Positions 1-64,000 of a stretch of DNA of 64,000 nucleotides are shown here, in pieces. The stretch is from Chthoniobacter flavus. Its GTDB lineage: Bacteria > Verrucomicrobiota > Verrucomicrobiia > Chthoniobacterales > JACTMZ01. The notes below the pieces were generated by a model. That model had not been told where the DNA came from. It searched no databases and was given only the letters and a program-made list of their open reading frames with translations. The DNA lies in NCBI GenBank assembly GCA_945878135.1, contig CAMDUL010000001.1:147670-211669 (forward strand), in the 5' to 3' direction. Both the position numbers and the translations under genes were made by a program. Each line of letters starts with the position of its first letter. The stretch's first letter is position 1.

Positions 1-2
1 AC

Positions 3-1373
3 TCGATCGAAACGGTCATCGGCTGCGAGGGTTTCGACGGATTCGTCGCCATCGGCGGGTGCGACAAAAACATGCCCGGCTGCATGCTCGCCATCGCCCG
101 CCTCGACCGCCCCGCGGTCTTTGTCTACGGCGGAACCATCCTTCCGGGCTGCCTCAACGGCCGCAACCTCGACATCGTCTCGGTCTTCGAAGCGGTCGGA
201 CAGCACGCCGCAAAAAAAATCGGCGACAAGGATCTGCAAAAAATCGAATCCTGCGCCATCCCCGGCGCCGGTTCCTGCGGCGGCATGTACACCGCCAACA
301 CCATGGCTTCGGCCATCGAAGCCATGGGCATGAGCCTGCCCAACAGCTCGGCTCAAGCCGCCGTCTCCACGCACAAAAAACAGGACGCCCGCGATGCCGG
401 TGCCGCCGTGGTCAACCTCCTCAAGCGGGGCATCCGGCCGTCCGATATCATGACCCGCGAGGCCTTCGAGAACGCCATCACCGTCATCATCGCCCTCGGC
501 GGATCGACCAACGCGGTGCTGCACATGCTCGCCATGGCGCACGCGGCCAACGTCAAGCTCACCATCGACGACTTCACTAAGATCGGCCGCCGCGTCCCGG
601 TCCTCGCCGACCTCAAGCCGAGCGGCAAATACCTCATGTCCGAACTCGTCGCCATCGGCGGCATCGTGCCGATGATGAAAGAACTCGTCTCGGCCGGACT
701 CCTCCACGGTGACTGCCTCACCGTGACCGGGAAGACACTCAAACAAAATCTTGCCCCCTTCAAACCCTACCCCAAAGGACAGCAAATCATCCGCCCGCTC
801 AAAGATCCGGTCAAAAAGGACAGCCACCTCGTCATTCTCTACGGCAACCTCGCTCCCGGCGGCGCCGTGGCCAAGATCACCGGCAAGGAGGGCGAGAAAT
901 TCCGCGGCCAGGCCCGCGTCTATGATTCCGAGGAAGCCGCCCTCGCCGCCATCCTCAAAGGCGCGATCAAAAAGGGTGATGTCATCGTCATCCGCTACGA
1001 AGGACCAAAGGGCGGCCCCGGCATGCGCGAGATGCTCGGCCCGACTTCCGCCGTGATGGGCAAAGGCCTCGGCAAAGATGTCGCCCTCATCACCGACGGA
1101 AGATTCTCCGGCGGCACCCACGGATTTGTCGTCGGCCACATCACACCCGAAGCGTTCGACGGCGGACCTCTCGCCCTGGTCAAAACCGGCGACATCGTCG
1201 AGATCGACGCCATCAAGCACCGTCTCACCCTCGACATCTCCGCCGCCGAAATGAAGCGCCGGCGGGCCAAATGGAAAAAACCCGCCCCGCGCTACCGCCG
1301 CGGCGTGTTGGCCAAATTCGCGGCGCAGACCACCAGCGCATCGACCGGTGCGGTGACCGACGCCGGGCTCTGA
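3..1373 (+). CDS. ilvD: Dihydroxy-acid dehydratase, 5'-truncated by the window edge
   Basis: Converts 2,3-dihydroxy-3-methylbutanoate (and the isoleucine analogue) to the 2-oxo acid in branched-chain amino acid synthesis. The frame is open from the first bases, so about 100 N-terminal residues lie outside; 456 are visible of roughly 560 usual. Family signatures are present: [10 protein letters not shown] near the visible start, [15 protein letters not shown] about 65 residues further, and [12 protein letters not shown] near the C-terminus. The cysteines in the first two blocks are those that bind the Fe-S cluster in the IlvD/Edd family. Edd (phosphogluconate dehydratase) shares the fold, but the motif context fits IlvD better. 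The stop overlaps the next start by one base (TGATG), so the two genes are probably co-transcribed. Confidence 0.93.
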
Positions 1374-2035
1374 TGCTCCGCGCGGTCATCTTCGACTGGG
1401 ACGGCGTTGTCGTCGACTCGGCCGCCTTTCACGAGCGAAGCTGGGAAATCCTCGCCGCACAGCGCGGACTCCCCTTGCCCGCCGGCCACTTCAAGCGCGG
1501 CTTCGGCAAGAAGAACAACGTCATCATCCCCGACCTCGGCTGGGCCGCGGAGGCAGCGGACATCGACACGCTGGCTCGGGAAAAGGAGGAGATTTACCGC
1601 AGTCTGGTGCGGGAGCACGGGATCACACCGCTGCCCGGCGTGCGTCGATTGCTCGCCGCTCTGCAGACGGCGGACATCCCCTGCGCCATCGGGTCCTCGA
1701 CCGAACGGGCCAACCTCGACTGCCTCCTCGACCTCATGGGCCTGCGCGATTTTTTCCGGGTGATCGTCTCCGGCGAGGAAGTCGTCGACGGCAAACCCGC
1801 CCCGGACATCTTCCGTCTCGCCGCCGGGCGTCTGGGATGTGCGCCCGCCGACTGCGTGGTCATCGAGGATGCGCTCGTCGGCATCGAAGCCGCCCGGAGC
1901 GCCGGCATGCCCGTGCTCGCCGTGGCCACCACGGAACCGGCCGACGCCCTCGGCCGCGCGGACCATATCGCGCCCGATCTCACGGCGGTCGACCCGGCGC
2001 TTTTGGCCGCACTGACCGACCGGCAAAAAAGCTGA
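1373..2035 (+). CDS. HAD-superfamily hydrolase, beta-phosphoglucomutase/phosphatase-like
   Basis: A 220-residue haloacid dehalogenase-type phosphohydrolase, cytosolic. Motif I is DWDGVVVDS close to the N-terminus (nucleophile and acid/base Asp), a motif II Ser/Thr lies in GSSTER, the motif III Lys in GKPAPDIF, and the motif IV acidic pair in IEDALVGIEAA. The helical cap sits between motifs I and II, as in the PgmB/CbbY/Gph group. The ORF track begins upstream inside ilvD; I choose the ATG overlapping the ilvD stop because it directly precedes the first beta strand ([11 protein letters not shown]). The substrate cannot be told from sequence; sugar phosphates are usual for this subgroup. Confidence 0.88.
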   Translation: MLRAVIFDWDGVVVDSAAFHERSWEILAAQRGLPLPAGHFKRGFGKKNNVIIPDLGWAAEAADIDTLAREKEEIYRSLVREHGITPLPGVRRLLAALQTADIPCAIGSSTERANLDCLLDLMGLRDFFRVIVSGEEVVDGKPAPDIFRLAAGRLGCAPADCVVIEDALVGIEAARSAGMPVLAVATTEPADALGRADHIAPDLTAVDPALLAALTDRQKS

Positions 2036-2080
2036 TCCTGCCGCTTGCACCGCGGCCGGATCGGTGGAATCTTTCCGCGT

Positions 2081-2335
2081 ATGGCGAACCAATCCGTTCT
2101 TTCGCACCGGCTTCAATTACACCTTCCCTACCACGGCCCCGCCCTGCGCACCATCGCGTGCCTCATCGAGGAAAACCTCGCGTGCCACCCCTCGCCGAAC
2201 GCCAAACTCGAGGGCCTCGAAGGTGAATGGGGATCGGACATCGCCGAATCCTGGTCCGCCCTCCACGACCTCAAAGCGCAACTCGAAGCAGCCGCCGACC
2301 GCGTCGATGCCGCCTGCGAAAGCGCCGACTGCTAG
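2081..2335 (+). CDS. Small conserved-looking hypothetical protein
   Basis: An 84-residue ORF beginning MANQSVLSHRL. The track start 36 bases upstream is possible but the internal ATG gives a cleaner N-terminus. The protein is soluble and mildly acidic, with a C-terminal helix rich in Ala and Glu (HDLKAQLEAAADRVDAACE) that could form a short coiled coil. It sits between the HAD gene and the transporter in the same orientation, with gaps of about 45 bp on both sides. I do not recognise a family. Reality rests on position and on the lack of any better ORF in this stretch. Confidence 0.5.
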   Translation: MANQSVLSHRLQLHLPYHGPALRTIACLIEENLACHPSPNAKLEGLEGEWGSDIAESWSALHDLKAQLEAAADRVDAACESADC

Positions 2336-2380
2336 CCTTCCGGCATCGACGCCCCGCCCCTCGTCGGGCAACTTCGCCGC

Positions 2381-3244
2381 ATGTCCGGCGAACTCCTCAA
2401 ACAGCTCGCCCTGCCCGTCGCCCTCTTCGCCGTCCTCTTCGGCATGGGCCTCAGCCTCGTCCCCGCGGACTTCCGCCGTGTTGTCCTCAAACCCAAAGCC
2501 AAAATCCTCGGCCTCGGTTGCCAACTCCTTCTGCTTCCCGCCGTCGCCTTCGTCCTCGCCCTGCTTTTCCGCCTGCCCGGCGAAATCGCCGTCGGGCTCA
2601 TGATCCTCGCCGCCTGCCCGGGCGGCGCGACATCGAACATCATCACACACCTGGCCAAAGGCGACACCGCTTTGTCCGTCACCCTCACCGCCGTCTCCAG
2701 CGTGGTCTGCGTTTTCACCATCCCTTGGATCACCGCACTGTCCATGGACTGGTTCCTCGGCACCGCCGCCGACGTGCGCCTGCCCTTCTGGAAAACCCTC
2801 GGGCAACTCACCCTTGTCACCATCCTCCCCATCCTCTGCGGCATGGCCGTGCGCCACGCCCGCCCCGCACTCGCGCACCGGCTCGAGCGTCCGGCCAATA
2901 TTTTCTCGCTCGTCTTCCTCGCCCTCATCATCGCCGCCGCCGTCTCGCGCGAGAAAGACCTCGCCCATCAGTTCGCCGTGGCCGGACCCGCTGCGATCAC
3001 CCTCAACCTTGTCATGATGCTCCTCGGCTTCACCGCCGGCCGCCTTGCCGGCCTGCCCCGCCCGCAACGCGTGACCATCGCCATCGAAACCGGCATCCAG
3101 AACGGCACCCTCGCCCTCGGCATCACCCTTGGGCTCCTCGAAAGCGCCCGCTTTGCCATGCCCGCGGTGGTCTACTCCCTTTTCATGTTCCTCAGCGGCG
3201 CTTTCATGATCGCCCGGTTCGGACGCCGCCCCGCCCACCCGTGA
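2381..3244 (+). CDS. Bile acid:sodium symporter (BASS) family transporter
   Basis: A 287-residue inner-membrane protein with about 9-10 hydrophobic segments across its whole length. The region AACPGGATSNIITHLAKGD is the sodium-binding crossover motif of the SBF/BASS fold, and ETGIQNGTLALGI near residue 230 is the matching motif in the second repeat. Bacterial members import organic anions such as pantoate, keto acids or bile-acid-like compounds with Na+. The proximity of ilvD suggests a keto acid or pantoate, but that is inference only. Its stop overlaps the GTG start of the downstream amylase by four bases. Confidence 0.88.
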   Translation: MSGELLKQLALPVALFAVLFGMGLSLVPADFRRVVLKPKAKILGLGCQLLLLPAVAFVLALLFRLPGEIAVGLMILAACPGGATSNIITHLAKGDTALSVTLTAVSSVVCVFTIPWITALSMDWFLGTAADVRLPFWKTLGQLTLVTILPILCGMAVRHARPALAHRLERPANIFSLVFLALIIAAAVSREKDLAHQFAVAGPAAITLNLVMMLLGFTAGRLAGLPRPQRVTIAIETGIQNGTLALGITLGLLESARFAMPAVVYSLFMFLSGAFMIARFGRRPAHP

Positions 3245-4794
3245 AACTGGCCACTCTCGGCATCCTTCTCGCTACCCCGCTCGCGGGAGCGGAAACAGCA
3301 CCCGCAAAGTGGCCGCACGCCGTGACCTACCAGGTTTTCGTCCGCTCCTTCGCCGACGGCAACAAAGACGGCATCGGCGACTTTCCCGGGCTCACCGCCA
3401 AACTCGACTACCTCGCCGACCTCGGCGTGCAGGCCCTCTGGCTGCTGCCGGTCCATCCCTCGCCGTCCTACCACCAATATGACGTCACCGATTACCGCGC
3501 CATCCATCCCGACTACGGCACGATGGAGGATTTCGAGACCTTCCTCGCCGCGGCCAAGAAGCGCGGCATGCGCGTCATCCTCGACCTCGTCGTCAACCAC
3601 ACCTCCCGCGGGCACCCGTGGTTCGAGAGCGCCGCGACCGGACCGGACAACGAATTCTTCGATTATTACGTGTGGAAGAGGCGCGACGAGGTCGGCAGCC
3701 TGACCGTCGCGCGAACCGGACCGGACACCGACAACCTCCGGCGATGGAACGAAACCCCCGGCGTCGACGACCACTACTACTACGCTTACTTCACCGGCGG
3801 CATGCCCGATCTCAATTTCGACAACCCCGAAGTTCGCCGCGAGATTTATGACATCGGTCGCTTCTGGCTGGAGAAAGGCGTCGACGGCTTCCGCCTTGAT
3901 GCCGCCAAGCACATTTTCCCCGACGACCGCGTGGCCGACACCGTCGCTTTCTGGGAGGAATTCCGGGCCGAGATGGAAAAAACCAATTCCGACGTCTTTC
4001 TCGTCGGCGAAGTGTGGACCGACGGGAACGAAGCAAAGCAATACCTCCCCGGCTTGCGCTCGATCTTCAATTTCGAAATGGCCGGTTCCATCCTCGAGGC
4101 CGTGTCCAGCGGCCGCGGCACCGGACTGGCCGCACGCCACGCCGGCCTGCGAAAGCAATACGGCGCCGTCCTTCCGGACTTCATCGACGCCACCTTCCTC
4201 TCCAACCACGACCAGAACCGCGTGATGAGCGTGCTCGGCGACGACGGGGACCGCGCCCGTGTTGCCGCCTCGCTCCTCCTCACCCTGCCCGGTTCGCCTT
4301 TCATCTACTACGGTGAGGAAATCGGCATGCGCGGGCTCAAGCCCGACCCCTTCATCCGCGAGCCCATGCTCTGGCAAGCAAGCCCCGACCCATGGCGCGC
4401 CCGGTCGCGCGAGGTTCGTCACAGCAAGGACCACAAGGTCGAGCCTGTCGCCGTGCAGGCGCAGGACGGGCCATCGCTGCTCAACCATTACAAATCCCTC
4501 ATCCGCCTGCGCCGGGACATGCCCACCCTCTACGCAGGCGAGCTCGAGCCCTTGGAAGACCTGCACGAACGCCTCGTGGCATTTTTCCGCCGTCACCCGT
4601 CCGGCGACGTTCTCGTCGTCCACAACGTTTCCCGCCGCACCACCACAGTCGAACTGCCGCCCGAAGCCGGAGTATTCCGCCTCCCCGTCTGGTCCTCGCA
4701 ACCCGGAATCGTTCCGGACGCCGGCCGTCTCAAGCTTCCGCCTTTTTCCTCGGTCGTGCTCGGGCCTGACGCTCCGCCTACTGCGGACGATTGA
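3241..4794 (+). CDS. Secreted alpha-amylase family (GH13) glycosidase
   Basis: A 517-residue glycoside hydrolase acting on alpha-glucosidic bonds. The long track ORF (from 2227) runs antisense-like through the transporter; the true start is the GTG at 3241, giving a short signal peptide ([19 protein letters not shown]) before the barrel. GH13 conserved regions are all visible: DLVVNHTS (region I), GFRLDAAKH with the nucleophile Asp (II), LVGEVW with the acid/base Glu (III) and FLSNHDQNR with the transition-state Asp (IV). DIGRF and [11 protein letters not shown] resemble oligo-1,6-glucosidase/trehalose-synthase-like members (subfamily not assignable). Its 3' end overlaps the convergent PDZ gene by 17 bp. 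Confidence 0.9.
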
Positions 4795-6058
4795 TGATTT
4801 GCTGGCGTCCGAGCGTCACCGTGCGCGGAGCCGCTTGTCCGGGCGACTGCACCTGCAAAGACACCTGGGTGTTCGGCTCGCCACGGATCATGCCGATCAA
4901 CTCGCCCATGCGCACACTCCGCGCGTCGACCCACGAGCCGTTCGGTCCGCTCACCGCGAGGATGGCATCGCCCGGCTGCAACTGGCCGCTGGCCCCGGCC
5001 GGACTGCCGGGAACCACCGCCTCGAGCACGGGAACGCCTCCGTCCCCGCGGCCCAGACGCGCCCCGATGCCGACGGGCGCCGCGGCCTGGATGCCCTGCT
5101 GCGCCGCTTGACGCGACCCTTCGTCCTCCAATCCGGAGGCCCACTGCATGGCCGGCACAGTGTCATTCGCGGCCCACTCCTGGGCAATGGTCCGCGCCGC
5201 GCGTGCGCGTCCATCCCGCGATTCAGGTGGCATACTGGCAAAATTTCGCGCAGCCGCGGCCGGATCGGATGAAGCTTCCACTGCGAGAATGCCGGTCAAC
5301 ATGGCATCACGCAGACCCGGGTCTGCGGTCTGCGAAGCCAACTGCCGCGCCGCCTCGGGCGATCGGCCAGCCAAATCCGTGGCCACCCGCTCGGCAAACC
5401 GTTGCCTCTCCCGTCCACCAAGGCCATCGGCCAAAGCCAAGGCGGCCGCCGGGTCCGAGGCCGCCATGCTTGTCGCCACGCGCGCCAGCAATTCGGACCG
5501 GCGGTTGGCGTCCGTGCTCGACCGCGCCAACTCCGCGGCACGGTCCGGTGTGATCATTCCCTTTTCGAGCAGATGGAGCCCGAGGGCCCCCGATGTGCCA
5601 AAACGCCAGATGTCGCCGCTCCGGATCAGCTCCAAGGTACTCACCCCGGACCATTCCTGCAGCAAAGCGAGCATGGCCATATCGCGCATTTCGGCGTCGG
5701 GTAACTGCTGCACCTGGGCCAGCGCCACCTCGGGCCCGAGCGCGGCCAACCGGCGCACGACACCGTCAAGATAGGCCTCGCGCCCCCGCCCGTCCCCGAC
5801 CGCGGCAAGACCGGCCAGCAGATTCCCCTCGCCGGCCAGACGGAGAGACGGTGGAGCCGGTCTCTCCCGACCGGGCCGCGGACCGTCAAACGTATCCGCG
5901 TCATCTATGGCCGGCTCAGCCGAAGCTGTCGCGACCGATTCCGTCGCACGACCTTGCGCCACGCCCGCCACCGGCTCTGCCCCGAAGTAAGCCAGACTAC
6001 CGAAGAGCAGAACCGCCGCCAGGCTGAGAAAAACAATGATCGCTGCTCCGGGGTTCAT
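4778..6058 (-). CDS. Membrane-anchored protein with helical repeats and a C-terminal PDZ domain
   Basis: A 426-residue envelope protein. One N-terminal hydrophobic segment (residues about 5-27) serves as anchor or signal; a low-complexity Ala/Pro/Glu linker follows. Residues 75-320 are Ala-rich helical repeats with recurrent spacing (WSGVSTLELI, SDPAAALALADGL, SSDPAAAARNFAS, AANDTVPAMQWAS). Residues 330-420 form a PDZ domain (VVPGSPAGASGQLQPGDAILAVSG). No protease triad is visible, so it is a PDZ adaptor rather than an HtrA or CtpA protease. Function unknown. It is convergent with the amylase and followed upstream by a 74-bp gap to the phosphopantetheinyl transferase end. Confidence 0.8.
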   Translation of the reverse strand: MNPGAAIIVFLSLAAVLLFGSLAYFGAEPVAGVAQGRATESVATASAEPAIDDADTFDGPRPGRERPAPPSLRLAGEGNLLAGLAAVGDGRGREAYLDGVVRRLAALGPEVALAQVQQLPDAEMRDMAMLALLQEWSGVSTLELIRSGDIWRFGTSGALGLHLLEKGMITPDRAAELARSSTDANRRSELLARVATSMAASDPAAALALADGLGGRERQRFAERVATDLAGRSPEAARQLASQTADPGLRDAMLTGILAVEASSDPAAAARNFASMPPESRDGRARAARTIAQEWAANDTVPAMQWASGLEDEGSRQAAQQGIQAAAPVGIGARLGRGDGGVPVLEAVVPGSPAGASGQLQPGDAILAVSGPNGSWVDARSVRMGELIGMIRGEPNTQVSLQVQSPGQAAPRTVTLGRQQIINRPQ

Positions 6059-6132
6059 GCGACCCTACATAAGTGGCCGCTCCGGGCCGGGGATCAAGAG
6101 ATACTTGCCGGGCAGCCCCCGCGCCGGGGCGG

Positions 6133-6765
6133 TCAGACGGCCGCCGTCGCCGTGACCAGCACGTAGCCCGCCGGCGCGTCCGCGCGACGCACAACCAACT
6201 CCTGCGCCCCAACCCTGCCGCACGCCGTCTCGGATTCCATGATCGCCGGGTCGATGCAGGTCAGGGCCAGACCCCGCGCCAGACCCGTCCCGGCGCACTT
6301 CATCGCCGCCTCGCGGGCCGCCCAGAGCAGAAAGAAGGCCTCCTTCTGCTCCGTCGCGGGCCGCGATCTCCAGGCCGCGGATTCATCGGGGTGGAAATAG
6401 CGCGCGGCCAAAGCTGTCATGGTGCGCACCGGACGGATTTCTTCCAGATCAACCCCCACCGCGCCCCGCCCGGTGACCAAGGCCACGTGGTCTCCCGCGT
6501 GCGAAAGATTGAAGTCGATGCCAAGGCTGGACCGCAACCGCGGCTTCTCTCCAGGCTCTTCGATGAATGCCAACTCCGCGGGGTCGCGTCGGAGCAAACC
6601 GGCCAGAACCTTGCGCCGCAACCCGCGGGAGACCACGAACCGCGCCCGCAACACCGGATGTTCCATGGCCGAGGCGCGCGATGCTTCCTCCGCACTCAGC
6701 CAGGGCTCCCATGACGGAGCCCCCGACAACGCCACCACGTCGAGCTGGCAAGCGGGCACTTTCAC
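6133..6765 (-). CDS. 4'-phosphopantetheinyl transferase superfamily protein
   Basis: Transfers phosphopantetheine from CoA to an acyl- or peptidyl-carrier protein. The 210-residue length and the motifs GVDLEEIRP (Mg-binding Asp/Glu) and LLWAAREAAMK (counterpart of WxxKEAxxK, here with Arg for Lys) mark the Sfp/HetI/AcpT type. The upstream part NLSHAGDHVALV is also typical. The track start lies within the neighbouring epimerase; I use the GTG that overlaps the epimerase stop (GTGA), which begins right before the first conserved residues. The translational coupling to an epimerase is unusual and could point to a glycolipid or secondary metabolite route; that is inference. Confidence 0.87.
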   Translation of the reverse strand: MKVPACQLDVVALSGAPSWEPWLSAEEASRASAMEHPVLRARFVVSRGLRRKVLAGLLRRDPAELAFIEEPGEKPRLRSSLGIDFNLSHAGDHVALVTGRGAVGVDLEEIRPVRTMTALAARYFHPDESAAWRSRPATEQKEAFFLLWAAREAAMKCAGTGLARGLALTCIDPAIMESETACGRVGAQELVVRRADAPAGYVLVTATAAV

Positions 6766-7817
6766 CGGCCCGCGGAGACAGCCAGCCACTCCGGATGTTC
6801 GCGGGCATGGCGCGCGATCTCCGCGCAAATTTCGTTCACACCGTGGCGCGGTTTCCAGTCCCACACCGACTCCGCCCGCGTGGCATCAAGCACGACCCAG
6901 GGAAGATCGAAAGGACGCGGCGCGAGATCGACCGCCACCTCGTGCGGACCGAATTCCGCGGCGCACCAGTCCGACAGCTGGCGCAGGGACAGGGCCGAAT
7001 CCGCGCCGCCGCCCACGTTGAAGACCCTCTCCTTCCCCCCGTGTCCCGCCTCCATCTGTTTGAGCAGCAACCCGAGGAGATCGCGCGGATGCAAACAGTC
7101 CCGCACTTGGTGCCCCGTCCCGCCGAAGCCGATGTATTTGAGCGGCGCCCGCCGCGCCCAGCTGTGGATCCAGTAGCTGAAGATGCCCTGGTCCGGTTTG
7201 CCGAACTGGCCCGCGCCGGCCATGACCCCGCAGCGGTTCACCCACACCGGGAAACCGAAAGCCGCGGCGTATTCCAGCGCCAACTGCTCGCTGGCCAGCT
7301 TGCTCGCCCCGTAAAGACTGACCGGCGCCGTGGTGGAAAATTCTTCGGTCAGGCCCCGCGGACCGCACGCCGTGCCCGTTCCGCGCAGCACAAACCTTCC
7401 GTTCTCCGCCTCGACCGGAAGCGCGCACAAAGCCGGGATCGAATACACCCGGCTCGTGCTCAAAAGAATCATTCCCGCGGCCTCACGCTTGCACACCTCG
7501 AGCAAATTGACCGTGCCCCACAGATTGTGCTCCAGCAATTCCCGGCTGCTTGTCTTGCCGTCGACCCCCGCCAGCACACTCGGATTGGCCGCCGCATCGA
7601 TCAGCCAATCCACCCCGCGCACGTGCTCCAAGTCGGACTCCCGCCGCACGTCCCCGGGCCGGAAATCGACCCCGGCGGACTCGACCCTTGCCCGGTTCAA
7701 CTCACTCCCCGGGCGGCTGAAATTGTCGCAGCCCGATACCGCGTGACCCCGCTCGCGCAAACCCAAGGCCAGTTCGGACCCGACAAATCCGCAAACGCCG
7801 CTGATGAAAACGCGCAT
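6762..7817 (-). CDS. NAD-dependent sugar-nucleotide epimerase/dehydratase (extended SDR)
   Basis: A 351-residue extended short-chain dehydrogenase. The Rossmann glycine motif is SGVCGFVGSEL at residues 6-16, an acidic residue for NAD ribose follows in GCDNFSRPGSELN, and the catalytic triad is Ser (LLSTSRVY) with YGASK. The pattern GTGHQVRDCLHPRDL and a C-terminal WDWKP is that of CDP-tyvelose 2-epimerase or UDP-glucose 4-epimerase relatives. The exact substrate cannot be set. I start at the second Met (MRVFISG), three residues inside the track ORF. Upstream of the gene are about 145 bp with no convincing ORF before the ribbon-helix-helix gene. Confidence 0.87.
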   Translation of the reverse strand: MRVFISGVCGFVGSELALGLRERGHAVSGCDNFSRPGSELNRARVESAGVDFRPGDVRRESDLEHVRGVDWLIDAAANPSVLAGVDGKTSSRELLEHNLWGTVNLLEVCKREAAGMILLSTSRVYSIPALCALPVEAENGRFVLRGTGTACGPRGLTEEFSTTAPVSLYGASKLASEQLALEYAAAFGFPVWVNRCGVMAGAGQFGKPDQGIFSYWIHSWARRAPLKYIGFGGTGHQVRDCLHPRDLLGLLLKQMEAGHGGKERVFNVGGGADSALSLRQLSDWCAAEFGPHEVAVDLAPRPFDLPWVVLDATRAESVWDWKPRHGVNEICAEIARHAREHPEWLAVSAGR

Positions 7818-7963
7818 GCAGACCACTCTACAGGAACAACAGGAAGCCTGTCACCGCCCAAGGCGGGGCCGGGCTGGCGGGAAAAAACCGGCTATGACAC
7901 GCAGGGGAATTGCCGGAACCGCGCCCGTCGAGTCCCATGGGCCCCGTGCCACTCCCACCCGCC

Positions 7964-8167
7964 TCACCTCGCCTGATCGACCGGCGTAGCTTCGGTGTAT
8001 TCCACGGTTTCGCGGACCACCAAACCGCTCTGCATGGCCCGCTCGAGCACGAGACTCATGTAACGGTGGCGCGTCATGCCCGACTGCTCGGCCAAGGCAT
8101 CAAGCCTTTTGACTTCTTTCGGGGTCAGGCGGACGGTGACCGGCCGGGCTGGGTGGATTTTCGTCAT
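7964..8167 (-). CDS. Ribbon-helix-helix DNA-binding protein (CopG/Arc-like)
   Basis: A 67-residue protein. VTVRLTPKEVKRLDALAEQSGMTRHRYMSLVLERAM is a complete ribbon-helix-helix: a beta strand with alternating basic/polar residues, then two helices joined by SGMTR. Such proteins bind DNA as dimers and are often antitoxins or small autoregulators. No toxin-like ORF follows; the downstream neighbour is the epimerase. It is transcribed away from a second RHH gene, across a 102-bp AT-rich spacer that likely carries the promoters and operators of both. Confidence 0.75.
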   Translation of the reverse strand: MTKIHPARPVTVRLTPKEVKRLDALAEQSGMTRHRYMSLVLERAMQSGLVVRETVEYTEATPVDQAR

Positions 8168-8269
8168 GATGGCAAGGTGGCTGGTGAGGATTGTAAGATA
8201 ATGCCGATGCCTTCGTGTTCAATAAGTTTATGATTGCCTGCATATTATGAACGTAATACATAGCGAACG
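8168..8269. promoter_or_regulatory. Divergent promoter/operator region between two RHH genes
   Basis: This spacer is much richer in A+T than its surroundings. For the minus-strand gene a TTGAAC -35 (bases 8222-8217) and TATCTT -10 (8200-8195) are separated by 16 bp. For the plus-strand gene TATTAT at 8243-8248 is a good -10, with only a weak -35 about 19 bp upstream. The inverted half-sites GTTCA (8217-8221) and TGAAC (8248-8252) overlap the minus -35 and abut the plus -10, where a dimeric RHH repressor would be expected to bind. Promoters were read by eye. Confidence 0.45.
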
Positions 8270-8452
8270 ATGAGCAACCTCCACGAAGCGGGCAGCGCGT
8301 CCGAAGAACTCGTCCTCGACAACCTTGCCTCCGAACTTCAAGAGGCCCTCGACGCTTCCGCCAGCCAGAACGGTCGCAGCCTCCATGAGGAAGCCGAGCA
8401 TATCATCCGCTCCCACCTCAACGGCGGTGACGCGCCACCGCCGGGAACCTGA
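8270..8452 (+). CDS. FitA-like ribbon-helix-helix antitoxin-type protein, no toxin partner seen
   Basis: A 60-residue protein. LVLDNLASELQEALDASASQNGRSLHEEAEHIIRSHL matches the FitA/StbC layout (a strand, then helix A, then NGRS turn, then helix B). FitA antitoxins are normally followed by a PIN-domain ribonuclease toxin in the same operon. Here the next gene is on the opposite strand and is a TIM-barrel isomerase, so the toxin is absent. It may be a solitary regulator or the remnant of a lost toxin-antitoxin module. Confidence 0.7.
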   Translation: MSNLHEAGSASEELVLDNLASELQEALDASASQNGRSLHEEAEHIIRSHLNGGDAPPPGT

Positions 8453-8464
8453 TCCGCCCCGCGA

Positions 8465-9241
8465 TCAGGCCATCAGTCTCCGGACCACGGCGGACTCCGC
8501 GGAAAGTCTGGCCGGGTCATCCCCCGGAACAAATTCGAGCAAACTGTCCGGATGACGGCCGGCCGCCTGCATCGTGGCAAACCAACGCCGCCACGGCGTT
8601 TCCCCCTCGGACAGCGGACGACGGTCGATCGGGTCTCCCGGCAACCAGTGGAAAACATGGACGTGCGCGAGGCGCGGCAGGACGACCCGCAGGCTGCGGT
8701 CTTGCTGCTCCGCATCCAACGACACCAGCGGTTGCCACAGGCTGTCGATGTTCGGGTGCGGCAGGGCCGCGAGCAACTTGGCCGCGGCTTCGGCATTGTC
8801 GTTCAAGGTCCCGTCGTGGAATTCGAAAGCGAGGCGCACACCCTGCTTCGCCGCCCGGTCGGCCACCCGGTTTGCCTCGTCGCAGACCCGCGCGAAATAG
8901 GCCTTGTCCGCCGCACCGGACCCGCGGGTCCCGGCCCAGACGCGGATCGACGGCGCCCCCACCGCCGCGGCGGTGGCCAAGACGTCGGCAAAGCCGGGCT
9001 TGCCGTCTTCCCCCTCGTGGCCCACGCGGTAGTAGGACCCGTAGCAAACCGTCTCCAGCCCCGCTTCGCGCGTGAGCTCCGCGATTTCGCGGGCCCGCTT
9101 GGTGTCGCCGGCCGGCACGTGCACGTCTCCACCCCACTCGAGCACTTGCAACCCGGCCCCCCGGGCCAACTCGAGGATTTCTTCCGGCGACAGCTGGCGA
9201 AAAGTCACCGTGACCAGCCCGGCGCGACCTTCCTTCCTCAT
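8465..9241 (-). CDS. Sugar phosphate isomerase/epimerase (AP endonuclease 2-like TIM barrel)
   Basis: A 258-residue TIM-barrel protein of the xylose isomerase-like/AP endonuclease 2 family. Features: VLEWGGDVHVPAG at strand 2, TVCYGSYYRVGH, then metal-binding acidic and His residues in LAFEFHDGTLNDN and VHVFHW near the C-terminus. Such enzymes isomerise or epimerise free or phosphorylated sugars. It is the last gene of the uronate operon, 5 bp downstream of eda. The track's 568-aa ORF fuses this gene with an antisense shadow; the ATG at 9241 (MRKEGRAGLVTVTF) is the real start. Substrate unknown. Confidence 0.83.
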   Translation of the reverse strand: MRKEGRAGLVTVTFRQLSPEEILELARGAGLQVLEWGGDVHVPAGDTKRAREIAELTREAGLETVCYGSYYRVGHEGEDGKPGFADVLATAAAVGAPSIRVWAGTRGSGAADKAYFARVCDEANRVADRAAKQGVRLAFEFHDGTLNDNAEAAAKLLAALPHPNIDSLWQPLVSLDAEQQDRSLRVVLPRLAHVHVFHWLPGDPIDRRPLSEGETPWRRWFATMQAAGRHPDSLLEFVPGDDPARLSAESAVVRRLMA

Positions 9242-9246
9242 CGGCT

Positions 9247-9909
9247 TCACGGGCTGCGGCGCACTGCCAATTGGCGCGCGGCGCGGGCGTTCGATTCGAT
9301 GGCCGGCCAGTCGCGGGCCTTGATGGCCTCGCGCGGCGCGATCCATGAACCGCCGATGGCCGCGATGAGCGGATCGGCAAGATAACCGGCCGCATTGAGC
9401 GCGGTCAGACCGCCCAATGGGATGTAGCGCAGACCGAGGTGCGCGTAGGGCGCGGCCATGGCGCGCAAGTAAGGCAGACCGCCGAGTTGCTCGGCGGGGA
9501 AAAATTTCAGCAGCTGTGCGCCATGCTCCAGCGCCGTCTCGATATCGCTCGGCGTGGCGATGCCCGGACCGAAAGAAAAGCCCGCCTCGCGCGCCGAAGC
9601 CAGCAGCCGCGGATTGCAACCGGGCGAAACACCGAAGGCCGCCCCGGCCTCCCGCGCGGCCTGAAGCTGCTCGAGCGTCAAAATCGTGCCGATCCCCGCG
9701 GTCATCCCCGGCACATCGCGCCGGATGGCCCGCAGCGCGTCGAGCGCGGCGGGCGTGCGCAGGGTCAACTCCATCACTTCGATTCCACCAGCGAGCAAAG
9801 CCCGGGCCAAAGGAGTGGCATCGTTGGCGTCGTCGACAACCAGCACCGCAACGACCCCGGCAGCAGCAATTTTGTCGGCCAAAGTCTGATTGAAAAGCGG
9901 CTGGCTCAT
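9247..9909 (-). CDS. eda: KDPG aldolase (2-dehydro-3-deoxyphosphogluconate aldolase)
   Basis: Cleaves 2-keto-3-deoxy-6-phosphogluconate to pyruvate and glyceraldehyde 3-phosphate, the last step of the Entner-Doudoroff and uronate pathways. The 220 residues show the general acid/base Glu region (GGIEVMELTLRT), the phosphate/substrate loop (AGIGTILTLEQL, GVSPGCNPRL) and the Schiff-base Lys in LLKFFPAEQLGG, followed by IPLGGL. Length and motif order are standard. It lies between kdgK (6 bp) and the TIM-barrel isomerase (5 bp) in one operon. Confidence 0.93.
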   Translation of the reverse strand: MSQPLFNQTLADKIAAAGVVAVLVVDDANDATPLARALLAGGIEVMELTLRTPAALDALRAIRRDVPGMTAGIGTILTLEQLQAAREAGAAFGVSPGCNPRLLASAREAGFSFGPGIATPSDIETALEHGAQLLKFFPAEQLGGLPYLRAMAAPYAHLGLRYIPLGGLTALNAAGYLADPLIAAIGGSWIAPREAIKARDWPAIESNARAARQLAVRRSP

Positions 9910-9915
9910 GGTGGT

Positions 9916-11016
9916 TCAACGTTCGACGCGCGCCCCGCCGCCGCCCGCGAGCTTCTTCACTTCGGCCAGTGACACCATCGAGGTGTCGCCGGGTGTGGTC
10001 ATGGCCAGCGCACCGTGCGCCGCTCCGTAATCGACCGCGGTCTGCGGATCGGCCCCGGAGAGAAAACCATAGATCAAACCGGAGGCGAAACTGTCCCCGC
10101 CGCCCACGCGGTCCATGATCTCGAGAGCCGGACGGTGTTTCGCTTCGTAAAATTTGCCGCCCGCCCAGCAAATTGCGCCCCAGTCGTTGACCGTGGCACT
10201 GCGCACCGCGCGCAGCGTCGTGGCCACCGCTGTGAAATTCGGATACTCCGCGACGGCCCGCGTGATCATTTTCTTGAAGCTATCGACCTCGAGGTTCGTC
10301 AGATTGTCGTCGGCACCTTCGACCTCGAGTCCGAGGCACGCGGTGAAATCCTCCTCGTTGCCGATCATCACATCGACATGGCGGGCGACGCGGCGGTTGA
10401 CCTCGCGGGCTTTGTCCTGTCCGCCGATCGATTTCCAGAGCGATGGACGGTAATTGAGATCGTACGACACCACCACGCCGTGCTCGCGCGCTTTGGCCGT
10501 TGCCTCGACCACCAGTTCGGCGGTGGTCTCGCTCAAGGCCGCGAAGATCCCGCCGGTGTGGAACCAGCGCGTGCCGAGACGGCCGAAAATCTCGTCCCAG
10601 TCGAAATCGCCGGGCTTGAGTTGCGACGCGGCGGCGAGTCCGCGGTCGGACACGCCGACCGCCCCGCGCACGCCGAAACCGCGCTCGGTGAAATTCAGCC
10701 CGTTGCGCACCGTGCGGCCGATGCCGTCATAGGGCACCCACTTGACCAGTGACAAGTCGACCCCGCCCTGCAGGATGAAATCCTCGAGCAAACGCCCGAT
10801 GTCATTGTCGGCGAAGGCGGAGACGAGAGCGGTGCGCTGGCCGAAGCAGCGACGCAATCCGCGCGCCACATTGTATTCCCCCCCACCCTCCCACGCGCGG
10901 AACTGCCGGGCCGTGCGGATGCGGCCCTCGCCCGGATCGAGACGGAGCATGACCTCGCCGAGGGAGATCTCGTCGAAGCGGACCCCGGCAGCCGGACGCA
11001 GATCGAACAAACTCAC
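9916..11016 (-). CDS. kdgK: 2-keto-3-deoxygluconate kinase (PfkB family)
   Basis: Phosphorylates KDG to KDPG. A PfkB-family kinase of 366 residues: early substrate motif GEVMLRLDPGEGRIRTA, GGGEYNVARGL (ribokinase signature 1 region), and the C-terminal signature DRVGGGDSFASGLIYG with catalytic Asp and anion hole. It is longer than many KdgK (about 310-340) and has an insertion around residues 215-250. Calling KDG the substrate rests mainly on position directly upstream of eda and within a uronate operon; another 2-keto sugar acid is possible. It starts 12 bp after the oxidoreductase stop. Confidence 0.85.
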   Translation of the reverse strand: MSLFDLRPAAGVRFDEISLGEVMLRLDPGEGRIRTARQFRAWEGGGEYNVARGLRRCFGQRTALVSAFADNDIGRLLEDFILQGGVDLSLVKWVPYDGIGRTVRNGLNFTERGFGVRGAVGVSDRGLAAASQLKPGDFDWDEIFGRLGTRWFHTGGIFAALSETTAELVVEATAKAREHGVVVSYDLNYRPSLWKSIGGQDKAREVNRRVARHVDVMIGNEEDFTACLGLEVEGADDNLTNLEVDSFKKMITRAVAEYPNFTAVATTLRAVRSATVNDWGAICWAGGKFYEAKHRPALEIMDRVGGGDSFASGLIYGFLSGADPQTAVDYGAAHGALAMTTPGDTSMVSLAEVKKLAGGGGARVER

Positions 11017-11028
11017 GTCGGGAGGTTC

Positions 11029-12177
11029 CTACTTCAGCGCGGGAACATCAAGCCAGCGGCGCTCGGACCAGGATTGCAAACCGAGTTCGGCCAACTGCAC
11101 GCCCTTGGCCCCCTCGCGCAGCGACCACGGGAACGGCTCGTCTTTGACCACGTGGCGCAGGAAAAGCTCCCACTCCACTTTGAAAGCATTGTCGAAAACA
11201 TCGTTGGTCGGTTGGGTGATCCAGCCGTCCTTGTAGTCGACGGGGCTGTCCATGTCCGGATTCCACACGCAGCGCGGCGTGGCCGAAGCGTGCTGCACCG
11301 TGCAATTGCGCAGGCCGGCCACTGCCGAACCTTCCGTCCCGTCGACCTGCAGCGTGAGCAGGTCGTCGCGCTTCACGCGCACACTCCAAGACGAATTGAA
11401 GTGGCAGATGACACCGTTGGTCAATTCGAACGTGGCATAAGCCGAATCGTCCGCCGTGCACTGGTAGGGCTTGCCTCTCTCGTCCCAACGCCGCGGGATG
11501 TGCGTGGCCCCGAGACAGCTGAGCGACTTGATCTCCCCGAAGAGATTCTGGATGACGTATTGCCAGTGGCACAGCATGTCGACGATGATGCCGCCGTCGT
11601 CTTCCTTGCGGTAGTTCCACGACGGACGCTGCAACTTCTCGTGCTCGCCGGTAAAAACCCAGTAGCCGAACTCTCCGCGCACGGAGAGGATCCGGCCGAA
11701 GAAGCCGGTGTCGACGAGGTATTTCAGCTTGAGCAGCCCCGGGAGCCAGAGCTTGTCCTGCACCACGCCGTTTTTGAGCCCGGCCTCCTCGACCTCCCGC
11801 GCCAAGGCGAGGGCTTCCGCCGAGGTGGTGGCGGTCGGCTTCTCGCAATAAATGTGCTTCCCGGCGGCGATCGCCTTGCGCACGCCGACCGGACGCTGAC
11901 CGGTCAGCGTGGCGTCGAAATAAATGATGTTGTGCTTGTCCTTGAGCGCCGCATCGAGATCCGTCGTGTAGCGCTTGACGCCCGTGCGCGCGGCCAACGC
12001 GGCGAGCTTGGCTTCGCTCCGCCCGACCAGGATCGGATCGGGCATGATGACTTCGTCGTCGCTGATTTTCACGCCGCCCTGGTCGATGATGGCCTTGATC
12101 GAACGGATCAGGTGCTGGTTGGTCCCCATGCGCCCGGTCACGCCGTTCATGATGATTCCCACGCTGTGTGTTTTCAT
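11029..12177 (-). CDS. Gfo/Idh/MocA family oxidoreductase
   Basis: A 382-residue NAD(P)-dependent sugar or inositol dehydrogenase. N-terminal Rossmann: VGIIMNGVTGRMG, with the conserved AAGKHIYCEKP motif (Lys of EKP in the active site) at about residues 108-118. DDGGIIVDMLCHWQYVIQ is the C-terminal alpha/beta domain His motif. The glycine motif is slightly unusual (NGVTGRMG instead of GxGxxG). It belongs to the uronate operon, downstream of an AT-rich spacer; it probably oxidises or epimerises a side-chain sugar released with the uronates, but the substrate is not defined. Confidence 0.86.
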   Translation of the reverse strand: MKTHSVGIIMNGVTGRMGTNQHLIRSIKAIIDQGGVKISDDEVIMPDPILVGRSEAKLAALAARTGVKRYTTDLDAALKDKHNIIYFDATLTGQRPVGVRKAIAAGKHIYCEKPTATTSAEALALAREVEEAGLKNGVVQDKLWLPGLLKLKYLVDTGFFGRILSVRGEFGYWVFTGEHEKLQRPSWNYRKEDDGGIIVDMLCHWQYVIQNLFGEIKSLSCLGATHIPRRWDERGKPYQCTADDSAYATFELTNGVICHFNSSWSVRVKRDDLLTLQVDGTEGSAVAGLRNCTVQHASATPRCVWNPDMDSPVDYKDGWITQPTNDVFDNAFKVEWELFLRHVVKDEPFPWSLREGAKGVQLAELGLQSWSERRWLDVPALK

Positions 12178-12245
12178 AAGTTTTAATTTTGTAGGTCTTA
12201 AGCGAAGAGCTGGAGCGAAGTTTGCATTTCTTAAAACTTACAAAC
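12178..12245 (-). promoter_or_regulatory. AT-rich spacer inside the uronate operon
   Basis: A 68-bp gap between the cupin stop and the oxidoreductase start. Read on the minus strand it contains TAAGTTT twice in a row (TTAAGTTTGTAAGTTTTAAG) and later ACAAAATTAAAACTT just before the ATG. Its base composition is far from the flanking genes. It may hold an internal promoter, an RNA-processing site or a translation-enhancing leader. No convincing -35/-10 pair was found. Confidence 0.3.
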
Positions 12246-12704
12246 TTAATTCTTTAAACTTTCCGGCTTAACCGTGCATTGCGGCTGCGCCCCCTCGGGC
12301 AGCGCTGGCACGTCAACACCGGCGACCGGCAAAGTCCCGGCCAGCTCCTGCTTCCAGTGCGCCACGTCGCCGGCCGGACCGTAGACATAGATCATGCGCA
12401 TCGGGGTGGAGCCGGTGTTGGTCAGTTGATGGAAAATACCCGACGGAATGTAAGCGGCTTGACCGGCTTTGATCGCGCGACGCTCTTCGCCGAGGCACAT
12501 CTCCCCCTCGCCTTCGACGATGAAATAAATCTCCTCCTGATCCTGGTTATGCCAAGGGACCTGCCCGCCGTTCGGCTCGAGCGTGACATGGCCCATGGCG
12601 AAGTTGGTCGCCTGGATCGGGGACATCCCCCCGACGAGGTTCTGCGTGCGGCGCCGCGCGGGATACGTGCGGCCTTCGATCTTGGCGAGGTCGGCGATGA
12701 TCAT
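12246..12704 (-). CDS. Single-domain cupin, candidate KdgF-like unsaturated-uronate converting enzyme
   Basis: A 152-residue cupin. Cupin motif 1 appears as GGQVPWHNQDQEEIYFIVEG, with His-x-Gln where His-x-His is usual, and motif 2 as AAYIPSGIFHQLTN, so metal ligands would be His, Gln, Glu and His. It is only half the size of KduI (about 280 residues). Small cupins of the KdgF type convert the unsaturated monosaccharide released by GH88/GH105 enzymes into its open keto form, and this gene overlaps the GH88 gene by four bases. A KdgF-like role is thus a good working guess, not shown by sequence alone. Confidence 0.75.
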   Translation of the reverse strand: MIIADLAKIEGRTYPARRRTQNLVGGMSPIQATNFAMGHVTLEPNGGQVPWHNQDQEEIYFIVEGEGEMCLGEERRAIKAGQAAYIPSGIFHQLTNTGSTPMRMIYVYGPAGDVAHWKQELAGTLPVAGVDVPALPEGAQPQCTVKPESLKN

Positions 12705-14077
12705 GAATAGAAGGTCAGATAAGGTCCGCTGCCGGAAAGACGCAGGAGATACAGGGCCAGTTCACGCGCGTGGTAATCGCCCCACATCGCCGCCTCGCCG
12801 CACGGCACCTTGCGTCCGGATGGAATGTGATCCCATCCGTTCGGACGGTGGTAAACCGTGTGCAAGAGCAATCCCTCGTGGTGGGGATCGCTGCTCAGGT
12901 AAGGCTCGGCGAAAAGTGTCCTGGCTGTGGTGAGACCCGCCGCCGTGTATTTACGACCGGATTCCGCATCGCCGTGGGTTTCCAGCCAACGCCCGAGACG
13001 CAAGAGACCCTGCGCGGAAATGGCCGCGGCGGAACTGTCAACCGGTTCGTACTCGTTGAACGGCTCGGCCGGACGATCGAGGTAATTCCCCATCCCGGCC
13101 AAGCCCGGCGCACCCGTGTCCCAGTAAGGAATACCGTCGGTCGGCGTGTGTTCCAGGTAGAAATCGGCCGCCGCTTTGGCCGTCTCGAGGAAACGCGCCA
13201 GGACGGCGTCTTTGCCGCCGTAAAGTGCGAATTCCTCCGCCGGCAGAGTCTCGAGAAATTCGAGTTGCTCGGGGTAGCCGCACAGCACCCACGCATGCCC
13301 GCGCGTCCACGTGGTGAAAGGCGAGTAGCCCTGCTGCGAACTCGGACACCGATAGTTGCCGTCATTGGTGTTGAACACCGACTCATGCACCACACGCCCC
13401 CGGACGTCGTAGATGTCGCGCTCTTTGCCGAAATACACATTGTAGCGCGAAGTAGTGTCCGCGTGCTGGATGATGCGTCCGAGCAACGACACGGCCTTGT
13501 CATTCTCCCCCATCAACCGGTGACCGAGCAAATGCGCCACGGCCAAAGCGCGCATGGTGCGGATCGTATCGGAAAACAGGGAATGCGGTCCGTTGAAGGA
13601 ATAAACATACCCGAGTTCCGGCGTGAGCTGCGTCCAGCGCGCCGCCTGCACCGCGCCGCTGGCCTTGAGCGCGAGATCGTAGAAATGACCCTCCCAGGCA
13701 TCCGCCGGCAAGCGCCCCTCGCGGAGCAGACGCCTCAGGTTGCCGTAGGTGCTCACATTGTTGAACCCGTGGTCGTGCACGCCGATGTGCGTGACGTGCG
13801 GGGCCATCAACTTGAGCGTCCCCTCCCGCCCGATGCGCAGCATCTCCTCGTCGCCGGTGGCGTCGAACTGCAGAATGGCCGCGCCGAACTGGAAACCCTG
13901 CGTCCACTCCGTCCAACCGCGCGAGGTATAGCGCCCGTCGATCGTGAAAACCGGGGTGCCGTCCGCGTCTTTCCACCGCTCCTGTAGCGCGCGGATCTTC
14001 GGGGCGGACGCGGCGAAGACATCGCGGGCAGGTTTTTCCAGGCTCTGCGCCGTGAGGGTCGGGTCGATCTTGATCAT
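12701..14077 (-). CDS. Glycoside hydrolase family 88-type unsaturated glucuronyl hydrolase
   Basis: A 458-residue (alpha/alpha)6-barrel protein expected to remove the unsaturated uronate from lyase-made oligosaccharides by vinyl-ether hydration. Family-like blocks: WTEWTQGFQFGAAIL, THIGVHDHGFNN (first catalytic Asp region), SDTIRTMRALAVAH (second Asp region), QGYSPFTTWTRGHAW, GIPYWDTGAPG and EPVDSSAAAISAQGLLRL. There is no signal peptide, so it works in the cytosol on imported disaccharides. It is longer than typical UGLs (about 370-400). Gene order GH88-cupin-KDG kinase-aldolase supports the assignment. Confidence 0.82.
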   Translation of the reverse strand: MIKIDPTLTAQSLEKPARDVFAASAPKIRALQERWKDADGTPVFTIDGRYTSRGWTEWTQGFQFGAAILQFDATGDEEMLRIGREGTLKLMAPHVTHIGVHDHGFNNVSTYGNLRRLLREGRLPADAWEGHFYDLALKASGAVQAARWTQLTPELGYVYSFNGPHSLFSDTIRTMRALAVAHLLGHRLMGENDKAVSLLGRIIQHADTTSRYNVYFGKERDIYDVRGRVVHESVFNTNDGNYRCPSSQQGYSPFTTWTRGHAWVLCGYPEQLEFLETLPAEEFALYGGKDAVLARFLETAKAAADFYLEHTPTDGIPYWDTGAPGLAGMGNYLDRPAEPFNEYEPVDSSAAAISAQGLLRLGRWLETHGDAESGRKYTAAGLTTARTLFAEPYLSSDPHHEGLLLHTVYHRPNGWDHIPSGRKVPCGEAAMWGDYHARELALYLLRLSGSGPYLTFYS

Positions 14078-14092
14078 AGAAAACTTCCGGTA

Positions 14093-14881
14093 TCAGAGGC
14101 GCCGCAGTTGGAATCCGCCATCCACGTCGATCACGCTCCCCGTGCTGAAGGGGAAGTCGCCGCGGCACAGCGCGGCCACGGACAATCCGACATCCTCCGG
14201 CGTGCCCCAGCGCTGCTGCGGGACCAGGCCCTCGGCGATCAGCTTGTCGTATTTGCCGGTCACCCCCGCGGTCATGTCGGTCTTCATGATCCCCGGGCGC
14301 ACCTCGTAGACTTGCACGCCTTCGGAGGCGAGGCGGACGGACCACAATTGCGCAGCCATGGCGAGGCCGGCCTTGGCGATGCAGTATTCGCCGCGGTTCA
14401 CCGAGGCGGTGTGGACGGAAATCGAGGTGACGAAAACAAGTTTGTATCCCCCGGGGAGCAGCGACTGGCCGGGATGGGCCAGCCACCACCGGGCCGCGAG
14501 CTGGCTGAGGAAATACGGGCCGCGCAAGTTGACCGCGATGACCTCGTCGAAATTTTCTTCATCCGCCTCCGTGATATCGGCCCGCACCTTCGGAGCGATG
14601 CCCGCATTGTTGACCAGTCCGTCGAGACGGCCGAACTCGCCGAGCACCGCGTCGATCATGGCCCGACGCTCGGTCGCCGATGACAATTGGGCGGACACGG
14701 GAAAGAATCTCTGGTCCGCCTCCCGCGCGGCCCCGCGGCAAAGCTCAACCGCTTCATCGGCCGCCGCGCGGTTGCTCGCGTAGTGGACCGCGACATCGTA
14801 ACCCTCCTTGGCCAGGGAGATCGCGACCCCGCGGCCGAGGCCGCGGCTCGCGCCGGTGACGAGGATAACAGGTCGTGGCAT
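14093..14881 (-). CDS. SDR-family oxidoreductase, first gene of the uronate operon
   Basis: A 262-residue classical short-chain dehydrogenase: TGASRGLGRGVA at residues 10-21 (NAD(P) binding), NNAGIAP, catalytic Ser in FVTSISVHTAS, YCIAKAG as YxxxK and a C-terminal GSVIDVDGGFQ. In uronate pathways an SDR (KduD type) reduces 2,5-diketo-3-deoxygluconate to KDG, which would fill the gap between the cupin and KDG kinase here. Sequence alone would also fit a 3-oxoacyl-ACP reductase relative. The true start is the ATG at 14881; the track ORF extends into the divergent AraC promoter. Confidence 0.82.
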   Translation of the reverse strand: MPRPVILVTGASRGLGRGVAISLAKEGYDVAVHYASNRAAADEAVELCRGAAREADQRFFPVSAQLSSATERRAMIDAVLGEFGRLDGLVNNAGIAPKVRADITEADEENFDEVIAVNLRGPYFLSQLAARWWLAHPGQSLLPGGYKLVFVTSISVHTASVNRGEYCIAKAGLAMAAQLWSVRLASEGVQVYEVRPGIMKTDMTAGVTGKYDKLIAEGLVPQQRWGTPEDVGLSVAALCRGDFPFSTGSVIDVDGGFQLRRL

Positions 14882-14922
14882 AATCAGACCCTGCGCCGAA
14901 AACTCGACCGGAGCCATGGGCG

Positions 14923-14956
14923 AAAACGCTTTATTCCGCACAAAAACGACTTTATT
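14923..14956. promoter_or_regulatory. Direct-repeat operator candidate for the AraC-type regulator
   Basis: Two direct repeats lie in the 85-bp region between the SDR gene and the AraC gene: AAAACGCTTTATT (14923-14935) and AAAACGACTTTATT (14943-14956). Their starts are 20 bp apart, near two helical turns, the usual arrangement of half-sites bound by an AraC-family dimer. They lie 42-75 bp upstream of the SDR start and just upstream of the regulator start. Distal placement allows control of both genes. Not tested against other sites. Confidence 0.5.
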
Positions 14957-14966
14957 TATTGTGCTG

Positions 14967-15782
14967 ATGCCGAAAGCTCTGTCCGCCCCCGTGGCGCCCA
15001 TTGTCCTGCGCCGCCTCCGGTTGCGCTGCGGGGACTGGTCGGTGCGCGCCCTGCGGGTCAACCGCCATCTGCAACCTTTCGAGCGTTACGCGCCGCACCG
15101 GCACCCGCACGGCCAACTGCTGCTCTACCTGCGCGGCCGCGGCGAGCAGCGCGTCGGACGGCAACGCTACCCCGCCGGGCCCGGCACGGTCTTTTTCATC
15201 CCGCCCGGACGGATCCATGAATTCCGCGAGCAGGCACCGCGCCGCGCCATCTGCCTGGTGGCCGACCTCGGCGGCGCCGCGCCGAAGCGCAGCGGCTTCC
15301 GCCGCGGACACCTCTCCGCCGAGTCCCTCGCCTCCGTGCGGCAGCAGGTCGCGGCCTTGTCTGCGGAGAACGGCCGCCATCTCGACCTGACCGCCGGCGG
15401 GGCCGCCCTGCTTATCCTCGACGCCTGCCGCCGCGCTTGCGCCGGCGAATCATCCGGCCCGCGAGCCGGTTCGGCCATCCTCGGCCGGCTGCAACGGGCA
15501 TGGCGGAGCAGTGAGGACGGACATTGGCCGCGACCGGGTGAGCTGGCGCGGCGCACCGGTCTGCAAAAGGACTATCTCAACCGCCTGGTGCGGCGCGCCT
15601 GCGGCTTGACCCTCGGGCAATGGCGCGACCGCGAACTGCTCCGCGTCGCGGAAAATGAACTCAAACGCGGCGTTCGCGTCGGTGCGGTTTCCGCGTCCCT
15701 CGGCTTCAGCGACCCGAGCTACTTCGCCCGCTGGTTCCGCAAACAGACCGGCCTGCCGCCCTCGCACTGGTCTCCCTCCTGA
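14967..15782 (+). CDS. AraC-family transcriptional regulator with N-terminal cupin sensor
   Basis: A 271-residue regulator. Residues about 20-100 form an AraC-type cupin (PHRHPHGQLLLYLRGRGEQ, GPGTVFFIPPGRIHEF), which likely senses a sugar or uronate. Residues about 180-270 carry two helix-turn-helices: ELARRTGLQKDYLNRLVRRA and VGAVSASLGFSDPSYFARWF, the second matching the AraC signature. It is divergent from the uronate operon and probably its activator. I start at the ATG at 14967; an in-frame GTG two codons upstream is equally placed. Confidence 0.88.
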   Translation: MPKALSAPVAPIVLRRLRLRCGDWSVRALRVNRHLQPFERYAPHRHPHGQLLLYLRGRGEQRVGRQRYPAGPGTVFFIPPGRIHEFREQAPRRAICLVADLGGAAPKRSGFRRGHLSAESLASVRQQVAALSAENGRHLDLTAGGAALLILDACRRACAGESSGPRAGSAILGRLQRAWRSSEDGHWPRPGELARRTGLQKDYLNRLVRRACGLTLGQWRDRELLRVAENELKRGVRVGAVSASLGFSDPSYFARWFRKQTGLPPSHWSPS

Positions 15783-15790
15783 TATCCCCG

Positions 15791-16540
15791 ATGCCGGATG
15801 TTTCTTCCCCGTGGGTCTGGGCGCTGGCCCTGACCGCCGCCTTCTGCGTTGGCCTGTCCAAGACCGGATTCGGCGGGCTCGGCATCGTCGCCGTCTCCCT
15901 CTTCGCCCAACTGTATCCGGCCAAGGAATCAACCGGCGCACTGCTCCCGCTGCTGATCTTCGCGGACCTTATCGCCGTGTGGTTCTACCGAAGCCATGCC
16001 AACTGGCCGGACCTGGCCAAGCTCCTGCCCGCCACCCTCGCCGGCATCGTCTGCGGGTGGTGGCTCATGCCGCGGATCCCGGACCACGCTTTCATCGTGC
16101 TGCTCGGATGGGTCATTCTCGGACTGACGGTCCTGGCCACCGCGCAACGCCTCCGGCCCTCAATGATGAGCCGCATCGACCATCACCCTTGGCTCGGTCT
16201 CGTCGCCGGTTGGGCCACGGGCGTGACCACCATGCTGGCCAACGCGGCCGGGGCCATTGCCGCGTTCTATTTCCTCGCCCGGCGGATGGACAAAATGACT
16301 TTCGTGGGCACCGCGGCCTGGTTTTTCCTCATCATCAACGTGGCCAAAATCCCTTTCAGCGTGCACCTCGGCCTGCTCACAGCCTCCTCGCTCCGCTTCG
16401 ACGCCCTGCTCCTCCCGGTTGTACTCGCCGGCGCCGTGGCGGGTCGCCTTATCCTGCGCCGCGTTCCGCAACGCGTCTTCGAATGGGTCACCATCGCCCT
16501 GGCCGGTGCGGCGGCGCTGCGGCTCGTTCTCGCCTCTTGA
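15791..16540 (+). CDS. TauE/SafE-family sulfite/organic anion exporter
   Basis: A 249-residue polytopic inner-membrane protein with about eight hydrophobic segments in two inverted halves. The N-terminal FCVGLSKTGFGGLGIVAVSL and central GLVAGWATGVTTMLANAAG are the paired glycine-rich motifs of the TauE/SafE fold. Family members export sulfite, sulfoacetate or related anions, or are of unknown substrate. It begins 8 bp after the AraC gene in the same direction, so it may be read from the same transcript. Confidence 0.87.
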   Translation: MPDVSSPWVWALALTAAFCVGLSKTGFGGLGIVAVSLFAQLYPAKESTGALLPLLIFADLIAVWFYRSHANWPDLAKLLPATLAGIVCGWWLMPRIPDHAFIVLLGWVILGLTVLATAQRLRPSMMSRIDHHPWLGLVAGWATGVTTMLANAAGAIAAFYFLARRMDKMTFVGTAAWFFLIINVAKIPFSVHLGLLTASSLRFDALLLPVVLAGAVAGRLILRRVPQRVFEWVTIALAGAAALRLVLAS

Positions 16541-16568
16541 CGGGAAAAAGCGGGACGGGGAATTAGAC

Positions 16569-17663
16569 GTGGCGTCACTCTCCCCGACCGGCTACCACAA
16601 ATCCGTGCCCCGGCCCCGCCTCATCGCCATCGCCCTGCTTCTGCTCGTCTCCGCCGCAACGGCGTCGACCGCGCCCCCGATGACGGAACTCCTCACGCCG
16701 CCCCCCTCCGACGGACCCTTTGTCGTCCAGACCGGCTTCCAGTTGCTCGACATCAACACGATCGACGACCAGAGCGAGACCTTCTCGTTCACCGGCATCT
16801 TGTCCGTGCAATGGAAAGACGAGCGCCAAGCATTCGACCCGGCGGCCGAGGGTGTTCCGGAAAAATTTTACCAGGGCAATTTCCAATTCAACGAGATCGC
16901 GACCTCTTGGTATCCGGAAATCTCCCTGCTCAACACCTCCGGCCCGTTCGAGAAAGGCGAGCCGCTCCTCCGCATCCGGCCCGACGGCACCAGCATTCTG
17001 GTCACGCCGGTCAGCGCCACAGCGAAGTCCGGACTGCACCTCCGCCGCTATCCCTTCGACCGCCAGACTCTCCGGGCTGTCTTTGCCATGCCGGGCTACA
17101 CGGATTCCGAGGTAGTCATGCAAACCCTGCCGCTGCCGTCTCTCGCTCCCTCGGAAATCCGCGTCCCGCAGTGGGTGCTGACCCGGACGCACGCCCTGAC
17201 CGAGACCGTGCTTCCGACCGCTCCCGGCCTGCCGGGACGCACCTCGGTCTTCGTTTTCGAAACAGAGGTCAAACGGCAGGGCGCTTTTGTCATGCGTTTG
17301 GTCATCGGTCCCCTCCTCCTCGTCGTCATCCTGTCCTGGTCGGTCTTCTGGATGGATCGCGCCTCGGTCGGCGACCGGATGAGCGTGTCCTTCGTCGGCT
17401 TGCTTACCGCCGTCGCCTACCAGATCGTCCTCGGCGACATCCTCCCGCACATTTCCTACCTCACCGCGGTCAACGTCTTCGTCAATATCAGCTTCATGAC
17501 GATGTGCGCCAGTATCGTGGTGAATCTGTTCGTCGGCGAATTCAACCGCGAGGGCCGGGCCGCCGAGGCCGATGCGCTGGATAACCGGTGCAAGAGAATC
17601 TTCCCCATCGTCTATTTTTCGCTCATCGTGGTGACCATCCTGATTTTCACCCTCAAATTCTGA
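16569..17663 (+). CDS. Bacterial pentameric ligand-gated ion channel (Cys-loop receptor relative)
   Basis: A 364-residue membrane protein with receptor architecture. Residues about 16-33 form a signal peptide; 45-235 is the beta-sandwich ligand-binding domain with ATSWYPEISLLN (equivalent of the WxPD loop A motif) and RRYPFDRQTLRA (FPFD core of the Cys loop, but no Cys pair, as in other prokaryotic members). Four membrane helices follow: M1 at 240-260, M2 at 267-288 (pore lining, VGDRMSVSFVGLL), M3 at 296-322 and M4 at 344-362. The GTG at 16569 has a GGACGGGGAA upstream; a GTG at 16605 is an alternative. Ion selectivity and ligand are unknown. Confidence 0.85.
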   Translation: MASLSPTGYHKSVPRPRLIAIALLLLVSAATASTAPPMTELLTPPPSDGPFVVQTGFQLLDINTIDDQSETFSFTGILSVQWKDERQAFDPAAEGVPEKFYQGNFQFNEIATSWYPEISLLNTSGPFEKGEPLLRIRPDGTSILVTPVSATAKSGLHLRRYPFDRQTLRAVFAMPGYTDSEVVMQTLPLPSLAPSEIRVPQWVLTRTHALTETVLPTAPGLPGRTSVFVFETEVKRQGAFVMRLVIGPLLLVVILSWSVFWMDRASVGDRMSVSFVGLLTAVAYQIVLGDILPHISYLTAVNVFVNISFMTMCASIVVNLFVGEFNREGRAAEADALDNRCKRIFPIVYFSLIVVTILIFTLKF

Positions 17664-17664
17664 G

Positions 17665-17689
17665 CTCCCCGGCCTGCCGCCCCGGGGAG
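17665..17689. terminator. GC-rich hairpin between convergent genes
   Basis: An 8-bp perfect stem (CTCCCCGG / CCGGGGAG) with a 9-base loop fills the 27-bp gap between the channel gene and the convergent oligopeptide-binding gene. It could stop transcription from both sides, but it lacks a T-tract on either strand. Confidence 0.4.
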
Positions 17690-17690
17690 G

Positions 17691-19265
17691 TCAATCCTCC
17701 GCGCTCCGCCAGAACATCGACTTCAGCGGATGCTCGTCGAGCACATTGCCCTCGAGACCCCTGAGCTTGTTTCCATCGTAAAGCTGGATGCCGACATAAA
17801 AATAAAGCGGACAAACCGGCATCTGCTCGCAGACTAGAAGCTTCTCCGCCCTGCGCAGGATTTCATGCCGCTTGGCCGCATCGGTCTCCGCCGCAGCCTC
17901 GGCTATCAGGCCGTCGTAACGCGGATCGCTCCATCCCGTGCGGTTGTTCCCGCCACCGGTGACAAACATGTCGAGAAAGGTGTTGGGATCCGGATAATCC
18001 CCCACCCAACTGGAGCGCGCAATGTCATAATCGAGACGGCTCATCGAGTTGAGATACACCTTCCACTCCTGCCGCAGGAGTTGCACGTTCACGCCCAGCA
18101 ACTGCCGCCACATGCTCTGCAGTTCCACCGCGATGGCTTCGTTCAGTTCGCCCTCGCTGTAAAGGTAGTTGACCATGGGAAAGCCCTCGCCCTCCGGAAA
18201 CCCCGCTTCGGCCAGCAGGCGCCGCGCCTCTTCGATATTGCGTCCGCCACACTCGCCGAACGGCACATAGCCGCCCGCGCCCGGCGGCACGAAGCTGTCC
18301 GCCGGCAATTCCCCCGCCCGCGTGATGCGGTCGACGATGGACTGCTTGTCGATGACCAGACTGAACGCCCGCCGCACCCGCTCGTCCGTGAACGGCCCTT
18401 TCTCGCAATTATAGCGCAGGAAATAGGTGCCGAGAAACGGGGCCGCATGAAAATCGTCCCGCTTCTTGATCTCGCCGAGCAAGGCCGGCGGCACCAGACC
18501 CTTGTCCATCATCAGGTCGGCCTGGCCGCTCGCGTAGAGGTTGAAGGCCGTGTTGGCCTTGCTCACCGGAATGACATCGATGGTTTCCATCGCGACCTTG
18601 TCCGCATTCCAATAGCGGGGATTTTTCCGCAGCCGGATGCGGTCGTTGAGACGCCACGATTCGAGCACGTAGGCACCATTGCTCACCAGGTTGCCGGGCT
18701 TGATCCAATTGTCCCCGTGCCTGGCGATCGCGTGGAGCGGCACCGGCAACAGCGTGACGAACGAGCAGAGATCCAAAAAGAACGGCGTGGGATTTTCCAA
18801 TTCGACCCGCAGCGTGCGGGCATCGGGCGCGGTCACTCCGACCCCTGCGAAGTCGGTCATTCCGCCCTCGTTGAACGCCTTGGCATTTTTGACGTAATGC
18901 AACTGGTACGCGTATTCCGATGCCGTGGCCGGATCGAGGGTCCGCCGCCACGACTCGACAAAATCCCGCGCGGTCAGCGGCGTTCCGTCACTCCAGACAA
19001 GCCCTTCGCGCAGCGTGAAGGTGTAGACCCGGCCGTCCGCGGAAACCTCCCAGTGCTCGGCCATCCCCGGCTGCGGCTTCCCCCTCTGGTCGAAGGTCAG
19101 CAAGCCCTCGAACAACGCATTGGCCACCCGGCCCTCCGGTTGGCCCGTGATCAAGGCCGGGTCGAGCGTTTCGGGTTCCGCGCCGTTGAGAAAAACCAGA
19201 TCGGCCCGCGGCTGCGGCGAGCAACCGCTGCAGAGCAGGAACGCGAACAAAAGCAGAAAAGGCAC
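17691..19265 (-). CDS. ABC transporter oligopeptide-binding lipoprotein (SBP family 5)
   Basis: A 524-residue extracytoplasmic solute-binding protein of the OppA/DppA type. It has a lipoprotein signal (LLLFAFLLCSGCSPQ, lipobox cysteine at about residue 15), the family 5 start EPETLDPALITGQPEGR, and DGTPLTARDFVESWRRTLDP, YVLESWRLNDRIRLRKNPRYW and VRRAFSLVIDK in order. Start is GTG. No permease or ATPase genes are beside it, so it may work with a remote transporter. It is convergent with the channel gene. Confidence 0.9.
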   Translation of the reverse strand: MPFLLLFAFLLCSGCSPQPRADLVFLNGAEPETLDPALITGQPEGRVANALFEGLLTFDQRGKPQPGMAEHWEVSADGRVYTFTLREGLVWSDGTPLTARDFVESWRRTLDPATASEYAYQLHYVKNAKAFNEGGMTDFAGVGVTAPDARTLRVELENPTPFFLDLCSFVTLLPVPLHAIARHGDNWIKPGNLVSNGAYVLESWRLNDRIRLRKNPRYWNADKVAMETIDVIPVSKANTAFNLYASGQADLMMDKGLVPPALLGEIKKRDDFHAAPFLGTYFLRYNCEKGPFTDERVRRAFSLVIDKQSIVDRITRAGELPADSFVPPGAGGYVPFGECGGRNIEEARRLLAEAGFPEGEGFPMVNYLYSEGELNEAIAVELQSMWRQLLGVNVQLLRQEWKVYLNSMSRLDYDIARSSWVGDYPDPNTFLDMFVTGGGNNRTGWSDPRYDGLIAEAAAETDAAKRHEILRRAEKLLVCEQMPVCPLYFYVGIQLYDGNKLRGLEGNVLDEHPLKSMFWRSAED

Positions 19266-19329
19266 CCGTCATTGATGGCCCGATCGTCGCTTGCTGACAA
19301 CCCCCCGATTGATCCCCTATGCTGACCCG

Positions 19330-21012
19330 ATGCCGTCCGACGCTGTCCGCTTCACCGGACTGACCGCCTTTCTCAGCATTGCCTTGGCGCTGGCCGCTTA
19401 TTTTTTCGCCCTCGGCAGCGATCACGCGGCGACCAATGGCGACGAGTTGCTCTACGCGCAAATCACGCGCCTGACCGCGGAGAACGGCCACTGGCTGCCG
19501 TTGCAAAGCGAGGTGGAACGCCACCGCAACACCAAGCCGCCGGCCCTTTTCTGGCAGGGCATTGTTTCCACCGGCTGGGCGGACCACTACAAGCTGTGGC
19601 GTTTGCGCTATCCGAGCGTGCTTTACACCCTAGCTTTGGCCGGTCTGGTCTTCTTGACCGGACGAAAACTCGGCGGCACCGCCTCGACCGGCCTGCTCGC
19701 GGCTCTGGTCTACCTGGCATTCTTCGGCACTTACCGCTACGGGCGCGTCTTCCTCACTTCCGCTCCGGAAACCTTCTGGCTCTTCCTGCCCTTCTGCCTC
19801 CTTCTACTGCGCCGCAGGCCCGTTGCCCCGATCGGCTGGGCCTGGGCCGCCGCTTTCGGGCTGATGTTCGGACTGGCCATGCTCTACAAGTCCTTCGCCC
19901 TCGCGGTTCCGGCCGCCGCGGGGCTGGCTTGGTGGACGCTCGACGCGCGCGGCTACCGGGTGGGAACGTGGCTGAAACACGACGCGCCGCAAATCGTGCT
20001 GGCCGGACTTCTCTCGCTCGGGGTTTTCAGCCTCTGGTATTTCCTCGATCCGCAGCGCCACCTCATCATCGCCGACTTCGTCCTCGACGAGAACGTCGGC
20101 AAGTTCGACACGGAGGGCGAAAACTATTTCGCCAATCTGCTGTGGGGAGGGTCGAGCATCTGGCGCAATGTTGTTTCCTATCCGATCAACGCCGGGCTGC
20201 TCGCTCCTGCGGTCATCGCGGTCTTCGTCCTCGGCTTCTTGCGCCGCAAGGAACAGACCGGGAGCGAGAAACTTCTCTGGTTCTGGCTCATCACCCTCTT
20301 CGCGGTCTTCTCCCTGCCGAACCAACGCGACGAGCGTTACCTCCTCCCGGGCATGCCGGCCCTCGCCGTTCTCTGCGCGCTTTACTGGCCGCGGATTCCG
20401 CTTTGGTTGCTCGGCCTCGGCTTGCTCGCGGTCGGCGTCATTGCCTTCGGCATGGGCTGGGGCGCGCTCCTCCTGACCCGCGACCTCGCCGCCGGCCCGC
20501 TCTATCCGTGGTATTTCTGGGCCTTCCTCGCCGGCCTGATCGCCTTTGTTGTCACCATTCTCTTCCGCCGTGCCCCGATCCGGTCGGCCGTGGTGCCTGC
20601 CATCCTGCTGCTTTACCTGGCTTTCGGGCTGTTTCTTATTCCTTTCGATGGCCCCCGCGGCGCCTTTGATCGCACGGCGCAGGACTTCGCACGCGGCAAA
20701 GCGTTCCCGGCCCCGGTCAACTTCGGTGCGCGCGAAGAGATCTACCGCTTCCTCCTCCCGGGCTCGAATCCCCGGCCTTACAAGATCAAGAACACGCCGA
20801 GCCTCGACGAACTTCGCGCAAACAACGGCCTGTTCATCGTCACGGTGCCGCTGGGCGACCGGACGGTCGAAGCGGATTCGCGCCTGCGGGTCGTCGGGTC
20901 ACGCCTGCAACTCATCGACCGGTTCAACAACGCCGAAACGGTGGACATGCTGCGCGGGAATGTTTCGCGGAATATCTTCAAGGAAGATTTGCTCGTGGAA
21001 GTGAAGCCATGA
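19330..21012 (+). CDS. GT39/ArnT-like membrane glycosyltransferase, copy 1
   Basis: A 560-residue inner-membrane glycosyltransferase of the PMT/ArnT superfamily that uses lipid-linked sugar donors and acts on the periplasmic side. About 12 hydrophobic segments; the first periplasmic loop carries HAATNGDELLYAQITRL (acidic catalytic motif), RHRNTKPPALFWQGI and GRVFLTSAPETFWLF. NQRDERYLLPGMPALAVL is the second conserved block. The real start is the ATG at 19330. It overlaps the next gene by four bases and is clearly a paralogue of it. Acceptor unknown: lipid A, polysaccharide or protein are all possible. Confidence 0.87.
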   Translation: MPSDAVRFTGLTAFLSIALALAAYFFALGSDHAATNGDELLYAQITRLTAENGHWLPLQSEVERHRNTKPPALFWQGIVSTGWADHYKLWRLRYPSVLYTLALAGLVFLTGRKLGGTASTGLLAALVYLAFFGTYRYGRVFLTSAPETFWLFLPFCLLLLRRRPVAPIGWAWAAAFGLMFGLAMLYKSFALAVPAAAGLAWWTLDARGYRVGTWLKHDAPQIVLAGLLSLGVFSLWYFLDPQRHLIIADFVLDENVGKFDTEGENYFANLLWGGSSIWRNVVSYPINAGLLAPAVIAVFVLGFLRRKEQTGSEKLLWFWLITLFAVFSLPNQRDERYLLPGMPALAVLCALYWPRIPLWLLGLGLLAVGVIAFGMGWGALLLTRDLAAGPLYPWYFWAFLAGLIAFVVTILFRRAPIRSAVVPAILLLYLAFGLFLIPFDGPRGAFDRTAQDFARGKAFPAPVNFGAREEIYRFLLPGSNPRPYKIKNTPSLDELRANNGLFIVTVPLGDRTVEADSRLRVVGSRLQLIDRFNNAETVDMLRGNVSRNIFKEDLLVEVKP

Positions 21013-22688
21013 GCATAAGGGAATCGGTCCTTCCGCGCTGGCTCGGGGTGCTGGCCCTCGGCTTCGCCGCTTTTGTCTACCTGCACAACACCGGGAGCGA
21101 ACACGCGGCGACCAACCCGGACGAGTATCTTTACCTGCAGATCGCGCGATTGACCGTAGAGACCGGACAATGGCTGCCCTTGCAGGCGGCCAAGACGGAG
21201 CACCGCAACACCAAGCCACCGGGGCTTTTCTGGCAGGGAATGGCTTCGAGCAATTTCGGGAAAAGCTGGGAACTGTGGCGGTTGCGCCTGCCCAACGCAC
21301 TTTTTTCCATCGCCACCGCGGCCATGGCCTTCCTGCTGGCCCGCCGGATCGCGGGGACGTTTTCCGCGGGTGTGGTCGCGGCGCTGGCCTACCTCGCTTT
21401 CCTCGGCGTCTACCGGCACGGCCGGGTCTTCCTGACCAGCGCACCGGAAACCTTCTGGCTGTTCCTCCCGTTTTTCATCCTCCTCATGCGGCCGCGCGCT
21501 GGTCTCGGTTGGGGGACGGTGCTGGCCTTCGGGTTCATGCTCGGCGCCGGGCTGCTTTACAAATCCTTCGCCATGATCATCCCGTCCGCCGGTGCCCTCG
21601 CCTGGTGGACTCTTGACCAGCGCGGATACCGTCCGGTCGCCTGGCTGCGACGCGATGCGCCCAAGATCGCCGTCCTCACCTTTGTCGCGCTCGCGGTCTT
21701 TGCCCTTTGGTTCCTTCTTGATCCGCAACGGCAGTTCATCCTGCAGGATTTCGTCCTCAAGGAAAACGCGGGCAAGTTCGATCCGCACGAAGCGGGCTAC
21801 CTCGCCACCGCGCTGTGGGGCAAACACAGCATCTGGGCCTACACCCTCGGATGGCTGGCCAATGCCGGACTGGTCGCCCCGGCCGTCCTCGCGATGTTTG
21901 TCCTCGCGTGGCGCGGACGCCGCGCCATGGCACCGTCCGAGCAATTGCTCTGGATCTGGATCATCACCCTTTTTGTTTTCCACCTCCTGCCCAACATCCG
22001 CTACGAACGCTACCTGCTCCCGGCCATGCCGGCCGTGGCCGTGCTCTGCGGCGTTTATTGGCCCCGCCTGCCGCGCGGGATTCATGCGGTGACCCTTGCC
22101 GTTTGCGCCGTGTTGGGGCTCGCCCTTTTGTCGGGCGCGCTCCTCCTCGCCGGCTCGCTCCGCGATTGGTCCGTTTACGGTCTGGCCGACTGGCTGATGC
22201 TCGCTTCCGTTGCCGGTTTCGCCCTCGCCGGGTTGCTCGCGGGAAACCGGACCAGCCTCTTCCCCTTGCCCGCCGTGCTCCTGGTCTATCTCGGCTTCGC
22301 CATTTTCCTTCGTCCCTTCGACGGCCCGCTTGGCGCGTTTCCTCCCGCGGCCGTCGAGGCGGCGCGGGGCCGGAGCGTGGCCGTCCCGTCGCCCTTCATC
22401 GCGCGGGATGAACTTTACCGCTTGCGCCTCCCCGGAGCGGACGTCCGCCGGATCCGGCCGAAGGATTTGGCGAATGCCTTGGCCGGGACGGAAAGCGACC
22501 TGATCATTTTCCCCGTGACTTTGGCTGCGCCGCCCATCGTCCCCGGCTTCCGTGTGCTGGGCAGCCGTTTGCGTCTGAACGACCACTTCAACGCGGAACA
22601 AACCGCCGACCTGCTCCGGGGCAATATCGCGCGGCAGCTTTTCCAGCGCGAACTTCTGGTCGAACGCGTGACCTCAGCCCCGCGTTAA
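21009..22688 (+). CDS. GT39/ArnT-like membrane glycosyltransferase, copy 2
   Basis: A 559-residue paralogue of the upstream gene with the same landmarks in the same order: HAATNPDEYLYLQIARL, HRNTKPPGLFWQGM, RHGRVFLTSAPETFWLFLP, LYKSFAMIIP, FVLKENAGKFD and NIRYERYLLPAMPAVAVLCGVYW. It begins inside the stop of copy 1 (ATGA), so both come from one mRNA. The pair probably arose by tandem duplication and then diverged, which suggests two related acceptors or donors. The 3' end overlaps the convergent membrane-protein gene by 15 bp. Confidence 0.87.
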   Translation: MSIRESVLPRWLGVLALGFAAFVYLHNTGSEHAATNPDEYLYLQIARLTVETGQWLPLQAAKTEHRNTKPPGLFWQGMASSNFGKSWELWRLRLPNALFSIATAAMAFLLARRIAGTFSAGVVAALAYLAFLGVYRHGRVFLTSAPETFWLFLPFFILLMRPRAGLGWGTVLAFGFMLGAGLLYKSFAMIIPSAGALAWWTLDQRGYRPVAWLRRDAPKIAVLTFVALAVFALWFLLDPQRQFILQDFVLKENAGKFDPHEAGYLATALWGKHSIWAYTLGWLANAGLVAPAVLAMFVLAWRGRRAMAPSEQLLWIWIITLFVFHLLPNIRYERYLLPAMPAVAVLCGVYWPRLPRGIHAVTLAVCAVLGLALLSGALLLAGSLRDWSVYGLADWLMLASVAGFALAGLLAGNRTSLFPLPAVLLVYLGFAIFLRPFDGPLGAFPPAAVEAARGRSVAVPSPFIARDELYRLRLPGADVRRIRPKDLANALAGTESDLIIFPVTLAAPPIVPGFRVLGSRLRLNDHFNAEQTADLLRGNIARQLFQRELLVERVTSAPR

Positions 22689-23276
22689 GCGCCGCGCGGC
22701 GGCAACGGCCACCGCGACCAGCGAAACCGCGCCGTAAAGCGGATCGAGCACGTAGTCCCAGAAATTGTGCGATTCCTGCCCGCGGCAGAGGAAGGCCGCC
22801 GATGACGCGGCCAAGACCCAACCGAAACGGTTGCCGCGCCAGACGAGCAAGGCGGACAGCGCCGCGACCGGACCGAACAGCAACAGCGAGCGCGTCCACT
22901 CCAGCCAAGGCCAACCGAGCGAATAGGTGTCGAGGTTGCGCATGCCCAAGCCGAGGGCGCTGGGATAAAGAACAAGCGACGCCGCGGCACCGAAGATCCA
23001 TGCGGCCCGCCATTCGCGCGGACGGAAAATCGTGCCGCCGCCCGCCCGCTGCAGGATGGAAACCGCGAGCAACGCGACCAGTGGCACGCTGAGATTGGGG
23101 GTGAGGCCGCTCAGCCAGTAGCGGGGCACTTGACCGAAAAACGGGATCACGCTGACCGCAACCGCGCCAAAGGCGGCGAGCAGGAACCAGCGCCCTCCAC
23201 GTCCCAAACGCTGGATGCTCCACAAGACGAGGAGAAACAGCCCCGCCGCATTCCACCAGAACGCCGCTACGCTCAT
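22674..23276 (-). CDS. Hypothetical multi-pass membrane protein
   Basis: A 200-residue protein with about six hydrophobic segments. It begins MSVAAFWWNAAGLFLLVLW; the start overlaps the stop of the sialidase-like gene by four bases (ATGA), so it is translated with it. A conserved-looking loop (CRGQESHNFWDYVLDPLYG) lies near the C-terminus. No family recognised. The track's 258-aa version reads back into the sialidase-like gene and was shortened. Confidence 0.72.
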   Translation of the reverse strand: MSVAAFWWNAAGLFLLVLWSIQRLGRGGRWFLLAAFGAVAVSVIPFFGQVPRYWLSGLTPNLSVPLVALLAVSILQRAGGGTIFRPREWRAAWIFGAAASLVLYPSALGLGMRNLDTYSLGWPWLEWTRSLLLFGPVAALSALLVWRGNRFGWVLAASSAAFLCRGQESHNFWDYVLDPLYGAVSLVAVAVAAARRLTRG

Positions 23277-24436
23277 CGCGGCACCTCCGGTGTCTGTGCC
23301 TCGATCCACGCGGTGTTGAACTCGGCATAGACCAGACGCGTGCCGCGCGCGGAATAGAGCATGCGCACACGCCCGTCGCGGCCGAGGATCAGGTAAGGGT
23401 AGTCGAAATTTTCCCCGCGCTCCTCCGCCAGCGTGGCGACATAGCGCCATGTCACCCCGTCATCCGCCGAAATGGCCAGGCGCAAATTCTCCCGCTTGCG
23501 GTCGGACGAGTCGTTGACCGCGCAGAGCAACCGGCCGTCGGGCAGGCGCAGGGCGCAGACGCCGGAATCGACATTGGGCAGGTCCGACGCGCGACCTTCG
23601 CTCCAAGTGCGGCCGCGGTCGGAAGAACCGGCGAGGAAGACGCGCCCGGTTCCGCTGTCGTCGCGGTAAAAAGCCAAACCGCGTTCCGGGGACAAGGCCA
23701 CGACCGAAGGTTGGAAGACCGACATGCCATCCGCCATGCGGGAGACCGCCGCGGTGGCCGCGGAGTTTTCGGGCCGAAGCCACAGGATCTCGGGGAAGCG
23801 GCCGAGGAATTCCTCGTAAACCGGCACGGCCCACCCGCCGCCGGCCAGAGGCACCGGCGGATTGCGCGGCAGTGCGCTTAGGTTGGCCAGCGGGTTGAGA
23901 GTGAGCTTCTCCGGCGGCGTCCACGTCGCCCCGCCGTCCGTCGACCAGGCAAGATTGATCGAGCTGCCCGACCATTTGCCCGCGGCGATCGAAACAAAGA
24001 GCAAACCGAGCCTCCCCGAATCGTCGGCCAGCAGGAGGGGATTGCCGAGGGAATGCACGTGGCGCCGCAGCGAGGCGGCAACCGCTTCGCGGCGGAAGAC
24101 GGCCCGCGGATCGGACCATGCTCCGCCGACGTCCCGGGTCGCCAGTTGGATGGCGACATCGCTTGCCCCCTCGCCGCTCCCCGCATACCACGCGGCGACC
24201 AGGCGTCCGTCAGGCTGCTCGACCAGCGTGCCCGCGTGGACTTTGCGTTCGGTCGAAGCGGGATTGATTGTTTCCGTCGCAAAAAACGGGACAGCTTCGC
24301 GGTCCCCCGCTGCAGGAAGGGCAAAGCCGGGGAACGACGCCGCGGCTTCGTCCCTCGCCAACCACCACGGAGCCAGGACCACGCCCCCGGCGAGCAAGGC
24401 GAGCAAGAGGCGCGGTGCGGATGATGGGGCCGGCAT
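23273..24436 (-). CDS. Sialidase-like (BNR/Asp-box) beta-propeller protein
   Basis: A 387-residue secreted or membrane-anchored six-bladed propeller protein. An N-terminal hydrophobic stretch (LLLALLAGGVVLAPWW) serves as signal. Three Asp-boxes are clear: STDGGATW, SSDRGRTW and SADDGVTW, and the N-terminal HAGTLVEQPDGRLVAAWYAGS opens the fold as in exo-alpha-sialidases. The Arg triad cannot be confirmed by eye, so the protein may be a sialidase or another propeller glycosidase or binding protein. It lies in an operon with the small membrane protein and ends near the glycosyltransferase pair. Confidence 0.8.
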   Translation of the reverse strand: MPAPSSAPRLLLALLAGGVVLAPWWLARDEAAASFPGFALPAAGDREAVPFFATETINPASTERKVHAGTLVEQPDGRLVAAWYAGSGEGASDVAIQLATRDVGGAWSDPRAVFRREAVAASLRRHVHSLGNPLLLADDSGRLGLLFVSIAAGKWSGSSINLAWSTDGGATWTPPEKLTLNPLANLSALPRNPPVPLAGGGWAVPVYEEFLGRFPEILWLRPENSAATAAVSRMADGMSVFQPSVVALSPERGLAFYRDDSGTGRVFLAGSSDRGRTWSEGRASDLPNVDSGVCALRLPDGRLLCAVNDSSDRKRENLRLAISADDGVTWRYVATLAEERGENFDYPYLILGRDGRVRMLYSARGTRLVYAEFNTAWIEAQTPEVPR

Positions 24437-24439
24437 AGT

Positions 24440-26431
24440 TCAGAGAATTTCCACCGGACACTCCGGCAAGGCCTGCAGAAACGCGCGGCCGTAGGCTTTG
24501 GTCACCACGCGGTTGTCGAGGAGGACGACGATGCCCTCGTCCGAGGCGGTGCGGATGAGGCGCCCGACGCCCTGGCGGAGTTTGAGGATGGCCTCGGGGA
24601 GCGAATATTCCGGGAAAGGATCCCCGCCCCGCGCCTCGATTTGCTCGAGCCGCGCCTCGACCAGGGGATTGTCCGGCACGGCGAAGGGCAGGCGCGTGAT
24701 GATGACATTGCGCAGGGCCTCGCCGGGGACGTCCACCCCGCTCCAGAAACTGTCCAACCCGAAGAGCACGGAATTTTCCTCGCCCCGGAAATCCTCCACC
24801 ATTTTGTGCCGCGATCGGTCCGCCCCCTGCACGAGCAACGGCCATCCTTTGTCCGCAAAAAAGCCCTCCATCTTGGCCGCGAGGCTCCGCATGAGCCGCG
24901 CGTTGGTGAAAAGCACGAAGGCATGGCCGGACGTTTCGGCGGTGAAATGACGGATCCATTTCTCCAACTCGGCCTCGTAATCGGCCGCCCGCGGGTCGGG
25001 CATCTTGCGCACCACCTTGATCTTCATCTGCCGCGCGTAGTCGAACGGACTGCCGATCTGCACCGCCTCGGCCTCGTCCGCGCCGACCCGTTCGCGGAAA
25101 TAGAGCAGATCCGGACGCCCGACCGAAAGTGTCGCGCTGGTCAGCACAGCGGTGGTTTCGTCGCGGAACAACAACTGCCGCAGCTCCCCGGCCAGATCGA
25201 CCGGCGTGACATGCGCGGTGGTGAATTGGTCGCGGCGCCCGGTCAGCGAGGCCCAGTAAACGCTCTCCTCCGCCTGCTGGTCGGTGAAGACGGGCACGCC
25301 TTCGACGAAGGCCTGCAGGCGCAGGGACGCTTCCCCCGCCTCGGCCCGCAGGTCCTCCCCGGCCTCCGCGCACGCGTCCTTGAGCGCCTGCCGCACCTCC
25401 TGCAGGCGCCGCACCAGATCGACCGGCAGGTCCAACGGCTGCCGCACGCGCACTTCCTTGCCCTTGCTGAAATTGCAGGCGTTGGTCAGCGCCGCGAAAA
25501 AGCGCTCGCCCTCGTCGAGCCCGGCGGCCACCGCGGCGGCGCCCGGCTTCGATTTCAAAGCGGCGAAAAGCCCCTTCTTCGTGCGCGGATGCCACAAACG
25601 CTGCAACGCGTAGCGCAGTTCGTATTGGGAGAGCCGGATCCCGAGGTGCTTGGCCGCCACGCTCTCGATGGTGTGCGCTTCGTCGATGACCAGAAAGTCG
25701 TTCGGATAAAGGTAACCGGGGCCTTCCTCGGAGAGCGGGTCGCGTCCGCCGAGCAAAATAAAGAGCAGACTATGGTTGAGCACCACGACGTCGGCCGCGT
25801 CGATGCGCCGCCGCGCCTGCTGATAGAAACAGCGCGGGCCGTCCTTCCCGCCGCAGGTGCGCTGCGTGCAAATGCCGCCCTCGCTGCAGACCAGATTCCA
25901 CACCGCGGGGTCCGGCAAGGGATCGAGGTCGGCCAGCGATCCATCGCGCGTCCGCCGGCTCCAATCGAGGATGCGCTCCAGCTCGACAGTCTCCGTGCTG
26001 GTGAAAAGCTCGGCCCGGTTTTCCAGGGCCTTGTGCAGGCGGCGCGGACACAGGTAATTCTGCCGTCCCTTGAGCAAAGCCGCGTCGAATTCGACCGGCA
26101 GCAACTTGGCCACCAGCGGGAGGTCTTTGTAGAGCAGTTGTTCCTGCAAGTTGATCGTGTGGGTGGAAATGATCGCCTTGCGTCCGGCTTCCGCCGCGGC
26201 CAGCACGGCCGGCACGAGGTAGGCCAGCGACTTGCCCGTGCCGGTGCCGGCCTCCACGACCAGATGACCGCTCCGCGCTAGGGTGGCCGCCACGTGCTGC
26301 GCCATGAGCAGCTGCTGCGGACGGAATTCGTAATTGGCCGCCCCCGAAAGAAGCCCTCCGGGGGAGAAAATATCCTCCATCCGCGCGCCGGGGCCCGTCC
26401 GCGCCCCTCCCTCCGGGACGAGCGAAATCAT
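24440..26431 (-). CDS. ATP-dependent DNA helicase, DinG/XPD type
   Basis: A 663-residue superfamily 2 helicase. Walker A is VVEAGTGTGKSLAYL, the DEAH box is FLVIDEAHTIES, and motif VI is LRQGVGRLIRT. Cysteines spaced as in an XPD-type 4Fe-4S domain sit between motifs I and II (LVCSEGGICTQRTC and GPRCFYQ). Such helicases unwind R-loops, G-quadruplexes or forked DNA. The track ORF of 1088 aa adds an antisense shadow of lptF; I use the ATG at 26431, while the ATG at 26380 (MEDIFSPGGLL) is an alternative 17 residues shorter. Confidence 0.9.
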   Translation of the reverse strand: MISLVPEGGARTGPGARMEDIFSPGGLLSGAANYEFRPQQLLMAQHVAATLARSGHLVVEAGTGTGKSLAYLVPAVLAAAEAGRKAIISTHTINLQEQLLYKDLPLVAKLLPVEFDAALLKGRQNYLCPRRLHKALENRAELFTSTETVELERILDWSRRTRDGSLADLDPLPDPAVWNLVCSEGGICTQRTCGGKDGPRCFYQQARRRIDAADVVVLNHSLLFILLGGRDPLSEEGPGYLYPNDFLVIDEAHTIESVAAKHLGIRLSQYELRYALQRLWHPRTKKGLFAALKSKPGAAAVAAGLDEGERFFAALTNACNFSKGKEVRVRQPLDLPVDLVRRLQEVRQALKDACAEAGEDLRAEAGEASLRLQAFVEGVPVFTDQQAEESVYWASLTGRRDQFTTAHVTPVDLAGELRQLLFRDETTAVLTSATLSVGRPDLLYFRERVGADEAEAVQIGSPFDYARQMKIKVVRKMPDPRAADYEAELEKWIRHFTAETSGHAFVLFTNARLMRSLAAKMEGFFADKGWPLLVQGADRSRHKMVEDFRGEENSVLFGLDSFWSGVDVPGEALRNVIITRLPFAVPDNPLVEARLEQIEARGGDPFPEYSLPEAILKLRQGVGRLIRTASDEGIVVLLDNRVVTKAYGRAFLQALPECPVEIL

Positions 26432-26527
26432 GGCGACCCGCCCCGGACGCCGCGGGGAATGACATTGATGCCCGCCGCCGGCTGCGGGATAATGCGCGAT
26501 CCGGCCCCGACCGGACGGTGCTGTCCG

Positions 26528-27649
26528 ATGCAGATCCTCGACCGATACATTTTCCTCCGCGTGCTCCTGCCGTTCATCTACTGCGTGGTGGGCTTTGTTT
26601 CCGTGTGGCTTGTTTTCGACCTGAGCGAGAATGCACCGGCTTTCCTCGAGAACAAAGCCCCGCTTTCGCTCGTTTTCGAATTTTACCTCCTCCGCGCCCC
26701 CGAGATCATCCTCATGAGCATCCCCAGCGGCCTCCTCCTGGCCGTGCTCTACGCCCTGACCCAGATGTCGCGGCGCAACGAGATCATCTCCATGCTCGGG
26801 ACCGGACGCAGCGTGGCGCGGGTCCTCCTCCCCCTGTTCGTGCTCGGACTCCTCCTCACGGCCGCGGCCACCGCGCTCAACTACGCGGCGGCCCCGCACG
26901 CCGGCGCGGTGAAGAAGGAAATTCTCACCGACCTGCGCAAGGGCGGCGACCCGGACCGCAAGGCGGTGCGCGGCCACCTTTTCCGCAACCGCGAAGACCG
27001 CCGTTTTTGGTATGTCGCGCGGCTCAATCCGAGCATCGAACGTCTTTACCGGGTGCAGATCATGCAGGAAGGCCCCGAGGGCAACCCGCGGCGCAACTAC
27101 TACGCGGAGCAGGCGTCCTACGACCACGCCACGCGCACTTGGCGTCTGGACAGCGGGAAAGTTGTCGACTTCAACCCGCAGGGCGACGTCAGCGATCAGC
27201 GGTATTTCGAGGTTCTCCGCCTGCGCAACATGACCGAAACCCCGTGGCGGATCAGCAGTTCGGTCCTCGACGCCAATTTCCTCTCCGTCCCCGAGCTGCG
27301 CGAATACCTGCGCAACAACGACCACTTCACCGCGGCCCGGCTCGCGCCCTACAAGACCCAGCTCGCCTATCGCTGGGCCCTGCCCTGGGGGTGTTTCGTG
27401 GCGGTCCTCATCGCCGGTCCCCTCGGCATCATCTACTCCCGCCGCGGCCTGATGGGCAGCATCACCCTGGCCATCCTCCTCTTTTTCTTCCTCATCCTCG
27501 GCAGCAGCCTGTTCCTCGCCCTGGGCAAAGGCTACCGCATCAACGCCACCGTCGCCGCTTGGGCGCCGGTCCTGTTCTTTGCCGCGATCGGCGGCGTCCT
27601 CATCTGGATGCGCAGCACCAACCGCGAACTGCCGAACCTCCTGAGTTGA
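26528..27649 (+). CDS. LptF/LptG-family permease (lipopolysaccharide export)
   Basis: A 373-residue membrane protein of the YjgP/YjgQ family that, with LptB and its partner, extracts lipopolysaccharide from the inner membrane. Three transmembrane helices precede the periplasmic beta-jellyroll region (residues about 130-270), and three follow it. The motif LTQMSRRNEIISMLGTGRS after helix 2 is the coupling-helix region of the family. Only one copy is in the window; a partner gene would be elsewhere. The divergent DinG-type gene starts about 100 bp upstream. Confidence 0.87.
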   Translation: MQILDRYIFLRVLLPFIYCVVGFVSVWLVFDLSENAPAFLENKAPLSLVFEFYLLRAPEIILMSIPSGLLLAVLYALTQMSRRNEIISMLGTGRSVARVLLPLFVLGLLLTAAATALNYAAAPHAGAVKKEILTDLRKGGDPDRKAVRGHLFRNREDRRFWYVARLNPSIERLYRVQIMQEGPEGNPRRNYYAEQASYDHATRTWRLDSGKVVDFNPQGDVSDQRYFEVLRLRNMTETPWRISSSVLDANFLSVPELREYLRNNDHFTAARLAPYKTQLAYRWALPWGCFVAVLIAGPLGIIYSRRGLMGSITLAILLFFFLILGSSLFLALGKGYRINATVAAWAPVLFFAAIGGVLIWMRSTNRELPNLLS

Positions 27650-27656
27650 ATTTGCC

Positions 27657-28157
27657 ATGAACCAAGACTGGGAAATCCGCCGCCGCTCCGACCATTGCAC
27701 GGTCACGCAACGCCCCTTCCTCGAGGGGGAATTTTTCTACACCGCCCTTTACCGTGAAGCGGACGGTTTCCGCCGCGAGGACGTCGGCGAGGAGGCGCGG
27801 CCTTCGCTGCCGTCCGACCCCGCGCCCTTCTCGCTCTGGCGTTCCAAATACGAAATGCCGCCCCCGCCGCCGCCCGAGCCGCTGGGCAAACAGGACGCCG
27901 AGAGCATCCTGCGCAAACTCATCGAGGAAAATTCCGACACGACGAGAAACGCGCGCTATATTCTGGCTCTCATGCTCGAGCGCAAACGTCTGCTCAAACC
28001 GGTGGAAAGCACCGACCCCGACGTGCTGGTCTACGAACGCACCGGCACGGGCGAAACTTTCCTCATCCCCAACCCCCGCCTCAGCCTCGCGCAGGTTCCC
28101 GAGGTCCAGAAGGAGGTCTCCGCCCTCCTCGGACTCCAACTCGGCGAAGCCGCCTGA
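27657..28157 (+). CDS. Conserved-looking hypothetical protein with polyproline linker
   Basis: A 166-residue cytosolic protein 7 bp after the LptF/G gene. The N-terminal half has CTVTQRPFLEGEFFYTALY; a PPPPPPEP linker divides it from an acidic helical C-terminal half (AESILRKLIEENSDTTRNARYILALMLERKRLL). The pattern recalls a small protein found next to membrane genes in related bacteria, but I cannot name a family. Spacing suggests co-transcription with the permease gene. Confidence 0.68.
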   Translation: MNQDWEIRRRSDHCTVTQRPFLEGEFFYTALYREADGFRREDVGEEARPSLPSDPAPFSLWRSKYEMPPPPPPEPLGKQDAESILRKLIEENSDTTRNARYILALMLERKRLLKPVESTDPDVLVYERTGTGETFLIPNPRLSLAQVPEVQKEVSALLGLQLGEAA

Positions 28158-28195
28158 ATCCTGGAGCGGCGCCATGCCCCGGCGCCGGCCGTTCC

Positions 28196-29242
28196 ATGGC
28201 ACAAACTACCACCACAGGCTTCGCCCGCCGACCGGAGCGCCCCGTGCTCTTCCTCGCACCGATGGCCGGGGTGACCAATTCGGTCTTCCGCCGCATCTGC
28301 AAAGCGCGCGGCGCCGATGTGCTGACCACCGAGTTTGTTTCCGCGGACGGCATCATGCACCGCAACGAGCGCACCGAGCACTACGTCGATTTCACCCCGG
28401 AGGAACACCCGCTCGGGGTCCAGCTTTTCGGCGGCGACCCCGAGCAGCTGGCCCGCGGCGCGCAGTCCGTGGTCGACTGGAAACAACCCGACTTCATCGA
28501 CCTCAACTTCGGCTGCCCGGTCAACAAGGTCGTTTGCAAAAACGGCGGCTCCGCCCTCCTCCGCGACGGCGCGCTGCTCGCCGCCATCGCCTCGGCCGTG
28601 GTCCGCGCCGTGGCGCCGCTTCCGGTCACGGCCAAGATCCGCACCGGATGGGATCAAAGTTCCATCAATGCGGTCGACAATGCCCGTCATCTCGAGGACG
28701 CCGGAATCCGGCGCCTTACCGTGCACGGACGCACCCGCGCCCAGGGTTACTCGGGGGAAGCCGACTGGGACGTCATCGCCGCCGTGGCCGAGGCCGTGCA
28801 GATGCCAGTGGTCGGCAACGGGGACCTCACCTCGGCGGAAGTGGCCGGTCAGCGCTGGCAGCAAGCGCCGGTCTCCGGACTGATGATCGGACGCGCCGCC
28901 ATGACCAGTCCGTGGATCTTCCAGGAAATCGCCGCCGCCTTCCGCGGCGAAGAAGCCCCGCCGGCGCCGACGCTGTCCGACCGCTGGGACCTGATTGAGG
29001 ACCATTGCCGTCAGGAACTGCAGCGCTGGCGCAAGACGGAGAAAGGGATGCATGCCATGCGCTCGCGCCTCATGGCCTATTCGCGCGGACTCCATTCCAG
29101 CCGCGAACTCCGCCGCCGCTTCGGGGCGGTGGAGTCGTTGGACGAACTTGCGGCCATCCGCTCGTGGCACGAGAATGCCTTGCATGACGAGCAAGACCGA
29201 GACAATGCCATCGAAGTGCCGCCGCACCTGGCGCACTTGTAG
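28196..29242 (+). CDS. tRNA-dihydrouridine synthase
   Basis: A 348-residue flavoenzyme that reduces uridine to dihydrouridine in tRNA D-loops. It has the Dus start (LAPMAGVTNSVFRRICK), the FMN strand GVQLFGGDPEQL, the signature DLNFGCPVNKVVCKNGGSALL with the catalytic Cys in the second half, and HGRTRAQGYSGEADWD. The C-terminal helical tRNA-binding domain (RKTEKGMHAMRSRL) is present. The subtype (DusA/B/C) cannot be set safely. The stop codon lies inside a short GC-rich sequence that looks like a half copy of a dispersed repeat. Confidence 0.91.
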   Translation: MAQTTTTGFARRPERPVLFLAPMAGVTNSVFRRICKARGADVLTTEFVSADGIMHRNERTEHYVDFTPEEHPLGVQLFGGDPEQLARGAQSVVDWKQPDFIDLNFGCPVNKVVCKNGGSALLRDGALLAAIASAVVRAVAPLPVTAKIRTGWDQSSINAVDNARHLEDAGIRRLTVHGRTRAQGYSGEADWDVIAAVAEAVQMPVVGNGDLTSAEVAGQRWQQAPVSGLMIGRAAMTSPWIFQEIAAAFRGEEAPPAPTLSDRWDLIEDHCRQELQRWRKTEKGMHAMRSRLMAYSRGLHSSRELRRRFGAVESLDELAAIRSWHENALHDEQDRDNAIEVPPHLAHL

Positions 29243-29262
29243 CGGCGTCAGCCTGTCCGCCC
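29236..29262 (+). repeat. Degenerate single arm of the dispersed hairpin repeat
   Basis: CTTGTAGCGGCG starts this copy, and CTGTCCGCC ends it, with 6 divergent bases in between. These ends match the TTGTAGCGGCGG...CCGCC arms of the elements at 30.0 and 52.8 kb. The TAG in this sequence is the stop of the dihydrouridine synthase gene. No second arm is visible downstream. Homology is judged by eye. Confidence 0.45.
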
Positions 29263-29264
29263 GA

Positions 29265-29993
29265 GTGCGGATCCCCGCCGCCGGGCGTTTCGTTCCGATC
29301 CTCTGCCTCCTCCTCGCGTCCTGCACCGACGCCAAGCCGCCGCAAACCAGCGACCTTGCCACCCAACGCGAAGCCATGGTCGAGCAGCAGATCGAAGCCC
29401 GCGGCATCACCGACCCGGCCACGCTGCGGGCCATGCGTGCCGTGCCGCGGCACGAATTCCTGCCGATGCGCCTGCGCGGCGAGGCTTACATGGACTACCC
29501 GTTGCCCATCGGACACGGACAGACCATCTCCCAGCCCTACATCGTCGCGTTCATGACCGAAGCCATCCGCCCGCAACCCGGCGAAAAGATTTTGGAGATC
29601 GGCGCCGGCTCGGGATATCAGGCCGCCGTGTTGGCCGCGGCGGGAGCGGAGGTCTACACGGTGGAAATCGTCGCGCCGCTGGCCGAGATGGCGCGGCAGA
29701 CCCTCGCGCGGCTCGGCTATGACAAAGCCCGCGTGCTCCACGCCGACGGCTTCCGCGGCTGGCCGGAGCACGCACCTTATGACGCCATTATCGTGACCTG
29801 CGCGCCAGACCGCATCCCGCCCCCGCTGATCGAGCAACTGCGCGACGGCGGACGCATGATCATTCCCGTGGGCACCGGCCTGAGCCAGGAATTGATCCTC
29901 CTGCGCAAACACGGCGGCACCATCGAAAAAGAATCCGTCCTTCCGGTCCGGTTTGTGCCGATGACGGGCGAAGCGCAAGGCGCAGAGCCATAG
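29265..29993 (+). CDS. pcm: Protein-L-isoaspartate O-methyltransferase, lipoprotein form
   Basis: Repairs isoaspartyl residues by S-adenosylmethionine-dependent methylation. 242 residues with VPRHEFLP, DYPLPIGHGQTISQPYIVAFM (family signature), LEIGAGSGYQAAVLA (SAM motif I) and PLAEMARQTLARLGY. The start is unusual: from the GTG at 29265 it begins MRIPAAGRFVPILCLLLASCTDAKPP, a good lipoprotein signal with lipobox LLASC. That puts this copy in the envelope rather than the cytosol, where Pcm normally acts. An internal start that skips the signal is possible. Confidence 0.87.
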   Translation: MRIPAAGRFVPILCLLLASCTDAKPPQTSDLATQREAMVEQQIEARGITDPATLRAMRAVPRHEFLPMRLRGEAYMDYPLPIGHGQTISQPYIVAFMTEAIRPQPGEKILEIGAGSGYQAAVLAAAGAEVYTVEIVAPLAEMARQTLARLGYDKARVLHADGFRGWPEHAPYDAIIVTCAPDRIPPPLIEQLRDGGRMIIPVGTGLSQELILLRKHGGTIEKESVLPVRFVPMTGEAQGAEP

Positions 29994-30015
29994 GCGCATC
30001 TTCACCTTCTTCTCC

Positions 30016-30090
30016 ATTTGTAGCGGCGGACTATGTCCGCCGGAACACTGCAAGTCGGGGCACCGGCGGACATAGTCCGCCGCGACAAAT
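30016..30090. repeat. Paired-hairpin dispersed repeat, copy 1
   Basis: A 75-bp element: left arm 30016-30043 and right arm 30063-30090 are 28-bp inverted repeats with one mismatch and a 19-base loop. Each arm is itself a perfect palindrome at its core, GGCGGAC-TAT-GTCCGCC. It lies between the convergent pcm and PEP-CTERM genes, where it could act in termination or mRNA protection. A second copy at 52754-52824 has the same layout and loop length, but A and T are swapped in the palindrome core. Confidence 0.85.
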
Positions 30091-30135
30091 TATGCAGGGC
30101 TCGACCGCGATCGTCGGTCCGCGGCATGGCACTCC

Positions 30136-30173
30136 CGACAAAACAAAACACCCGCACGTTGCCGTGCGGGTGT
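30136..30173 (-). terminator. Intrinsic terminator of the PEP-CTERM gene
   Basis: An 11-bp perfect stem (ACACCCGCACG / CGTGCGGGTGT) with loop TTGC is followed on the minus strand by GTTTTGTTTTGTCG. It sits about 20 bp after the PEP-CTERM gene stop. Confidence 0.8.
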
Positions 30174-30194
30174 GGTGAAGAAATTAGCTTGGAA

Positions 30195-30863
30195 TCAAGC
30201 GACCTGCTGCTGACGACGGCGCCATCCAGCGAAGGCCGCACCACCGGCGAGGATCGCCATGGCGGCCCATGTGCCGGGTTCGGGAATTGCCGTGACGCTT
30301 ACAGAGACGCTGTCAATGACTCCGGCGATCGACCCGCCTTCAGACCACACCGCACCAGAGTTGCTTGTAGTGAGGTTGTTGGCCCAGGACCACGAACTCA
30401 AGTTCTGCGCGGTGGGGGATGAAGCACCCTGATTAATTGCCCAGTTGGCTGTGCCAGAGAGGCGACTCGCAACAAGGAAGTAAGTGGTGTTGGGCGCAAG
30501 GGCTGCGTTGAGATTGAACGCGACCGACAGGGGCACGTCTTCACCAGTTGCATAAGTTGCTGTGGCGAAAGAACCGGTTGCGACGCCGGGCCTCGGGCTC
30601 GGGCTCCCACCCGTCACGCTGGTGTAAAGATCCAAACGCACGGACCCACTTCCTTCCAAACCGATATTGACAGACTGGAGACCGAGGAAAAAGGAGTCCG
30701 TGGTGAAACCAACCGCCGTCCAACTGCTGGTGGAGAGACCGCGGTAGACGGTATCAAAACCATCGGTGCCATTGGCCCCGAGGTTACCGAACACGATAGC
30801 CGCGTTGGTGGAACCAACGGCGAGCACGGTGCCCATGACGATTGCTGCGAGTGTTTTTTTCAT
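30195..30863 (-). CDS. PEP-CTERM sorting-signal protein
   Basis: A 222-residue exported protein. It has an N-terminal signal peptide (MKKTLAAIVMGTVLAVGSTNA) and a C-terminal PEP-CTERM signal: IPEPGT, then the hydrophobic WAAMAILAGGAAFAGW, then RRRQQ. Between them is a Ser/Thr/Gly-rich beta-type domain (about 160 residues) likely exposed at the surface or in the matrix. The signal is cut by an exosortase; one is encoded 2.7 kb away. The codon use is less extreme in GC than in neighbours, usual for such proteins. It has its own promoter and terminator. Confidence 0.9.
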   Translation of the reverse strand: MKKTLAAIVMGTVLAVGSTNAAIVFGNLGANGTDGFDTVYRGLSTSSWTAVGFTTDSFFLGLQSVNIGLEGSGSVRLDLYTSVTGGSPSPRPGVATGSFATATYATGEDVPLSVAFNLNAALAPNTTYFLVASRLSGTANWAINQGASSPTAQNLSSWSWANNLTTSNSGAVWSEGGSIAGVIDSVSVSVTAIPEPGTWAAMAILAGGAAFAGWRRRQQQVA

Positions 30864-30921
30864 GAATGATGAGTGGGTTTTGTGTTGGATTTGGAGAAGC
30901 AGAACTTCTTGCTTTGGGTGG

Positions 30922-30949
30922 AGATTAGCGGGTGATCGGCGGCTGTCAA
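30922..30949 (-). promoter_or_regulatory. Promoter of the PEP-CTERM gene
   Basis: On the minus strand TTGACA (30949-30944) matches the -35 consensus and TAATCT (30927-30922) is a moderate -10, 16 bp apart. The predicted leader is about 50 bases and contains a short AGAAG/CTTCT hairpin. Confidence 0.55.
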
Positions 30950-31050
30950 AGAAAAATTAGGGTCTGGCGCACATTTTTTTTCAGCCAGTTGGAGGGACGA
31001 CAAATGGCCAACGGGGCCCCAATATGAGTCCTTGTTCTGATTGTGGCGTT

Positions 31051-32832
31051 TCAGGGGGCTGGCGTCAGCAGGTTCATCTCCTCCGCGGTCAAACGGGTCT
31101 GGTCGATGGCGGCGAGCAACCGGGCCGCGTTGAAGGACTGCCCGCTGGCGCCCCGCAAGACGGCGTAAACAATGGCTTGCTCGGCCGGTGTTAGCTCCGG
31201 GAGAAAGACATCCACCTGATCGAAGACAGCCAGTGCCTCATCGTTTCGGCCCGCTTTGACCAAGGCGAGAGCGTGGGTCAGGCGAAGGGGAATGTTGGCC
31301 GGGGCGACCGCGATGGCCGCGGCGGTTTCGGCCGGGTCGACGGGGCGGCCGGCGAGGAGGTCACGGCGGCGGCGGGAGTCCTGGACCGCGAGGTGATCAG
31401 GAACGACCTGACCGGCCGCATCCAAGGCCCGGAGCAAGGTGTCTTCGTCGCCCCGGCCTTTGAACCGGGCCCGGGCCAAAGGATAAGCCTCCGGAGCGGA
31501 ATCCTGGCGGGCGCAGAGCGCGAGCAGGATGTCGTCGACCAAGACGGACTCGCCGTGAAAATCGAGGGCGCGCACGGTTTGCGCGAGGCGCTGCTCCCGC
31601 GCGGCGTTGTCGAGCGACTGGGCCACGAGGTCGGGCACGAGGGAATCCTGACCGAGCCGCCGCGCCGCCACGGCCCGGGTGGAGAGACGCAGGGAAAGGG
31701 GCACCACGGTGCTTTCCATGCCGGACATCTCGTAGAGGGCCGGCCATTGGGCCAGATTGGACAGGGCCTCGGACCGCGCGGCGTAGGCGGATGTTTCGCT
31801 CACCGCGTCGTCGGCATTGAGCACCTCCGGGACCAAGGCGGACTGCCCGTTGCGGTTGAGCCAGTTGGCGAACTCGGCGCGGCGGTCGAGCGGGGCGTCC
31901 TCGAAGACCGGACGGAATTCCGCGGCAAGCGTGGCCGCCTCGGCGGCGCCGGATTCAATCGAGTAATCCGCCGCGAGGAAGAGGGCCGGATTCCCGGCCG
32001 AGCGATCCTGCAGAGCGTCCTGCGCCCACTTCCAGGCGGTGGTGCGGGGAATCGGGGCGGCGGGCAGGGCCATGGAGACCGCGCGCGGACCGTATTTGGT
32101 GCCGCGCAGGGCTTCGGTCAGCTGCAAAATCTCGGCCATGGCTTGGTCATCCTCCTCGGAAGGCACCGCCGGCGGCAGCAGGGCCGGCCCGTAGCGAAGA
32201 AGGAGGAAGCGCAGAAGTTCGAGGCGCAGCTCGTCGTCATCGCCGGCCGCGACCGCCGTGCGGGCCAGAGCCACGGCGCGGGAATAGTCACCGCGGCGCG
32301 CAGCAAGCTGGGCCCGCAGTCCGGCCACGTGGCCCGCTTCGCCTTTGCCTTCGAGCGCGGTGATGGCCGCGTCGAACTGCGCTTCCGTGCCGAAAACCAG
32401 AGCGAGCCGCGCGTGTTCCCTCGCTTCGAGGGGCGTGAGATCGTCCGCCGCGGCCAACGCTTCCCATTCCGCCAGCATGGGCTCGTCGTTGGTGCGGCTG
32501 CGCACATAGACCCACGCGCGGTGCACGACCGGATCGCCAGGACGGAGGCTCTGGGCCACCATGATCTGACGGTAGCCGCGGGCGAAAACATCGTTTTCCA
32601 CGCTGCGCATGCCCTCGGCCGCCAAATAACGCGCGCGGAGACCGATGCCCACGTAGGCGGACAAACCGCCGAGGATGATGATGGCGGGCACGGCGATGGG
32701 CAGCCAGAGCAGGAACCGCCGGCGGATGCGCTTGAACCAAGGCAGGTCGCCCCGAGGCTGGCGGAATTCCGACCACCAGCGACCGACCAAGCCGCGCGGG
32801 CGCCGGGCAGAAGAGCTGCGCTCGCGGCTCAT
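31051..32832 (-). CDS. Single-pass membrane protein with TPR-like repeats
   Basis: A 593-residue protein. A basic N-terminus (MSRERSSSARRPRG) precedes one transmembrane helix at residues about 40-65 (LLWLPIAVPAIIILGGLSAYVG); the remainder is periplasmic and almost wholly alpha-helical with tetratricopeptide-like spacing (VENDVFARGYRQIMVAQSL, LEAREHARLALVFGTEAQF, LVKAGRNDEALAVF). No catalytic motif. It lies in an operon with the discoidin-like gene and is divergent from the exosortase. An assisting role in exopolysaccharide or PEP-CTERM export is inferred from neighbours only. Confidence 0.75.
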   Translation of the reverse strand: MSRERSSSARRPRGLVGRWWSEFRQPRGDLPWFKRIRRRFLLWLPIAVPAIIILGGLSAYVGIGLRARYLAAEGMRSVENDVFARGYRQIMVAQSLRPGDPVVHRAWVYVRSRTNDEPMLAEWEALAAADDLTPLEAREHARLALVFGTEAQFDAAITALEGKGEAGHVAGLRAQLAARRGDYSRAVALARTAVAAGDDDELRLELLRFLLLRYGPALLPPAVPSEEDDQAMAEILQLTEALRGTKYGPRAVSMALPAAPIPRTTAWKWAQDALQDRSAGNPALFLAADYSIESGAAEAATLAAEFRPVFEDAPLDRRAEFANWLNRNGQSALVPEVLNADDAVSETSAYAARSEALSNLAQWPALYEMSGMESTVVPLSLRLSTRAVAARRLGQDSLVPDLVAQSLDNAAREQRLAQTVRALDFHGESVLVDDILLALCARQDSAPEAYPLARARFKGRGDEDTLLRALDAAGQVVPDHLAVQDSRRRRDLLAGRPVDPAETAAAIAVAPANIPLRLTHALALVKAGRNDEALAVFDQVDVFLPELTPAEQAIVYAVLRGASGQSFNAARLLAAIDQTRLTAEEMNLLTPAP

Positions 32833-33431
32833 GGCAAGGCGGACGCGGCGGTGTCTGCGGCGGGCTCGGCCGCAGGGACCTCGCTCCCCGATGGCTCCGC
32901 GGGGGCGCCTTCCGTCCGTCCAACCAGTTGCAGTCCGTTATCCTGACCGTCGAGACCGATCCGCACCCACGCGTGCCCGTGCGAGACCGCCCGGATCTGG
33001 AAGTGCGTGAGGCGCACCGGATCGAAGGAAAATTCCTGCCAGCCGCCCAGCTTGAACATCTTGAGGTTGATCGTCTCGCCCGCGCTGGCCACGGGGACAA
33101 ACGGGCCGTTGGGCGAGTCGGCGGCCAGGATCTCGAGCGATTTGATATTCTGCGGACTGCTCGCTTCGATGAAGATGCGAACGGTGCTGATCTCGGACGG
33201 ACGCTTGAAAGCAAAGACCGCGCCGGCCAGTTCGTCGGCCGGGAGGTCGAAGCCGCCCTCGAGCAATTTGGCCGGACGGTCCGAAGGGGCCGCGATGATT
33301 TCGGCGTCCTCGGGATTGAGGAGGTTGCGCGGCGCGGACTCCTCCGCTCCGGCGCGCGGCAGGGCCATCGCCATGAGCAGCAGGCAGGCGGCGACCGGGA
33401 AATGCGCGGCGTGAGAGATCATAGTCACCAT
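32829..33431 (-). CDS. Secreted discoidin-like (F5/8 type C-like) protein
   Basis: A 200-residue exported protein with a signal peptide (AAHFPVAACLLLMAMALPRAGAEE). Residues about 50-165 resemble a jelly-roll F5/8 type C domain: EISTVRIFIEASSPQNIKSLEIL, SPNGPFVPVAS, WQEFSFDPVRLTHFQIRAV. The C-terminus is a disordered Ala/Glu/Pro tail. Such domains bind carbohydrate or membranes. The ATG at 33431 is preceded by AGGAGA; an inner ATG (33422) is less well placed. It starts 112 bp from the divergent exosortase gene and overlaps the TPR gene by four bases. Confidence 0.72.
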   Translation of the reverse strand: MVTMISHAAHFPVAACLLLMAMALPRAGAEESAPRNLLNPEDAEIIAAPSDRPAKLLEGGFDLPADELAGAVFAFKRPSEISTVRIFIEASSPQNIKSLEILAADSPNGPFVPVASAGETINLKMFKLGGWQEFSFDPVRLTHFQIRAVSHGHAWVRIGLDGQDNGLQLVGRTEGAPAEPSGSEVPAAEPAADTAASALP

Positions 33432-33543
33432 GGGTCGGGCGCTCTCCTATCGCGGAGGAGTCGCGCGGTGTCAAGAAGCCAACACCGCGGCGCCCGCAGG
33501 ATTGACCTTGGCCGGAGCGGCTTCCGAGGTATGTTTTGCCGCC

Positions 33544-35100
33544 GTGACGACCCGCACCCCAACCGAGGAACGCCGCGCCGCCTGGTTTTTCTTCGCGGCG
33601 CTGGGCGCGCTCTGGTTCGCTTTGTTCTACCGGCTGGCCTTCATCTGGGAAACCGACGACCAGTATTCCCACGGGTGGATGGTGCCGCTCTTCGCGGGGT
33701 GGATCTTCGCCGAACGCTGGTCCCGTCGGCCGGACCCCGCCCCTCCCCGCCGGATGTGGCCGACCGCGCTCTTGCTCGCCGCCCTCTGGCTGCCCGCCGC
33801 GGGAGCCAACCTGATCCTCGAATCCTCGCCGCAGTGGCGTCCAATAATGTGGCTCTTTGCCGGGGCGGTCTTCGCGGCGAGCCTGCTTTTGGCGCGGATG
33901 GCCGGCGGCGCGCCGTGGCTGCGGCACTTCGCTTTCCCCTTTATCTTCGCCCTCACAGCCGTGCCCTGGCCCTACGACTTTGAAAGATGGCTGACCCTCG
34001 AACTGAGCATGCTCGGTGCCGGCATCACCGGGATCCTGCTCAACCTCGGCGGCATCCTCGCCGTGGTGCAGGGCAACAATATCGAGATCGACACCGGCGT
34101 GCTCGGGGTGGACGACGCCTGCAGCGGCGTGCGTTCTTTCCAGTCCAGCCTCATGGCCGCCCTCCTCTTCGGCGAGTGGTTCGGCTTCCGTTTCGGTTGG
34201 CGGATTTTCCTCGCGATGGCCGGCATCCTCGTTGCCTACCTCCTCAACATTGCCCGCATGCTCATCCTCTGCCTCGCCGCTTTGCAGGGCGGAGTCGGCG
34301 TCCTCGACCAATGGCACGACCCGGCCGGCTTCGCCATCCTCTTTGTCTCGATGGGCTGCCTGTTACTGCTCAGCCTCGCTCTGAAAAAGTTGCCCGGGGC
34401 CACGGTTACCCCGCCGCCCGCGCGGACTCCGGGGCCGGGGCCCGCCGGCGGCATCGTCACGGCAGCCGTTGTCGTCCTCGCCGCCACCGTCCTGCTCCCG
34501 CTCACCACCGAGTCTTGGTATCGCTGGCGCGAGAGCCTGCGGGCACCGGTGGACACGTGGACACTCGTCCCCGCGCCCGCCGGAGTTCAGGAAGAACCGC
34601 TCGGGGAGCGGGTGGAGAGTATGCTCGGCTATGACGAAGGTTTCCGGCGGCGCTGGACCGATGAGAAGTCTCGCTCGCTCGACCTCATTTACACGCGCTG
34701 GTTGCCCGGGCGCAAAGCCCTCGGGATGGGCCCGCATCCGCCGGACACCTGTCAGCGGGCCATCGGGCGCGAGATCATTCAGAAATCGCCCGCGCGGCTA
34801 GCCAGGCTCGGACACATCGAATTGCCCTACCAGATCTACACCATCAAGGACACGAACCGGACCTTTTACCTGCTCTTCGCCCTCGACGATGGCTACCGCG
34901 ATCCCGAATGGTTGAAATCGGGCCTCATGCACTGGGACCTTAGCAAGCGCATGCGTTACCTGCGGGGCGCATTTGAAGGCAACCGGGACACAGGCCGATC
35001 CTCACTGCAAATCGCCCTCGTCGGCGAAACCGATCCGGTGGTGGCCGAGCGCGAATTGCTCGAGGTGCTGCAGGAGTTGGTCGTCGAGCGGCAACCCTGA
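33544..35100 (+). CDS. Exosortase fused to EpsI-like C-terminal domain
   Basis: A 518-residue membrane protein. The N-terminal part (about 300 residues, eight transmembrane helices) has the exosortase catalytic set: Cys in GVDDACSGVRSFQSSL, Arg in LLNIARMLIL and His in WHDPAGFAILF. After a Pro-rich linker comes a periplasmic EpsI-type domain (MGPHPPDTCQRAIG). Exosortases cleave PEP-CTERM signals and attach proteins to the cell envelope or matrix. The start is the GTG at 33544 (MTTRTPTEERR); a substrate gene is nearby. Confidence 0.87.
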   Translation: MTTRTPTEERRAAWFFFAALGALWFALFYRLAFIWETDDQYSHGWMVPLFAGWIFAERWSRRPDPAPPRRMWPTALLLAALWLPAAGANLILESSPQWRPIMWLFAGAVFAASLLLARMAGGAPWLRHFAFPFIFALTAVPWPYDFERWLTLELSMLGAGITGILLNLGGILAVVQGNNIEIDTGVLGVDDACSGVRSFQSSLMAALLFGEWFGFRFGWRIFLAMAGILVAYLLNIARMLILCLAALQGGVGVLDQWHDPAGFAILFVSMGCLLLLSLALKKLPGATVTPPPARTPGPGPAGGIVTAAVVVLAATVLLPLTTESWYRWRESLRAPVDTWTLVPAPAGVQEEPLGERVESMLGYDEGFRRRWTDEKSRSLDLIYTRWLPGRKALGMGPHPPDTCQRAIGREIIQKSPARLARLGHIELPYQIYTIKDTNRTFYLLFALDDGYRDPEWLKSGLMHWDLSKRMRYLRGAFEGNRDTGRSSLQIALVGETDPVVAERELLEVLQELVVERQP

Positions 35101-35115
35101 GCGCGGGACAAACCT

Positions 35116-35997
35116 CTATCCCGCAAAGGCAAACCCCGGCAACCCCTGCACCCCGACTTTTGCGGCGAACAAGTTTCCCGCCTCCGGCTCCGGGGACGAC
35201 TCGGCCTCCTCGCGACCTTTTTGCGCCGTGGTGAAATAAAGCACGTCGAGATCCTGACCACCGAAGGCCGGACAAGTCACATTGGCCGCCGGACATTCCA
35301 CTTTCGCGACCATCTCCCCGGTGAGCGGATTCCACCGCGCCACGCCGTGGCCGGCCCACAGCGCGGTCCAGAGGAATCCCTCGGCATCGACGGCCATACC
35401 GTCCGGGCGCCCGAGCGTCTTGTCCACCTCGACAACCGCGCGACGGTTGGCAATGTTGCCGGTTCCCGTGTCATAGTCGAAGGCGAAAACACACCCCGTC
35501 TTGGTGTCCGTCCAATAGAACGTCTTTCGGTCCGGCGACCAGCCGAGTCCGTTCGAATTGCCGGCCCGGTCGACGAGCTTGGTGAAGGTCAGATCCGGCT
35601 CGATCCGCCAGAGCGCAGCCTGCCTGTCCGAACCGTCGTAGGCGATGGTGCCGGCGAAAAGCCGTCCGCGCGGATCCGGTTTGCCGTCATTGAAACGATT
35701 CCCCGGCACCTCCGCCTCCGGATCGCAGAGCAGGACGAATTTCCCGCTCTCGAAATCCATCCGCGCGATGCCGTCCCTCGTCCCCAGCACCAGATCCCCG
35801 CGCGTGGTCGGCTGGACCAACGACACGTGGCACGGCGTCTTGCGCATTTCATCCTGCCCGGTCGCCGGATCGAACCGGTGCACCTCGCAGCGCAGGATGT
35901 CCACCCAGTAAAGCCGCTGTTCATCGGCGAACCAACACGCCCCCTCGCCCAGGACGGCGCGACTGCGGAGCACACACTCGGAAGGAAAAACCTGCAT
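35116..35997 (-). CDS. SMP-30/gluconolactonase/LRE-family protein
   Basis: A 293-residue six-bladed propeller lactonase. The metal site is spelled by the Glu in VLGEGACWF near residue 18, Asn in VPGNRFNDGKPDPRGRLFAG, Asn in GNSNGLGWSPD and Asp in GRPDGMAVDAEGFLW. Members open sugar lactones such as gluconolactone or xylonolactone to acids. The start is the ATG at 35997; the track version extends over the sufU end. It is convergent with the exosortase gene with a 15-bp gap. Confidence 0.87.
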   Translation of the reverse strand: MQVFPSECVLRSRAVLGEGACWFADEQRLYWVDILRCEVHRFDPATGQDEMRKTPCHVSLVQPTTRGDLVLGTRDGIARMDFESGKFVLLCDPEAEVPGNRFNDGKPDPRGRLFAGTIAYDGSDRQAALWRIEPDLTFTKLVDRAGNSNGLGWSPDRKTFYWTDTKTGCVFAFDYDTGTGNIANRRAVVEVDKTLGRPDGMAVDAEGFLWTALWAGHGVARWNPLTGEMVAKVECPAANVTCPAFGGQDLDVLYFTTAQKGREEAESSPEPEAGNLFAAKVGVQGLPGFAFAG

Positions 35998-36046
35998 CGG
36001 ACCCTGCCTATCGCCCGCGGCGCGGCGCGTAAAGACCGCAGCGGCC

Positions 36047-36490
36047 TCACTCGCTCGTCGCGGACACTTTACCGTCCAACGCGGCCTCCAAGGTGTGCCA
36101 CGGCAACATGGCGCATTTGATCCGCGCGGGGAATTTCCGCAGGCCGGAGAGTGCGGCCAGATCACCCAGCTCCGGCGGCGGTTCGGACGACGCCCCGAGC
36201 AACATGACGCGCACCCGGGACGACAGAGACTTCACTTCCGCCACCGTGCGGCCTTGGGTCTTGCCGGTCATCATCGAGGCCGAGGCGCGCGAAATGGCGC
36301 AGCCTTGGCCTTGGAAAGCGACATCGGACAATGTGTCGCCGTCCATCTGCACGAAAACCTTCACCTCGTCCCCGCACAGCGGATTGTGCCCCTCCGCCGC
36401 GCAGGTGCAGCCCTCGATCGCGCGGAAGTTCCGCGGACGCTTGGTGTGGTCCAGGATGATCTCCTGGTAGAGGTCGGTCAGGTCGGACAT
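36047..36490 (-). CDS. sufU: SufU-type iron-sulfur cluster scaffold/sulfurtransferase
   Basis: A 147-residue NifU/IscU-like protein involved in Fe-S cluster assembly. The three conserved cysteines are in HNPLCGDEV, GQGCAISRAS and RIKCAMLPWHTL. It has the longer loop between the second and third cysteine (residues about 70-115) typical of the SufU group, where zinc and sulfur relay from SufS are known. SufS and SufB/C/D are not in the window. The ATG at 36490 begins MSDLTDLYQEII. Confidence 0.88.
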   Translation of the reverse strand: MSDLTDLYQEIILDHTKRPRNFRAIEGCTCAAEGHNPLCGDEVKVFVQMDGDTLSDVAFQGQGCAISRASASMMTGKTQGRTVAEVKSLSSRVRVMLLGASSEPPPELGDLAALSGLRKFPARIKCAMLPWHTLEAALDGKVSATSE

Positions 36491-36533
36491 CAGGCCCGGA
36501 GACTTTCGCGGTCCGCCGTCGCCATGCCGGAAC

Positions 36534-36749
36534 TCAATCCAGCACGCGCACCGGCAGCGAGGCCTCGAAGTTGCTGTCGCGCGGCGCGGTGACCGGCGAG
36601 CCCGCGATCTGCACGATGTTGACCGGCGTGACCACCGCCGTTTCCTGCGCGCGCGCCTCGGGCACGAGCGTGAGGTCTTTGGCCACCATGTAAACAAGGC
36701 AGCCGGCGATAACGGTGAGAACAATGCGGGTGTAAGCGTCGATTTTCAT
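36534..36749 (-). CDS. Small membrane-anchored hypothetical protein
   Basis: A 71-residue protein with one N-terminal membrane helix (IVLTVIAGCLVYMVA) and a short external tail (AVVTPVNIVQIAGSPVT) with beta character. It lies between the nucleosidase-like gene and sufU. No family recognised. ORF reality is supported by a clean spacing on both sides. Confidence 0.6.
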   Translation of the reverse strand: MKIDAYTRIVLTVIAGCLVYMVAKDLTLVPEARAQETAVVTPVNIVQIAGSPVTAPRDSNFEASLPVRVLD

Positions 36750-36782
36750 CGCGTCCGAACGTCCTTGCCCCGCCCCGCGCCG

Positions 36783-37358
36783 TCAAGCGCGCAACTCGTC
36801 CCGCACCCACCGGCCCAAGCGCTCCGCGCACTCGTCCACCGCTTCGCGCCACGTCCGGCCCGCGCCGTCCTGCGCCTCGTCGCTGACCTCTTTGACCAGG
36901 GTCACGTCGAGGCCGAAATCGCGGGCCACCTTGGCCACGGCATAGCCTTCCATGTCGACCAAATCGGCCATCGCGGCCAACCGCGCGCGCGACGGGCCGC
37001 CGTCGACGAACACGTCGCCCGAGGCGAGCACCGGACCGTCGCGGCCCAGATCGATGACCGGACCGAAATGCTCCCCGGTCAAAGCGAAGATTCCCTCGTC
37101 GTCGAAATCATGCTGCACAACGCGTCCGACCACCTGCGTGCCGCGCAACTCCCCGCGCAGCGCCCCCGCCGTGCCGAGATTGATGATCCGCGAGGGACGT
37201 TGCCGCGCGAGCACCGCGGACAAAGCCGAGGCCGCGCAGAGCTTGCCGACCCCGGTGACCAAGACCGGCCATTCCTCGACGTGCAAATGCCGCGCCTCCT
37301 CTTCCAAGGCGACGACGAGCAAAGGACGGTCCAGTGAAATCGAGCGGTGCAGCTTCAC
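36783..37358 (-). CDS. Nucleoside phosphorylase-fold protein, MTA/SAH nucleosidase-like
   Basis: A 191-residue member of the PNP/UDP phosphorylase fold. VTGVGKLCAASALSAV and IINLGTAGAL are the first strands, and VDMEGYAVAKVA is the nucleoside-binding motif (Met-Glu), as in MTA/SAH nucleosidase and futalosine hydrolase. LVKEVSDEAQDG fits the catalytic Asp strand (SDxA). It is shorter than Pfs (about 230). The track start overlaps the divergent signal peptidase gene; I take the GTG at 37358 but the start is uncertain. Confidence 0.75.
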   Translation of the reverse strand: MKLHRSISLDRPLLVVALEEEARHLHVEEWPVLVTGVGKLCAASALSAVLARQRPSRIINLGTAGALRGELRGTQVVGRVVQHDFDDEGIFALTGEHFGPVIDLGRDGPVLASGDVFVDGGPSRARLAAMADLVDMEGYAVAKVARDFGLDVTLVKEVSDEAQDGAGRTWREAVDECAERLGRWVRDELRA

Positions 37359-37455
37359 CCCGACAGTAAAGGGCTTTTCGCGCCGCTTGCCCAGCCATGA
37401 GGCGGTCCCCGGGATTGCCTTTTGTCCCCCGGCCCCCGAGACTGCGCGGCCGATC

Positions 37456-38577
37456 ATGCTGTTCCTCACGCCCCGCTACCGCAAAGAGGCGAAACTCGTG
37501 CTCCGCGCCGCGCGCAAGCTCCTGCGCTACCGCCGCGATATTCTTCCGGACAAGCAGATCGTCGACCTGAACGATCGCATCACCCGCCTGCAGGTCGCCC
37601 TGCGCAAAGGGGAGCGCACCGGTATCGAGCAGTCGACCGCACGGTTGCACGAGCTCTTCGACCAGGCCGCGCCCCGCCCGCCGCTGGCCGGGCTGCGCGA
37701 AAACACCGAGGTCATCCTCGTCGCCCTGGTCATCGCCCTCGGCGTCCGCGCCTATTTCCTCCAACCTTTCAAAATCCCCACCGGCTCGATGCAGCCCACG
37801 CTCTACGGCGTGACCGGCACGCCGACCGTCGACCCGCCGCCCAACCCGCTGGTCCGCGCCGCCGAATTCCTCCTGCGCGGGCGCACCTACATCGATGTCA
37901 CGGCCAAGGAGAATGACACCGTGATCGGCCTGCGCGAGGTCAACCGGTTCCACTTTTTCACCTCGACCGAAATCATCACCCGCACGCGCACCTACCGCGT
38001 GCCCGCGCCGATGGATGTCGTCCGGCGCGATTTCGGCATCCAGCCCGGACGCCCGCTCGCCGCCGGCCAACCCGTGGTGCGCGGACACGCCGACGCCGGC
38101 GACCAATTGTTCGTCGACAAGGTCTCCTACAATTTCGTCCGCCCGGCACTGGGCGATGTTTTCGTCTTCCGCACCACGGGCATCCCGCGCATCGAGGCCA
38201 ATATCGCGCCGGGCATGGGCTCGCAATACTACATCAAACGCCTCGCCGGCCTCGGCGGACAATCCCTGCGCATCGACCCGCCGGACCTCTTCATCGACGG
38301 ACAAATCCCGGACCTCCCCGTCCTGCGGCGTGTCATGTCCGCCCGGGACGGTTACCAGGGCTACGCCAACTCCAGCGCGGGCGGCGGCACTTTCCCCATC
38401 CTCGGCTCGCCGGCCGAGTCCTACCCGGTCCCGGCCGGATCCTACTTCGCGCTCGGCGACAACAGCTACCACAGCAGCGACAGCCGGTTCTTCGGGCCCG
38501 TGCCGGAAAAGAACGTCGTCGGACGCGGACTCGTCGTTTACTGGCCGTTCGTCGGACGCTGGGGGCTCATCCACTGA
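37456..38577 (+). CDS. lepB: Signal peptidase I
   Basis: Cuts signal peptides at the outer face of the inner membrane. A 373-residue protein. Residues 1-80 are basic and helical (coiled-coil like: KQIVDLNDRITRLQVALRK), longer than usual before the membrane helix (TEVILVALVIALGVRAYFLQ). Catalytic Ser is in IPTGSMQPTL, catalytic Lys in YYIKRLAGLGGQSLRI and the last box is ALGDNSYHSSDSRFFGPVP. It supports the many exported proteins in the window. Start ATG 37456 is inside the track ORF. Confidence 0.91.
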   Translation: MLFLTPRYRKEAKLVLRAARKLLRYRRDILPDKQIVDLNDRITRLQVALRKGERTGIEQSTARLHELFDQAAPRPPLAGLRENTEVILVALVIALGVRAYFLQPFKIPTGSMQPTLYGVTGTPTVDPPPNPLVRAAEFLLRGRTYIDVTAKENDTVIGLREVNRFHFFTSTEIITRTRTYRVPAPMDVVRRDFGIQPGRPLAAGQPVVRGHADAGDQLFVDKVSYNFVRPALGDVFVFRTTGIPRIEANIAPGMGSQYYIKRLAGLGGQSLRIDPPDLFIDGQIPDLPVLRRVMSARDGYQGYANSSAGGGTFPILGSPAESYPVPAGSYFALGDNSYHSSDSRFFGPVPEKNVVGRGLVVYWPFVGRWGLIH

Positions 38578-38587
38578 GGCCCCGCGG

Positions 38588-39364
38588 TCACTTCCCCGTG
38601 GCCGCGAAGTGCCGGATGGCATCGGCCACGCCCTCGCCCCACGGATGCGGCGAAACGTAACCGCCTCCGGCCCGGACGACGCGCTTCACCTCGTCCACCG
38701 CATTGGCCGGACACGCCACCATGGCCGCGGCGGCGCCGTCGAGCATCGGGATGTCATTGTGATGGTCCCCGATGGCCAGCACCTCCGCGCGCGGAATGGC
38801 GAGCAGGCGCGCCAACTCGGCCAGCGACGAACCCTTGTGGATCTCGCGATGTGCGAACCGCATCCACACGTGGTTGCGGTTGAAAGAAAACTCGGGCACA
38901 TCGAGCGCCGTCTCGCGGATGCGCGCGGCCACCACGTCCATGGTCGCCGCATCGGGCGTCATCAACCCCGCAACGCGCCCATTCTCGTAAAGTATCTCGA
39001 TGCCGTCCCCGCCCTCCGCCATCGCGCCGATCGCCTCGAGCACGCCCTGCGCCCGGTGAAAAAGATCCGTCGTCCGCACCTCCGTCCGCGCATTCCAATC
39101 GCCGAAGGCCTCCCAGTCCCCCTCCCCGGCGCGGCGGAAAATATCCTTCTCGCTGCTCAGGACGAAATCGGGATCGTGCGGCAAGCGCGCGTGCTCGAGT
39201 CCCTCGAGGGCGAACCACAACTGCCGCCCCGTGTTGACCGCCCACACCGCGCCGCGCGCCCGCAGGTCCGCGAGGGCCGCCGCCAGCGAGGCCGCCGTGC
39301 GCGCGTCGGGCTCGTGGCCGATGAGCGTCCCGTCGAAATCCGTGCTCAACAAACTGATGGGCAT
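38588..39364 (-). CDS. HAD-superfamily hydrolase, Cof/sucrose-phosphatase-like
   Basis: A 258-residue phosphatase with a type IIB cap. DFDGTLIGHEP (motif I), VNTGRQ (motif II) and AIGDHHNDIPMLDGA (motif IV) are present, with the Lys of motif III in HKGSSLAELA. Such enzymes remove phosphate from sugars or nucleotides. It is convergent with lepB (10-bp gap) and divergent from the small coiled-coil gene. Substrate unknown. Confidence 0.86.
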   Translation of the reverse strand: MPISLLSTDFDGTLIGHEPDARTAASLAAALADLRARGAVWAVNTGRQLWFALEGLEHARLPHDPDFVLSSEKDIFRRAGEGDWEAFGDWNARTEVRTTDLFHRAQGVLEAIGAMAEGGDGIEILYENGRVAGLMTPDAATMDVVAARIRETALDVPEFSFNRNHVWMRFAHREIHKGSSLAELARLLAIPRAEVLAIGDHHNDIPMLDGAAAAMVACPANAVDEVKRVVRAGGGYVSPHPWGEGVADAIRHFAATGK

Positions 39365-39412
39365 CGTTTAAGCGTAACCAAAAGCGGCGTGTCCCGCCAG
39401 CCCGCCAGCACG

Positions 39413-39697
39413 ATGAAATCCGCCTACGAACTCGCCATGGAACGCCTCGAGGCCAAGAGCCCGGGTCTTCATTTGAATGCGGAGCAAAAAGAACGCATCG
39501 CCGCGCTCGAGGCCAAATGCCGGGCCGACATCGCCGCGAGGGAACTTCTCCTCCACGGCGAAATGGCCAAGGCGGAAGCCGCGGGGCAAACGGACGAAGT
39601 CGCGCAATTGCAACGCCAGCTGGCCGACGACATCCGCCGCCTCGAGGAAAAGCGCGACCGGGAAAAAGATGCTGTGCGGGCATCGTCCGGTTCATGA
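39413..39697 (+). CDS. Small coiled-coil hypothetical protein
   Basis: A 94-residue protein made of charged helices with heptad character (EQKERIAALEAKCRADIAAR, AQLQRQLADDIRRLEEKRDREK). The start MKSAYELAMERLEAK is the natural ATG; the track ORF extends far upstream through lepB. It overlaps the deaminase start by four bases, so both are co-translated. No family name can be given. Confidence 0.68.
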   Translation: MKSAYELAMERLEAKSPGLHLNAEQKERIAALEAKCRADIAARELLLHGEMAKAEAAGQTDEVAQLQRQLADDIRRLEEKRDREKDAVRASSGS

Positions 39698-40194
39698 ACG
39701 ACCCGCGCCGGACCGACGCCGCGGACGAGCAATTCATGCGCCGCGCCATCGCGCTGGCCGAGCAGGCGGCCCTCGTCGACGGCACCGGCGGCCCCTTCGG
39801 ATGCGTCATCGTGAAAGACGGCGCGATCATCGCCGAGGGGTCCAACCACGTGGTCTCGGAGAACGACCCGACATGGCACGGCGAAATGGAAGCGATCCGC
39901 TCCGCCGCGAAAAAACTCGGCACTTTCGACCTCTCCGGTTGCACCCTCTACACCACCGGCGAACCTTGCCCGATGTGCGCGGGGGCCATTTTCTGGGCCA
40001 GGATCGACCGCGTGGTCTACGCCTCGACCATCGCCGACGCGCTCCGCTACGGGCAATTCGACGACCAGCCGATCTACGAGGACCTGGCCAAGCCGATCGC
40101 CTCCCGCCTCGTGCCCGCCGCGCAGTGCCTGCACGACGAGATGATCGGGCTTTGGGAGCGCTACGAGGCCAAGCCGGACAAAGTCCGCTACTGA
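39694..40194 (+). CDS. Nucleoside/guanine deaminase-like protein (CDA fold)
   Basis: A 166-residue zinc deaminase. HxE motif TWHGEMEAIRSA (zinc His and proton-shuttle Glu) and PCPMCAGAIFWARI (zinc cysteines) match the TadA/GuaD group; the C-terminal tail ends in DKVRY, as in guanine deaminases whose last residues cover the active site. It deaminates guanine or a related purine. It overlaps the upstream coiled-coil gene and its 3' end overlaps the convergent secreted protein gene by 7 bp. Confidence 0.87.
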   Translation: MNDPRRTDAADEQFMRRAIALAEQAALVDGTGGPFGCVIVKDGAIIAEGSNHVVSENDPTWHGEMEAIRSAAKKLGTFDLSGCTLYTTGEPCPMCAGAIFWARIDRVVYASTIADALRYGQFDDQPIYEDLAKPIASRLVPAAQCLHDEMIGLWERYEAKPDKVRY

Positions 40195-42089
40195 GCGGCC
40201 TCGAGTTCGCGGAATTCGCGGTCCATGATACTGCCCGCTTCGAACCCCATCTCGCGGCGGGCCTGCTGCAGCACGCGCTGCGCGTCTTGGCCGCGGTCCG
40301 CCGCGCGCAGTTGCCGGACCAGCGGACGCACCACGTCGTAGAAAAAGTTCCCGCCCCCCGGACCGGCCAGCTTCCGGGCCAGCGAACGGTATTCCCGCAG
40401 GGCTTTGTCATAGTCGCCCGCCGCCACGAGCCTGGTCAGCGATTCCGCGGCCGCCGCGGTGCTCAGGTCGGTGCGCTCGCGGCGGTTGTCCGCGATCATG
40501 CGGTTCTCCAGCCGTTCGGCCACCCGCACATCCCCGCCCTCCCGCTCGAGATCGGCGAGGCGCGCTTGGTAGCGCGTCTTGAGGTCCTCCTCCCGGCCGA
40601 AATTGCCGATCGCCTTGGCGTAAAGCTGACGCAAGGCCCCGCGGTCCCCCGCGGCGGCCAGCGCATCCTCCTGCGCCTCCCACGCCGCCACCATCTCCGG
40701 CGCGAGATACACGGCACTGCCGGCCGCACCCAACCGCCCCGCTGTGTCGCCCCGGCGGGCGAAGAGTTCCGCCATGGCCAGATCACCGAGGGCGGCGTCG
40801 ACATTGGGCTGACGCGCGGCGCGGCCGGAGAACTGGACCAATTCGTGGTCCGTGATGGGCAGCCAGGTCTGCGGGTCGAGGGCCTGGCCGACCGTGTAGT
40901 TCTGGTTGAGGAACCGCCCGGCATCGAGTTCCCACTTGTCCGGCCCACGCAGGTATGCGAACCACGCGTGACCGCCGTCCGTCCCCTGCCCGGCGAAATA
41001 AATCGTCGGAATCCCCCGCGCCTTGCCCGCGAGGCAGGCGAAATAAGCCTGGTCGGTGCAGATACCGCCGAGGCGGGCGATCTCGGAAAGATGGTAGGAA
41101 CCGTGCGGCCAGTCGAAGACCCCCTCTTCGGCCCGGCGCTGGTCGTAGGACACGAAGCCGAAGGCGCGGTCGAACTGGGCGCGGCCGAATTTCACGTTCT
41201 TCGCGGCCCATTCCAACTCGGCCCGCGGCACCGGCGCATCGACGACGAACTTCAATTCCTCCGCGGAAAGCCGCCGCAGGTCGTAGTCGAACTTGCCTGT
41301 GTCATTCCGCTGGACGTAAAACCCGAAACGTCCGGCCAAGGATTCGTCCATGGCCGGCACCGCGGACGCCGCGACCTGATGGTGCGGCCAGAAGGCCGGC
41401 GCACGCTGGTCATAGACCAGCGCGTAAGCCAGCATGAGCGAACGGTAGGCCGACCACTTGTCCGGATGCGCAGCGAGGAGTTGTCCGAGGCGGGTCAGCG
41501 CCATGGGCGGAAAGTCATCCGGCCTCAACTGCCGGAAAAACTCGCGCAAAAATTCCGGGTCCGCCGCCAGCCGCGCGAGGAATTCCTCCGGAAACCTCGA
41601 GGCCAACGGGCCGTCTTGCGGCGTGTAATCATCGGGCAACAAACTTTGCAGGACCGAGTCCGGCACGCGCGTGCCAGCCAACCGGTCCGCCGCCGTCGGC
41701 AGCAAGCGGCCCGTCCGGTCAGTCGGCAAAGGGAGACCCGACGGGATGACGAGCAACCCGTCCGGGTCATCCGGGTTTTGCAGCACGCGCCGGCCGAGGT
41801 AAGCGCGCAGCACTTCGGGTTCGGGCGTCCCGAGCAGGCGGGACCATTGGGAGAGCAACTGCCACTGGCGGAAAATGCTGTTGCCCGTGCTGCCGGCCTG
41901 GGCGAAATGCGAAGGCTTGTAAGCCGCGGCCAAGGCCGGCTCGAGGGCATCGGCCGCCGCCGCCCAACCCATGGCGCGAATGGCCTGCACATCCTGCGCG
42001 GTCGGCATCCGGGTAAGATCGAAGTCCGCCCGCCCGCCGGAGACGGCGACGCAGAGCAGCACGACGCCGGGGAACAAGGCTTTCATCAT
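40188..42089 (-). CDS. Secreted transglutaminase-like protein
   Basis: A 633-residue exported protein with a signal peptide (KALFPGVVLLCVAVSGGRAD). In the middle LGGICTDQAYFACLAGKARG has the Cys, GTDGGHAWFAYL the His and KWELDAGRF the Asp of a transglutaminase/papain-like core (residues about 340-410). The C-terminal third is helical and TPR-like. Bacterial proteins of this type act as peptidases or peptidoglycan-related crosslinkers; the substrate is not known. I start at the ATG 42089 (MMKALFPG); the longer track start has no support. Confidence 0.75.
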   Translation of the reverse strand: MMKALFPGVVLLCVAVSGGRADFDLTRMPTAQDVQAIRAMGWAAAADALEPALAAAYKPSHFAQAGSTGNSIFRQWQLLSQWSRLLGTPEPEVLRAYLGRRVLQNPDDPDGLLVIPSGLPLPTDRTGRLLPTAADRLAGTRVPDSVLQSLLPDDYTPQDGPLASRFPEEFLARLAADPEFLREFFRQLRPDDFPPMALTRLGQLLAAHPDKWSAYRSLMLAYALVYDQRAPAFWPHHQVAASAVPAMDESLAGRFGFYVQRNDTGKFDYDLRRLSAEELKFVVDAPVPRAELEWAAKNVKFGRAQFDRAFGFVSYDQRRAEEGVFDWPHGSYHLSEIARLGGICTDQAYFACLAGKARGIPTIYFAGQGTDGGHAWFAYLRGPDKWELDAGRFLNQNYTVGQALDPQTWLPITDHELVQFSGRAARQPNVDAALGDLAMAELFARRGDTAGRLGAAGSAVYLAPEMVAAWEAQEDALAAAGDRGALRQLYAKAIGNFGREEDLKTRYQARLADLEREGGDVRVAERLENRMIADNRRERTDLSTAAAAESLTRLVAAGDYDKALREYRSLARKLAGPGGGNFFYDVVRPLVRQLRAADRGQDAQRVLQQARREMGFEAGSIMDREFRELEAAQ

Positions 42090-42134
42090 TCGGAAAGATA
42101 GCCCGCTCTCCCCGCTTGCCAAGCAGCGGGAAAA

Positions 42135-43292
42135 TCAAACGGCGGCCAGACGCTGCGCGGCCCGGCGTGCGGCGCCATCCGCGGCGAGAACGGTCTCGAG
42201 ATCGGTCGCCGGGGCATCGGGGGTTTCGTCGAGCACACCGGCCACAATTTCCCAGATCCGCGGGAAGGCCATCCGGCCGGCGAGGAACTCCGCCACAGCC
42301 ACTTCGTTGGCCGCATTGAGCGCGGCGGGAACGACCCCGCCCCGCCCGGCCGCCTGGCGGGCCAGATCCAGCGCGGGAAAGACGTCATAACGCGGTTCCT
42401 CGAAATCCAGCTTTCCGAGCCTGGCGAATTCCAGCGGCGGCAGGCTCCCGGCCAGCCGCTCGGGCCAGGTCAGCGCGTATTGGATCGGGAAACGCATGTC
42501 GGAATGGCTCATCTGCGCGAGCACGGACCCGTCGACGAATTCGACCATCGAATGGACGATGCTCTGCGGGTGGATGACCACATCGATGCTCCCGATACCC
42601 AGCCCGAAAAGCCAGCGCGCCTCGATCATCTCGAGGCCCTTGTTGAAAAGCGTGGCCGAATCGATGGTGATCTTCTCGCCCATGCGCCACGTCGGATGGC
42701 GCAACGCTTCCTCGCGGGTGACCGCACGCAGGCGATCCTCCGCCCACGTGCGGAACGGCCCGCCGGAGGCGGTCAGGATGAGCCGCTTGACGTGACGGAC
42801 CTCGTGCCCCTCGAGGCACTGGAAGATCGCATTGTGCTCGCTGTCGACCGGCAGGATGCGCCGGCCGCCGCGGCGCGCCGCGGCCATGACCAGCTCGCCG
42901 GCCACCACCAGCACCTCCTTGCTGGCCAAGGCGATGTCCTTGCCGGCCTGCAGTGCGGCCAGGGTCGGTCGCAGTCCGCCCGTGCCGACAATGGCCACCA
43001 GAACCATCTCGGCCCCGGGCAACGAGGCGAGTCGCACCAGTCCTTCCTCCCCGGTGAAAATGTGCGCCGGCGCGTAGTCCAAGCCCGCGCGCAGCTCGGC
43101 CTCGGCCGCCGCGTCCGGCACGGCCAACGCCTCGGGGCGCAGTTCGTTGGCCGCCGCGGCGAGACGCGCCATGTTGCGGAAGCCGGACATCCCCGCGATC
43201 TGCACGCGATCGGGCAGGTCCTTCGCCACCCGGCACGCGCTCCGCCCGATCGAGCCGGTGGCCCCGAGCACCACGATGCGACGCGCGCTCAT
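42135..43292 (-). CDS. dxr: 1-deoxy-D-xylulose 5-phosphate reductoisomerase
   Basis: Second step of the MEP isoprenoid pathway: DXP to 2-C-methylerythritol 4-phosphate with NADPH and a divalent metal. 385 residues. NADPH motif LGATGSIGRSACRVA at the start, ALASKEVLVVAGEL, the metal-binding acidic residues in LPVDSEHNAIFQCL, and the substrate loop GGPFRTW and HPTWRMGEKITIDSATLFNKGLE are present. The ATG at 43292 overlaps the cdsA stop (ATGA). The cdsA-dxr order is common in bacteria. Confidence 0.94.
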   Translation of the reverse strand: MSARRIVVLGATGSIGRSACRVAKDLPDRVQIAGMSGFRNMARLAAAANELRPEALAVPDAAAEAELRAGLDYAPAHIFTGEEGLVRLASLPGAEMVLVAIVGTGGLRPTLAALQAGKDIALASKEVLVVAGELVMAAARRGGRRILPVDSEHNAIFQCLEGHEVRHVKRLILTASGGPFRTWAEDRLRAVTREEALRHPTWRMGEKITIDSATLFNKGLEMIEARWLFGLGIGSIDVVIHPQSIVHSMVEFVDGSVLAQMSHSDMRFPIQYALTWPERLAGSLPPLEFARLGKLDFEEPRYDVFPALDLARQAAGRGGVVPAALNAANEVAVAEFLAGRMAFPRIWEIVAGVLDETPDAPATDLETVLAADGAARRAAQRLAAV

Positions 43293-44176
43293 GAGTGCGG
43301 GAGTCCGAGAACCAGACGCATGTAGAAAAACATGATCGGTGCGGTGAAGAGCACGCTGTCGATCAAGTCGAGCACACCGCCGATGCCCGGAAGCAACCCG
43401 CCCGAGTCCTTGGCCTCGGCACTGCGCTTGACGATCGACTCGGCCAGATCGCCGATCACCGCGGCCAGACCGAGAAGGACACCCAGCACGGCCAGATCGG
43501 TCGGGGTGAAAACGGACAGCTTGCCGGGGATGAGATACCACAAGCCGAAACTGCCGCCGACCGCGAGGAGCACGGCGCCCACCAGACCTTCCCATGATTT
43601 GTGCGGACTGATGTGCGGCACCAGCTTGTGCCGGCCGAAGAGCGATCCCGCGAGGTAAGCCCCCATGTCGCTGAACTTGGTCACCAGCAGGACATAGAGC
43701 ACGTAATACTGGCCCGTTGTCTCGCCGAGCGGACCGCGCGGCGCGAGATAGACGATCTTGGTCAGAAAATTAAACAGCCAGACAACCCACAACAGCCCGA
43801 AAAGCGTGTAGGCCATTGTCTCGAGCGGATTCTGGTCGCGCGTGCGCCGGAACATCTGGCGTCCGAAAACCACCAGCAGAAAGACGACGAGAACGGCGAT
43901 CTCGAAGTCGTAGGACTTGTCCGGACCATAGGAACGGAAGGTGTAGAAACTTCCCGCAATGAACACGACCGCGGTGATCAGCGCGGTCAGTTTGAAATTC
44001 GGCACGCCGCGCCGGTCGAGCATCTCGTAGTATTCCCACAGACCGAGCAACCCGATGCCCGCGATGGTGACGAAAAACATCTGCTCGTAACCCGAGAGCA
44101 CGGTGCCCAGGACCAAGGCCCACATCAGCATCGTGCTGAGCAGACGGCGGCGGAAGGTGAGTTGGGCGGACGGCAT
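43289..44176 (-). CDS. cdsA: Phosphatidate cytidylyltransferase (CDP-diacylglycerol synthase)
   Basis: Makes CDP-diacylglycerol from CTP and phosphatidate in the inner membrane. 295 residues, about eight membrane segments; the signature near the C-terminus (SPHKSWEGLVGA, then GDLAESIVKRSAEAKDSG, then LPGIGGVLDLIDSVL) is complete, including the acidic residues that hold the metal ions. It is coupled to dxr by a four-base overlap and divergent from tsaE. Confidence 0.93.
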   Translation of the reverse strand: MPSAQLTFRRRLLSTMLMWALVLGTVLSGYEQMFFVTIAGIGLLGLWEYYEMLDRRGVPNFKLTALITAVVFIAGSFYTFRSYGPDKSYDFEIAVLVVFLLVVFGRQMFRRTRDQNPLETMAYTLFGLLWVVWLFNFLTKIVYLAPRGPLGETTGQYYVLYVLLVTKFSDMGAYLAGSLFGRHKLVPHISPHKSWEGLVGAVLLAVGGSFGLWYLIPGKLSVFTPTDLAVLGVLLGLAAVIGDLAESIVKRSAEAKDSGGLLPGIGGVLDLIDSVLFTAPIMFFYMRLVLGLPHS

Positions 44177-44264
44177 GACGCGGACCGCGCATGGTCAAAA
44201 GCACGCGCCCCAAAGGCAAGCCGCAATGGCCGCGGATGCGGTCGGCTGCTATGGTCTCCCGGAA

Positions 44265-44681
44265 ATGACGCGTCATCTTTCTTGCTCGCCGGACGAGACC
44301 GTGGCCGCCGGCCGCGATCTCGCGCGCCGGCTCGACCCCGGCGCCACCGTCGCCCTCGAGGGGGAACTCGGCGCCGGCAAGACGCATTTTGTCCGCGGCC
44401 TCGTGGCCGGATGGGGCGGGGCCGAAGACGCCACCAGCCCGACCTTCTCCCTGGTCCACGAATACCCCACGCCGCGCGGCCCCGTCTTCCACCTCGACCT
44501 CTACCGCGCCGCCTCGGCCGACGAAGTGTGGTCCGCGGCGCACGACGAACTCGAAGCCCCGCACGGCCTTGTCGTGGTGGAATGGGCCGACCGTTTCCCC
44601 GGACTCCTGCCGTCCGCCTGCCTCAAAGTCCGCCTCACCCACGCCGGCGACGGCCGCCGCGAAATCGTCATCGAACCGTGA
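44265..44681 (+). CDS. tsaE: tRNA N6-threonylcarbamoyladenosine biosynthesis ATPase
   Basis: Works with TsaB and TsaD to form t6A37 in tRNAs that read ANN codons. 138 residues: Walker A in LEGELGAGKTHFVRG, SPTFSLVHEY and a Walker B-like LVVVEWADRF. Start ATG at 44265 (MTRHLSCSPDETV); an ATG 13 codons upstream is possible. It overlaps the tsaB start by four bases. Confidence 0.9.
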   Translation: MTRHLSCSPDETVAAGRDLARRLDPGATVALEGELGAGKTHFVRGLVAGWGGAEDATSPTFSLVHEYPTPRGPVFHLDLYRAASADEVWSAAHDELEAPHGLVVVEWADRFPGLLPSACLKVRLTHAGDGRREIVIEP

Positions 44682-45292
44682 AAATCCTCGCCCTGGAAAC
44701 ATCCTCCGCCCGGGCCGGCGTGGCGGTGTCCGAGAACGGACGGCTGGTCATCGTCCGGCCCTTCGAGGCCCCGCGGGGCCGCGGGGCGGAAATCTTCACC
44801 GTGCTCGAGGAATGCCGCGAATTCTGGCGCGGAGCCGACCGGCTCGCCGTCGGGATCGGTCCCGGATCCTACAACGGTTTGCGCGTGGCCTGCGCTCTGG
44901 CCGGATCGTTCCAATTGGCCCTCGGCCTCGAACTCGTCGCCGCGCCGTCACCTTGCCTGCTGGGGGTGACGAACGATCACTACTTCGCGACCGGAGATGC
45001 GCGCGGCGGCCGCGTTTACTGGGCCGAGGTGCGGGACCGTCGGTTGCAAGGCGAGATCACCCTGCTCGACCACGGGCAACTGGCGGACCGTTTGGCCGGC
45101 GCCGGAACCGCACCCGTCTACCGCGTCGGTTCGCTTCCGGCCGCCGGGCATCTTCCGGAGTCATCTCCCGACCCCGCCGTCCTCGCGCAACTGGCTGCCA
45201 CGCTTCCGCCGGCCGATCCGGGCCATCTTGAACCGCTCTACCTCAAACCCCCGCACATCACCGCGCCGCGCCGCCGGCCCACGGACCCGTGA
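44678..45292 (+). CDS. tsaB: tRNA threonylcarbamoyladenosine biosynthesis protein TsaB
   Basis: Non-catalytic partner of TsaD. 204 residues with the ASKHA start ILALETSSARAGVAV and the TsaB motif AVGIGPGSYNGLRVACALA. The GTG start overlaps the tsaE stop (GTGA). The protein is slightly short at its C-terminus compared with TsaB of enteric bacteria, normal in this lineage as far as I can judge. Confidence 0.88.
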   Translation: MKILALETSSARAGVAVSENGRLVIVRPFEAPRGRGAEIFTVLEECREFWRGADRLAVGIGPGSYNGLRVACALAGSFQLALGLELVAAPSPCLLGVTNDHYFATGDARGGRVYWAEVRDRRLQGEITLLDHGQLADRLAGAGTAPVYRVGSLPAAGHLPESSPDPAVLAQLAATLPPADPGHLEPLYLKPPHITAPRRRPTDP

Positions 45293-45355
45293 CCGGTCCG
45301 CGACGGCTTGCCAGCGAGGGCTGATGGGTGTTCATTCAAAGGTTTACGGCGTCCT

Positions 45356-47371
45356 ATGCACCGCCTTCTGCCAGTCCTGGCCGCCCTTCTGGCGGCGACC
45401 GCGGTGTCCGCCAACCAGCGACTCACCGACATGGTCGATGTGCCCAAGCCGACTTGGGAGACCCAGAAACAGGCCCGGACCTACCTGATCGACATCCCCG
45501 CGCCGCGCGGACAGATCACCGACCGCCATGGCAAGCCGCTAGCCCAGACCCGCGTGGCCTACAACCTCGGCCTCAGCTTCCCCACCCCGTTGGATTTCAA
45601 CGACAGCCGGGTGGTCAATTTCGCCCGCAGCCAGATCCTCACCGCGGAAAAACTGCTCAACCAGCGCTTCAACGTGACCGACGAGGCTCTCGTCCAGCAT
45701 TACAACAACCGCGGGATCCTCCCTTTCATCCTGGCCGAGGATCTCTCCAACGCCCAAGTCGCCGCGGTCAGCCGCGGACTCGGCACCGGCCTCGTGCTCC
45801 AACCGGCTTACGTCCGGCATTACCCGCAGGGCGAAAGTGCCGCGCACATCGTCGGCTACACCGGACGCGTCGCCCCGCTCTCGCTCAAGCCCATCGAAAA
45901 CAAAGACCTGCTCTTCCCCGATGCCGAGGGACGCGAGGGGCTGGAAAAAGTTTTCGACAACGAACTGCGCGGCGAGCCCGGAGTGCTCAACCTCACCCTC
46001 AACGTGGAGGGCAAACGCACCACCGAACGCATCGTCCGCCAGCCTGTCCCCGGTTACAATGTCATAACAACGCTCGACCTCGACGTGCAGAAAGCCTGCG
46101 AGACCGCGCTGGCCAAAAGCGGACGGCGCGGCGCCGTCGTCGTGGTCGACCCGAACAACGGCGAAATCCTCGGCATGGCCTCCCGCCCCTCGTTCGACCC
46201 GAACTCCTTCATTCCCGTCATCAAGCAGGAGGTCTTCGACAAACTCAACAATGACCCCGCCGTCCCGCTCTACCCCCGCGCCTTCCGCTCCGCCTACCCG
46301 CCCGGCTCGACCTTCAAGACCTTCGTCGGTCTGGCCGCCCTCGAGTCCGGCGAGATCACGCCGTCGTCGCGCATCAGCTGCCCGGGCGGCCTGCAGGTCG
46401 GCAATTTCTATTTCCGCAACCACCGCTCCGGCCACTCCGGCAACCTGACCCTGGCCCAAGCACTGGCGCAATCCTGCAATACATGGTTCTACCAAGCCGG
46501 CCTGAAAATCGGCGCCGAACCCATCCTCGCGTGGGCCCACGCCCTCGGGTTAGGGCAACGCACCGGCATCCCGCTGGCCGCCGAATCCGCGGGCAACGTC
46601 CCCGACGACGACTACATGCTGCGCGTGCACAGCCGCAAAATCCTCCAAGGCGACACGGCCAACATCAGCATCGGCCAGGGCGACGTCCTGGTCACCCCGC
46701 TGCAGATGGCCCAGGCCATGGGCGTGCTCGCCGCGCGCGGCAGCTTTCACCAGACGCGCCTGGTCAAGCAGGTGCAGAGCCTGGACAACAAGATTGTCGC
46801 CGCCTACCCGGACCGCATCCGCGCCGAGCTCAACATCGCCGAGGAAAACCTCGACGACCTGAACAAGGGCCTCGTCATGGTCACCACGCACGGCACCGGC
46901 ACCGGCCGGCGCGCGGCCACCGTGCGCGGGGTGAAAGTCGCCGGCAAGACCGGCACCGCTCAGTGGGGCCCGGTGCGCAAACGCCGCAACGCCGCCTGGT
47001 TCGCCGGTTACGCCCCCGCCAACCACCCGCCGCTCTACGCTTTCGCCGCGGTGGTCGAAAGCAACCCCGGTGAAAGCATCTCGGCCGGCAGCTACGCCGC
47101 GCCGGTCATCGGCAACCTCCTCGCCACCCTCTTCAAAGGCTACAAGCCGCCGGCCAAAGGCGAGAAAAAGGACGAGGAACCGGCGGAGGAGACCGCCGCG
47201 GAAACCCCGGACATGCCGGACGCGGAGAACGGCGAGGACATTACCCTCTCGCTCGACACGCCGGTGGAGCTCACCGAACTGACCACCGATCTCATGAATC
47301 CCGAAGGCGCCCCGACCTTCGACGAACCCGCCTCGATGACACCCACCCCCGCGCCACCATCCTTCGAGTGA
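45356..47371 (+). CDS. Class B penicillin-binding protein (PBP2-like transpeptidase)
   Basis: Cross-links peptidoglycan. 671 residues. The N-terminal hydrophobic segment looks like a cleavable or short anchor (LPVLAALLAATAVSA). The PBP dimer part begins with APRGQITDRHGKPLA. Transpeptidase motifs: SxxK in YPPGSTFKTF, SxN in SCNTWFYQAG and KTG in AGKTGTAQWG. A disordered acidic tail of about 80 residues follows (EEPAEETAAETPD). No mreBCD or rodA is beside it, so an assignment to the elongasome (mrdA) is likely but not proven. Confidence 0.87.
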   Translation: MHRLLPVLAALLAATAVSANQRLTDMVDVPKPTWETQKQARTYLIDIPAPRGQITDRHGKPLAQTRVAYNLGLSFPTPLDFNDSRVVNFARSQILTAEKLLNQRFNVTDEALVQHYNNRGILPFILAEDLSNAQVAAVSRGLGTGLVLQPAYVRHYPQGESAAHIVGYTGRVAPLSLKPIENKDLLFPDAEGREGLEKVFDNELRGEPGVLNLTLNVEGKRTTERIVRQPVPGYNVITTLDLDVQKACETALAKSGRRGAVVVVDPNNGEILGMASRPSFDPNSFIPVIKQEVFDKLNNDPAVPLYPRAFRSAYPPGSTFKTFVGLAALESGEITPSSRISCPGGLQVGNFYFRNHRSGHSGNLTLAQALAQSCNTWFYQAGLKIGAEPILAWAHALGLGQRTGIPLAAESAGNVPDDDYMLRVHSRKILQGDTANISIGQGDVLVTPLQMAQAMGVLAARGSFHQTRLVKQVQSLDNKIVAAYPDRIRAELNIAEENLDDLNKGLVMVTTHGTGTGRRAATVRGVKVAGKTGTAQWGPVRKRRNAAWFAGYAPANHPPLYAFAAVVESNPGESISAGSYAAPVIGNLLATLFKGYKPPAKGEKKDEEPAEETAAETPDMPDAENGEDITLSLDTPVELTELTTDLMNPEGAPTFDEPASMTPTPAPPSFE

Positions 47372-47435
47372 GCAACGCGCCGGCTGCGGCTTTGCCTTGG
47401 CCGAAAAGGCCCGGCCGCACAAACATTCCCACACT

Positions 47436-49133
47436 ATGCTTGAACTGCGCGATTTGACCGTGACGGCCGGCGACGGGGACCGCGCGCCCGTTTTGTTGTC
47501 CGAGATCACCGCGCGCTTCCCCCGCGGCGAAGTCTGCGCGCTGCTCGGGCCGAGCGGCAGCGGCAAAACCACCCTCGTGCGTGCCGTGGCCGGCATTGCC
47601 GGGGCGACCACCGGGTCCCTCCACTGGGAGGGTCTCGACCTCGAGCTGGAAGACCTGCCCCCCTCGCAAATCGGCTACGTGCCGCAATTCACCATCAGCG
47701 AGGAAAATCTCACCGCACGCGAGAACGTCGTGCACGCCATCCGGTTGCGGGTGGCCGGACTGCGCGGACCGGAAATGGAAACCCGCGCGGATGAATTGCT
47801 CGCCCTGACCGGACTGACCGAAGCGGCCGGCACTTTGTCCAAGCACCTCTCCGGGGGACAACGGCGGCGGCTCGCCCTTTCCATGGAACTGGTCAGCGAG
47901 CCGCCCCTGCTGCTCTGCGACGAGGTGACCAGCGGACTCGACGCGCGCGCCGAGCGGGAAATTCTCGCACTCATGCGCCGCATCGCGCGCGAGGGCAACC
48001 GCGTCGTGCTGGTCGTGACCCACGGACTGCGCGACCTTGCGTCCTTCGACCAGGTCGCCGTGCTCTCCGACGGACACCTCGCTTATCTCGGTCCGCCCGG
48101 CACCGTCGCCCACTATTTCCGCGCGGACCAACCCGAGGAAGTCTTCGAGGTGCTTCCCCGGCGCACCGGAGCCGAATGGCACGCCTCTTGGGTGAAACAC
48201 CGCGCGCATTTCGAAGGAGGGAAAAATTCCGTCCGCAACGCGCCGGACCGCGCCGCGACACCCGCCGCGTCCGGTCTGCCCTCACCCGCCAGCCAGTTCC
48301 TCGCCCTGCTCGCCGCCCGGTGGAAAGTTTTTTTCCGCAACAAAAGCGGGATCGCTCTGCAACTCGGCCTCGTCCTCGGCTTTCCCCTCGTCGTGGCTGT
48401 CTTTGCCCTCGACGGCCTGCCTCCCGTCCCCAGCCTCGACGCCGCCCTGAGCGGGGATGTCGTGCGCCAGCTGGTCGAAGCGCGAACGTTCGCCGAGGGG
48501 GCGAGCAAAGCCGGCAGCGCCGTCTCCGGGCTCATCCTCCTCCAAGTCATTCTCCTCGGATTGCTCGGCGCGAACAACAGCGCGCGGGAAATCGCCGGCG
48601 AGCGGGCCATCTACGAGAAGGAACGTTTCGCCGGACTCAGCCCCGCTGCCTACGTCGCCTCCAAGGCCTCGTTCCTCGCCGTCCTTGTCCTGCTGCAGTC
48701 CGCGTGGATGACCTGGTTCGTGCGCACCGTCACGCACTTCCCCGGCGACGCCGGAGGGCAGTTCCTTTTTTTCCTTCTCGTCAACGCCGCCCTCACCGCC
48801 GTCTGCCTCGGCATATCCGCCCTGGCCCGGACCGCCGACCAGGCCTCGCTCGCCTCGATCTACCTCGTCGGATTCCAACTGCCGCTCTCCGGCGCGGTCC
48901 TCGCCCTGCCGGCCGGACTCGACGCCGCGCTCCGCCCTTTCGTCGCCGCCTACTGGAGTTGGAGCGGCGCTTTGCAAAGCCTGCGGGAAACCCGCTACTA
49001 TGACGTGCTCGAAATGGTCATTCCCACCACGCTTTCCGCCTCCGCCCTTTGCCTCTGGGTCCTCGTCCTGCACATCGTCTTCGGCATTTTTCTCGCATGG
49101 CTGGGTTGCCTTCGGGCCGCTTGGGATCGATAA
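47436..49133 (+). CDS. ABC-2 transporter with fused ATPase and permease (ABCG-like)
   Basis: A 565-residue half transporter. ATPase in residues 1-240: GPSGSGKTTLVRA (Walker A), LSGGQRRRLALSMEL (signature) and LLLCDEVTSGLD (Walker B). A linker leads to an ABC-2 permease with six membrane helices (residues about 290-560), the order of ABCG/WHITE exporters. Such proteins export lipids or hydrophobic compounds. The next two genes follow at 0 and -4 bp, so an export system of three proteins is likely. Start ATG 47436. Confidence 0.87.
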   Translation: MLELRDLTVTAGDGDRAPVLLSEITARFPRGEVCALLGPSGSGKTTLVRAVAGIAGATTGSLHWEGLDLELEDLPPSQIGYVPQFTISEENLTARENVVHAIRLRVAGLRGPEMETRADELLALTGLTEAAGTLSKHLSGGQRRRLALSMELVSEPPLLLCDEVTSGLDARAEREILALMRRIAREGNRVVLVVTHGLRDLASFDQVAVLSDGHLAYLGPPGTVAHYFRADQPEEVFEVLPRRTGAEWHASWVKHRAHFEGGKNSVRNAPDRAATPAASGLPSPASQFLALLAARWKVFFRNKSGIALQLGLVLGFPLVVAVFALDGLPPVPSLDAALSGDVVRQLVEARTFAEGASKAGSAVSGLILLQVILLGLLGANNSAREIAGERAIYEKERFAGLSPAAYVASKASFLAVLVLLQSAWMTWFVRTVTHFPGDAGGQFLFFLLVNAALTAVCLGISALARTADQASLASIYLVGFQLPLSGAVLALPAGLDAALRPFVAAYWSWSGALQSLRETRYYDVLEMVIPTTLSASALCLWVLVLHIVFGIFLAWLGCLRAAWDR

Positions 49134-49541
49134 ATGGCCTCCATGGTCCGACGCGCCCGCACCCTGCCCAAAACCGGATGGCTCCTCGCCGGCCTCGCCG
49201 CCGTGCTCCTCCTCATCGCCGCGGGCGGCTACTTCCTCGGCGCGGCCGGGCACCCCTACCGCACGGCACCGGAATTTCCGGTCGAGGAATACCTCGCCAA
49301 CTCCGGCACCATGCGCGGCAACACCTACCGCGTGGAAGGCGCGGTGCTCAACTCCATCGCGTGGTCGCCCGGACGCGGACGGCTCATCTCCGTGCAGCCG
49401 ACCGGTTCCGATTCACCCGTCCCCATCGTCCTGCCCGCCGACCTGCCGGAAGCCAATGTGCAGAAAGGCCAGCGCTTCCACTTCCTCGTGGAAGTCCGGG
49501 AAAACGGGATACTGTATGCGCAGGACCTGACCAAATCATGA
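49134..49541 (+). CDS. Membrane-anchored small beta-domain protein
   Basis: A 135-residue protein. One membrane helix (residues about 16-37, WLLAGLAAVLLLIAAGGYFLG) and a periplasmic domain with beta strands resembling an OB fold (GNTYRVEGAVLNSIAW, RLISVQPTG, QRFHFLVEVRENGILYAQDL). It begins directly after the ABC transporter stop and overlaps the next gene by four bases. No family recognised; a periplasmic partner of the transporter is a reasonable guess. Confidence 0.7.
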   Translation: MASMVRRARTLPKTGWLLAGLAAVLLLIAAGGYFLGAAGHPYRTAPEFPVEEYLANSGTMRGNTYRVEGAVLNSIAWSPGRGRLISVQPTGSDSPVPIVLPADLPEANVQKGQRFHFLVEVRENGILYAQDLTKS

Positions 49542-51646
49542 GCGCCCCCCGCCGCCTCCTCGCCGCCCTGCTCCTCGCTGTCGCTCCGGCCGCGGCCCAG
49601 GACACCGCGGGCCTCGGCGACTCGGACGCCGCGACCGGCGGGGCGCGGCCGCCGCAAATGAACGAGGGGTTCATCGGACGCGACATTCCGGCCTTCGACC
49701 CGGGGAGCGAGGTCGCATCGTTCGACGGCAAAATCTGGAATATCAACAACAACCGCCTCTTCCGTGCCCGCTTCGAAAAATACCTCAACGCCCCCGCCGC
49801 CACCGGGCCGGCGGACGTGGCCTACCGCCGGACCATCGACCGCATGCTCGAACTGCTCGCGCCCGGCAACGCCACGCCGCAGAACATCGACCAGGCCTTC
49901 GCCCTGCTGCCCCAAGCCTCGGCCTACCGCGACGATGCCAATCTCTGCCGCACCATGTCCGACGCCATCCACGCGGCGCGGACCAGCCTGCAGACGGTGG
50001 CCAAACTCAAGCGGGAGAACGAAATCCTCGAAAAACAACGCAAGACCGCCGAGTGGAACAACCAGATGGCGGCCCGCAACTCCGCGCTGAAATCCCCGGC
50101 CGGATCGAGCGACGCCGCCATCGCCGCGCAGCAGGAAAACCTCAAATTCGAACGCGATGCCAAGATGGCCAACACCCAGCGGGTGCTGTCCGACATCGGC
50201 CAGACCATCGAGAACAACAAGCTGCGCATCGCCCTGACCGAACTGAACACCCGCGGCCACCTGCAGGCCCTCATCATGCAATACTTCGCCACGCGGCGCT
50301 TCGAGCATGTCCTCATCGCCAACCGCTTCTACCGCGCGATCTACCGGGACGGTGACAACTCCATCGATGTCTACAAACGCATGGTCGAATCCCTGCCGGC
50401 CAACAAGGACACGGGACAAGCCCGCATCCGGGCCGAATTCGACCCGCAAGTGGCCGCCTCCGGCGCGTCCGCCGACGGCGGCGGGGGGAGCGGCATCGCG
50501 ACGGGCGCCGGGCCCGGCGGAGCGGGAGTCGAAGTCGGCCGGCGGGGCGGCACGACCGGCGGCACCGGCGGCGCGTTTTCCGCCAGCGGGCTCAAGCTCG
50601 GCCTGGACAACTTCAGCGTGGAAAGCCTGACCGGCGGCGCGGCGGTCGCCGCGCAGACCGTGAGCAAACTGGTCAGCTCGCTCAGCCAGATCGACAGCCT
50701 GGCCAACGAAGCGATCCGCGATGTCAACGAAGGCGTCGAGGCCTACAAGTTCCTTCTCGAGCAGGGCGAACTGAACAGCGCGACCGAGCGGTTGGCCGAG
50801 ACGTTCGCCCTCGGCGAATTCATGCCGAGCGTGCGCCTCCTCTCCCGCGAGGACAAACGCCGCGCGCTCAAGTTCGCGCAAATGAAAAACGAACTCCTCG
50901 CCGCGCTCGAGGTCAACGACCTGACCCGCGCCGGCACACTCGTCGAGGAACTGGGCGCCACCGCCTCGGATTTCGACGCCAGCAAGCCGCTGGCCAAGAT
51001 CGAGACGGCCAAGACGATCAGCGCCATGCACCTGGCCAAGGCGAAGAATGCCGCGGTCTCGGGCGACCGCGCCGCCATGGAGGCGGAACTGCGCGCCGCC
51101 GCCGAAATCTGGCCGCGCAACCCCGCGCTGGCCGAAGTCGGGGAGAACATCTTCCGCCAGACCGATGTCCAGCAGCAGGCCCTCGTCGAACTCGACCGGC
51201 TCATGGAACAGGGCGACCACCGCGCTATCTTCAAGCAAAGCGCCCGCTTCATCGCGGCCAGCGCGCTTTATCCCGACCGGCAGGAAAAGCTCGGGGACAT
51301 TCTCGCCCAAATGACCGAGATCGAGGGCGCCCTCCAGCGGGCCCGAGAGATCCAGCAGCGCGGCGATGCGGCCGGCGCCTGGGAAAGCATCCAGCTCGCG
51401 GCGGACAAATACCCGCAGGACAACGAGATCAACCGCCTCCGCGCCGACCTGGCCAGCGGCGGCGCCGCCACCTTCGTGCAATCCCTCAACAAGGGTGACG
51501 ACCTGGCCGCCCGCGGCGAATACGGCGCGGCCCTCGCCTGGTATCTCGACGCGCACCGGCAATACCCGCCGAGCACCTTCGCCCAGGAAAAAATCGACGC
51601 TCTCGCCGCGCAAATCCTCCCGGACTCGGCGCCCGCCGCGCCCTGA
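49538..51646 (+). CDS. Secreted helical/TPR-like protein with glycine-rich linker
   Basis: A 702-residue exported protein with signal peptide (RRLLAALLLAVAPAAAQD). Residues about 40-130 form an N-terminal domain (GRDIPAFDPGSEVASFDGKIWNI is cited in part), 145-250 a coiled coil (KLKRENEILEKQRKTAEWN), then a Gly-rich linker, and the C-terminal half is TPR-like (KNAAVSGDRAAMEAELRAAA, LDAHRQYPPS). No catalytic motif. It is co-translated with the ABC transporter module and may be an envelope scaffold. Confidence 0.73.
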   Translation: MSAPRRLLAALLLAVAPAAAQDTAGLGDSDAATGGARPPQMNEGFIGRDIPAFDPGSEVASFDGKIWNINNNRLFRARFEKYLNAPAATGPADVAYRRTIDRMLELLAPGNATPQNIDQAFALLPQASAYRDDANLCRTMSDAIHAARTSLQTVAKLKRENEILEKQRKTAEWNNQMAARNSALKSPAGSSDAAIAAQQENLKFERDAKMANTQRVLSDIGQTIENNKLRIALTELNTRGHLQALIMQYFATRRFEHVLIANRFYRAIYRDGDNSIDVYKRMVESLPANKDTGQARIRAEFDPQVAASGASADGGGGSGIATGAGPGGAGVEVGRRGGTTGGTGGAFSASGLKLGLDNFSVESLTGGAAVAAQTVSKLVSSLSQIDSLANEAIRDVNEGVEAYKFLLEQGELNSATERLAETFALGEFMPSVRLLSREDKRRALKFAQMKNELLAALEVNDLTRAGTLVEELGATASDFDASKPLAKIETAKTISAMHLAKAKNAAVSGDRAAMEAELRAAAEIWPRNPALAEVGENIFRQTDVQQQALVELDRLMEQGDHRAIFKQSARFIAASALYPDRQEKLGDILAQMTEIEGALQRAREIQQRGDAAGAWESIQLAADKYPQDNEINRLRADLASGGAATFVQSLNKGDDLAARGEYGAALAWYLDAHRQYPPSTFAQEKIDALAAQILPDSAPAAP

Positions 51647-51708
51647 GCGGACGCCGCCGGGGTGATCACCCCGTGGTCGATCGCGCCGCGCGGACGCAGA
51701 TTGCCGGG

Positions 51709-51903
51709 ATGAAAAAACCGAAACACTGGTCGCAGCCGGCCACCCGCGTCCACGTCTCCCGCGACGACCGGACCCGCACCTGGGCCGGCAAAACCGTGCA
51801 GAGCAAGGTCCGCAGCGAAGGACGCCACCGCGCCGCCCTCGAAAGATCGGTCACGGTGCGGCAAACCTACCAGGCCGCGGCCGCCAAAACGAATCCCGGT
51901 TGA
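51709..51903 (+). CDS. Small basic hypothetical protein
   Basis: A 64-residue, strongly basic protein (MKKPKHWSQPATRVHVSRDDRTRTW) in the gap between the TPR-like gene and sdhB. Its charge would allow nucleic-acid binding. No family recognised; support is only its clean start and size. Confidence 0.5.
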   Translation: MKKPKHWSQPATRVHVSRDDRTRTWAGKTVQSKVRSEGRHRAALERSVTVRQTYQAAAAKTNPG

Positions 51904-51911
51904 GGGGCGCG

Positions 51912-52670
51912 CTACGCCGTCGCCTCGACCGCATGACGCGCGCTGGCCAGCGCATAATCGCGGTTCATCTTGGCAATGAAGGCCGCGGGGACCCCGGCCG
52001 GACACACCGCCTCGCACTCGTAAAAATTCGAGCAGTTGCCGAAGCCCTCCTTGTCCATCTGCGCGACCATCCCGCGCACGCGCCGGTTGGCTTCCGGTTT
52101 GCCCTGGGGCAGCAGTCCGAGGTGCCCGACCTTGGCCGCGACGAAGAGCATGGCCGACCCGTTGGGACACGCCGCCGCACAGGCCCCGCATCCGATACAG
52201 GCCGCCGCATCCATCGCGTAATCCGCCACCGTCTTGGGCACCGGCGTGTCGTTGGCGTCCTGCGCGTTGCCGCAACGTTCGCTGATGAATCCGCCCGCCG
52301 TGATGATGCGGTCGTAGGCCGAACGGTTGACCACCAAATCCTTGACCACGGGGAACGCACCCACGCGGAACGGTTCGATGTAAATTGTCTCCCCGTCGTT
52401 GAACTTCCGCATGTACAGCTGGCAGGCCGTCCCGCGCCCCGGACCCTGCGGAATCCCGTTGATGGTCAGACTGCACGCCCCGCAAATCCCCTCGCGGCAA
52501 TCATGATCGAAAGCCACCGGTTCCTCGCCCGCCTCGGTCAGCCGGTCGTTGACGATGTCCAGCATCTCCAGAAACGAGGCCTCCGACGGAATGTCTTTGG
52601 CCTCCAGGTCCTGGAAAGTCCCCTGCCCGCTGCCTTCTTCCTGACGCCAGATTTTCAGATGGAAGTTCAT
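51912..52670 (-). CDS. sdhB: Succinate dehydrogenase/fumarate reductase iron-sulfur subunit
   Basis: Passes electrons from the flavoprotein to quinone in complex II. 252 residues. [2Fe-2S] cluster: [16 protein letters not shown] and later RGTACQLY; [4Fe-4S]: [17 protein letters not shown]; [3Fe-4S]: [13 protein letters not shown]. It belongs to the type with sdhC-A-B order, but is separated from sdhA by 180 bp that hold a hairpin element and a second palindrome. No clear Shine-Dalgarno sequence stands before the ATG. Confidence 0.93.
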
Positions 52671-52707
52671 GAGAGAGTAAGTTGAGAGCCGTAGCGGAGC
52701 GAAGACA

Positions 52708-52723
52708 GGTCGCCGCGGCGACC
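52708..52723. repeat. 16-bp perfect palindrome in the sdhA-sdhB gap
   Basis: GGTCGCCGCGGCGACC reads the same on both strands. It is preceded by AGCGGAGCGAAGACA. A similar but diverged sequence, AGCGAAGCGCGACAG followed by a TCGACC/GGTCGA hairpin, lies at 62768-62797. It may be a second small repeat family or a chance GC-rich palindrome. Confidence 0.45.
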
Positions 52724-52753
52724 AAATGAGGGTTGCCCTTTACGACATCCGGG

Positions 52754-52824
52754 TTGTAGCGGCGGTCTATGACCGCCGGTGCATGAAATAGAAAGCGTCC
52801 GACGGTCATAGACCGCCGCTACAA
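52754..52824. repeat. Paired-hairpin dispersed repeat, copy 2
   Basis: A 71-bp element inside the sdh operon. Left arm 52754-52779 and right arm 52799-52824 are 26-bp inverted repeats with one mismatch and a 19-base loop, the same geometry as copy 1 at 30.0 kb. Core palindrome: GGCGGTC-TAT-GACCGCC. Compared with copy 1, A and T are exchanged at the matching positions of both arms, so pairing is kept. Between sdhA and sdhB it may reduce read-through or protect the upstream mRNA. Confidence 0.85.
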
Positions 52825-52850
52825 AGTTCGGTTCGCTGTTCATAAGTCGA

Positions 52851-54772
<1,922 letters not shown>

Positions 54773-54776
<4 letters not shown>

Positions 54777-55540
54777 GATTGGGCGGAAGCTGTGGGTTCA
54801 GGGGCAACCCGGCGATCCTCCGGCAGCACCTGCAAATACCCCGCCACCGAAGCGACGGGAATCGAAGCAAAGCCGAGCATCAAAGCCCAGGAAACGAACA
54901 AAGCCCCGTGTTTGATCAGTCGGGCCGATTTGCGGCCGTTCAGACCGAAGGTCTGGAACACGCTGGAAATGCCGTGGCTCAAATGCATCCCGAGAAGCAG
55001 AAGACCGAGCAGATAAAATCCCGAGACCCACACATTGTGGAAACTCAGGATGATCATCGCCGCCACATCGTGCCGTCCTTCGAGGTCGTAGAGATGCGAG
55101 TGCGGGCTCATCCCCGCCGCGAATTGCAGCACATGAAAAATCAAAAAGGAGAGAACGACCAAGCCGCTTAACGCCATCGTCCGGGCAAAAACCGTGCTCT
55201 GCACCCGCGCCTTGACCGCGTAGCGCTGCGGTCGCGCCCGCCGGTTCTCCAGAACAAGGGTCAAAGTGGTGGAAATATGCACCAGAAACACGACCAGCAG
55301 TCCGCCCCGCGCCCCCCAGAGAAGAAGCGGACTGGCGTGCAAGGCCTCCGCATACGCGTTGATCCCCTCGCCGTAAGGACCGAAGTAGATCGTCAGGTTG
55401 CCCGCCAGATGGGCCAGAACAAACAAGATCAACAACGCGCCCGATATCCCCGCAACCCACTTCTTGCCGATCGACGAAGTGACAAAGGCCAACAACGGAT
55501 TGGGCTGGCGGGGTCCCCTGTAAACGGAAGCCACGGACAT
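54773..55540 (-). CDS. sdhC: Succinate dehydrogenase cytochrome b558 subunit
   Basis: Membrane anchor of complex II with haem b and the quinone site. 255 residues, five hydrophobic segments: [19 protein letters not shown] (first His), [50 protein letters not shown] and a last one near the C-terminus. The His residues in segments 1-4 are the haem ligands typical of the fused SdhC type, so no sdhD is needed. I start at ATG 55540 ([10 protein letters not shown]); the longer track ORF uses a TTG inside a palindrome. Confidence 0.89.
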
Positions 55541-55551
55541 GATCAGGCACA

Positions 55552-55570
55552 CTATTAGAAATTCTAATAG
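55552..55570. promoter_or_regulatory. Perfect 19-bp palindrome upstream of sdhC
   Basis: CTATTAGAAATTCTAATAG: 9-bp arms, one central base, no mismatch, 11 bp upstream of the sdhC start in an AT-rich patch. The inner part ATTAGAA-A-TTCTAAT has the 7-1-7 spacing of Fur-family boxes (Fur, PerR, Irr). It most likely is an operator controlling the sdhCAB operon; the regulator is not identified. Confidence 0.6.
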
Positions 55571-55659
55571 TAGCAACGATTAAGATTGGCCGCCGGATGC
55601 CCGTCAATTACCCGATTGCCCCTTGCGCGGCCCCGCAACCGGAGCTATCGGTGCGGCAG

Positions 55660-56358
55660 ATGAAAACCCTACCTCTCGTTCTCGCCGGTGCCCTTCTCTT
55701 TTCCGCTCACCCCCTCCTCGCCCGCGGTGGCGGCGGGGGCGGCGGTTTCCACGGCGGCGGTGACTTCGGCGGGGGCGGAGAATTCCGCGAAGGAGGGATG
55801 GACGGCGACGTGGATGTCGACCGCACCGGGAACGACGTGAACATCTCCCGGGACGGCAATGACGTGAATGTCGATCGGACCGGAGATGACAACTACCGCG
55901 TAAGCGACGACAACGGATCGGCCGATGTCCGCGTCAATCCCGAAGGCGACGGCGTGGCCAATGTCAATGTCCGCACCGCCGACGGCAAGGACTATGACAC
56001 CACCGTCGCGGGGCCGGACGGCTACCGCGCCGGCTACGTCTGGCAGAACGGCGGTTATGTCGCGGTCAACTGCGACCCGTGGGTGGCCTACGCCGCCCCG
56101 TTCGGTGCTTGGGCCGGTTGGAACATCGTGACCCAACCGGACTACGTCCAATACCCGGTTTATGCCACCTACCCCGTGGAAACCGCGGTGGAAGTCGCCC
56201 TGCAAAAGCTCGGCCTCTACACCGGCCCCATCGACGGCAATGCCGCCTCCTGCGCCGGCGCCATCGAGCAATACCAGATGCAGAACGGCATGCCCGTCAC
56301 CGGGACCATCACCCCGGACCTCCTCACCGCCCTCGGCATCCAAGCCTCCTTTCAGTAG
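55660..56358 (+). CDS. Secreted protein with Gly-rich and Asp/Asn repeats and a peptidoglycan-binding domain
   Basis: A 232-residue exported protein. Signal peptide LPLVLAGALLFSAHPLLARG, then a Gly-rich stretch, then alternating repeats DVDVDRTGNDVNISRDGN and DVNVDRTGDDNYRVSDDN (residues about 48-95), then a middle domain, and finally a peptidoglycan-binding-1 domain (LQKLGLYTGPIDGNAASCAGAIEQYQ, with MPVTGTITPDLLTALGI). The repeats resemble beta-roll or calcium-binding sequence. Likely cell-wall-associated; function unknown. Start ATG 55660. Confidence 0.8.
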   Translation: MKTLPLVLAGALLFSAHPLLARGGGGGGGFHGGGDFGGGGEFREGGMDGDVDVDRTGNDVNISRDGNDVNVDRTGDDNYRVSDDNGSADVRVNPEGDGVANVNVRTADGKDYDTTVAGPDGYRAGYVWQNGGYVAVNCDPWVAYAAPFGAWAGWNIVTQPDYVQYPVYATYPVETAVEVALQKLGLYTGPIDGNAASCAGAIEQYQMQNGMPVTGTITPDLLTALGIQASFQ

Positions 56359-56485
56359 ATGCATCGCGATAAAGGCAAAACACAATGGCGCCCGGAGGGA
56401 GCGATCCACCAAGTGTGGCGGCGGCCGGGAAGTCGCCGGCCGTATTCGGTCCAACTGACCATCGACTGAGCACTGAAAACTTCCC

Positions 56486-57781
56486 CTACCCCACGATCCC
56501 AGCCACCGCGCCGGTCATGAAGCAAGCGAGGCTGGCCCCGAGCAACGCCCGCCAGCCGAAGCGCGCCAGAGTCTCCCGCTGCGAGGGCGCCAAGGCGCCG
56601 ATGCCGCCGATCTGCACCCCGATCGAGACAATGTTGGCAAAACCGGCCAGCGCATAGGTCAGGATCATCAAGTTGCGCGGATCGGCGAATGCACCCGTTG
56701 CCTTGAGTTCGCCGAGTTTGACGAAGGACACGAACTCGTTGAGAACCGTCCGCTCCCCGAGCAAGGCCCCGCTCACCATGACCGCGTCGCTGCTGATTCC
56801 CATCAGCCACGCCACGGGCGCGAAAAGCAGGCCAAGCAGAAAATCGAGCGAGATCCCGTCGAAGACACCGCCGCTCCATTCCGCAACCAGCGCATTCAGC
56901 CCCGTCGCTTCGCCGATCCAACCCTCCAGCACGTGGTTGACCAGGGCGACCAGCGCCGTGAAGACCAGAAGCATCGCGCCGACATTGACCGCCAGCTTCA
57001 CACCGTCCGTCGTCCCCCGGCAAATCGCATCGAGCAGATTCACCCCGTTGCTCTCCTCGGCGAGATGCAGCGATGTGTCGACCGGTTCGGTCTGGGGCAG
57101 CAGGATTTTCGCGATCATCAGCGCCGCCGGCACCGTGATGACCGATTTGGTCAGCAAATGCGTGGCAAAGACCAGTTGCTGCGCGGGATCGCCGCCGCCC
57201 AGCAGGCTGATGTAGGCGATCATGACCGCGCCCGCCACCGTCGCCATCCCGCCGATCATGACGCAGAGGATCTCGGACTTGGTCATACCCGCCAGCCACG
57301 GACGGATGAGCAGCGGCGCTTCCGTCTGCCCGAGGAAAACGTTGGCCGAGGCCGACAATGTCTCCGGTCCGCTCAACCGCATGGTTTTGGCAAACACCCA
57401 CGCCATTCCGCGCACGATGACCTGCAGGATCCCGAGGTAGTAGAGCGCGGCGCTGAAGGCCGAAAAAAAGACGATCGAAGGCAGCACGCTCAGCGCGAAA
57501 ATCATGCCGTGGGACTGCTCGTCGAGCAGCGAACCGAAGAGAAAACGCGTTCCCTCCGAGGTGAACCCGAGCAGTTGCACGAAGAGCATCCCGACCAGTT
57601 CGACCGCCGCCCGGACCCAGGGAACATGGAGCACCAAGGCGGCCAGCAGGAACTGCAAAACCAAACCGGTCCCCACCACCCGCCAAGGAATGGCGCGGCG
57701 GTCGGCACTGAAGAGCACCGCCACCCCGAGGAAGAACACAATACCCAACACGGGCTGCCAGATAATGGCGGGATCCTGCAC
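56486..57781 (-). CDS. Concentrative nucleoside transporter (NupC/CNT family)
   Basis: Takes up nucleosides with Na+ or H+. 431 residues and about ten hydrophobic segments. Signature blocks: FLGQTEAPLLIRPWLAGMTKSE (nucleoside binding, with the conserved Gln-Thr-Glu), GGMATVAGAVMIAYISLLG, and GERTVLNEFVSF in the second half with the Glu and Asn of the substrate site. The start is uncertain: GTG 57781 (MQDPAIIWQPVLGIV) gives a normal N-terminus, while ATG 57823 would add 14 residues. Confidence 0.88.
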   Translation of the reverse strand: MQDPAIIWQPVLGIVFFLGVAVLFSADRRAIPWRVVGTGLVLQFLLAALVLHVPWVRAAVELVGMLFVQLLGFTSEGTRFLFGSLLDEQSHGMIFALSVLPSIVFFSAFSAALYYLGILQVIVRGMAWVFAKTMRLSGPETLSASANVFLGQTEAPLLIRPWLAGMTKSEILCVMIGGMATVAGAVMIAYISLLGGGDPAQQLVFATHLLTKSVITVPAALMIAKILLPQTEPVDTSLHLAEESNGVNLLDAICRGTTDGVKLAVNVGAMLLVFTALVALVNHVLEGWIGEATGLNALVAEWSGGVFDGISLDFLLGLLFAPVAWLMGISSDAVMVSGALLGERTVLNEFVSFVKLGELKATGAFADPRNLMILTYALAGFANIVSIGVQIGGIGALAPSQRETLARFGWRALLGASLACFMTGAVAGIVG

Positions 57782-57886
57782 GCCGGGGAAACTACACCCC
57801 GGTGCCGAGGTTGCCGAATGCAAACAACGGTTCGCCCGGTAATAAACACTCCTTGCCTCGTCCTGCGGCAGGCTTAATTTTACTTG

Positions 57887-59767
57887 ATGGCTGGATCCTC
57901 ACTGCGCCTGTCCGTCACCGCCGTTTTGCTTGTCATGCTGGTGGCCCTGTTGGGCTTGCTTCAGACCGCACCCAGCCCGGCCCCCGCGGACGCCCCTTCC
58001 CTCACCCCGCCAGCGCCTGATGGATGGGCCCGCGGTCCTGCCTCCTTCGTTGGCCGTGACGGCCCGGCGGCCCGTTTTCTCTCCCGGGCCACCGTCCTCG
58101 ACCAGCGCCCCCTTCCGGCCGACGGGAACCGTCAGGGCGTGGAAAAACTCGTGCCGTCCCGCAGCGGCCACCGCTTGTATCGCGCCGTCGAATCTTGGGA
58201 CGAGGGTCCACCCGGCGGGACCGTCTCCGGCTTCCAACTCCGCGTTTACGCCGCGGACCGGGTCATCGTCCGCACCGCCCCGGACGCCGACCCCGACCAA
58301 CTCGCCCGCGTTTTGCGGAAGGAAGGACTGCACCTCGACCGACAGATCGCCGAGGGGATCTTCAGCGTGCAGACCCGTGAAGCCAACCTCGATGCCGTGC
58401 CCCGCGCCCTCGCCACGCTTGCCGAACTCGGCGCGGTCGTGGCCCAAGCCGAGCCGGACGGCGTGGGTTTCGGCGGAGGCGCTCCCCCCGACGACCCCTA
58501 CTTCCCGCAGCAGTGGAACCTCGACAATACCGGGCAGCTCGGCGGCGTTCCGGGGGCCGATATCCGGGCGCTCGGGCTGTGGGACGTCTGGCAGCGCGCT
58601 GCAGGCGTGACCGTGGCGGTGCTCGACACGGGATTGGATTTCACCCAGCCGGATCTTCAAGGGCTCGATTGGACGGGTTATGACTTTGTCAACGACGATG
58701 CGAATCCCTCCGACGACCACGGCCACGGGACCGCGGTCACGGGGGTCATCCTCGCCAACACCGGCAACGGCCTCGGGATCGCGGGCCTGACCAGCGGGGT
58801 GCGTTTGCTCGTGGTCAAGGTTCTCGACGCCGCCAACGAGGGCCTCACCTCGGACCTGATCGCCGGCTTGGCCTACGCCCGGACCAACGGTGCCGCGGTG
58901 ATGAATCTCTCGCTTGTCGGCTACCCCGCGCCCGGGGAGTTTCCCGCCGAAGACACCCTCCTGGCGCAGCAACTCGCCCTCTGCCAGTCGGCCGGCATCG
59001 TTTTGAGCATTTCCGCGGGCAACAACGGCACGGACAACGACATCACGCCGAATTACCCGAGCTCCTACACCAACGCCAACATCATCGCCGTCGGCGGTCA
59101 CGACCGTTACGACGTGCGGTGGAGCGGCGCATCATTGCCGTCCAACTACGGGGCCACGTCGGTCGATCTCTTCGCCCCCGGCCGGGGCGTTCCGACCACC
59201 GTCCGGCCGGGGACCGGGTTCCTCCCCGCGGTCGGCGGCGACTACTCCTATTACACCGGAACTTCCATCGCCACCCCGCACGTCACCGGAACAGCCGCCG
59301 TGCTCAAGGCCCTCAACCCGACCTGGGGCGCGAACGAAATCAAAAAAGCCATCCTCGACAATGCGAAAACCAATGCCGCCTACACCGGCCTTTGCCTCTC
59401 GGGCGGAAGGCTCGACGCCCTCGACGCGTTCGGCTTCGCGGCCAACCTCCAACCGAACCGCGACAGCGATTCCGACGGCAGCGGCAACCTCCTCGAATAC
59501 CTCGCCGGCACGCGGGCCGACAGCGCCGCGGTGCGGCCGCAGGTTTCCACCACTCTCGAGCCCTCGACCCTTGCCGTGAGCATGTCCCGCAAAGAACGCC
59601 CCTATGGCACCCTGCGGATCACCGCATCGCAAACGCTCGAGTTTTGGTCCACCAATGGCGTGTCGACGGATCTGAGCACACCGACAGTCTTGCGCGGCGC
59701 CGTCGATCGCACCGGCCTGGGGCAAAGTTTCATGCGCATCGAGGCCGTTCCGACCGGCACGAACTGA
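57887..59767 (+). CDS. Subtilisin-like serine protease (S8 family), exported
   Basis: A 626-residue secreted endopeptidase. Signal/anchor helix (LSVTAVLLVMLVALLGLLQ), a propeptide-like region to about residue 190 (RVIVRTAPDADPDQLARVL resembles an inhibitor-9 fold), then the catalytic domain: Asp in VAVLDTGLDF, His in DDHGHGTAVTGV, oxyanion Asn in SISAGNNGTD and Ser in YYTGTSIATPHVTG. The C-terminal 120 residues include DSDSDGSGNLLEYLAGT, a calcium-binding-like stretch common in planctomycetes and verrucomicrobia. Start ATG is one codon after a TTG. Confidence 0.91.
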   Translation: MAGSSLRLSVTAVLLVMLVALLGLLQTAPSPAPADAPSLTPPAPDGWARGPASFVGRDGPAARFLSRATVLDQRPLPADGNRQGVEKLVPSRSGHRLYRAVESWDEGPPGGTVSGFQLRVYAADRVIVRTAPDADPDQLARVLRKEGLHLDRQIAEGIFSVQTREANLDAVPRALATLAELGAVVAQAEPDGVGFGGGAPPDDPYFPQQWNLDNTGQLGGVPGADIRALGLWDVWQRAAGVTVAVLDTGLDFTQPDLQGLDWTGYDFVNDDANPSDDHGHGTAVTGVILANTGNGLGIAGLTSGVRLLVVKVLDAANEGLTSDLIAGLAYARTNGAAVMNLSLVGYPAPGEFPAEDTLLAQQLALCQSAGIVLSISAGNNGTDNDITPNYPSSYTNANIIAVGGHDRYDVRWSGASLPSNYGATSVDLFAPGRGVPTTVRPGTGFLPAVGGDYSYYTGTSIATPHVTGTAAVLKALNPTWGANEIKKAILDNAKTNAAYTGLCLSGGRLDALDAFGFAANLQPNRDSDSDGSGNLLEYLAGTRADSAAVRPQVSTTLEPSTLAVSMSRKERPYGTLRITASQTLEFWSTNGVSTDLSTPTVLRGAVDRTGLGQSFMRIEAVPTGTN

Positions 59768-59790
59768 AGCATCACAGCCTCCGCGCGACC

Positions 59791-60249
59791 TCAGTCCGTC
59801 CCCGCGACCGGCACCAGACGTCCGCCGCCGAAGGGATGATCCTCCCGCGCCGGCACCAGCGCGCCCTCCTCGAGCGTGAAGCCGTGATCATAGCTCCGCA
59901 GCAACAACTCGCCGTCGCCGTCGAATGATCGCACGGGCACGAAGCCGAGGCTCATTGGGTCGCGCTCCAGCACGTGGCGGCAGGCAAGTTCCAGACGCCG
60001 CCCCCGGAGAACGTAGACCCCCTCCAACCGGCGCGCGGCCCCTTGGGCGAAAATACCCGCCGGCACTTTGCTCTCCCAAGTCGCCGTCCACGTGAGGTCC
60101 GGACGGAATTCGTAGCGCAAACCCGGACGCTCCGGATCATCGTAAGCATTGGCCAGCTCCGGAGCATCCGCGCAACCGGCCAGCCCGAGCAACGCGGACC
60201 ACATGACAGCGCGCAGCCCCCGGTTTGCCGCCCTTCGCTCGCCCGTCAT
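59791..60249 (-). CDS. Putative lipoprotein
   Basis: A 152-residue protein with a lipobox (WSALLGLAGCADAPE) after a basic N-terminus. The mature part is a small beta-rich domain (GLRYEFRPDLTWTATWESKV, GVYVLRGRRLELACRHVL) that looks like a lipocalin-type or toxin-immunity-type fold, not assignable. It is the last of three co-transcribed minus-strand genes and overlaps the protease stop by four bases. Confidence 0.7.
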   Translation of the reverse strand: MTGERRAANRGLRAVMWSALLGLAGCADAPELANAYDDPERPGLRYEFRPDLTWTATWESKVPAGIFAQGAARRLEGVYVLRGRRLELACRHVLERDPMSLGFVPVRSFDGDGELLLRSYDHGFTLEEGALVPAREDHPFGGGRLVPVAGTD

Positions 60250-61115
60250 TCCAGCAACCCGCGTAAAGTTTCGGTGGAAACACAATCCTTGAACACCATC
60301 TGCACATCCTCCGCACCCGCCTCCCGTCCCTCCACCGGATCGGCCAGCACCGCGGCCGTGCTCGAGACCATCCCGACCACCAAACCGCTCTCGTCGAGCA
60401 CCGGCGCCCCCGAGCTGCCCGCACCGTAGTCCGCCGTCACCGTGACCCACCGCCGGCGCGCACTCCCGTCCTCCGAACGCCCGTCGAAGACCCGCGACAC
60501 AATCCCCTCGGTCAGCGAATAAAAACGTCCGTCCGGATGACTCACCACGTGCACGGGCGCGCCCGTCGGCACACCCTCCGCCATGGACAACCACGGACGC
60601 CCCGCCGCGGCCTCCGCCGCGAGGCGCACGAAAACCGCGTCCCCGTCGCGGTCCGCCGCCACGACTTCCGCCACCGGGTGCACCGCGCCGTCCGCGAACA
60701 TCACGCCCAGCGGCTCATCCGAATCCTCCTCCAACACATGGTAACTCGTCGCGACCAAACCGTCCGGTCCGGCCAGCCAGCCGCTGCTCACCCCGCCCAT
60801 GTGCCACTCCGGGCAATCCCGGCACTTCTCCACCGTGCCGATGACCACCACCGCCTCGCGGGCCCGCGCGTAGCGCCCGGCCGCCGCATGCTCCGCCGCG
60901 GATCCGTCATGCTTCGCTTTTTTCCCGGCCGCCTGCCCCAGTGCCGCGGCCGCCTGCCGACCGGTCAGGGCGCGCGCGGCCTTGCGGTGCGGCATGATGC
61001 CCTCGACAAACCTCTCCTCCACCTTCTCGTCGTCGACCACCGGCTCGCCGGAAGCCGGCCGCGCCGCGCCCAGCACGGCCGCGGCGGCGAGAAGGAACCA
61101 GAAGTTGCTGAACAT
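60246..61115 (-). CDS. Exported trypsin-like serine protease
   Basis: A 289-residue protease of the chymotrypsin fold (S1). Signal peptide WFLLAAAAVLGAARPASGE; a helical/linker part; catalytic His in VATSYHVLEED, Asp in AADRDGDAVFVRL and Ser in DYGAGSSGAPVLDESG. A Cys pair CRDC lies before the His. No PDZ domain is present, unlike DegP. It follows the kinase-fold gene by 6 bp and is coupled to the lipoprotein gene. Confidence 0.86.
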   Translation of the reverse strand: MFSNFWFLLAAAAVLGAARPASGEPVVDDEKVEERFVEGIMPHRKAARALTGRQAAAALGQAAGKKAKHDGSAAEHAAAGRYARAREAVVVIGTVEKCRDCPEWHMGGVSSGWLAGPDGLVATSYHVLEEDSDEPLGVMFADGAVHPVAEVVAADRDGDAVFVRLAAEAAAGRPWLSMAEGVPTGAPVHVVSHPDGRFYSLTEGIVSRVFDGRSEDGSARRRWVTVTADYGAGSSGAPVLDESGLVVGMVSSTAAVLADPVEGREAGAEDVQMVFKDCVSTETLRGLLE

Positions 61116-61121
61116 CGTGCG

Positions 61122-62150
61122 TCAGGAATGGATACGGTCGGAAATCAAACGCTGCAAGTGATGCATGACGAGAGCCGCCATCGTCCGCATCGAACCGAAC
61201 TCCGCCACCCCGTGATACTCGTCGAGTTCGCGGGCCAGCAGGGCCACGTGTTCCGGCGGGGCCACGTCCGACTTTTCCATCGTGCCCATCAACCCGTGGA
61301 ACCGGCGGCTCTCCGCGCGGATGCGGCGCGCCGTTTGCGAGCGCTCCTCCTGGCGGTATTGCACGATGGTCGGCACGTTGAGATGCGTCCGCACCAGCTC
61401 TTCGACCGGTTTGTTGTCCGGGAAAAGATGCGGACGGTAAACCTCGAGCCGCCCCTCGTAACATTGCTGGTCGAAGTCGACCGGACGCACCCGGTATTGC
61501 ACCTCCTCGAAGTCCGGCGTGATGTCCACCACGTAGTTGACCGCGCGCATGTCGCCGAGCAGGCGCAGGTAGCAACGCTCGGCGAACTTGACGAATTCCT
61601 TGGCCACACGCACGCGGTTCAGGTCCTCCCGCGCCAGCTGGTCGCGGATGAACATGTCGCCCGGAATCCCCGCGATGTGCTCCTCGACCAGCGTGTTGCC
61701 GTGCACAAGGTAATTGATGCGGAACGGCGAGAGCAAATGCTCCAGCTCCAAGCCGTAAATGCGGGAGGCGTCCCCCTGCTTCACGTAATAGTGGTCCGCG
61801 TTGCCGTTGAAGAGATTGATGATGCGGATGCGGAACGGACGCGAATTGCCGAAGTCGCCGAAGTCCACCCGCTCGACCGCGAGATGCTCCGCGTGGGAAA
61901 GATCCCCGCCGATTTTCAGCATGGCGTAGAGCCGCGTCAGCCGAGGCTGCAGTTCCGCCATCGCCTCGGGGGCGTAAGCCACGGTGAGCCAGAGGGTCTC
62001 GCGGCCGGACGGATTTTCGTAGGGCATGGCCGCCGTGAAGCGCAGGAGATCGTCGTAGACCGCCGGCATCTCCGCCATGCGCCCGAAATGCTGCAGGTAT
62101 TGCCGCAACGACGGACCGATGGGGTATTGCTCCTTGCGGCGCGAGATCAT
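61122..62150 (-). CDS. Hypothetical protein with kinase-like (APH/protein kinase fold) motif order
   Basis: A 342-residue cytosolic protein with no named family. The order of motifs is that of a kinase fold: HYYVKQG (residues 120-126, strand-3 Lys), LELEHLL (helix C Glu, about 136), LVEEHIAGIPGDMF (hinge, 154-167), LLGDMRAVNYVVD (catalytic loop Asp 200 and Asn 205) and VRPVDFDQQ (metal-binding Asp 225). The last helices are charged. It could phosphorylate a small molecule or protein. It lies upstream of an exported protease in one operon. Track start is far upstream; the ATG at 62150 is chosen. Confidence 0.68.
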   Translation of the reverse strand: MISRRKEQYPIGPSLRQYLQHFGRMAEMPAVYDDLLRFTAAMPYENPSGRETLWLTVAYAPEAMAELQPRLTRLYAMLKIGGDLSHAEHLAVERVDFGDFGNSRPFRIRIINLFNGNADHYYVKQGDASRIYGLELEHLLSPFRINYLVHGNTLVEEHIAGIPGDMFIRDQLAREDLNRVRVAKEFVKFAERCYLRLLGDMRAVNYVVDITPDFEEVQYRVRPVDFDQQCYEGRLEVYRPHLFPDNKPVEELVRTHLNVPTIVQYRQEERSQTARRIRAESRRFHGLMGTMEKSDVAPPEHVALLARELDEYHGVAEFGSMRTMAALVMHHLQRLISDRIHS

Positions 62151-62234
62151 CGTGCCGGCAACACTCGGGCAAAAATCCGGCCCTGCCACCATCAAAATGG
62201 CGCACCCGCCCCCCACCCTGTGGTAAATTCCGCC

Positions 62235-62558
62235 GTGGTCGCCCTCACCGAAAAATTCCTCGCCGCCGTCGCCGGATGGCCGGTGGTTTTCGAGGCCCGC
62301 AAAATCCGCGCCGCCGGCAAAGTCAAATCCGCCCGTTACGAACCCCCGCTGCTCAAAGGCGCCGTCCGCGCCGGCTCCCGCCTCTACGCCTCCGGACTCC
62401 GCCTTGTCTCCGAGACCGACGTGGAAAACATCTGCTCCTGCCGCGCCTCGCAAGTCGAGGGCGACGGCATGATCTGCCCCCACTCCGTTGCCGTCGCCCT
62501 CGAAGTCATCCACGGGGAAGAAAAGCCACATCCGCCCCCGTCACCCGGAACGTTGTAG
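62235..62558 (+). CDS. Short SWIM zinc-finger protein, possibly a truncated SNF2-type helicase
   Basis: A 107-residue ORF starting at GTG 62235 (an earlier in-frame GTG is at 62220). NICSCRASQVEGDGMICPHS is a SWIM finger (CxCxnCxH). In many bacteria such an N-terminal part belongs to a long SNF2/DEAD helicase. Here the frame stops just upstream of tRNA-Glu, where an integration event seems to have taken place, so the gene could have lost its 3' part. A free-standing SWIM protein is equally possible. Confidence 0.6.
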   Translation: MVALTEKFLAAVAGWPVVFEARKIRAAGKVKSARYEPPLLKGAVRAGSRLYASGLRLVSETDVENICSCRASQVEGDGMICPHSVAVALEVIHGEEKPHPPPSPGTL

Positions 62559-62573
62559 GTTCAGGATCAGCTC

Positions 62574-62601
62574 TTGCGATCCGCGAAAATTCCGGCATAC
62601 T
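62574..62601 (+). promoter_or_regulatory. Promoter of tRNA-Glu
   Basis: TTGCGA (62574-62579) and CATACT (62596-62601) are 16 bp apart, and the tRNA starts 15 bp further on. The match is moderate but the spacing is right. Confidence 0.45.
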
Positions 62602-62615
62602 CCATTTTCGATCAA

Positions 62616-62687
62616 GACCCTATCGTCCAGCGGTTAGGACACCGCCCTTTCACGGCGGTAACACGGGTTCGAATCCCGTTAGGGTCG
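62616..62687 (+). tRNA. tRNA-Glu (anticodon UUC)
   Basis: All arms fold: acceptor GACCCTA/TAGGGTC, D-stem GTCC/GGAC, anticodon stem CCGCC/GGCGG with loop CTTTCAC (anticodon TTC), and T-stem ACGGG/CCCGT with loop TTCGAAT. Total 72 bases with discriminator G; CCA is not encoded. The 3' end is repeated 149 bp downstream. Confidence 0.95.
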
Positions 62688-62820
62688 CTCGCCTTGGCCA
62701 GCGACCCGCAAGCCTCTCCTCCGCCGCAGGCGCATGAATGGAAAGATGGCGCGGCCATCAGCCAAGCGAAGCGCGACAGATCGACCGCAGGTCGACCCCA
62801 GGGTGAGGCGCAGCCGAATC

Positions 62821-62838
62821 AATCCCGTTAGGGTCGCT
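62821..62838 (+). repeat. Second copy of the tRNA-Glu 3' end (att-like)
   Basis: AATCCCGTTAGGGTCGCT is an exact 18-bp copy of 62672-62689, the T-arm and acceptor end of tRNA-Glu plus two bases. It is followed by TTTTCTTTTTG, which looks like the tRNA's former terminator. This is the usual mark of site-specific integration into a tRNA gene. Confidence 0.75.
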
Positions 62839-62910
62839 TTTCTTTTTGAGGGCAATCCCCCCTTAAACCCGCACAAATACAGGCTTCGCGGGCGTTTGCT
62901 GAAATCGGCG

Positions 62911-62987
62911 GAGTTGGCCGAAGTTGGCGGAAGTTTGTCAAGAAACGTCAAGAAAATGGCAGCCGAATGGCACTAAAATGGCACTAA
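62911..62987. repeat. Tandem 10/11-bp repeats beside the att-like site
   Basis: Consecutive units: GAGTTGGCCG, AAGTTGGCGG, AAGTTTGTCA, AGAAACGTCA, then AATGGCAGCCG and AATGGCACTAA twice (62955-62987). Repeat length is close to one DNA turn. Such iteron-like rows are found as arm sites of tyrosine recombinases or as replication/regulatory iterons. The 314-bp stretch 62839-63152 holds only this row and a terminator hairpin; its ORFs look spurious. Confidence 0.6.
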
Positions 62988-63004
62988 CGGAGGCGGGCTT
63001 TGTT

Positions 63005-63033
63005 ACCGCCCAAAGGCGGCGGTGGCCTTTTTC
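63005..63033 (+). terminator. Likely intrinsic terminator
   Basis: Stem ACCGCC/GGCGGT with 7-base loop CAAAGGC, followed by GGCC and TTTTTC. It reads on the plus strand, downstream of the tandem repeats and upstream of the low-GC gene. Confidence 0.45.
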
Positions 63034-63152
63034 TTGCCCTCCCCTCGCCTCGGGTGCATCACCCGCCATCCCTGCCGCCCTCGAGTTCATCGGTGCGGAC
63101 ATGCCCTTTCCAGTCCATTGACCGTGCGAGGATTGCTGCTAAACCAATAACC

Positions 63153-63653
63153 ATGAATCTACCTAAAGCACCGTCCCTTATCATCACCGCTCTTGCTCTG
63201 CTCACGTTCCACGCTTCGGCGGTGGAGTATGTGACTCTGCGCCCAGAAACAGGGGCCGTTAACCTTAATCCATTGGACGTGGTCGAAATTGTATCCGAAC
63301 AGGTATCTTATAATGCTGGCAATGGCGCTTACACCTATCGCGTTAATTTAGACATGACGTTTGAGGGAGGCCACACATCAAACATCTCAACCGGACGTGG
63401 TAGCGTCTACACTTCGCTTGTGCAGATTGCATCCACCAACGGTGCGGTAACGATAAAAATCACCCGCGCCAACGAAGTCAATGCCGTGCAGCCCACTTCA
63501 GTTTTAGTCATCCCCGAAAACGCCACAGGCAACTACGACATCGTAGTCGAAACCAGTGACGATACTGCTACTTGGACGCCGTTCCACTCGCAGACAATCT
63601 TGGCGACCGACCCCAAAAGGTTTTTTCGGACTAGGATTGTAAGGCGAGATTAG
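63153..63653 (+). CDS. Secreted hypothetical protein, low GC
   Basis: A 166-residue protein with a signal peptide (LIITALALLTFHASAVEY). The mature part is beta-rich with Asn/Thr (NAGNGAYTYRVNLDMTF, NISTGRGSVYTSLVQIAS). By counting two 60-base lines its GC is about 42-50%, far below the rest of the window. It lies just beyond the duplicated tRNA end, which fits a transferred gene. No family recognised. Confidence 0.7.
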   Translation: MNLPKAPSLIITALALLTFHASAVEYVTLRPETGAVNLNPLDVVEIVSEQVSYNAGNGAYTYRVNLDMTFEGGHTSNISTGRGSVYTSLVQIASTNGAVTIKITRANEVNAVQPTSVLVIPENATGNYDIVVETSDDTATWTPFHSQTILATDPKRFFRTRIVRRD

Positions 63654-63852
63654 GCGGCGACTGTTGGCCTTTGGGGCTCACAAAAACCCCCGCAGGCGCA
63701 GACAGCGGAGCATCCATAAAAGCGCTTCCTGCGCCAACCTCGCGCAAAGTTTTCGCACCCTGCGGATGCCGCTTGAGGTAAACACTGACACTCTGCCTCG
63801 TGATGCCGAGCAGGCGAGCCGCCTGCGATTGCGTAGCCTTGCACTCGCGCAC
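63631..63852 (-). CDS. Putative helix-turn-helix protein, possibly frameshifted
   Basis: A 73-residue frame starting at GTG. Its N-terminus KATQSQAARLLGITRQSVSVYLKRH is a good helix-turn-helix (Fis/excisionase-like). The preceding frame on the same strand (to 63911) reads AAMRLDVRLMLEIMG, which could be the missing first helix in another frame, so a frameshift or pseudogene is possible. It overlaps the convergent low-GC gene by 23 bp. The rest of the window to 64000 shows nothing clear. Confidence 0.4.
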   Translation of the reverse strand: MRECKATQSQAARLLGITRQSVSVYLKRHPQGAKTLREVGAGSAFMDAPLSAPAGVFVSPKGQQSPPNLALQS

Positions 63853-64000
63853 CCCATGATCTCGAGCATCAGACGCACATCCAGACGCATGGCCGCGTGG
63901 ACGCAGAGCATGGCGCCGACGATGACTTCGCGTTTGCGAAAGGGTTGAGTCGATCCGCCCCCGAGAAGCCCGAGGATCGAAGTGGTTGCGGTCCAGACCG

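Follow-up and report, generated by a model that had tools for sequence, protein, structure and literature searches.

The question raised by this locus is whether a duplicated tRNA 3' end marks the border of an integrated element. Near the right end of the 64,000-nucleotide stretch of DNA analysed here (the window), the last part of a tRNA-Glu gene is repeated a short distance downstream and followed by rows of short direct repeats. The initial annotation interpreted this arrangement as an att site with recombinase arm sites, at the edge of an element running past the window. The closest public relatives of the window's genome are Chthoniobacterales MAGs, and we therefore infer that the genome is Verrucomicrobial and belongs to the order Chthoniobacterales. 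The duplication involves three features:

62616-62688, + strand: tRNA-Glu(TTC) gene with T-loop TTCGAATCC, predicted by ARAGORN
62672-62689, + strand: proximal 18-bp copy, the 3' end of the functional tRNA-Glu from the A of the T-loop on
62821-62838, + strand: distal 18-bp copy of the tRNA-Glu 3' end, with a right flank common to the relative G004

tRNA-Glu(TTC) is the sole tRNA gene in the window. The sequence AATCCCGTTAGGGTCGCT, comprising the last 17 bases of this tRNA and the next base, occurs exactly at 62672-62689 and 62821-62838 with a start-to-start spacing of 149 bp, so that ARAGORN and the mismatch search confirmed the exact downstream copy reported in the initial annotation; the T-rich sequence said to come after it is also present, behind the distal copy. 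No further occurrence was detected within 3 mismatches in the window, where 0.06 would be expected, and a third copy was absent elsewhere in the 2.64-Mb genome assembly (incomplete) within 2 mismatches. Given this expectation and only two copies genome-wide, a chance repeat was rejected as the source of the duplication. The window ends where the contig ends, which limits the sequence right of the distal copy to ~1.2 kb.

Similar duplications are found at other tRNA genes. For a census of the window's genome (G000), tRNA genes were taken from RF00005 positions and the segment from T-loop to 3' end was sought 700 bp downstream and upstream. Hairpin-type units, one to three in tandem, lie behind 9 of the 41 tRNA genes (Ala-CGC, Asn-GTT, Gln-CTG, Glu-TTC, Ser-CGA, Ser-TGA, Ser-GCT, Tyr-GTA and Ser-GGA, the last with a decayed tRNA-end copy); tRNA-Gly-CCC, whose T-loop was not found and for which a 7-base tail was used, was not scorable. 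No upstream tRNA-end copy was detected within 700 bp of any scored tRNA in this genome. All nine unit-bearing tRNAs have the T-loop TTCGAATCC, and all are among the 17 tRNAs with an AATCC T-loop, compared to 0 of the 24 others (p = 7e-5; classes counted by hand). No integrase accompanies the units at the eight other tRNAs.

The initial annotation had proposed a comparison with related genomes. Units at tRNA-Glu were found there in G002, G005, G009, G016, G037, G084 and others, with spacings of 123-149 bp and no integrase; they number three in G037 (123-bp), two in G084, one in G009 and one or more in G005 and G016, up to three units in all, and in tandem arrays the tRNA end is present two to four times. 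In G041, the unit behind tRNA-Ser(CGA) copies the 3' end of tRNA-Ser itself. Orthologous tRNA-Tyr units are kept in G010 and G001, and tRNA-Ser(GGA) units in G000 and G010 with compensating hairpin changes, while unit copy number and even presence differ between relatives. The two att-like copies in the window enclose only 131 bp, of a type also found at other tRNAs, and do not delimit an element. With like units following other tRNAs without an integrase, the claim that the duplication is the edge of an integrated element was not upheld; in our judgement, it is probably best explained as a small tRNA-tail unit. In the literature reached, which included few subscription papers, we found no description of tRNA-tail repeats, rtT or GIY-YIG genes at tRNA genes in Verrucomicrobia.

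The spacers of these units consist of small hairpins in series, many of them closed by GNA loops, and fall into two recurrent kinds: A spacers, which contain ..GGGATGAGAACGCAGTTCGAGCCGAGCGCAGCGAGACAG.. and often close in ..TCAATCC, and B spacers, which read ..GGAAAGGTCGCCGCAGGCGACCAATCC. Each unit closes with a copy of its tRNA's own 3' end, and this copy starts with the AATCC of the T-loop. The copied T-strand of A units can pair with the strand that precedes GATGAGAAC, and the latter strand varies with the tRNA, being GGTGGGAT with Ser-TGA, GGAGGGAT with Ser-GGA and AGGGGAT with Ala. Over 15 units, which include orthologous or tandem copies and are thus not all independent, the spacer T-stem strand paired over a mean of 6.0 bases compared to 4.9 when permuted, and 0 of 10000 permutations were as good. 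The tRNA's own five-base T-stem strand was present in the spacer of 10 of 37 units, versus 6.6% for the strands of other tRNAs, and folding predictions for several sibling units contain the outer stem. The own T-stem strand in the spacers indicates that, in many sibling units, the distal copy consists of a whole T-arm and the acceptor strand, with a series of hairpins placed within the T-loop.

An Rfam search of the unit loci pointed to RtT (RF00391), the repeat RNA of E. coli tyrT, of which K-12 has four annotated copies at tyrT/tyrV. The RtT model finds matches in 6 of the 57 relatives, and E. coli is the only one of 14 control genomes to match; the matches examined (G000, G005, G008, G010 and G041) are tail units. 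Scores were 45.8 bits for G008, 42.9 for G005, 42.3 for G041, 39.8 for G016, 37.0 for G010 and 33.4 for tRNA-Ser(CGA) of G000. Among the scored siblings G008 alone exceeds the Rfam gathering cut-off of 45 bits, and the tRNA in front of its matching unit is truncated at the start of the contig. Beyond the layout, the alignment contains common sequence (GGAUGAGAA, GUUCGAG.CGAGCGAAGCGAGA and CCCGAAGGG) and the outer stem to the copied tRNA end. A 67-base core consensus, hand-made mainly from Verrucomicrobial copies with one base as in E. coli, finds the E. coli RtT sRNA loci at ~81% identity, and 1916 E. coli genomes match. Judged by the same architecture and partly the same sequence, the tail-unit family is related to the E. 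coli RtT repeats.

Within the window, the spacer has the following parts:

62690-62820, + strand: hairpin-rich spacer of the putative tail unit, 131 bp
62702-62749, + strand: 5' part of the spacer, resembling B units found in G002 and G005 (75-79% identity)
62760-62820, + strand: RtT-like A core forming the 3' part of the spacer; identity 89% to the tRNA-Glu unit of G005 and 80% to the tRNA-Ser unit of G041

GNA-triloop hairpins at 62722-62732, 62781-62795 and 62807-62815 make the spacer the site of the window's densest cluster, and its 3' half, the only portion in common with the RtT-type siblings, matches a hand-made core consensus at 93% over 68 of the consensus's 85 positions. The spacer is composite, B-like on its left side and A-like on its right. 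As a whole it folds no better than shuffles, as DNA or as RNA; the window copy gave no match to the Rfam RtT model at E up to 10, and it has no T-stem mimic and no outer stem. It does lie behind a tRNA gene and close with a copy of that gene's 3' end, the position in which RtT is found. Because the model does not recognise it and the outer stem is absent, we call the window copy RtT-like and rearranged, not an RtT member. Positions 62690-62838 are probably a tRNA-tail unit of the family that the census located at nine of the 41 tRNA genes.

Integration must nevertheless be weighed at this gene, since in this order the evidence supports tRNA-Glu as a hot spot of tyrosine-integrase elements. In G004, G018 and G032 an integrase gene lies just behind tRNA-Glu, and in G018 and G032, where the integrase adjoins the tRNA, a distal copy of the tRNA 3' end is located 9.3-9.4 kb away. 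The 149-bp unit might accordingly be the scar of such an element, with the tRNA and the second copy as attL and attR and the interior deleted to 131 bp, a reading that fits both these widely spaced duplications and the arm-like rows adjoining the second copy. We consider it very unlikely. The spacers have a conserved hairpin core across families and several tRNA identities, whereas neither common sequence nor a match to RtT would be expected of random scars, so this explanation is largely refuted; it also leaves the tandem arrays of two to four tRNA-end copies unaccounted for. In G002, moreover, an intervening segment of ~4.7 kb separates tRNA-Glu from the tail units, and because the units lie beyond it, units and integrase elements are separate things. 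On the shared core, the tandem units and the separation in G002, an integrase element was rejected as the cause of the 149-bp duplication.

The sequence to the right of the tail unit calls for a different reading. It contains:

62868-62892, no strand assigned: hairpin CCCGCACAAATACAGGCTTCGCGGG, with counterparts in relatives behind tRNA-Val, tRNA-His and tRNA-Glu genes
62912-62987, no strand assigned: three rows of 10/11-bp direct repeats (TRF), read as putative arm-type sites; region 82% identical in G004
63153-63653, + strand: 166-aa ORF with the lowest GC in the window and a signal-peptide-like start
63631-63852, - strand: HTH-containing ORF fragment, with weak Pfam HTH matches below cut-offs

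TRF bore out the 10-bp and 11-bp tandem repeats of the initial annotation, with period 10 at 62912-62935 and 62937-62955 and period 11 at 62966-62987, and none of 200 shuffles of 62912-62987 (0/200) matched the repeat quality of the real rows. Direct repeats of 11-bp period (TCCCTGACAAGTCCCTGACAAA and others) lie between tRNA-Glu and the integrase in G004, G018 and G032, and a like layout with periods of 10-11 bp occurs behind other tRNAs of relatives. The window thus has arm-like direct repeats near an att-like site, laid out as in these three integrase-bearing genomes, and since the rows fit the class seen beside integrases in relatives, it is reasonable by likeness of layout to read them as putative binding sites, the arm-type sites of a tyrosine integrase. 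Of the proposed att site with arm sites, then, the arm-like rows stood, matching repeats beside real integrases, and the role of the 149-bp duplication as an element edge did not. No integrase was detected between the second copy and the end of the contig, a stretch of 1.2 kb; elsewhere the genome has two strong integrase matches and one short sub-threshold match, none on the window's contig.

To the right of the second copy, the flanking sequence can be aligned with G004 at 82% over 208 bp, and the region 62843-63040 is 82% identical to G004 DNA that follows a displaced tRNA-end copy. In G004 the shared flank comes after a bare tRNA-end copy, on a contig other than that carrying the tRNA and integrase, and leads into a D-alanyl-D-alanine carboxypeptidase-like, host-like gene (identity read from translation). 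We read 62843-63040 as the probable remains of an older integrase element at the tRNA-Glu hot spot, to which the low-GC gene at 63153-63653 could also belong; the rows would then be separate remains of that element's arm sites. This gene has a GC content of 50.7% compared to 65.6% for the window, below all 254 sliding 501-bp windows, and the initial description of a gene with clearly lower GC and a signal peptide agrees with these values and with its signal-peptide-like start, while no Pfam family was matched above cut-off. The HTH fragment described alongside it held up as an ORF fragment, its HTH assignment less so, the Pfam matches being weak and sub-cut-off.

Whatever the origin of the 149-bp unit, the second copy may instead serve as att site for an element that starts with the rows and passes the contig end, as the initial annotation proposed. 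The rows resemble those beside the integrases of G004, G018 and G032, GC drops sharply after them, and the contig breaks ~1 kb further on. Against this stand the lack of an integrase in the remaining DNA and the course of the G004 flank, which runs into the carboxypeptidase-like gene so that, at least there, only a remnant is left. We regard an element passing the contig end as a tentative possibility.

Several observations concern the surroundings of tRNA 3' ends more generally. Hairpins of the CCCGC-AnnAATACAGGCTTC-GCGGG type (window 62868-62892; L128, L131, L145 and L129) lie right behind tRNA 3' ends in several relatives. Direct repeats of 10/11 bp come next, and in most cases no integrase is close by; hairpin and repeats are possibly a common att-side module. 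The window's genome has an 11-bp repeat pair (GGTGACAAAATGGTGACAAATG) behind tRNA-Met (G000:C28, L251), where no integrase was seen.

The RtT-type core also occurs away from tRNA genes. Across 388 genomes of the phylum, the 20-base signature of its first hairpin was found 42 times, distributed over 13 genomes, compared to once for a reversed control pattern. Dispersed copies close in ..CAA, and several are inside genes: in frame in leuS of G041, twice in tandem in an hsdM-like gene and once in an hsdR-like gene (gene names from translations; leuS also by Pfam). The list of cores contains paired changes, from G..C to A..T at the ends and from G-C to C-G inside the first hairpin. We give about equal weight for and against the proposition that RtT, instead of being peculiar to enterobacterial tyrT, is one face of a widespread mobile hairpin element, placed in frame in genes and in the T-loop of duplicated tRNA 3' ends, where it matches its tRNA.

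Cores of this type were further observed in apparent IS transposase genes (L196, L198, L207 and L208), often at GAA^AA and in one IS twice; several have an in-frame TAG and others are read through, and translational bypass was considered. The 20-base signature is carried by 35 IMG/VR contigs (L348-L382) that are viral by label, and the core is nearly absent from annotated phages. As a candidate mobiliser, the Y1 (RAYT-like) transposase was rejected: no core lies near 30 Y1 loci, and several unit-bearing genomes have no Y1 match. Y1 (RAYT-like) domains do occur in frame in ~1100-aa aminoacyl-tRNA synthetase ORFs, namely leuS (L408, L410 and L203), alaS (L412) and valS (L421), flanked by REP-like coded peptides (gene names from translations); for L203, Pfam confirms the leuS editing domain and Y1_Tnp.

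A different family at tRNA genes is represented by small GIY-YIG nucleases, which looks like a mobile element targeting the 3' ends of RNA genes. These ORFs (L289-L317 in genomes of the order; G000:C8, L286; G000:C34, L283) usually come after a structured leader, GCCTTCGCT..AGCGAAGGCTGCCACGCCGTAG..CTACGGCTTGGCA..GCCAGCC. The tail units could be homing elements of such nucleases, as their non-autonomous forms behind tRNA and tmRNA genes. A tRNA or tmRNA lies upstream on the same strand at 25 of 29 GIY-YIG relatives (22 by ARAGORN, 3 by tmRNA 3' ends), mostly within 100-250 bp, compared to 0 of 9 UvrC controls, and in G000 a GIY-YIG ORF and then a 29-bp copy of the tRNA's 3' end come after tRNA-Lys(-TTT), with a like arrangement at tRNA-Pro in G002. 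Yet a downstream 3'-end copy is present at only 3 of 28 GIY-YIG loci, and the leader conserved among these loci is unlike the RtT-type core. Homing was rejected as the general mechanism, the positional link being strong and the 3'-end copy rare, and we consider it unlikely for the units.

The history that we propose for the tail units begins with a tRNA carrying the T-loop TTCGAATCC, the 3' part of which would have been duplicated together with, or before, the arrival of a mobile RtT-type hairpin core in the extra T-loop. The core presumably inserts at GAA-type sites, T-loops included, and the arrays would then grow, shrink and recombine, with the window unit arising as a chimera of two unit types that lost its outer stem. 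The units are probably co-transcribed with their tRNA as 3' trailers, and may be processed as RNAs.

Selection might also keep the units, as processed regulatory RNAs or decoy att sites, which would be compatible with this origin. The outer stem tracks tRNA identity, orthologous units are kept at tRNA-Tyr (G010/G001) and, with compensating changes, at tRNA-Ser(GGA) (G000/G010), and E. coli rtT is a processed RNA according to the record annotation. Since copy number and even presence vary between relatives and the window copy lost its outer stem, we think a selected function rather doubtful.

Two implications follow. First, a duplicated tRNA 3' end alone is no proof of an integrated island. Second, what is known is RtT at E. 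coli tyrT and what is new is a wider range of RtT-like tRNA-tail repeats, in another phylum. The E. coli rtT repeats have hitherto been, to our knowledge, a single-locus curiosity with no known origin; related units behind many tRNAs of another phylum, together with free-standing cores, open the origin and function of RtT to comparison and experiment.

Compared with tyrosine-integrase islands at tRNA 3' ends, the locus uses the same tRNA-Glu segment, from T-loop to 3' end, and has arm-like rows, but it differs in having no integrase up to the contig end, a 131-bp interior, and tandem units with a core common to different tRNAs. Like Rickettsia palindromic elements (RPE), which with similar elements are in-frame palindromes in genes, the ~60-bp hairpin cores lie in frame inside genes (a likeness by description only), whereas here one core also builds tRNA tails. 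REP elements with RAYT (Y1) transposases are likewise short hairpin repeats, and Y1 transposases occur in many of these genomes; unlike REP elements, the RtT-type core is absent from the vicinity of all 30 Y1 transposase loci. RtT (RF00391) itself comes closest. It lies behind a tRNA on the same strand, closes with a copy of that tRNA's 3' end and forms tandem copies, and it shares the core GTTCGAG.CGAGCGAAGCGAGA..CCCGAAGGG.GAGGCG and, with sibling units, the apparent outer stem between T-stem mimic and copied T-strand. The Verrucomicrobial units are shorter and more variable, the window copy is rearranged and unrecognised by the Rfam model, and copies of the core are also scattered through genomes at places without a tRNA; whereas RtT in E. 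coli is tied to tRNA-Tyr, the units here lie behind nine tRNA genes of one genome.
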